Shown piece after piece: positions 1 through 23,801 of a DNA stretch of 23,801 nt. Below the pieces are notes generated by a model. It had not been told where the DNA came from. It searched no databases and saw only the letters and a program-made list of their open reading frames with translations. Numbering within the stretch: position 1 is the first letter of the stretch; each line of letters begins with the position of its first letter. The translations under genes were made by a program, and so were the position numbers. The stretch is from a virus: IMG/VR virus record IMGVR_UViG_3300007609_000090, positions 1 through 23,801 of that record, one strand, 5' to 3'.

Positions 1-87
1 CAAAAAGCAGTTAAGTTAGCGTATCATATTAAGTGTTGCATCTTTGCAACACTGTTACAGATCTTTAAGAAAAAGGTTGACAAATAG
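1..87 (+). CDS. C-terminal fragment of a possible upstream ORF (partial)
   Basis: Frame 1 is open from the first base to a TAG at 85-87 (28 codons, ending K-K-K-V-D-K). The other two plus frames hit stops within the first 20 bases. The fragment is too short to identify. Its end overlaps the -35 box of the tmRNA promoter, a compact arrangement also seen before gp32. A 9-bp hairpin at 32-53 lies inside it. Twenty-eight open codons can occur by chance, so confidence is low. Confidence 0.3.
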   Translation, partial: QKAVKLAYHIKCCIFATLLQIFKKKVDK

Positions 88-105
88 CAAGTAATGTATT
101 ATATA
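77..105 (+). promoter_or_regulatory. sigma70-like promoter for the tmRNA
   Basis: A perfect -35 box TTGACA (77-82) is followed by a 17-base spacer and a TATATA -10 box (100-105) in a T/A-rich stretch. The predicted start near 112 sits just before the first tmRNA helix (GTTGAA-GCAA-TTCAAC, 117-132). This points to transcription by unmodified host polymerase, early in infection (inference). The 11-mer GGTTGACAAAT around the -35 box recurs upstream of gp32 at 2123-2133. Confidence 0.6.
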
Positions 106-174
106 TAGACTGTAACGTTGAAGCAATTCAACAACATATACTGGACTCGGGGGCGGTACCCGACGACTCCACCA

Positions 175-251
175 TGGATACATAAGTGGCTTTGGCAAGC
201 TTAAATGTGGATGAAACCGTATGCTGGACGTGCAGCTTGTGTATCTTTGAT
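175..251 (+). other. tmRNA intervening segment (removed during maturation)
   Basis: This lies between the encoded ACCA and the GGGG start of the coding piece. GATACATAAG (177-186) and CTTGTGTATC (236-245) form a 10-bp stem with one G:U pair. It would stack near the acceptor stem in the precursor, as expected for a permuted pre-tmRNA whose loop is excised by host RNases such as RNase P at the 5' side. The interior shows no ORF. Confidence 0.75.
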
Positions 252-336
252 GGGGTCGAAACAGGATTGACAGGTATGTGAGGAGAGTGGAGTTACCGGG
301 ATGTAAGCGCCGTTACCGCGAACAAACACAATAGAT

Positions 337-381
337 GCAAACAGCAACTATGCTCTTAAGGATCTTGCTCTAGCAGCTTGA
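337..381 (+). other. tmRNA tag reading frame, peptide ANSNYALKDLALAA
   Basis: After TAGAT (compare TAGTC before the E. coli resume codon) comes GCA, then AAC AGC AAC TAT and so on to TGA at 379-381. This encodes 14 residues, A-N-S-N-Y-A-L-K-D-L-A-L-A-A, added after the tRNA-borne alanine. The C-terminal L-A-A matches the ClpXP-recognised end of ssrA tags. The A-N-S-N start resembles the A-N-D-N of alphaproteobacterial tags, not the longer cyanobacterial type ending A-P-V-A-A. The resume position is inferred by alignment to the E. coli context. Confidence 0.88.
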
Positions 382-498
382 TTACTGTGGGTCCGGTAGA
401 ACCTAGAAACAGAATCTGCCCGTCATGACCCTCGCGTTATTGGGTTTCGGGTATGGGCTCCACCCTCAACGGGCCCACATTCAACAGCGGAGCACTAC

Positions 499-1119
499 AT
501 GGAAGATCATCAAGCTTGGAAAAAGTATCCTGAATATCGTAAATGGTTCAACAAGCTTTATGTCTCGGAGCTCCTAGGGCATGACAGTGGTCCCTGTGGT
601 GTAGCTCCAAATAAAGATGGTTACTATATCATCAGACCCGTTTACAACCTCTCTGGGATGAGTGTAGGTGCTTCAAAAGCATTCATTAAAGCAGGAGATG
701 TTACAAAGGTTCCACCAGGTTATTTTTGGTGTGAGTGGTTTGAAGGTGATCATTACTCAGCATCATTTAAATGGGTCGATCAAGTAGGTTGGAAACTTGA
801 TAGCTGTTGGATCGGCAATAAGCTAGATTTTAGATTTAAGAGTTGGAAAAGAAGTAGCTATGCTCCGCCGGTACCGGATAAGCTCATGGAACTTTCCAAT
901 CTTCCGATAGTCAATATTGAATTTATCGGCGATAAAGTAATCGAAGTGCATTTAAGAGATACACCCGATCCTGATTATGACGAGCTCATCCCAATATTTG
1001 AGGATGACGCAATGAAAATGGTTGACATTTACGAGAGTATGGGTTATAGTTATATTGAAAGCTTTGATGACGCTGACGGTTTCATCGAATCAGCAAGAAT
1101 TGGATTTATGGTAAAATGA
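499..1119 (+). CDS. conserved phage protein, possible ATP-grasp fold
   Basis: The protein has 206 residues. GGAG at 489-492 sits 6 bases before the ATG, immediately after the tmRNA, so the gene is probably co-transcribed with it. I know similar sequences from T4-like marine phages only as hypothetical proteins. Features hinting at an ATP-grasp ligase-like fold are an R-P pair (46-47) before a glycine loop G-M-S-V-G-A (53-58), an acidic C-E-W-F-E-G-D-H segment (78-85), and a late V-N-I-E-F ... I-E-V-H-L-R strand pair (138-153), which resembles the metal-binding end of such enzymes. No substrate can be named. It overlaps the next frame by ATGA. The ATP-grasp idea is inference; that it is a real gene is well supported by spacing and composition. 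Confidence 0.8.
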   Translation: MEDHQAWKKYPEYRKWFNKLYVSELLGHDSGPCGVAPNKDGYYIIRPVYNLSGMSVGASKAFIKAGDVTKVPPGYFWCEWFEGDHYSASFKWVDQVGWKLDSCWIGNKLDFRFKSWKRSSYAPPVPDKLMELSNLPIVNIEFIGDKVIEVHLRDTPDPDYDELIPIFEDDAMKMVDIYESMGYSYIESFDDADGFIESARIGFMVK

Positions 1120-1130
1120 GGACATGCAAC

Positions 1131-1331
1131 ATGCTTATTTCGACGTATTTTAAAGAAGACACAAACGGTGCTCGTGCTGAAGTACATCATACAAACGAGG
1201 GATATATGATCGAGTACTACGATATGAGTGGTAACTTTATGAAATCAGAAACACATCATGGAAAGTCTCTACAGTGGGCAGAATCGACAGCTGAAAACTG
1301 GGCGCTGGGAATTAAGAAACTCAATGGATAA
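1131..1331 (+). CDS. small conserved T4-like phage protein, function unknown
   Basis: The protein has 66 residues from ATG 1131. An upstream ATG at 1116 overlaps the previous stop, but AGGA at 1119-1122 lies 8 bases before 1131, so the second start is preferred. The C-terminal half, with A-E-N-W-A-L-G-I-K-K-L-N-G, matches my memory of a small protein found beside gp33/gp59/gp32 in T4-like cyanophages. There is no membrane segment or known catalytic motif. It overlaps the gp33 start by 8 bases, suggesting translational coupling. The function is unknown; the position suggests a role in middle-to-late replication or transcription. Confidence 0.75.
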   Translation: MLISTYFKEDTNGARAEVHHTNEGYMIEYYDMSGNFMKSETHHGKSLQWAESTAENWALGIKKLNG

Positions 1332-1554
1332 AGTAGAAGATCTTAAAGCAGAAGAAATACTGAAAGAGGTCAGTCCATGGGTTAATGATGAAGTTACTCT
1401 TATGGATGCTCTCGTTCACTATGCTGACAAGCATGAAATTGAAATTGAACTCATCGGAGATATTGTTAAGCGTTCACCTATTCTTAAATCAAAAATACGT
1501 GAAGATGCTGAACGTCTTCGAATGATGGAAAAAACGGCACGGCTACCGGTATGA
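1324..1554 (+). CDS. gp33: gp33-like late transcription co-activator
   Basis: The protein has 76 residues from ATG 1324. A longer start at 1258 would overlap the previous gene by 74 bases and adds an unrelated leader. In T4, gp33 bridges RNA polymerase and the gp45 sliding clamp so that gp55-programmed polymerase fires TATAAATA promoters. Evidence is the acidic, helical small protein, the core V-T-L-M-D-A-L-V-H-Y-A-D with a following E-I-E-I-E-L-I segment as in cyanophage gp33 proteins, and the position directly before gp59 and gp32. It is shorter than T4 gp33 (112 residues). Exact TATAAATA boxes elsewhere in the window fit its presence. The stop overlaps the gp59 start (ATGA). The assignment rests partly on synteny. 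Confidence 0.7.
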   Translation: MDKVEDLKAEEILKEVSPWVNDEVTLMDALVHYADKHEIEIELIGDIVKRSPILKSKIREDAERLRMMEKTARLPV

Positions 1555-2150
1555 CAAAGCTCTATAGTACTCGAGATGCTTATGACATCTATGTATACTA
1601 CTTAGCACTCAAACGTCACTTCACATCAAACTATGATTTCTTTAAGTACAACGGCAAGGTTAAAGCCAATGTACAAAGCTTTGAGAATCGTAAAGACAAA
1701 TTCTTTTTCTATAAGCTTTCAAAGAAATCAGAAGCAAAGGAGCTTATCCTTGCTAATATGATCGTTGAACCCTCGATGTGGATCGGTGATATGCTTGAAG
1801 AGAAAGCACACCAAAACTACGTTGCTCGGGCTAAACGTATACAGGCTCTCACGTATATTTTTAAGCGTGAGTTAGGAGAGTTGAATGATAACTTCGACTC
1901 GAATATCATTGTGGATGATGGACAACATCCGCACTTGCTTACGTTGTATATGCAAGAAAAAATCAGTCCGGAAACCCTTGTGATACTTGATGATTTGACG
2001 AAATGTTTTATCTATTGGGACAAAAGAATTCATGAAAAGATCGTTTTTCCCGCTATAAATAGTTTCGTGCTGAATTATAAGCCATTTCTAGAGTATGACA
2101 AAGATAAGATGAGGAAAATAGTGGTTGACAAATTTAAGCATGCAAGTTAA
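1551..2150 (+). CDS. gp59: gp59 helicase loader
   Basis: The protein has 199 residues (T4 gp59: 217). gp59 binds fork DNA and gp32 and loads the gp41 replicative helicase. Visible family features are the N-terminal Y-D-I-Y-V-Y-Y-L-A-L-K-R-H with Y-D-F-F-K-Y-N (matching Y-D-V-I-K-Y-N in T4), then R-K-D-K-F-F-F-Y-K-L-S (T4: R-R-D-K-Y-F-F-Q-K-L-S), then I-L-A-N-M-I-V with W-I-G-D (T4: F-I-S-N-L-V with W-I-G-D). The C-terminal half is helical, with I-S-P-E-T-L-V-I-L-D-D matching T4 I-S-F-E-T-F-I-L-L-D-S. It starts by ATGA overlap with gp33. Its 3' end carries candidate promoter elements for gp32. Confidence 0.93.
   Translation: MTKLYSTRDAYDIYVYYLALKRHFTSNYDFFKYNGKVKANVQSFENRKDKFFFYKLSKKSEAKELILANMIVEPSMWIGDMLEEKAHQNYVARAKRIQALTYIFKRELGELNDNFDSNIIVDDGQHPHLLTLYMQEKISPETLVILDDLTKCFIYWDKRIHEKIVFPAINSFVLNYKPFLEYDKDKMRKIVVDKFKHAS
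2054..2061 (+). promoter_or_regulatory. candidate late promoter box TATAAATA upstream of gp32
   Basis: An exact match to the T4 late -10 element inside the gp59 coding region, 148 bases before the gp32 start. T4 gene 32 is itself served by more than one promoter. About two chance copies are expected in a window of this size and composition, so support is weak. Confidence 0.3.
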
Positions 2151-2153
2151 TAT
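2125..2153 (+). promoter_or_regulatory. candidate sigma70-like promoter for gp32
   Basis: TTGACA (2125-2130), a 17-base spacer and TAATAT (2148-2153, 4 of 6 matches) at the end of gp59. The -35 box sits in the same 11-mer, GGTTGACAAAT, as the tmRNA promoter. The predicted start near 2160 gives a leader of about 50 bases. Confidence 0.4.
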
Positions 2154-2159
2154 AACGCT

Positions 2160-2208
2160 ATACAACGCAAATATTTTTAATACACCGCATATATAAGGAG
2201 ATATACAT
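2160..2208 (+). promoter_or_regulatory. gp32 leader with strong ribosome binding site
   Basis: The leader is A/T-rich with no obvious stable hairpin, ending in TAAGGAG (2194-2200), 8 bases before the ATG. AAGGAGATATACATATG (2195-2211) is identical to the well-known phage T7 gene 10 ribosome-binding/start segment. T4 gp32 represses its own mRNA by binding an unstructured A/U-rich leader, and this leader would suit the same control (inference). Confidence 0.6.
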
Positions 2209-3141
2209 ATGCCTAGTTCTTTTTCCGCTCTAAAACAAGCTCGCTCTAAAGAGTTTGATAAGCTCAATTCCCAACTACAATCAATGAACTCTTCACGTCC
2301 AGGTGGCGATGATGGTTATTGGAAACTCGAAGTCGATAAAGTCGGCAACGGTTATGCTGTACTTCGTTTTCTTCCCGCACCTCCAGGCGAAGACATGCCA
2401 TTTGTTCGCGTGTGGGATCACGGTTTCCAAGGTCCCGGTGGTTGGTACATTGAAAACTCTCTTACCACTATTGGAGAAGATGACCCCGTTTCTGAGTATA
2501 ACGGCAAGCTTTGGAATTCCGGTGTCGAGTCGGATAAGGACATTGCACGTAAACAAAAGCGTCGTCTTGGTTTCCATGCTAATGTCTATGTTGTTAAAGA
2601 TCCTGCAAATCCTCAAAACGAAGGTAAGGTCTTTAAATATAAGTTTGGTAAGAAAATCTTCGATAAGCTCAATGATATGATGAATCCTCAGTTTGAGGAT
2701 GAAGAAGCTGTTAATCCGTTTGACTTCTGGGAAGGTGCAGATTTTAAACTGAAAGCACGTAACGTTGAAGGTTATCGTAACTATGATAAGTCAGAGTTTT
2801 CTCCTATTGCTCCGATCTCTAAGCCTGATGGTTCTGAGATGAGTGATGAGGAGATGGAGGCCATTTGGAACTCCCAAAATTCTCTGCAAAGCATCGTCGA
2901 TCCTAAAAACTTCAAGTCGTACAATGAACTCAAAGCTAAGCTTTACAAAGTTCTGGCGCTTGACGGTGGTAATCACGCACCCACTAATACCGCCGAGGAT
3001 GACGAGCCGGAGATGGACTTTACACCAAGGTTCAAGGAAAGCGCGCCTAGTGCGATGGATGAGACTCCATCTCCGGCACTTAGTTCAACAGACGATGATG
3101 ACGATGATATGTCGTTCTTCAAGGGTCTGACTGACGACTAA
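2209..3141 (+). CDS. gp32: gp32 single-stranded DNA-binding protein
   Basis: The protein has 310 residues (T4: 301). It coats single-stranded DNA at the fork and organises helicase loader, polymerase and recombination proteins. Features in order: a basic N-terminal self-association segment with Q-A-R-S-K-E (10-15); an OB-type core with W-D-H-G-F (T4: V-N-H-G-F), G-G-W-Y-I-E, V-V-K-D-P-A-N-P-Q-N-E-G-K-V-F-K-Y-K-F-G-K-K-I-F-D-K (very close to T4), F-W-E-G-A-D-F-K-L-K and Y-R-N-Y-D-K-S-E-F; then an acidic C-terminal tail with a run of Asp before M-S-F-F. The region that holds the zinc-binding Cys residues in T4 reads E-N-S-L-T-T-I-G, and no cysteine is present in the whole protein, so the zinc site is absent. 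It has its own leader and terminator. Confidence 0.97.
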   Translation: MPSSFSALKQARSKEFDKLNSQLQSMNSSRPGGDDGYWKLEVDKVGNGYAVLRFLPAPPGEDMPFVRVWDHGFQGPGGWYIENSLTTIGEDDPVSEYNGKLWNSGVESDKDIARKQKRRLGFHANVYVVKDPANPQNEGKVFKYKFGKKIFDKLNDMMNPQFEDEEAVNPFDFWEGADFKLKARNVEGYRNYDKSEFSPIAPISKPDGSEMSDEEMEAIWNSQNSLQSIVDPKNFKSYNELKAKLYKVLALDGGNHAPTNTAEDDEPEMDFTPRFKESAPSAMDETPSPALSSTDDDDDDMSFFKGLTDD

Positions 3142-3151
3142 AGTTGACGAT

Positions 3152-3172
3152 CTTGCTGACAAGTTCAGCAAG
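3152..3172 (+). other. hairpin between gp32 and its terminator
   Basis: CTTGCTGA (3152-3159) pairs with TCAGCAAG (3165-3172) over a 5-base loop. There is no T-run on either strand. It sits 10 bases after the gp32 stop and 4 bases before the terminator stem, so the gp32 mRNA would end in two tandem hairpins, possibly protecting the 3' end. Confidence 0.55.
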
Positions 3173-3176
3173 CTTG

Positions 3177-3207
3177 AGAAGGGCATTTCGGTGCCCTTCT
3201 TTTTTTT
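3177..3207 (+). terminator. intrinsic terminator after gp32
   Basis: AGAAGGGCA (3177-3185) pairs with TGCCCTTCT (3192-3200). A T:G pair then closes a TTCG tetraloop, and the stem is followed by eight T (3200-3207). It is oriented for the plus strand. The T-run abuts the stop codon of the oppositely oriented gene (3206-3208), so it also separates two convergent transcription units. Confidence 0.92.
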
Positions 3208-4741
3208 ATCTTGCCTGCGCTGCGTTAAAGTTTAATGACTGTGTAGGATCAACAATGTTTGTTACCTGAGTGATTGTCTTGTTATCGTTGTACGTGGAAC
3301 CACCGGTAACACTATCGCCACCCTTAACAACAACTGGAGCTCCTGCAGCAGCCATTGCAGAAGACCCTTGAGACAACGCGTCAGTTTTTTTAGCTAAAGA
3401 TGGTAGAACTGCTTCAACGTTGGATTCTTTCCAAAACAACATACCAGTAGTAGGAATTTCCAACGGCTTACCATAGGTCATTTTCTGCTCTTCGGATATG
3501 GTCCTTAGAACATTTTCTCTTGCTTGTTCAATATTTTGTAGATTAGCGTCGCGGCCGACAGGGACAAGTATATTTTTTACTATTTCGTATGTGTTAACAT
3601 CCGGCTCACGTTGCTTGAATGCTGCGGCTATACTCTCAATGTAACTTTCATAATCACTTACATTTTTGTCGCTGGATTCCAATCGTTGATCAGCTGCCTG
3701 CTGAATGTCAGCAGGCCTCGCTTTCCCTTCCTTAGCAGCTCTTTCTAATAAACTTAAGGCATCTTCTTTAGCCTTCTTAACGGCTTCACGTGATTCAGCT
3801 CCCACAAGTCGCTCATCCCGCTCCAGCTCTTGGTTTGCTTGACTTAACGCCGAAGAAGCTTTTTTAGACGCTTCTTCATAATCTCCAGCTTCGAAGGCAG
3901 CATCTGCAGCTTTCACGTCTGCAGATAGTTTTTCGTCGAGTTTGTCTCGATACTTTTTATCTTGACTGTGGAACCAATCCAGAAGTCTCTGACCTAGAGT
4001 TAGAGCTAATCCCGCTACAGCTCCTACTATTAACCCTTTAATACCAAAGAAAGAACCTAAAGCAGCTAAATTTGCTACTTGAGATATGTCATCTCTTAGC
4101 TCTGGATCTTCGAATTGATCAGATACAGCATCTCCAACCAACGACCCGATAATACTAATACCGGCTGCTATACCCGCTTTTCCAAGAAACCCCTTCATGA
4201 ATTTTTTCGTAGTGCCTTTGGATAAGACGCCCTTTATCAAATTCTTTGTTGTTCTTAAAGCAATTAAACTACCAAGAGTAACACCGACAGCTTCGATTCC
4301 GTTTAAGCCAAATTCTCCAAAAAAACCTTCGACAAACTTAAAAGCAAAAGGAGCAGCAACTGCCAACGCTGCGGTTTTAATGATACTGCCTAGTGAAACA
4401 GCGCCTAAAATTCCTCCTAGAGAATCACCTATAATGTTTGAAATGCCAGCACCTCCAGAAGTGCTAACCGATTCTGAATTCCCTACAGTCGGACCAGAAG
4501 TGGGAATGTCTGACAGACGTTCTCTACGCTCCATATCCTCTCGTCTATCTTTCAGAACACTAAGCTCTTCGGATTGAATACCAACAAGACGCTCTAACAA
4601 AGATGTCTGTCTCTGTTGCTCCAAATTTTCTAACGGTTTTTCATTGTAAAGCGACTCAGCAAAACTTGCTTGCTTAAGCACGTTCATCTCAATGGATTTT
4701 AAAACCCCTGAGAATTTTTCTATTGTTTGCTCTAGAGCCAT
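3206..4741 (-). CDS. tape-measure-like tail protein (gp29-like)
   Basis: The protein has 511 residues. Features in order: a helical, charged N-terminus with repeated E-rich segments (1-78); a Gly/Ala/Ile-rich hydrophobic stretch (about 99-165) and another (183-255), typical of tape-measure proteins; a charged, alanine-rich coiled-coil region (about 262-350); and a polar C-terminus ending N-A-A-Q-A-R. It follows the gp26 chaperone frame and its -1 extension, the position of the tape measure in lambda-type tails. T4 gp29 (590 residues) is the tail-length determinant. At about 1.5 angstrom per residue, 511 residues would suit a tail of roughly 75-80 nm (inference). I see no close sequence match to T4 gp29, so the name rests on order and composition. 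The ATG is 11 bases after the extension stop, suggesting coupling. Confidence 0.6.
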   Translation of the reverse strand: MALEQTIEKFSGVLKSIEMNVLKQASFAESLYNEKPLENLEQQRQTSLLERLVGIQSEELSVLKDRREDMERRERLSDIPTSGPTVGNSESVSTSGGAGISNIIGDSLGGILGAVSLGSIIKTAALAVAAPFAFKFVEGFFGEFGLNGIEAVGVTLGSLIALRTTKNLIKGVLSKGTTKKFMKGFLGKAGIAAGISIIGSLVGDAVSDQFEDPELRDDISQVANLAALGSFFGIKGLIVGAVAGLALTLGQRLLDWFHSQDKKYRDKLDEKLSADVKAADAAFEAGDYEEASKKASSALSQANQELERDERLVGAESREAVKKAKEDALSLLERAAKEGKARPADIQQAADQRLESSDKNVSDYESYIESIAAAFKQREPDVNTYEIVKNILVPVGRDANLQNIEQARENVLRTISEEQKMTYGKPLEIPTTGMLFWKESNVEAVLPSLAKKTDALSQGSSAMAAAGAPVVVKGGDSVTGGSTYNDNKTITQVTNIVDPTQSLNFNAAQAR

Positions 4742-4752
4742 GTTCGTTCTCT

Positions 4753-4926
4753 CTACTTGTTCTTTTCTTTTTGTTCTTCAATATAGGCTAATAACATATC
4801 AACATAGATGTCTCGTTCAAATGGTATCAGGTTTTCTATCTCGCTTATTTGATATTTATGTTGCTGAGCCAAAGCAAAAACGTTCTTATAATAAACATGT
4901 AGACTCGTGTGACTCAGCGCTAGATA
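4753..4926 (-). CDS. -1 frameshift extension of gp26 (gpT-like tail chaperone part), unannotated
   Basis: Entered from the gp26 frame through the seven-T run at 4926-4932 (minus strand A-C-T7-A-T-C). Codons ACT TTT TTT ATC TAG become TTT TTT TAT CTA after a -1 slip. The frame then runs 57 codons to TAG at 4755-4753, 11 bases before the next ATG. The encoded segment includes V-Y-Y-K-N-V-F-A-L-A-Q-Q-H-K-Y and ISEIENLIPFERDIYVDML, then a charged E-E-Q-K-E-K-N-K end. The only ATG lies deep inside, so it cannot be a normal gene of this length. Size, position and charge fit the T part of lambda G/GT chaperones. The fused product would be about 290 residues. The other shifted frame stops after about 13 codons. 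Confidence 0.8.
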   Translation of the reverse strand, partial: YLALSHTSLHVYYKNVFALAQQHKYQISEIENLIPFERDIYVDMLLAYIEEQKEKNK

Positions 4927-5624
4927 AAAAAAGTCTCTGTACCCTCCGCCACAAATGTCTTTTCTGTTCCGTCGCTCACGTGGTATTTCTTCTCATACCG
5001 AAGCATCGGCATGGTATCGAAGAAAGCCTTGATGCTAGCTATATTAGAGGAAGAAAGACTTCCTACAAACTCATCAACGTCCTGTTCACCAAAGTCCGAT
5101 AAGTTATAAACCTGATCTCCAGACACAACAGATTTAATACAGCCCATCATCATATCAAAAAGTACTGTGTCTCTGGTGTCGTCACTCGCTTCGGCTAGAT
5201 TTTTTAATTGATCGATTCTCGGATATGTCATCTCGATAGTAACGTCATCGTTGATCTTTATCAGCTTATTGTGATTAGGATCGCGTTTAATCTGAATATC
5301 CTCGATATTCAGCGCCATCTCGATCTTCTCTTCCGTTTCCGGATCCTTGATAGCAAACTCAATCTCGTTACTAACAGACTTAGCTCGAATGTTAATCAGC
5401 ATATACTCAAGATCAAACATCGCCAGCTGATCCACATCGATGTCCTGAACGCAGTTACCGACAATCTGCTTAATAGCAAGAATTACCTGCTCAATGTCCT
5501 TCGACTCTTGAGCTATAAGAAGGATCTTTTCTTCTTTAACAGTGAAAGGTCTGAACTTAACTTTCTTGTCCGTGGAGGGAATTGTCAGTTCAAAAAGTGG
5601 TTGTTGAATTTTAGGTAAACCCAT
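4920..5624 (-). CDS. gp26: gp26-like baseplate hub / tail assembly chaperone
   Basis: The protein has 234 residues in the zero frame (T4 gp26: 208). It resembles gp26-family proteins of T4-like phages at the N-terminus: L-P-K-I-Q-Q-P-L-F-E-L-T-I-P-S, K-V-K-F-R-P-F-T-V-K-E-E-K-I-L-L-I-A-Q-E-S, an I-K-Q-I-V-G-N-C-V segment, and F-D-L-E-Y-M-L-I-N-I-R-A-K-S-V. In T4, gp26 is needed to build the baseplate hub. GGAG lies 8 bases before the ATG on the minus strand. It follows a tube-like gene and precedes a tape-measure-like gene. The last codons hold the slippery T-run, so a fraction of ribosomes should make the longer gp26-extension product. This makes it a functional match to lambda gpG (inference). 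Confidence 0.85.
   Translation of the reverse strand: MGLPKIQQPLFELTIPSTDKKVKFRPFTVKEEKILLIAQESKDIEQVILAIKQIVGNCVQDIDVDQLAMFDLEYMLINIRAKSVSNEIEFAIKDPETEEKIEMALNIEDIQIKRDPNHNKLIKINDDVTIEMTYPRIDQLKNLAEASDDTRDTVLFDMMMGCIKSVVSGDQVYNLSDFGEQDVDEFVGSLSSSNIASIKAFFDTMPMLRYEKKYHVSDGTEKTFVAEGTETFFI
4926..4932 (-). promoter_or_regulatory. programmed -1 frameshift slippery heptamer T TTT TTT
   Basis: On the minus strand the gp26 frame reads ACT TTT TTT ATC TAG. The heptamer T-TTT-TTT fits the X-XXY-YYZ rule, with both tRNAs able to re-pair after a one-base slip. The stop codon lies one codon after the heptamer, as is common at such sites. I did not find a clear downstream stem or pseudoknot by eye. Confidence 0.75.
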
Positions 5625-5642
5625 AGTGTAACTCCATATTGT

Positions 5643-6419
5643 TTAGAATATTCCTCTAACAGCTTCAAGACCGCTATTGACTTGACTTGCTACTGATGAG
5701 TATTGATTAACGATGTCTTGAATAGGTGTATTAACGCCGATAGCGTCTAATGCTTGACCAAAGTTGCCAAGAGATGTAATGAATCCGCCAACACCTCCTC
5801 CACCAAAGCCACGGCTCGAGTTGATGCGATTAGATTTAACCGACTGTCCTAGCCCATCTACTTGATACTTATCGTAGGCAAACTGAACAGGCATAACCAT
5901 AATGCTGTCGTTATTGTCCCATGATGTAGTAATTTCACCAAGTGCGACAGGAAATGCATTACCAAACTTATAGACGTATTTGATGTCTCGTTCGTTGTAT
6001 GAATAAACAATTATCTCGATTGTGCCGACATAACGATCTTTGTATGCTGTTTCGTAAGGAAGCATACGGTTGTACTCATAGTTGTATCCACGATTGTTAT
6101 CGTAGTTTACTATCGACTGCGCCCAGCGATGAAAGAACTCTTTAACACGATAGGTGGAGTCGACCATAAACACCGAATTGAGATTATCTAACGGCAGACC
6201 CGTTGGTCGTTTCTCAGCCAGACCATAACCTTGTGTCTGAACATCGGCTGTCGATATAGACAACGCAGGAAGATTAACGCTGTTGCAAAAGAATTTAAGA
6301 TCTTGAGCTGGCATATCAACACCAAGATCTGGCGGTGTAATTGTCACCAGAAATAGATTGTCTTTCGATAGTCCGTACTTGTTGAGCTTGGAGCTGAATT
6401 CTGAGATGTTGAATGACAT
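5643..6419 (-). CDS. tail tube initiator / tube-like protein (gp54-like, gp19 superfamily)
   Basis: The protein has 258 residues (T4 gp54: 320). The N-terminus has I-S-E-F-S-S-K-L-N-K-Y-G-L-S-K-D-N-L-F-L-V, the same plan as gp54/gp19 proteins, where a short helix leads into an 'N-x-F-x-V' strand. This is followed by F-F-C-N-S-V-N-L-P, R-P-T-G-L-P, F-M-V-D-S-T-Y-R-V-K-E-F-F-H-R-W, and a late W-D-N-N-D-S-I-M-V-M-P-V-Q-F-A-Y tube-fold strand pair. A glycine-rich stretch lies near 204-213 before a hydrophobic C-terminus. gp54 starts tube polymerisation on the baseplate with gp48. Its order just before the gp26 chaperone is that of lambda-type tube genes. It could instead be another gp19-fold tube paralogue. 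It overlaps the upstream stop (TAATG). Confidence 0.6.
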   Translation of the reverse strand: MSFNISEFSSKLNKYGLSKDNLFLVTITPPDLGVDMPAQDLKFFCNSVNLPALSISTADVQTQGYGLAEKRPTGLPLDNLNSVFMVDSTYRVKEFFHRWAQSIVNYDNNRGYNYEYNRMLPYETAYKDRYVGTIEIIVYSYNERDIKYVYKFGNAFPVALGEITTSWDNNDSIMVMPVQFAYDKYQVDGLGQSVKSNRINSSRGFGGGGVGGFITSLGNFGQALDAIGVNTPIQDIVNQYSSVASQVNSGLEAVRGIF

Positions 6420-7006
6420 TAGATTGCTTTCCTTGAGTCTGACCAGACCTTGCGTTTACCAGCACCTTCAAATCTTTCCAGTGGAAGAAACATAGCAACA
6501 TCCCATTCTGATGGGTAGATGTACAGAAAACGGCTCTTGAGTTGTCCTGTTAGGTAATGTTTAATACACGGTTTAAAGTATCTGAATCGGCTTGCATTAT
6601 TCAATACATCATAGCTTAGTTTCAATCTTGTTGTTTGATCATACTTCTCATTCGTTGAAAGATCGTACAAGGAATCCATTAACTTAGCGCGTAGCGGATG
6701 TGGAAGATAGTGAAGGTTGATGCCCAAGAAACCACCTTTGATTTTCTTGAACGGGAAGATCAACGGAAATCTATCCCAGTACGGAAGTGTTTCTTTGTGC
6801 TTAGCATCGTAGTAGAACATATACAACGATCCTACTTGCGGTTGACTAGTCAAGCGGGATTTGTCTCCGCGCATAAGCTCAGACTCATTAACTTTTCTGA
6901 AGTCTTTTGCAGCATCCCGGTACCACTCACGCGCCTTCTGCTCGCGTGCAGGAATCTGTCCTGCACGAACACCTTTGGATAGAATCTCGTCGAAAAGAAT
7001 TGCCAT
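6419..7006 (-). CDS. conserved T4-like phage protein of unknown function
   Basis: The protein has 195 residues. It is basic, with a charged N-terminus (about 15-55) and then an aromatic core: S-L-Y-M-F-Y-Y-D-A-K-H-K-E-T-L-P-Y-W-D, F-P-L-I-F-P-F-K-K-I-K-G-G-F-L-G-I-N-L-H-Y-L-P and a C-terminal Y-P-S-E-W-D-V-A-M-F-L-P-L-E-R-F. I recall this aromatic core from other T4-like and jumbo phage genomes without a proven function. It sits between gp4 (head completion) and a tube-like gene, with one-base TAATG overlaps on both sides, so a virion assembly or DNA-end role is plausible (inference from position). There is no membrane segment or obvious catalytic motif. Confidence 0.75.
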   Translation of the reverse strand: MAILFDEILSKGVRAGQIPAREQKAREWYRDAAKDFRKVNESELMRGDKSRLTSQPQVGSLYMFYYDAKHKETLPYWDRFPLIFPFKKIKGGFLGINLHYLPHPLRAKLMDSLYDLSTNEKYDQTTRLKLSYDVLNNASRFRYFKPCIKHYLTGQLKSRFLYIYPSEWDVAMFLPLERFEGAGKRKVWSDSRKAI

Positions 7007-7446
7007 TACTTCTTTAGCCCTAAATGTTTTTCTGTGAAGATTTCAAACTTCCAACCTCGGTCTTTGCAATACTCTTCAGCCGCTTTCCATTTAGCATCGT
7101 TGATGCCCCAGGTTTTTACCTCATTCAAATACTTCGAAGTCTTTCGACTTTGTACCTGGGGAGGAACTGTTTGATATTCCGGTTTAACCTCAATTAAAAT
7201 AGTCTCTCTGTCTCCATTTCTATTTATACGTTTAACGAGGAAATCAGGAAAGTATCTATGTATCTTACCGTCGATCGGACTACGATATGGTATAATCACT
7301 TCTTCAGAAGCCCACTGCACAACATGAGGATGCTTATCCAATCTCATCATAAGAACGAGCTCCCATCGAGATCTGTATATGATGTTAGTTGGATCCCCTA
7401 AATATTTGCCGGGATTCCTTGGTTTAAATTTTCCGCTATATGCCAT
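7006..7446 (-). CDS. gp4: gp4-like head completion protein
   Basis: The protein has 146 residues from the ATG at 7446, M-A-Y-S-G-K-F-K-P (T4 gp4, also called gp50: 150). The frame is open upstream to 7590, but that would cross the two promoter boxes and the start of the divergent gene, so the inner start is chosen. Family features are the N-terminus N-P-G-K-Y-L-G-D-P-T-N-I-I-Y-R-S-R-W-E, then H-R-Y-F-P-D-F-L-V-K and I-L-I-E-V-K-P-E, i.e. an endonuclease-like E...D...E-V-K arrangement (TnsA-like fold), and the C-terminal A-E-E-Y-C-K-D-R-G-W-K-F. In T4 it completes the filled head before tail joining. It is first in the minus-strand operon behind a TATAAATA box. Confidence 0.9.
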   Translation of the reverse strand: MAYSGKFKPRNPGKYLGDPTNIIYRSRWELVLMMRLDKHPHVVQWASEEVIIPYRSPIDGKIHRYFPDFLVKRINRNGDRETILIEVKPEYQTVPPQVQSRKTSKYLNEVKTWGINDAKWKAAEEYCKDRGWKFEIFTEKHLGLKK

Positions 7447-7459
7447 TTCTTCTTTTCGA

Positions 7460-7467
7460 TATAAATA
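7460..7467 (+). promoter_or_regulatory. T4-type late promoter for the plus-strand tail operon
   Basis: An exact TATAAATA in a non-coding gap, 38 bases before the gp48 start. The predicted transcript start is near 7473. It faces a second box on the other strand, 17 bases away. Confidence 0.8.
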
Positions 7468-7484
7468 AAAATAAGATCCGTAAC

Positions 7485-7492
7485 TATTTATA
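7485..7492 (-). promoter_or_regulatory. T4-type late promoter for the minus-strand gp4 operon
   Basis: An exact TATAAATA on the minus strand (TATTTATA on plus), 39 bases before the gp4 ATG. The predicted start is near 7479. Because it faces the plus-strand box at 7460-7467, the two start sites would lie about 6 bases apart. Confidence 0.8.
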
Positions 7493-7504
7493 GAGGTCAT
7501 GTAT

Positions 7505-8437
7505 ATGGCTAAGCCAAGCAGTGTCATACCAACAAACAGAGCCAATAGTAGATTTGCACAGTATCGCTTTCCGAGTGATCTTGGCCCCAATGCTATGGTT
7601 ATCGACTTTCAGGAATACTCTTATCAGAGAACAACTCAATCCGTTAGTCAGACCGCAAGAACAAAGACGTCTATCATTCTTCCACTTCCCCAGCAACTTG
7701 TGGACTCTTACGATATTAACGTTCAGCAAGCAGATCTAGGTACTATCGGTTCTGCAGCAGTTGGGGCGGCAACTGGTGGCACCGGTTTCCAGGACGCTAT
7801 CGGCAATGCGTATAGCGAGTTTGGCCAAGCTGGAGCTGACTTAGCTAGATCCGGTAGTATTACCGAAGCGCTTAGTAGTGTAGGTAGATACGCAACGTTT
7901 TCTTCTCGTAATGTTCTTGATCAATTTGCACCTGGTCTTTCTCTCGCTGTGGACGTAATCAATGGTAATGCTGTTAACCCTCACACAACTCTAAATTTCG
8001 ATGGTGTTGGTCTTAAACAGTATCAGTTTAATTGGCAGCTAGCACCTCGTAACGAAAAGGAATCGGAAAACCTTAAAGGGATTATTGAGAAAATTAAGTC
8101 ACATATTCTTCCAAAGTATCAAACGTTAACAGGAGGGGATGTTGGCAACCAGTCGTTAGATCGCGCGCTTCTTAAGTATCCGGACCTAGCTTTGATAAGA
8201 TTGAATGGGGTCGATCAAAACCACTTCATGAAATTCCAACCTGGTATGATAAGCAATTTTTCTGTAGACTATACTCCTCAAGGTAATGTGCTTGTCGAAG
8301 GTGGTAAACCCGCGCTCGTGAACATTTCGTTCACGCTACAGGAAGCTCAAATTAGAACATCTGGTCAAGCAGCAAACGTTCAGTCTGTTACGCCTGATAC
8401 AGATGATACCCCAACCCAAAATCCCCACACTTCATAA
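7505..8437 (+). CDS. gp48: gp48-like baseplate tail tube cap
   Basis: The protein has 310 residues from ATG 7505 (T4 gp48: 364). GAGGT at 7493-7497 suits 7505 better than the ATG at 7499. gp48 caps the hub and receives gp54 and the tail tube. The C-terminal half carries the family plan: Q-Y-Q-F-N-W-Q-L-A-P-R-N-E-K-E-S-E-N-L (T4: K-V-F-T-W-D-L-T-P-R-S-T-E-D-L), then F-M-K-F-Q-P-G-M-I-S-N-F-S-V-D-Y-T-P-Q-G-N, and L-V-N-I-S-F-T-L-Q-E-A (T4: F-T-L-E-I-T-M-R-E). The middle (about 80-150) is Gly/Ala/Ser-rich. The N-terminus holds T-S-I-I-L-P-L-P (T4: A-N-I-L-L-P-R). It is the first gene of the long plus-strand operon. Confidence 0.85.
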   Translation: MAKPSSVIPTNRANSRFAQYRFPSDLGPNAMVIDFQEYSYQRTTQSVSQTARTKTSIILPLPQQLVDSYDINVQQADLGTIGSAAVGAATGGTGFQDAIGNAYSEFGQAGADLARSGSITEALSSVGRYATFSSRNVLDQFAPGLSLAVDVINGNAVNPHTTLNFDGVGLKQYQFNWQLAPRNEKESENLKGIIEKIKSHILPKYQTLTGGDVGNQSLDRALLKYPDLALIRLNGVDQNHFMKFQPGMISNFSVDYTPQGNVLVEGGKPALVNISFTLQEAQIRTSGQAANVQSVTPDTDDTPTQNPHTS

Positions 8438-8445
8438 GGTGCAGA

Positions 8446-9012
8446 ATGTCAGTTTATTTTAAAAACTTTCCAAAAGTCACTCACACTGGAGTACTTCTTA
8501 CTGATATTACTCGAAGGGTAGATTTCAGCGAGACTATCCTTAATGATCCATATGCGTTTCTGCCTTATGTAGTAGAAAGCGATGACAAGCCAGAAGACGT
8601 TGCGCTTTACTATTACGGAAGTATGAGGTATACATGGCTAGTATACTTCTCTGTTAAGCTGATAGATCCTTATTATCAGTGGCCTTTAAATTCTAGTCAA
8701 TTCAATAAATACATTATAGACAAGTACGAAGCTCAGGCTAACACTTCCGGTAACGCAGTGATTGCCTGGACACAGAACACAACTATCAGTGAGAACATCA
8801 TACACTACTTTAATGAGGATGGTGACATTATCTCACCTGACAGTATTACACTAGACCCTGATATTATAGCCGGTGATTGGACTGCATTAAGATACTACGA
8901 TTATGAAACACAGCTCAACGATGATAAGCGTGCTATAGAATTAATCGATAACAGATATGCAGCTGAGGCCGAGAAACAATTGAAAGATTTACTGAATGAC
9001 GGAATCGTTTAA
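8446..9012 (+). CDS. gp53: gp53 baseplate wedge
   Basis: The protein has 188 residues (T4: 196). Family features are the N-terminal Y-F-K-N-F-P-K-V, then A-L-Y-Y-Y-G-S-M-R-Y-T-W-L-V-Y-F with I-D-P-Y-Y-Q-W-P-L (T4: I-Y-G-N-P-Q-L-Y-W-V-L-L ... Y-D-P-Y-Y-G-W), a mid-region with I-H-Y-F-N-E-D-G-D, and a C-terminal R-A-I-E-L-I-D-N-R-Y helix ahead of the end, resembling T4 R-Q-I-K-I-I. In T4, gp53 ties wedges together in the last step of wedge assembly. AAGGTG lies just before the ATG. Its end overlaps the next gene by 17 bases. Confidence 0.9.
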   Translation: MSVYFKNFPKVTHTGVLLTDITRRVDFSETILNDPYAFLPYVVESDDKPEDVALYYYGSMRYTWLVYFSVKLIDPYYQWPLNSSQFNKYIIDKYEAQANTSGNAVIAWTQNTTISENIIHYFNEDGDIISPDSITLDPDIIAGDWTALRYYDYETQLNDDKRAIELIDNRYAAEAEKQLKDLLNDGIV

Positions 9013-10924
9013 TCGTAAGGCTGGTGAATATGTCTTAAACAGCTTTAAGATATATAAGCTCGACCAACCAGAGACCTTTATTGATATTTCTAAGCTCGTT
9101 CACTATTGGGAAGTCAACGAGTCGATGTCCACTGGATATATCCAGGGACATGTAATGGTGTACGATTCTGTTGGTTTACTTGATGAGTTTCTCGGTGAAG
9201 AGAATGGTTGGTTGAAGGGTGAAGAAGAAGTTGAAATCACCCACACGGATTTCTTTAAAGAAAAGATCACTCAAAAGTTTTTCGTCTATTCAATCAGCAA
9301 CGTTAAGATTGCTAAGGATGCTGACGACACGATCTACTCGTATAAACTACACTTCGTTTCAAAAGAAAAGTTCTACGGTGAAAGAAACTTCATTCGCAGA
9401 TCGTTTGGTGGTGGTAAAATAAGCGACTACGCAAACACCGTATTCAACGATTATTTCAATTCAGAAAAAGAACTATTTGTCGAAGAAACAGACGGCAATC
9501 AGACACTTGTGGTTCCAAACTACAAAGCCGAAGAGACGATGCACTTCCTGACGCGTAAAGCGATATCTAAAGAGTATGATTCACAGACGTTTAGATTCTT
9601 CGAGTCTAAAGACGGCTTCTACTTTGGTACTTTAGGGTGGGTCGTAAACGATTATGAATTTGATAGTGATGAGATAGAAAGAGAAGGAAGTATTCCAATC
9701 TTCATTAGGTCTAATCTATCAGACCAGAGTCCGGATGGTCAACGTAGATTAATGTCGACTCTAATCAATCTAGAATTTCCCAACTACGTTAACACAATTC
9801 AAGACATGTCGCGCGGTGGCTATTACAAACTAACAACAGAGCTTGATTGGTTAAATCGAACGCCTCTGTATAATGAGTACCGTCATCTCGATGAGTATCA
9901 GGAATATCGTTATCCCGACGGATACAACACAACAAGATTAAAGCACTCCAAAGATTTTGTTGACGAACATATGAACGATGCAGTTGAGACTCTAGTATTT
10001 AAGGATTATAAGAATCCTGAACAGCAATCATTTGATCCGAGTTACTTAAGGCCAGATACTTTCTATCCTAAAGCGTACAACCAAAAGAACGTTAATCTGT
10101 ATCACCACCAAAACGAGACAGTTAATGTGACGGTATATGGTAGAAATCAACTGACCGTCGGAGATGTTGTCATATTGAAGCTAAAGGACGTGATACAAAC
10201 AATAGGTGATCGTGGTGATGATGAAGAACGCTCCGGTCGCTATCTGGTAGAAAGTATTCAAAACGTTTTCTTTGAGGATCAATTCACTCAAGTGATGACA
10301 ATTTCACGTAGTGGTATATACGGTCGGCCCGAGAGTGCTGAGGAATATGAAAACGGTCCGCAGACCGAAAGTGTATATACCGAGAGCGGTGGAACTTCTG
10401 CTCCTGGATCCGATAATGTAAGACGTCAGGGTGAAGGAACGTTATCTACAGGAACACCTCAGATTACAAATGATCCGTTAGGCGAGAATTTAACAACAGA
10501 AGAAAAAGCTACGTTGAATGCGATTGCTGCACGTGAATCTGGTGGTGACTATGCGGTGCTAAATGGCGGATCGTCTTTCAATACTTCTGAGCCACATCCT
10601 AACACGATAGGTCCAGGCGGCACAAGTACAGCTGCAGGTAGATACCAATTCACCTACGGCACATGGCTAGATATGAACGACGGAGTCAACGCTCCAATGA
10701 CACCTGCTAACCAAGATAAAGCAGCTCTACGTTTAATTAGACAAAGATATCGGTCTTATGGCTCTTTAGATGGTTTCTCTACATATGATGATTACGTTGC
10801 AAATAACGGTCTCGATAATAGAGTTCTGTCACATCTTGGCCCGACGTGGGAAGCGTGGCAGTATCAAGAGTTAAGATCAGATTCAATTGCAACATATAAT
10901 GATACTGTAAGAAGGAATAGTTAA
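8996..10924 (+). CDS. gp27-like baseplate hub fused to a GH104-type muramidase/transglycosylase domain
   Basis: The protein has 642 residues. The N-terminal portion (1 to about 450) looks like a gp27-type hub protein: F-I-D-I-S-K-L-V-H-Y-W-E-V-N-E-S, G-Y-I-Q-G-H-V-M-V-Y-D-S-V-G-L-L-D, E-V-E-I-T-H-T-D-F-F and repeated beta-rich tracts, with a late T-V-Y-G-R-N-Q-L-T-V-G-D-V-V. A Gly/Ser/Thr-rich linker (about 455-497) leads to a C-terminal enzyme domain (498-642) with A-R-E-S-G-G-D-Y-A-V-L-N-G-G, H-P and S-T-A-A-G-R-Y-Q-F-T-Y-G-T-W. This is the layout of the lambda R endolysin (GH104), and E514 is the likely catalytic acid. T4 gp27 (391 residues) has no such domain; T4 carries its tail lysozyme inside gp5. 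The stop overlaps the gp5 start (TAATG). Confidence 0.85.
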   Translation: MTESFNRKAGEYVLNSFKIYKLDQPETFIDISKLVHYWEVNESMSTGYIQGHVMVYDSVGLLDEFLGEENGWLKGEEEVEITHTDFFKEKITQKFFVYSISNVKIAKDADDTIYSYKLHFVSKEKFYGERNFIRRSFGGGKISDYANTVFNDYFNSEKELFVEETDGNQTLVVPNYKAEETMHFLTRKAISKEYDSQTFRFFESKDGFYFGTLGWVVNDYEFDSDEIEREGSIPIFIRSNLSDQSPDGQRRLMSTLINLEFPNYVNTIQDMSRGGYYKLTTELDWLNRTPLYNEYRHLDEYQEYRYPDGYNTTRLKHSKDFVDEHMNDAVETLVFKDYKNPEQQSFDPSYLRPDTFYPKAYNQKNVNLYHHQNETVNVTVYGRNQLTVGDVVILKLKDVIQTIGDRGDDEERSGRYLVESIQNVFFEDQFTQVMTISRSGIYGRPESAEEYENGPQTESVYTESGGTSAPGSDNVRRQGEGTLSTGTPQITNDPLGENLTTEEKATLNAIAARESGGDYAVLNGGSSFNTSEPHPNTIGPGGTSTAAGRYQFTYGTWLDMNDGVNAPMTPANQDKAALRLIRQRYRSYGSLDGFSTYDDYVANNGLDNRVLSHLGPTWEAWQYQELRSDSIATYNDTVRRNS

Positions 10925-12261
10925 TGAATTCGTCTAATGGTTTTGATAATCCACTTTGGTTCGTCGGCATGGTCGACGATAACGCTGATGCTATTAAGCA
11001 AGGGCGTGTAAGAGTACGTGCATTTGGTATTCATTCGCCTGACCGTAATTTGATTCCTACAGAAGATTTGCCTTGGGCTCCTGTACTCAATGTTGGTAAT
11101 GGAGGTGCAGTAACTCCAGCAGGTGGGGATTGGGTGTTTGGTTGTTTCATTGATGGTAGAGATGCGCAGCATCCTATTGTCTTTGGAATAATCCCAGGTC
11201 AAAATTTGGAGCTACCTGGAGGTACTGGCAGTTCAGATGAATACTCACCCATTGAGGCATTAAGGCAGTATGGTGTGCCTCCTGTCGGAAAAATCCTTAG
11301 TGGTGAAGATCTCGAGACCACTCAACTTGTGTTACAAAATGCGGCGAAGATGAATTTTGGTCCAGCCCGCACAGCGAAGCAGATAGCAGATAAAGATGAT
11401 CCTAATGCGGGGGCGCCGCCACCGATTCAAGAGCCTAGTGTACCTGCTGCTACTGAACCACATAAAAACATGGTATGGAAAAGCCGCAACAGTAACTCCT
11501 ATGTGCAAATTGCTGAGGACGAAGAGTTCATTCTAGTCTCTCATGAATCAGGTTCTCATATTCAAATCGATGTTGGTGGAAACGTCAAGATCAAATCGTT
11601 TGGCGATGCTCATTACTATAGTGAAGGTCATATGCTTGAAGCAGCGCGCGGATCTAAGACGGTGCATATAGACGGAGCTTACACACTTGAGTGTAAAAAC
11701 CTCACACTTCAAGTTAATGGACATATGAACCAAACAGTGAAAGGTGATTATAACCTGAACGTTGGTGGTAGGATGAATGTCACCGCAGGCGAAAGTTTTG
11801 AAGTAGGAGCTCAGCGAATGTCTCTTGCATCTACATCAGAGCACTTTAACCTGAAGTCAGCACAAAAGATTAAAATTGATGCTGATAGTAACTTAAGTCT
11901 AAAGTCGGGGTCTGATATGTTTCTCACATCGGAAGGTATTACGAGCAACTATTCTGTCGGTAGTATGTTCTTAAATACAGAAGCAGAGTTTCACAACAAT
12001 TCCGGATCTCGTAACTACACGTCAGCAGGCGGAAACTTATACATGACATCAGATGGTATTATTGCAGGTGATGGTTCAGAAGTCTATCTTAACAGCGGCT
12101 TGTCAACTGCAGCGACAGCAGGAAACAAAACACCAGAAACCCCTAAAGCACCAGAGATCGACACACCAGTGGAAAGAGATGTTACAACCATTGGTAGTGA
12201 AGTACAAAGTACAACAGGTCAAATCGGTGCATTTGATTCCGACGAATCTGTGGAGGTATAA
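10924..12261 (+). CDS. gp5: gp5-like hub spike protein lacking a lysozyme domain
   Basis: The protein has 445 residues (T4: 575). The N-terminal OB-fold (about 1-105) has W-F-V-G-M-V-D-D, G-R-V-R-V-R-A-F-G-I-H, L-P-W-A-P-V-L, G-D-W-V-F-G-C-F-I-D-G and H-P-I-V-F-G-I-I-P-G, typical of gp5/VgrG. A proline-rich linker follows (about 160-178). The C-terminal spike (about 185-400) shows beta-helix repeats with I-D-V-G-G-N-V-K-I, L-T-L-Q-V-N-G, L-N-V-G-G-R-M-N-V. No lysozyme module lies between them, unlike T4. AAGGA precedes the ATG. It forms the membrane-piercing needle under the gp27-like hub. Confidence 0.92.
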   Translation: MNSSNGFDNPLWFVGMVDDNADAIKQGRVRVRAFGIHSPDRNLIPTEDLPWAPVLNVGNGGAVTPAGGDWVFGCFIDGRDAQHPIVFGIIPGQNLELPGGTGSSDEYSPIEALRQYGVPPVGKILSGEDLETTQLVLQNAAKMNFGPARTAKQIADKDDPNAGAPPPIQEPSVPAATEPHKNMVWKSRNSNSYVQIAEDEEFILVSHESGSHIQIDVGGNVKIKSFGDAHYYSEGHMLEAARGSKTVHIDGAYTLECKNLTLQVNGHMNQTVKGDYNLNVGGRMNVTAGESFEVGAQRMSLASTSEHFNLKSAQKIKIDADSNLSLKSGSDMFLTSEGITSNYSVGSMFLNTEAEFHNNSGSRNYTSAGGNLYMTSDGIIAGDGSEVYLNSGLSTAATAGNKTPETPKAPEIDTPVERDVTTIGSEVQSTTGQIGAFDSDESVEV

Positions 12262-12263
12262 CA

Positions 12264-13961
12264 ATGGCAGTTTGTAAACCAATTTATCCTACTACATCGA
12301 TTATAGCTTCAAACAGCATAGTCGATATAACGCAGCTCAATGATCCGTTATCGAGATTCGATAATCAGGAGCTGCGTGCAATCACGTCTTTAAATAACAC
12401 TCTTCTGCAAAATGTAGATCTTACACCTTATCCCGCTTTAAGTGTAAACCAACAGCCAAGAGTAATTACCGAAGCAGAGTTTGCTGATATTCTTATCACT
12501 TCTGGGTTGTCGATAGACTTTGTTCAAACAACATTTCTTAATAACCTTCCTATTTCAATCGATAACCGATCTAGAAACGATCTTATCAATTCACTGGTGG
12601 AAAGTGGGTACGACAGACATGAAATAATTAGCTCTACCAACTCTCAAAACGTTGTTACTCTATTAGCTATACAGAACAATTACTTTAACAATCAAGGGTT
12701 TAACGAAAACCTTTGTGCTAGTTTTATTGATCCGTTTAAAAAGATTCTAAGTGTTGCACAAACCTTTACTGATCTTATTGGTGGGATTCAAGGTCTTGCC
12801 TCAAACATTTCTAGCCTGTTAGGCGACATCGAAAAGTATGGTTCTTTGAGTGGAATCATATCCTCTCTAATGTCGACGCTTGAGGGATTTCAGCAGCAGC
12901 TACTAAACCTCGTTGATACAGTAAAGGATTCCTTATTGCAGACCGTTAAAGGGATAGAGGATACTGCAAAGCGTTTGTTTAACGAGATTGGCGAATTACC
13001 AAAGGCTGCTTATACATTCATTAAGAAAAAGATACAACAGGTAAAAGGCTTCTTTTCAGCTGAGAACATGGATAAGTTAAAAGAAGATATTGCGGGATTC
13101 TTTAAGAAGTCCATAAGTCAGTTTGAAGATGTCGTACCAGACGTGTTGAATTTCTTCTTACTGAAAGCGTGTGGTTTAGCTGAAATGGTTAATTCGATTA
13201 TGAATAAGCCAGTTGATAACCTTTCTGGTTTAATCTCTTCTTATACTGACACCCATAATGCAGCTTCCACATTCTCCAATAATATGAGAAGCACTGTGTC
13301 AACTTCTGGTGCACTACGAATCCCTCCTCAAACAAGAAAAGTGGATAGAGATTCGGGTCGTGGTGTTTACAACAGAGCTAATCCTGCTGAGCAATATTTA
13401 CCGGACGATTTAACCAGCGAAGAGCAGAATCTATTGGATCAAATCTCGAACACTGGCCTAAAAGGATACTTTAACTTCAACGGGTCCAATGTACCTAATA
13501 TGGGTAAACTCTCAAAAGAACGATTTGAGAATAACAAGAACAATCCTGAGCACGCTAGATATTTCGACGCAAGTGAAAACTATAATTATGATCTGGGTAG
13601 CAACGGTGGGATAGTAGATGCTGGATGGGGCAAGGTAAAACTAGGAGTATGGGTGCGTTTAATAAGAGCTGTAGATGCTACTCGGGATGCGGGATTCGAT
13701 CTACCTGAACTTACGATTAACAGCGCATATCGTAGTCCTTACTATAATTGGTATCTTAGAGAAGTGTTAAACAAGAGTGGAGTCGCTATCAATTCTCGTC
13801 ACACTAAAGGACAAGCTATTGATATCAGCACCGCAGGGATAAACTCTAGCGCAATAAACGAATTTACAAGACGAATGAGAGCTGCTGGATTTGGTGGCTT
13901 TGGATCATATCCTTCCAGTGGGTTCAACCATTATGATGTCGGTCCTTTAAGATCTTGGTAA
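12264..13961 (+). CDS. tail protein with C-terminal M15-type zinc peptidase domain
   Basis: The protein has 565 residues. The first 190 are not recognised. About 160-330 is rich in amphipathic helix with hydrophobic heptads, and 330-390 is a Ser/Thr/Arg-rich linker. The C-terminus (about 440-565) has I-N-S-A-Y-R-S-P-Y-Y-N, then S-R-H-T-K-G-Q-A-I-D and a terminal F-N-H-Y-D-V-G. These fit the SxHxxGxxxD...HxD zinc site of M15 peptidases (H513, D520, H556), which cut peptide crosslinks of peptidoglycan. It follows gp5 by 2 bases and precedes gp25. Together with the GH104-type domain it gives the tail both glycan- and peptide-cutting activity. Catalytic activity is inferred. I cannot match the N-terminal part to a T4 protein. 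Confidence 0.82.
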   Translation: MAVCKPIYPTTSIIASNSIVDITQLNDPLSRFDNQELRAITSLNNTLLQNVDLTPYPALSVNQQPRVITEAEFADILITSGLSIDFVQTTFLNNLPISIDNRSRNDLINSLVESGYDRHEIISSTNSQNVVTLLAIQNNYFNNQGFNENLCASFIDPFKKILSVAQTFTDLIGGIQGLASNISSLLGDIEKYGSLSGIISSLMSTLEGFQQQLLNLVDTVKDSLLQTVKGIEDTAKRLFNEIGELPKAAYTFIKKKIQQVKGFFSAENMDKLKEDIAGFFKKSISQFEDVVPDVLNFFLLKACGLAEMVNSIMNKPVDNLSGLISSYTDTHNAASTFSNNMRSTVSTSGALRIPPQTRKVDRDSGRGVYNRANPAEQYLPDDLTSEEQNLLDQISNTGLKGYFNFNGSNVPNMGKLSKERFENNKNNPEHARYFDASENYNYDLGSNGGIVDAGWGKVKLGVWVRLIRAVDATRDAGFDLPELTINSAYRSPYYNWYLREVLNKSGVAINSRHTKGQAIDISTAGINSSAINEFTRRMRAAGFGGFGSYPSSGFNHYDVGPLRSW

Positions 13962-13965
13962 GTTT

Positions 13966-13973
13966 AATAAATA
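13966..13973 (+). promoter_or_regulatory. candidate late promoter box (one mismatch) before gp25
   Basis: AATAAATA differs from TATAAATA only at the first base. It lies in the 32-base gap before gp25, 20 bases ahead of the ATG, one of the few non-coding gaps in this operon. Weak. Confidence 0.3.
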
Positions 13974-13993
13974 ACTAAAAGAAGAGAGTACAG

Positions 13994-14401
13994 ATGGCCA
14001 TTACACCTCTTACAAAGAAAAGAGAAATCTACTCAGATTTTGGTAAGGATTTGCTTTTGAATCCTGTCAGCTCTGACGTCTCGCGTAAAATTAACGAAGA
14101 AGCTGTTAAGGAATCTATCAAGAATCTTATCCTAACAGATAGAGGTGAACGACTGTTCCAGCCTGAGGTAGGTTGCGATGTTCGCTCAATGTTGTTTGAG
14201 AACTTTACGCAAGAGACTGTAGACACAATGCGTAACATGATTTTCGAGACCATTGAAACGTATGAGCCTCGCTGTGAACTATTGGGTGTGGATGTTACCG
14301 GTAAAATTGATTCAAACGAAATACGAATCATCATTACCTTTGCGCTTATAAATAATGAGGAGCCAACAACACTCGAAGTATTATTAAATAGGATCCGATA
14401 A
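13994..14401 (+). CDS. gp25: gp25 baseplate wedge
   Basis: The protein has 135 residues (T4: 132). It is a small sheath-initiator wedge protein shared by contractile tails. Features are the N-terminal Y-S-D-F-G-K-D-L-L-L-N-P, I-L-T-D-R-G-E-R-L-F-Q-P-E-V-G-C-D-V-R, L-F-E-N-F, and the diagnostic E-P-R in T-Y-E-P-R-C-E-L-L-G-V, followed by I-R-I-I-I-T-F. It starts after a purine-rich AAGAAGAGAG stretch and overlaps gp6 by one base (TAATG). Confidence 0.97.
   Translation: MAITPLTKKREIYSDFGKDLLLNPVSSDVSRKINEEAVKESIKNLILTDRGERLFQPEVGCDVRSMLFENFTQETVDTMRNMIFETIETYEPRCELLGVDVTGKIDSNEIRIIITFALINNEEPTTLEVLLNRIR
14347..14354 (+). promoter_or_regulatory. candidate late promoter box before gp6
   Basis: An exact TATAAATA inside the end of gp25, 46 bases ahead of the gp6 ATG, the same distance range as the two boxes in the divergent gap. 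It could supply extra gp6-gp7-gp8 mRNA. It may be chance. Confidence 0.4.
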
Positions 14402-16176
14402 TGGCAGATCAGACATTCACAAATCTTGACTTTGAAAATGTAAAGGCAAGTTTAAAAAGTTACCTTAAAGCACAGGATCGCTTTAAGGATTACGACTTTG
14501 AGGGATCCAATATGAATGTCCTATTGGACGTTCTTGCTTATAACACGTTCCAGAACAACTTTTATACTAACATGGCTATTAGCGAGATGTTCCTTGACTC
14601 GGCTCAGATCAAGGACAGTGTGATTTCTCATGCCAAAGAGTTAAACTATCTACCACGCTCTCGCCGTTCTGCTAATGCTAATCTTCGCGTTCAGTTCTTT
14701 CCTACCAACAGCCCAGCAACGATTACGATTCCACGTAAGACAAAGTTTACAGCTCGTTGTGGTAGCTCTACATACTCTTTCTACAATGATCAGGCTTATA
14801 CCGCGCGTGGTGTAGAGGGCCAATATGTCATAGAGGATGTTGTCGTATACGAAGGAAGATACCTCGACGAGTTCTATGAAGTGACTGGAGTAAGCGATCA
14901 GAAGTTTATCATCAACAACTCCAACGTCGACACTGCAAGCGTTCGAGTTTACATAAAAGCAAACAGCTCATCTGCAACCGAGACAGAATATCTCTATAGC
15001 TCTAATATCTTTGGTGTACAAAACGATTCTAACGTCTTTTACCTTCAGCCTCATAGTGGTAATCGATATGAGGTTGTGTTTGGCGGAGACTCTTTTGGCA
15101 AACAGCCTTCGAGTGGAAACATTATTCGTATAGAGTATCGTGCCACGAAGGGTGAAGAGGCTAATGGTATTAACACTATTGATCTTGAAACACAAATCAA
15201 CAACATCAGCAGTACCGAGACTGTAGTATCTCGATCACAAGGTGGCGCTGAACGCGAGTCGATTGAATCGATCAAATTCTTTGCTCCTAAATCGATACAG
15301 ATACAAGAACGTGCAATCACTCAGTCTGATTATGAAGTGCTTCTGAAGAATCAGTTTCCTGAAATTCAAGCAGTGTCAGCTTATGGTGGCGAAACTCTAA
15401 ACCCACCTCAGTACGGGCGCGTAATCATTTCTTTAGATGTACAGGACTCTGACGGTGTAAGTGAAAGCTCCAAAACCAAATACACCAACTTTTTAAACGA
15501 AAGAGCGCCTGTTGCTATCGAGCCTAGAATCGAATCAGCTAAATTCTTGTACGTGAACATTGAAGCAAAGGTTTATTACGATACTCAAAGAACTAGCTTA
15601 AGCGCGTCTAACATCGAACAGCTAGCTCGAACAGCTCTACTAAATTACAGTAACACAAATCTCAACGACTTTAACAGAGATGTTAGATTCAGTAAACTTG
15701 CTGCAGCTGTTGATAATTCAAGTAACGTTATTCTATCTAACGATATTCAGGCTCAAGCAGTAGTAGAGTTTAATCCTGCTCTAGGAGTCAGATCTAGCCT
15801 CAGCTTCACTTACGGTAACGGCTTGTTCAGGGACCCTCCTTTAGATCTTGGAGACGATCTTAATCTAAGAGAGCCCGCTATTAAGTCAACAGAATTTGTG
15901 TATGAGGGGAAGACGGCGTTCATAGAAGACGATGGACGCGGAATCCTAAAAGTTATTTCTAGTCAACCAGACGGCTTTGTTTATCTTAAATCTAATGCGG
16001 GGACAATTAATTATGATACGGGTGAAGTGATTATTAACAGCTTGGTTGTTGATTCGTTTTCCGGGCCATCGATAAAGTTTGTTGGTAGAACTCGCTGTGG
16101 TAACATTTTCGGCCTCAGAGATAGAATCGTAACAATCAAAGACGAAGACATTAACATAACTGTTGTTGGTAGCTAA
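14401..16176 (+). CDS. gp6: gp6 baseplate wedge
   Basis: The protein has 591 residues (T4: 660). gp6 dimers form the inner ring that links wedges (baseplate J-like family). Features are F-E-N-V-K-A-S-L-K-S-Y-L-K, Y-D-F-E-G-S-N-M-N-V-L-L-D-V-L-A-Y-N-T, N-N-F-Y-T-N-M-A-I-S-E-M-F-L-D-S-A, A-K-E-L-N-Y-L-P-R-S-R, later F-F-A-P-K-S-I-Q-I-Q-E-R-A-I-T-Q-S-D-Y and G-R-V-I-I-S-L-D-V-Q. These are characteristic of gp6 in T4-like cyanophages. The start overlaps the gp25 stop, and the next gene starts 2 bases after the stop, so the three wedge genes are probably co-translated. Confidence 0.96.
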   Translation: MADQTFTNLDFENVKASLKSYLKAQDRFKDYDFEGSNMNVLLDVLAYNTFQNNFYTNMAISEMFLDSAQIKDSVISHAKELNYLPRSRRSANANLRVQFFPTNSPATITIPRKTKFTARCGSSTYSFYNDQAYTARGVEGQYVIEDVVVYEGRYLDEFYEVTGVSDQKFIINNSNVDTASVRVYIKANSSSATETEYLYSSNIFGVQNDSNVFYLQPHSGNRYEVVFGGDSFGKQPSSGNIIRIEYRATKGEEANGINTIDLETQINNISSTETVVSRSQGGAERESIESIKFFAPKSIQIQERAITQSDYEVLLKNQFPEIQAVSAYGGETLNPPQYGRVIISLDVQDSDGVSESSKTKYTNFLNERAPVAIEPRIESAKFLYVNIEAKVYYDTQRTSLSASNIEQLARTALLNYSNTNLNDFNRDVRFSKLAAAVDNSSNVILSNDIQAQAVVEFNPALGVRSSLSFTYGNGLFRDPPLDLGDDLNLREPAIKSTEFVYEGKTAFIEDDGRGILKVISSQPDGFVYLKSNAGTINYDTGEVIINSLVVDSFSGPSIKFVGRTRCGNIFGLRDRIVTIKDEDINITVVGS

Positions 16177-16178
16177 TA

Positions 16179-19100
16179 ATGACTGATATTGTAACAAACA
16201 TTTCTTCTCTGATACAAAGTCAGTTTCCTGATATCTACAAAGAAGAAGGAGAGCAGCTGATTGCTTTCCTTGAAGCTTACTATGAGTTTTTAGAATCTAA
16301 CCCTGATTACTCAGTAAACTTGAGTAGAAACATGTTTACTATTCGGGACATCGACACCACTCTAGAAGAGTTTGTTGTCCACTTCAAAGAGAAATACCTT
16401 AAAGACTTTCCGTTTGTTTCTGCTTCCGATAAAAGATTCCTGGTAAAGAATATTCTCGATCTTTATAAGTCTAAGGGTTCTGAGCGTTCCATAACGTTGT
16501 TGATGAACATCTTATTTGGTGAAGACACAACAGAGATATACGTTCCTGGTCGAGATATCCTAAGAGCATCTGATTCGTTGTGGGTTAGACCTCAGTATCT
16601 AGAATTGACCAGCTCAGACCGTACAATCGACTTTATCGGTAATCAAATCACCGGTTCTAATTCAGGAGCAAAAGCATTTGTAGAAGGGCTTGTATCCAAA
16701 AGAGTTGGTGGTCGAATTATCGACGTGTTATATCTAAGCAACATACAAGGTAATTTTATCCGAGACGAGAGAGTCACCGATGACGGTGACTTATCTAACT
16801 GCCCCACAATCACCGGGTCTCTAACAAGCGTGGAGATAGAACTCGGCGGTCGAGATAACCAAGTTGGTGATATATTCAATATCACTAGCAGCTCTGGTAA
16901 GCAAGCTAAAGTTCGGGTAACGGAAGTGGAAGATGCTACCGGTCGAGTAGACTTCGAAATAATTAACGGTGGTTATGGCTACACTAACACTCAAGATCCA
17001 GATCTGACAGCAAGCGACGTTTATGTTGCAACAGCTATGCTGGATGTTGATAATGTTAATCTAGATTTCATCGATTATGAGACTGTATTACAGAGAATCG
17101 AAACACTAACAACACTATCAGCTAGTGACATTAACGACGCTGAACCGGGTGATTATATTTTAGGCGTAGACGGGTCTGGTACACAAGTAGCCAACGGGGT
17201 TGTAATTTCCGTAGCTAACACGGATGCTAACGGAACGATTATAACCACTGCTTCTGCTAACTCAACGATCACTCTACAGGTGTTAGATGGCGGAACGTTC
17301 AACGACCTGCGTTTAATACAAACAGCCAACGGTCAACCGTTTTACCCAACGGAATATATTGAAGAAGAGTCTGCCCTCGATATTAGCTACTCTGACGCAA
17401 CAGGAACGTTTTCACCCGGAGATGTTGTGTTCCAAGAAGAAAGAGATCCTACAGCCAACGTAATCACTAACTATGTGTTTGGTACTGTAGACACGGCTAA
17501 TGCCTCTTCTCTGTCGTTGGTTGATGCTTGGGGTCAGTTTTCTACAGAGCTTAAGATTTCCGTACAATCTAACACCGCTATCGAAGCTAGTGTGGACAGT
17601 ATTAATATTACGGAGCCAGGCGCAAGAGGACAAGTCGCGTCGGTGGATGGGGCTAACGTTAGCGTCCGTGATATATTTGGCGAGTTTACTGCTAACAATA
17701 AAATTCGTGGCACGAAAACCAGATTGATAGACACAATAGACACCGTAATCGACAGTGGTGCAACGGATCTTTGGTTGTCAGGCAACAGTGCTGCAAATGG
17801 TGTTATTGATACCGTATCAAACAATTACAGTGAAGGTATTGTAATTGGTCAGAACACCTCTTCTGTGGGTATTCACGGAAACTCGTCACCGTTTTATACA
17901 ATAGAAAACTCCAATAGCTTTTTCATAGAAACAGATCGCGAACAGCTACTATCTCCTCCCAGAAATGCTAATGGAGATATTATAGAAGCAGAAAAAACTA
18001 TAATTGACATTAAGACCGGTCAAAACGCCGACTTTGACATTGGTTTCCTTGAAGACACAGAAACCATAACACTAAACACCGACTCAGTGGGCAATGTAAA
18101 CATTGCCGGAGTTCCTTTTGTTGATGTGGCTTTAGATGGTTCGAATAGCGGAGTCGGGTTTGTTCAGAGTATTAGTATTACTGACGGAGGAACTCTTTAT
18201 TCTAACGGGTCCACAGTAACGTTTGATGGCGGCGGGTTTGCTGACGGCGAGCCGTTATTTGATGCTGAGGGTACAATCTTAACCGATGCTAACGGTACAA
18301 TTCAAACTATAACAGTTACTGATCCTGGCTCTAATTATTACGACACTCCAACAATTAATCTACCCTCAACATCCGGCGAAACTGCCAATGTAGAAGTTGT
18401 TATGGATTTCGGTTACGGGTTTGTCAAAGAACCTAACTCCGATCCGAGCACTATCCTCGGAAACGCCTTAACAGTAGAAAACTTCACGATAGGCACGATT
18501 GCTTCTTTAACAGCAATAAACCCTGGAGAGGAATATAACGCCGATCCGTTCGTGCGCGTAAGAAACAAATACATATCTTCCTATAACAGAAAGAATTTCC
18601 TGTTAAACATTTCAAATGTCGTTGGTTCCTTTATCGTGGGAGAAATTCTCGAACAGCAGATAGATAGCACAACAACAGCAAAGGGTAAGGTGCTTTCATA
18701 TCAGCCCCTAGAAAATGGTGATGGTACTATAAAAGTAGAAAGAACTTCATTCAACGTAGCTTTTGATCCTAATGTCATTATACAAGGAAGCAGAAGCGGA
18801 TCCACGGCGACAATCGAAACAATAACACTTATAGAAGACAGTGAACCGCTTGGTGACAATGCTGATATAGTTGGAACGTCAATTAATGCTTCTGGTATTG
18901 CTACAGAAGTGGATGTCATCGATTCCGGATACGGATATATTCAGGATGGAGATGTTACCTTAGAGAGAGAAGGGTTTGACTTTATCATCACCGGCAAGTC
19001 TCAGATTGTTAATCAAGGTATTTCAGAAGGATTCTGGAGAACAACTTCTTCGCATTTGAATTCAGAGAAGAAACTACACGACAATAAATACTATCAAGAG

Positions 19101-19262
19101 TTTTCGTATGATATTCAAACCGGTTTATCGCTTAACAGATATCTACATCTTATTCGGGATGTTGTACACATAAGCGGCAATGAAATCTTTGGAACGGTCG
19201 TTAGATCCAGTAATATATCTTCGCAACCCACAGTTGCTAATAGCAGTATAGAAATAGTTTAG
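16179..19262 (+). CDS. gp7: gp7-like baseplate wedge initiator with repeated beta modules
   Basis: The protein has 1027 residues (T4 gp7: 1032). The N-terminal 150 residues are helical: L-I-Q-S-Q-F-P-D-I-Y, L-I-A-F-L-E-A-Y-Y-E-F-L-E, L-V-K-N-I-L-D-L-Y-K-S-K-G-S-E-R-S. A long beta-rich middle follows with two kinds of recurring module. The first is 'G-x-I-x-x-I-x-V-x-x-x-G-x-x-Y' strands near 264, 660, 706, 772 and 906. The second has a 'G-[DE]-x-[VL]-x-Q...A-x-G' pattern starting near 414 and 821. The C-terminus has H-L-N-S-E-K-K-L-H-D-N-K-Y-Y-Q-E-F-S-Y, then R-D-V-V-H-I-S-G-N-E-I-F-G, a block I recall from cyanophage tail proteins. Size and position between gp6 and gp8 match T4 gene order. 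Direct similarity to T4 gp7 is not visible to me. Confidence 0.75.
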   Translation: MTDIVTNISSLIQSQFPDIYKEEGEQLIAFLEAYYEFLESNPDYSVNLSRNMFTIRDIDTTLEEFVVHFKEKYLKDFPFVSASDKRFLVKNILDLYKSKGSERSITLLMNILFGEDTTEIYVPGRDILRASDSLWVRPQYLELTSSDRTIDFIGNQITGSNSGAKAFVEGLVSKRVGGRIIDVLYLSNIQGNFIRDERVTDDGDLSNCPTITGSLTSVEIELGGRDNQVGDIFNITSSSGKQAKVRVTEVEDATGRVDFEIINGGYGYTNTQDPDLTASDVYVATAMLDVDNVNLDFIDYETVLQRIETLTTLSASDINDAEPGDYILGVDGSGTQVANGVVISVANTDANGTIITTASANSTITLQVLDGGTFNDLRLIQTANGQPFYPTEYIEEESALDISYSDATGTFSPGDVVFQEERDPTANVITNYVFGTVDTANASSLSLVDAWGQFSTELKISVQSNTAIEASVDSINITEPGARGQVASVDGANVSVRDIFGEFTANNKIRGTKTRLIDTIDTVIDSGATDLWLSGNSAANGVIDTVSNNYSEGIVIGQNTSSVGIHGNSSPFYTIENSNSFFIETDREQLLSPPRNANGDIIEAEKTIIDIKTGQNADFDIGFLEDTETITLNTDSVGNVNIAGVPFVDVALDGSNSGVGFVQSISITDGGTLYSNGSTVTFDGGGFADGEPLFDAEGTILTDANGTIQTITVTDPGSNYYDTPTINLPSTSGETANVEVVMDFGYGFVKEPNSDPSTILGNALTVENFTIGTIASLTAINPGEEYNADPFVRVRNKYISSYNRKNFLLNISNVVGSFIVGEILEQQIDSTTTAKGKVLSYQPLENGDGTIKVERTSFNVAFDPNVIIQGSRSGSTATIETITLIEDSEPLGDNADIVGTSINASGIATEVDVIDSGYGYIQDGDVTLEREGFDFIITGKSQIVNQGISEGFWRTTSSHLNSEKKLHDNKYYQEFSYDIQTGLSLNRYLHLIRDVVHISGNEIFGTVVRSSNISSQPTVANSSIEIV

Positions 19263-19270
19263 GAAATAAA

Positions 19271-21583
19271 ATGAAACTTCTTACAGACGCTTTTAAAGTA
19301 AATGTTGCTAAGCAATTTATTGAAGCATTTGATGAAACGGCAAATACTATCTACTACGTCGGTGCTCATAGAAGCATTCCTTTTACTGACGACATTCAGA
19401 TTCCAGAGCCGGTAAACAACGAGACTACCGTTAATCATGTATTGTATGATGAGCTGGTTTTTGGTAAACATATTACACCGTCCGATGTGGCTTACATGAT
19501 TCGCAACACTCAATGGGAAACGGGTACTGTTTACGATCAATATGACGATCTCGTTGATAATCTAAGGGATACGAACTTCTACGTCGTGTCTCAAGAGTCG
19601 AACAACTACTACATATTCAAATGCTTAGACAACAACAGAGGCGTTCCTTCTACCGACCAACCTTTGTTTTCTGAGACAGCTGCAGATGATACTTTATACA
19701 GAACAAGTGATGGGTATCAATGGAAGTATATGTGCACCGTCACCCAATCGCAATACGAAAAGTTTGCGACTGGTAACTATCTACCTATATTCGAAGACAC
19801 CAATGTTACAGCTAATGCTGTCAGCGGTGCCATCGAAACTATTGTTGTACAAGATGGTGGACAAAACTACAACAGCTATGCAACAGGAACAGTTAAAGAA
19901 GCTGCTGTTGCTGGTAATACACAGCTGTTTGCGTTGAACGGTGAAAGATTTACAGATTATCTTGTCACCGTTAATGATGTGTCGGGTTTTGTTGAGGAAA
20001 AAGTCACATCATTAGATGCAGAGGGCAACATTTCTTCAGGTATTATTGTTAATGTGTATCCTGCTAACAATACTGTTCAGGTGACTAATGTAGTTTATGA
20101 TTTTATTGCAGGTGAAACTCTAACAGGAGCCAGCAGCAACACCCAATCGAATATTGTCTCAACTTCTCGCCTAACGTTAGCACTATCAGCTAATACCGAT
20201 TTCTATAAAAACAACGCTTTTTATATTAAGTCGGGATCTGGCGCTGGTCAACTGAGAACAATCAGTGAATATATCGTGACAGGAACAGAAAGAAGAGTTC
20301 TTCTCGATCAACCTCTATCCCCTCTTCCTGACAGCAGCTCTGTATATGAAATAGGACCTAACGTGGTTATTAATGGTGATGGTCGAGGTGCTCGTGCGAT
20401 TGCTGAAGTTAATCCTTCTTCAAACACGATCACGGAAATCAATGTTATTGAGCGCGGAAGCGATTACACCTACGCTGATGTGTCAGTTGTAGCCAACACC
20501 GGTCTTATTAATGTGGACTCTGGTTTAGCTGTCGCCACTAGTTCCGCAGACGTACGCGCTATTATGGGTCCTGCGGGAGGTCATGGTGCTAATATCTTTA
20601 ATGAATTGCGCGCAAGTCGAGTTGGTGTTGGTATAGAATTTGCAAATACTGAAAACGCAACTATTCCTGTTGAAAACGATTACCGTAAACTCTCGCTGCT
20701 TAAGGATCCGTTATTTGCTAACGTTGAGATCACATTAGCTGATACGGTCGCAACAAACTTCCAAGCAGGGGAAATAGTAGTACAATCCGAGACTAATGCT
20801 ACAGGCGAGATCACAAACAGAGATGGGGATATACTCCGTTTAACTAATATCCGCGGATTCTTCGAAACCGGCAACAGTAGTGTTAACGTACTTGTTGGTC
20901 AGAGCAGCAACACCACAGCAGAGGCTGTTTCCCTCGATAGATCGTTAACAACTTTCGATCAACGTCAAAGCTTTCAAGTTGAAGTAACATACACTGGGCC
21001 AACTGGTTCCGGATTTATGGAAGACGAGTTGGTTCTCCAACCTGGCGTCAGCCAACTAAGTTCTGACATTGTGCGTTTAAATATAGATCAAAGTGCTTTT
21101 GTTTATAACGAAGGAGAAGTTATAACTCAAGCTGATACCGGAGCTCAAGGTACTATTAGTAACAGATATAACACCACTATCGAGTTGTTTAATGTGGATG
21201 GAACATTCTTATCCGGAAACACATCTGTAAACACACTTGAAGGAAGCGCATCTGGCGTGACTTCTACCGTGTTAGACGTAGATAACTCTATCCAAGCTGA
21301 TGCTATTGGATATGTTCACGAAACAAACGGGAGTGCGTCAAACACTAATGTAATATCCTTGACAGGCGTAAAAGGCAACTTTGCTATATCAGATGATGTG
21401 GCAGGTGTTATAAATACTTTTGTAGGACAACAATCAGGCGCTGTAGCAAAGATTAACGGAAGAGATGAAACAGCTAATCAAATTGTAGATGAGTCTGGTG
21501 ATATAATATACGTTGAGCATTTCCAACCGATATCTCGACAAAATGAACAAACAGAACGAATTAAACTTATCATAGAATTTTAA
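19271..21583 (+). CDS. gp8: enlarged gp8 baseplate wedge
   Basis: The protein has 770 residues, more than twice T4 gp8 (334). The N-terminus has A-F-K-V-N-V-A-K-Q-F-I and Y-Y-V-G-A-H-R-S-I-P, then Y-D-Q-Y-D-D-L-V-D-N, Y-Y-I-F-K-C-L-D-N-N-R-G and D-G-Y-Q-W-K-Y-M-C-T-V (T4: W-L-V-Y-R-C-L-D, D-G-Y-V-W-E-Y-L-F-E-I). The C-terminus D-I-I-Y-V-E-H-F-Q-P-I ... Q-T-E-R-I-K-L-I-I-E-F mirrors T4 E-M-I-Y-M-E-N-R-P-P-I ... Q-T-E-E-I-N-I-L-F-T-F. The extra length is an internal beta-rich insertion, including two ungapped 57-residue repeats (500-556 and 615-671) and a partial third near 693-727. AGGA (19261-19264) lies 6 bases before the ATG and overlaps the previous stop. In T4, gp8 binds gp7 and gp10 in the wedge. 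Confidence 0.9.
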   Translation: MKLLTDAFKVNVAKQFIEAFDETANTIYYVGAHRSIPFTDDIQIPEPVNNETTVNHVLYDELVFGKHITPSDVAYMIRNTQWETGTVYDQYDDLVDNLRDTNFYVVSQESNNYYIFKCLDNNRGVPSTDQPLFSETAADDTLYRTSDGYQWKYMCTVTQSQYEKFATGNYLPIFEDTNVTANAVSGAIETIVVQDGGQNYNSYATGTVKEAAVAGNTQLFALNGERFTDYLVTVNDVSGFVEEKVTSLDAEGNISSGIIVNVYPANNTVQVTNVVYDFIAGETLTGASSNTQSNIVSTSRLTLALSANTDFYKNNAFYIKSGSGAGQLRTISEYIVTGTERRVLLDQPLSPLPDSSSVYEIGPNVVINGDGRGARAIAEVNPSSNTITEINVIERGSDYTYADVSVVANTGLINVDSGLAVATSSADVRAIMGPAGGHGANIFNELRASRVGVGIEFANTENATIPVENDYRKLSLLKDPLFANVEITLADTVATNFQAGEIVVQSETNATGEITNRDGDILRLTNIRGFFETGNSSVNVLVGQSSNTTAEAVSLDRSLTTFDQRQSFQVEVTYTGPTGSGFMEDELVLQPGVSQLSSDIVRLNIDQSAFVYNEGEVITQADTGAQGTISNRYNTTIELFNVDGTFLSGNTSVNTLEGSASGVTSTVLDVDNSIQADAIGYVHETNGSASNTNVISLTGVKGNFAISDDVAGVINTFVGQQSGAVAKINGRDETANQIVDESGDIIYVEHFQPISRQNEQTERIKLIIEF
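20768..20938 (+). repeat. gp8 beta module, copy 1
   Basis: Residues 500-556 of the gp8 protein. Aligned without gaps to copy 2 (residues 615-671), 23 of 57 positions are identical by my count. Shared points include G-E at the start, Q6, A11-x-G13, N17-R18, the G30-x-F32 pair, G35-N36, S38-V39-N40 and G44. Confidence 0.8.
21113..21283 (+). repeat. gp8 beta module, copy 2
   Basis: Residues 615-671 of gp8, starting 115 residues after copy 1 and of equal length. The DNA itself has diverged, so this is an old protein-level duplication and not a fresh direct repeat. Confidence 0.8.
21409..21416 (+). promoter_or_regulatory. candidate late promoter box upstream of the DUF4815 gene
   Basis: An exact TATAAATA inside the 3' part of gp8, 183 bases ahead of the next ATG. 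The distance is long for a dedicated promoter, so it may be chance. Confidence 0.25.
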
Positions 21584-21598
21584 AGGTAAGAAGAACAA

Positions 21599-23801
21599 AT
21601 GGCAATTGACACAGATCTAAACATATCCCCATACTTTGACGATTTCGATGAGGAAAAGAACTTTCATAGGGTTCTTTTCAAGCCGTCTGTGGCAGTGCAG
21701 GCCCGCGAACTCACTCAACTTCAAACTATCCTTCAAAACCAAATCGAGAGATTCGGTAACAATATTCTTCGCGAAGGAACAATTATTGAAGGGTGTAACT
21801 TCGTAGAAGTAAACGATCTGGGTTATATGAAGATTCTCGATATTCAGACTAACGGTCAGCCGGTCTCAATGTCATCGTATCTTGATGCTAGAGCTGTTGG
21901 TGTTACAACAGGTATTGAAGCTAAGATCTTTGTCGTTGCAAACGGTCTTCAAACTCAATCACCTGATTTAAATACTCTATTTGTAAAGTATCTATCATCT
22001 GGTAATTCTGGCGAAAAGCAATTCTCTGATACTGAGAATATCGAAATCCGCAACTTCACGACAAACGAGCTCATTGCAACTGTGACAGTGGCTGGTTCTG
22101 TGGAAGCAGACTCCGTCGGCTCATCTTACGGTGTTCGCGTCGGTGATGGTATCATTTACCAAAAGGGTTTCTTCGTTCGTGTCGAGGAACAAATTAAAAT
22201 TGTTTCCAAATACACCAACGTACCTGATGATCTTGTTGTTGGTTTTGAGACAGAAGAATTTATTATTAACAGTAACAACGACACTTCACTTCTAGATAAT
22301 GCTAACGGGTTCAATAACTTCAATGCTCCTGGTGCTGATAGATTGAAGCTTACAACTACTCTTGTTACTAAGACTATTACTCAAGCTAAAAAAGATGAAA
22401 GATTCTTTGCTATTCAAGAGTATGTTCGTGGTAGAGTTGTAAGAAGAAACAAGACCACACAGTACGCTGAAATTATAGAATCGATGAATCGTAGAACGCG
22501 TGAAGAATCCGGCAACTATACAGTAAAGAACTTCCCAGTTAACGTTCTTCAGAATCCGTTGAATTCTGAACAGTTAGATGTACTGATTGGAGCTGGTGCC
22601 GCTTATGTGGAAGGTCGTCGTATCGAGCTTCTTAACACCTACGATCTACAGATAGACAAAGCCACCGACTTTGCTATAGAAGAAGATCAATCGATTTCTA
22701 CTAACATCGGCCAATACATTGTAGTTAACGAGTTCTTTGGTAACTTTGATCCTAATGTGGCAGCTTCTATCGATCTTTATGACACAGCTCAAAATGCAGC
22801 TACTGGAGGTACTGTTCCTACAACGCCTACTGGTACTAAAATTGGCGAAGCTAAGATTCGCTCTTTCATCTATGAGGACGGAACTGCCGGTGATGCGTCT
22901 GCTGAATATAGAGCGTACATCTTCGATGTTCAAATGAACACAGGAAAGAATTTCTCTGACGTTCTATCCATTTACTATCCTGGTACTGGATCAGGAGATG
23001 ATGGTGTTGCTGATCTCGTGACTAATCAAATATTCGAACCATCATTTGCTAGATCTCTGTTCCCTGTTGGTCGTAGTGGTATTAAGTCTGTTCCTGCTAT
23101 AGGAGAAACCTTAGACTTTGTTTTTAGAACAGTAAACAAATCTTTAAACATTGACACAAATGGTAACATCGATATCACTTTATCTGAAGGTGAGTGGCCA
23201 TATACTGGCACGCTGAACAACACTCAGAAAAAAGATATCATCCTCATTGCTACTGCTAACCAGTCGCCATACGTTGATGGTAAGCCTATCGATTTGAGTG
23301 GAGCTACTGTTACCGTAACATCGACAACAACTCTTTCTATTACGGGTCTAACTGCTCCGACTTCCAGTGTATCTATTATCGGATACTACAATGTAAAGAA
23401 AAGCGCTTCTCAACCTGCAGGTAAGGATCTGTTAACAACATACATTAAGATCGATTGCTCCAATAATGCTTCTAATACGGCTGTTGGTGATTACTCTCTA
23501 GGTCTTCCAGATGTTTATGAGATCGACAACATTTACATTGGATCCACTTACTCCGAATCCAATCCTGATAAGACTGACGGCTTTAAATTCAATCGCGGGC
23601 AAAAGGATACCCATTATGGGCTTTCTTCTATCAAGAAAAAAGCATCTCTTACCCTGAATACTACAGACAGAATTCTTGTTAAGGCAAAGGTATTCAGAAA
23701 GAACACATCCGGTTCTTTCAGTGATGGTTTCTTCACTGTTAATTCATACCCGATTGACGACGCTAACACAGCTAACACAGCAGCTATCACAACAGAACAA
23801 A
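21599..23801 (+). CDS. DUF4815-family virion structural protein (3' end outside window)
   Basis: Open from ATG 21599 to the last base with no stop: 734 codons seen, partial. AAGGTAAGAAG precedes the start. The N-terminus P-Y-F-D-D-F-D-E-E-K-N-F-H-R-V-L-F-K-P with A-V-Q-A-R-E-L-T-Q-L-Q-T-I-L-Q-N-Q-I and F-G-N-N-I is the hallmark of DUF4815 proteins in T4-like cyanophages, which are found in virions. The rest is beta-rich: G-D-G-I-I-Y-Q-K-G-F-F-V near 181-192 and G-A-A-Y-V-E-G-R-R-I near 333-342. Position after gp8 suggests a peripheral baseplate or fibre-attachment role analogous to T4 gp9/gp10 (inference). Confidence 0.9.
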   Translation, partial: MAIDTDLNISPYFDDFDEEKNFHRVLFKPSVAVQARELTQLQTILQNQIERFGNNILREGTIIEGCNFVEVNDLGYMKILDIQTNGQPVSMSSYLDARAVGVTTGIEAKIFVVANGLQTQSPDLNTLFVKYLSSGNSGEKQFSDTENIEIRNFTTNELIATVTVAGSVEADSVGSSYGVRVGDGIIYQKGFFVRVEEQIKIVSKYTNVPDDLVVGFETEEFIINSNNDTSLLDNANGFNNFNAPGADRLKLTTTLVTKTITQAKKDERFFAIQEYVRGRVVRRNKTTQYAEIIESMNRRTREESGNYTVKNFPVNVLQNPLNSEQLDVLIGAGAAYVEGRRIELLNTYDLQIDKATDFAIEEDQSISTNIGQYIVVNEFFGNFDPNVAASIDLYDTAQNAATGGTVPTTPTGTKIGEAKIRSFIYEDGTAGDASAEYRAYIFDVQMNTGKNFSDVLSIYYPGTGSGDDGVADLVTNQIFEPSFARSLFPVGRSGIKSVPAIGETLDFVFRTVNKSLNIDTNGNIDITLSEGEWPYTGTLNNTQKKDIILIATANQSPYVDGKPIDLSGATVTVTSTTTLSITGLTAPTSSVSIIGYYNVKKSASQPAGKDLLTTYIKIDCSNNASNTAVGDYSLGLPDVYEIDNIYIGSTYSESNPDKTDGFKFNRGQKDTHYGLSSIKKKASLTLNTTDRILVKAKVFRKNTSGSFSDGFFTVNSYPIDDANTANTAAITTEQ

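Follow-up and report, generated by a model that had tools for sequence, protein, structure and literature searches.

A circularly permuted tmRNA gene at a conserved locus of uncultured T4-like phages

Introduction

In this article, we describe a complete circularly permuted (two-piece) tmRNA gene of the alphaproteobacterial type, which occupies positions 112 to ~424 of a 23.8-kb IMG/VR virus contig (IMGVR_UViG_3300007609_000090, analyzed over its full 23,801 nucleotides and hereafter called the window). The best explanation, and one that we hold to be very probable, is that this is a functional gene of a T4-like phage serving ribosome rescue, a standing component of the locus in which it lies and one that has probably been exchanged between phages. 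The preliminary description of this DNA had taken a permuted tmRNA in such a phage to be undescribed; however, this kind of gene is already known, since a two-piece alpha-type tmRNA was published in 2022 for Melnitz, a T4-like myophage of an OM43 host, along with dozens of other phage cases (53 two-piece tmRNAs in 18,146 phage genomes; PMC9004378), and Rfam models cover the form. What is added here beyond the 2022 work is a conserved locus in many uncultured phages and the complete difference between the window's tmRNA and the copy carried by its sister phage. Phage-borne ribosome rescue would then not be confined to one isolate, but would extend to a large uncultured T4-like clade whose members keep the two-piece tmRNA at a fixed locus but not its partner SmpB, and what a phage gains from a tmRNA becomes a testable question in the cultured relatives HTVC008M and Melnitz.

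The contig and its probable host

The contig had been called T4-like from its letters, and comparison with PHROGs agrees, identifying T4-type proteins (gp33, gp59, gp32, gp2, gp4, tail tube, gp48, gp53, gp5, gp25 and gp6) and further baseplate-wedge homologues. By gp59 and gp6, the closest isolates are the Sinorhizobium phages phiM12, phiN3 and phiM7 (44%), and the Caulobacter phage Cr30 is near by gp6; since these are the nearest isolates, the window phage probably has an alphaproteobacterial host. Among them, a permuted tmRNA was not found in phiM12, phiN3 or Cr30, and the gene is therefore dispensable outside the window's clade.

Anatomy and detection of the gene

In the window, the 3' strand of the acceptor stem and the encoded ACCA stand 5' of the 5' strand, and the two strands pair at 7/7 positions (Table 1). 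The permuted order, the 7-bp acceptor with a G:U third pair and the ACCA, as first proposed, are exact to the base on direct reading, and the P2, T-stem, D-analogue and tag frame claimed alongside them were all located (for P2, the outer helix and the T-stem, the pairings come from the sequence and from the alignments to the models). The third acceptor pair, G254:U168, is the equivalent of the AlaRS-type G3:U70 and, together with the discriminator A171 and the encoded CCA (172-174), provides the determinants for alanylation. The covariance-model search that had been suggested as a check gave a full-length match to Rfam alpha_tmRNA (RF01849) at window 73-423 with 118 bits and E 5.4e-32 (cut-off 50), also recovered in a separate single-genome search with the same model, and a full-length match to tmRNA_permuted (RF04321) with 105.5 bits and E 5.6e-20 (cut-off 47), and ARAGORN independently calls a permuted tmRNA with the tag ANSNYALKDLALAA.

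Chance pairing of the acceptor strands is ruled out by these Rfam matches, by a fold of the acceptor plus intervening segment that lies 4.9 standard deviations below shuffles (z -4.9; 0/200 shuffles equal it) and by dinucleotide shuffling of window 1-600, which gave no tmRNA call in 1000 randomized sequences. The intervening segment between acceptor piece and coding piece would be the part excised from the precursor, as its closing helix suggests. Directly upstream lies a candidate sigma-70-like promoter that falls within the promoter-like leader opening the alpha_tmRNA match; the assignment is weak, as the -10 element has 4/6 positions and a consensus scan did not list the site. At the other end, the preliminary description had carried the feature to 485, which is too distal, as the alpha_tmRNA model stops at 423 and other phage tmRNAs match up to 414-420, supporting a 3' end at about 417-424.

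Table 1. Features of the tmRNA gene and its downstream neighbors in the window
Feature	Position	Strand	Evidence and remarks
Sigma-70-like promoter, directly upstream	77-105	+	TTGACA 77-82, 17 nt, TATATA 100-105; weak assignment
Acceptor piece (tRNA-like 3' part)	112-174	+	RF04321, RF01849, ARAGORN, direct pairing
Outer P2 strand	112-116	+	outer helix GUAAC/GUUAC with 292-296
GCAA-capped hairpin	117-132	+	
P2 strand	134-143	+	134-139 and 141-143 pair with 271-279; A140 bulged
T-arm	147-163	+	T-stem UCGGG/CCCGA, 147-151/159-163
Acceptor 3' strand CGACTCC	164-170	+	
ACCA	171-174	+	
Intervening segment, 77 nt	175-251	+	12-bp closing helix 176-187/235-246 adjoins acceptor stem
Acceptor 5' strand GGGGTCG	252-258	+	direct pairing
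D-analogue AAACAGGATTGAC, P2 5' strand (271-279), outer P2 (292-296), pseudoknot region, pre-resume	259-336	+	RF01849 and RF04321 alignments
Tag frame ANSNYALKDLALAA, resume codon GCA, stop TGA	337-381	+	ARAGORN
Coding-piece 3' domain CCGGTAGAACCTAGAAACAGAATC...	382-424	+	RF01849 match ends at 423; mature 3' end approximate
Spacer and probable leader of next gene, hairpin GGGCUC/GGGCCC (~456-477)	425-498	+	hairpin fold; sister identity from 450
orf1, function-unassigned phage protein	499-1119	+	phrog_3577
orf2, small conserved gp33 neighbor in relatives	1116-1331	+	
gp33-like late transcription coactivator	1324-1554	+	phrog_25387, E 6e-16
gp59-like helicase loader	1551-2150	+	phrog_269, E 7e-49
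gp32-like single-strand DNA-binding protein	2209-3141	+	phrog_224, E 4e-115

A conserved gp33-gp59-gp32 locus

Relatives of the window were gathered with its gp59 and gp32 proteins and not with the RNA, and the locus count was made over the 20 distinct contigs whose gp59 is 50% or more identical to the window's and whose upstream sequence extends for 3.5 kb or more. A same-strand permuted tmRNA lies upstream of gp33-gp59-gp32 in 18/20 of these (a strict scan for motif and pairing gives 16, and ARAGORN adds L159 and L163), whereas the relatives L138 and L178 lack the gene. The strict scan found no tmRNA on the opposite strand. All 255 parsed permuted tmRNAs pair at 7/7 acceptor positions (the filter demanded at least 6). 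Across the neighbor-anchored phage set, the third acceptor pair is G-U without exception, whereas positions 4-7 of the acceptor stem and the opening pairs of the T-stem switch type and stay paired, leaving aside one sequence whose T-stem could not be parsed. Moreover, 94-95% of distinct phage intervening segments are closed by a helix of 6 bp or more, as compared to 20-24% of shuffles (94% versus 24% for the 33 distinct segments of the neighbor-anchored set). Because the stems covary, the G-U third pair is fixed and the closing helices exceed shuffles, we conclude from sequence comparison that selection keeps the tmRNAs of this set folded.

The tags stay open in the relatives and differ widely from phage to phage; among the 23 distinct tags of the neighbor-anchored set, all end in AA and 20 end in LAA, with the qualification that ARAGORN itself may favor AA-ending tags. 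Unusually long predicted tags of 29-31 amino acids were seen in four phage tmRNAs (L077, L104, L109 and L112). SmpB was absent from 28/28 phage records searched, in a comparison where control genomes gave clear matches; a phage-encoded SmpB was accordingly rejected, and the protein would have to come from the host.

Ancestry

The window tmRNA was compared with alphaproteobacterial ssrA genes (a class-wide set, SAR11 and Rhodobacteraceae) over ~195 aligned columns. Its closest relatives are viral, namely L072 (74%) and L027 and L026 (73% each), with nrdA/nrdB-like T4-like genes recognized by eye from translations in L072 and L027, whereas the best bacterial ssrA reaches 61%, the best from Rhodobacteraceae 56% and the best from SAR11 54%. 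Both FastTree and a careful IQ-TREE analysis place the window tmRNA in all-phage groups (of 7, 9 and 11 rows, with support of 98/89, 97/93 and 95/89), so the phylogeny proposed as a check against bacterial ssrA puts it inside an all-phage group and not with a host; an AU test did not reject a single clade of all bacterial tmRNAs separate from the phages (p 0.22). The preliminary description had read the gene as captured from a host with a two-piece tmRNA, and this stands solely as ancestry of type, since the nearest sequences are phage tmRNAs and the trees are all-phage: comparison of the sequences and models places the ancestry in the alphaproteobacterial type, from which recent host capture does not follow, and recent capture from SAR11 or Rhodobacteraceae in particular is unsupported at best identities of 54% and 56%.

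The same evidence bears on whether the gene is merely a passively captured and decaying copy of a host ssrA, left by imprecise excision or recombination, for example, and functionless in the phage. Such decay would fit both a tmRNA score of 105, against roughly 120-165 for most bacterial alpha ssrA genes, and the missing gene in L138 and L178; yet all elements are intact, the locus is kept across divergent phages, the stems covary and the nearest relatives are phage rather than bacterial genes, making this reading extremely improbable.

A mismatch between sister phages

The sister contigs L130/L131 are close to the window in gp59 (92% identical), gp32 (90%) and orf1 (79%), and carry in the same place a tmRNA, with the tag ANINAEPVALAA, that is 50% identical to the window's. 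This value compares with a background of unrelated phage tmRNAs averaging 57% (5-95% range, 47-72%). In all other pairs with gp59 at 90-97%, the tmRNAs are 78-100% identical. DNA similarity to the sister restarts sharply at window 450, at 81% nucleotide identity, just 3' of the tmRNA. Since the stretch ~450-485 is common to the sister and the tmRNA is not, this stretch is probably the next gene's leader and not a part of the tmRNA. Within this leader (window 450-498; L130 4899-4950), the hairpin reads GGGCUC/GGGCCC in the window and GAGCUC/GGGCUC in L130, with one compensatory change.

On the basis of the contrast in identity and the abrupt break at ~420-450, and not of a tree test, we propose that the whole tmRNA gene was probably replaced in place in one of the two sister lineages. 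Very fast divergence of a single gene of the locus, in the absence of any replacement, keeps some weight because an AU test (216 columns) does not reject the window and L130 as one tmRNA clade (p 0.31), and the L130 tmRNA also sits on a long branch; this is nevertheless unlikely, given that 50% is the background for unrelated phages when the same gp59 distance elsewhere keeps 78-100%, that alignment returns abruptly at 81% from window 450 and that the window tmRNA shares 74% identity with tmRNAs from other phages. With replacement as the preferred reading, the mismatch between window and sister suggests that the tmRNA, and hence the tag, is exchanged between phages, and such exchange would perhaps fit the tag or the tmRNA to the SmpB, AlaRS or proteases of the host. 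A broader proposition, which draws belief and doubt from us in about equal measure, is that the permuted tmRNA of marine T4-like phages is a resident but interchangeable cassette at gp33-gp59-gp32 that may be swapped whole with promoter and tag, forms a phage lineage apart from host ssrA and has an enlarged segment that can house small protein genes in some relatives.

Relation to known two-piece tmRNAs

Melnitz resembles the window in being a T4-like marine myophage with an alphaproteobacterial-type permuted tmRNA and in having its ssrA 5' of the transcription coactivator and 3' of an early-type promoter, but differs in a glutamine riboswitch predicted within the ssrA 3' domain (PMC9004378). 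No glnA-type riboswitch matched the window at E <= 1 (the search began at base 1) and none reached the gathering score in 18 related phage loci; a riboswitch-controlled ssrA of the Melnitz type was thus set aside for the window for want of a glnA-type match at E <= 1. The Pelagibacter (SAR11) phage HTVC008M (NC_020484, identical to L403) carries an unannotated permuted tmRNA at 145161-145370 and shares with the window the order tmRNA, two small ORFs, gp33 and gp59 (gp59 lying across the origin of the record), but its RNA is 54% identical to the window's and its tag is ANFNEYALAA. The alphaproteobacterial ssrA genes modeled by RF01849 and RF04321 have the same permutation and the same tRNA-like domain, as the full-length matches indicate, whereas the window's tmRNA is of phage type in sequence, reaching no more than 61% identity with any sampled bacterial gene, and has a longer intervening segment.

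Alpha-type permuted tmRNAs are also found in the alphaproteobacterial phages DSS3P8, vB_RpoS-V10, RcXuper and RcRudolph, which infect Roseobacter or Rhodobacter and which, unlike the window, do not have the gene beside gp33-gp59-gp32, with 3/4 having it in a tRNA gene region. These four genes are unannotated (L002-L005; KT870145, MH015255, OP186293 and OP009285, respectively), and the one in RcRudolph overlaps an annotated hypothetical protein. In DSS3P8 (L002), a GOLLD RNA (RF02032; 1345-1778), scoring at the cut-off, lies ~160 nt upstream of the tmRNA beside tRNA genes.

Proposed function

Two-piece tmRNA is established for Caulobacter (Keiler 2000, cited in PMC9004378). Enzymes of tRNA processing cut the precursor, and the RNA then receives alanine and works together with SmpB. 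During T4 infection, the DNA and mRNA of the host are degraded. By analogy, the window gene would give a single precursor transcript from which host tRNA-processing enzymes remove the 77-nt segment; the resulting acceptor and coding RNAs would stay joined through the acceptor stem and P2. The host AlaRS would charge this molecule by virtue of the G3:U pair, the discriminator A and the encoded CCA, and host SmpB would deliver it wherever ribosomes have stalled on broken mRNAs, and there the tag ANSNYALKDLALAA would flag the unfinished protein for host proteases. While host mRNA and transcription are being destroyed, a phage copy of the tmRNA could in this manner recycle ribosomes for phage protein synthesis.

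Two other roles were weighed against ribosome rescue, the first being that the RNA acts as a decoy or inhibitor of the host tmRNA, blocking host rescue or SmpB. A phage without SmpB must compete for that of its host, and a precedent is cited in PMC11915505, in which the tag-less phage tmRNA of mycobacteriophage DS6A inhibits the endogenous tmRNA; however, the window has an intact tag frame, resume region and degradation-type end (ALAA), and the tags of its relatives are open, which leaves an inhibitory role very unlikely. The second, that the tag redirects proteolysis by steering stalled or host proteins toward one specific protease so that their amino acids are recycled, follows the proposal of the Melnitz authors that host proteins are selectively tagged early in infection (PMC9004378) and would agree with the wide variation of tags between phages. 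Since the tags have ends of the usual ClpXP kind and no sequence feature separates this role from plain rescue, we consider it improbable, and ribosome rescue itself remains our preferred explanation.

Genes nested in the intervening segments of relatives

Intervening segments of at least 50 nt were found in 105/156 scanned phage entries (duplicates included), as compared to bacterial segments of <50 nt in 102/105. The window's own 77-nt segment contains no ORF resembling the nested genes of its relatives, and a description of ORFs inside the intervening segments of permuted tmRNAs was not found in the open-access literature. At 12 loci (L483-L493, L504, L047 and L207), the segment encodes a small basic protein of KRGYNKR type (M..RIKM..GDEFDALSKKAKNYYHWKPGERKKIKRGYNKRLRK), which is free-standing in 61 other viral loci and whose close copies mostly show dS greater than dN (L493/L504: dN 0.07, dS 0.67). 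Membrane proteins are encoded in others: in L214 (2960-3312; the same contig as L557), an ORF of at least 95 amino acids for a holin-like membrane protein, 13 relatives of which stand free on other viral contigs, fills the 352-nt segment and enters the 5' acceptor strand, L084 has a 96-amino-acid membrane protein within a 322-nt segment, and the segments of L083 and L033 share a 45-amino-acid membrane peptide.
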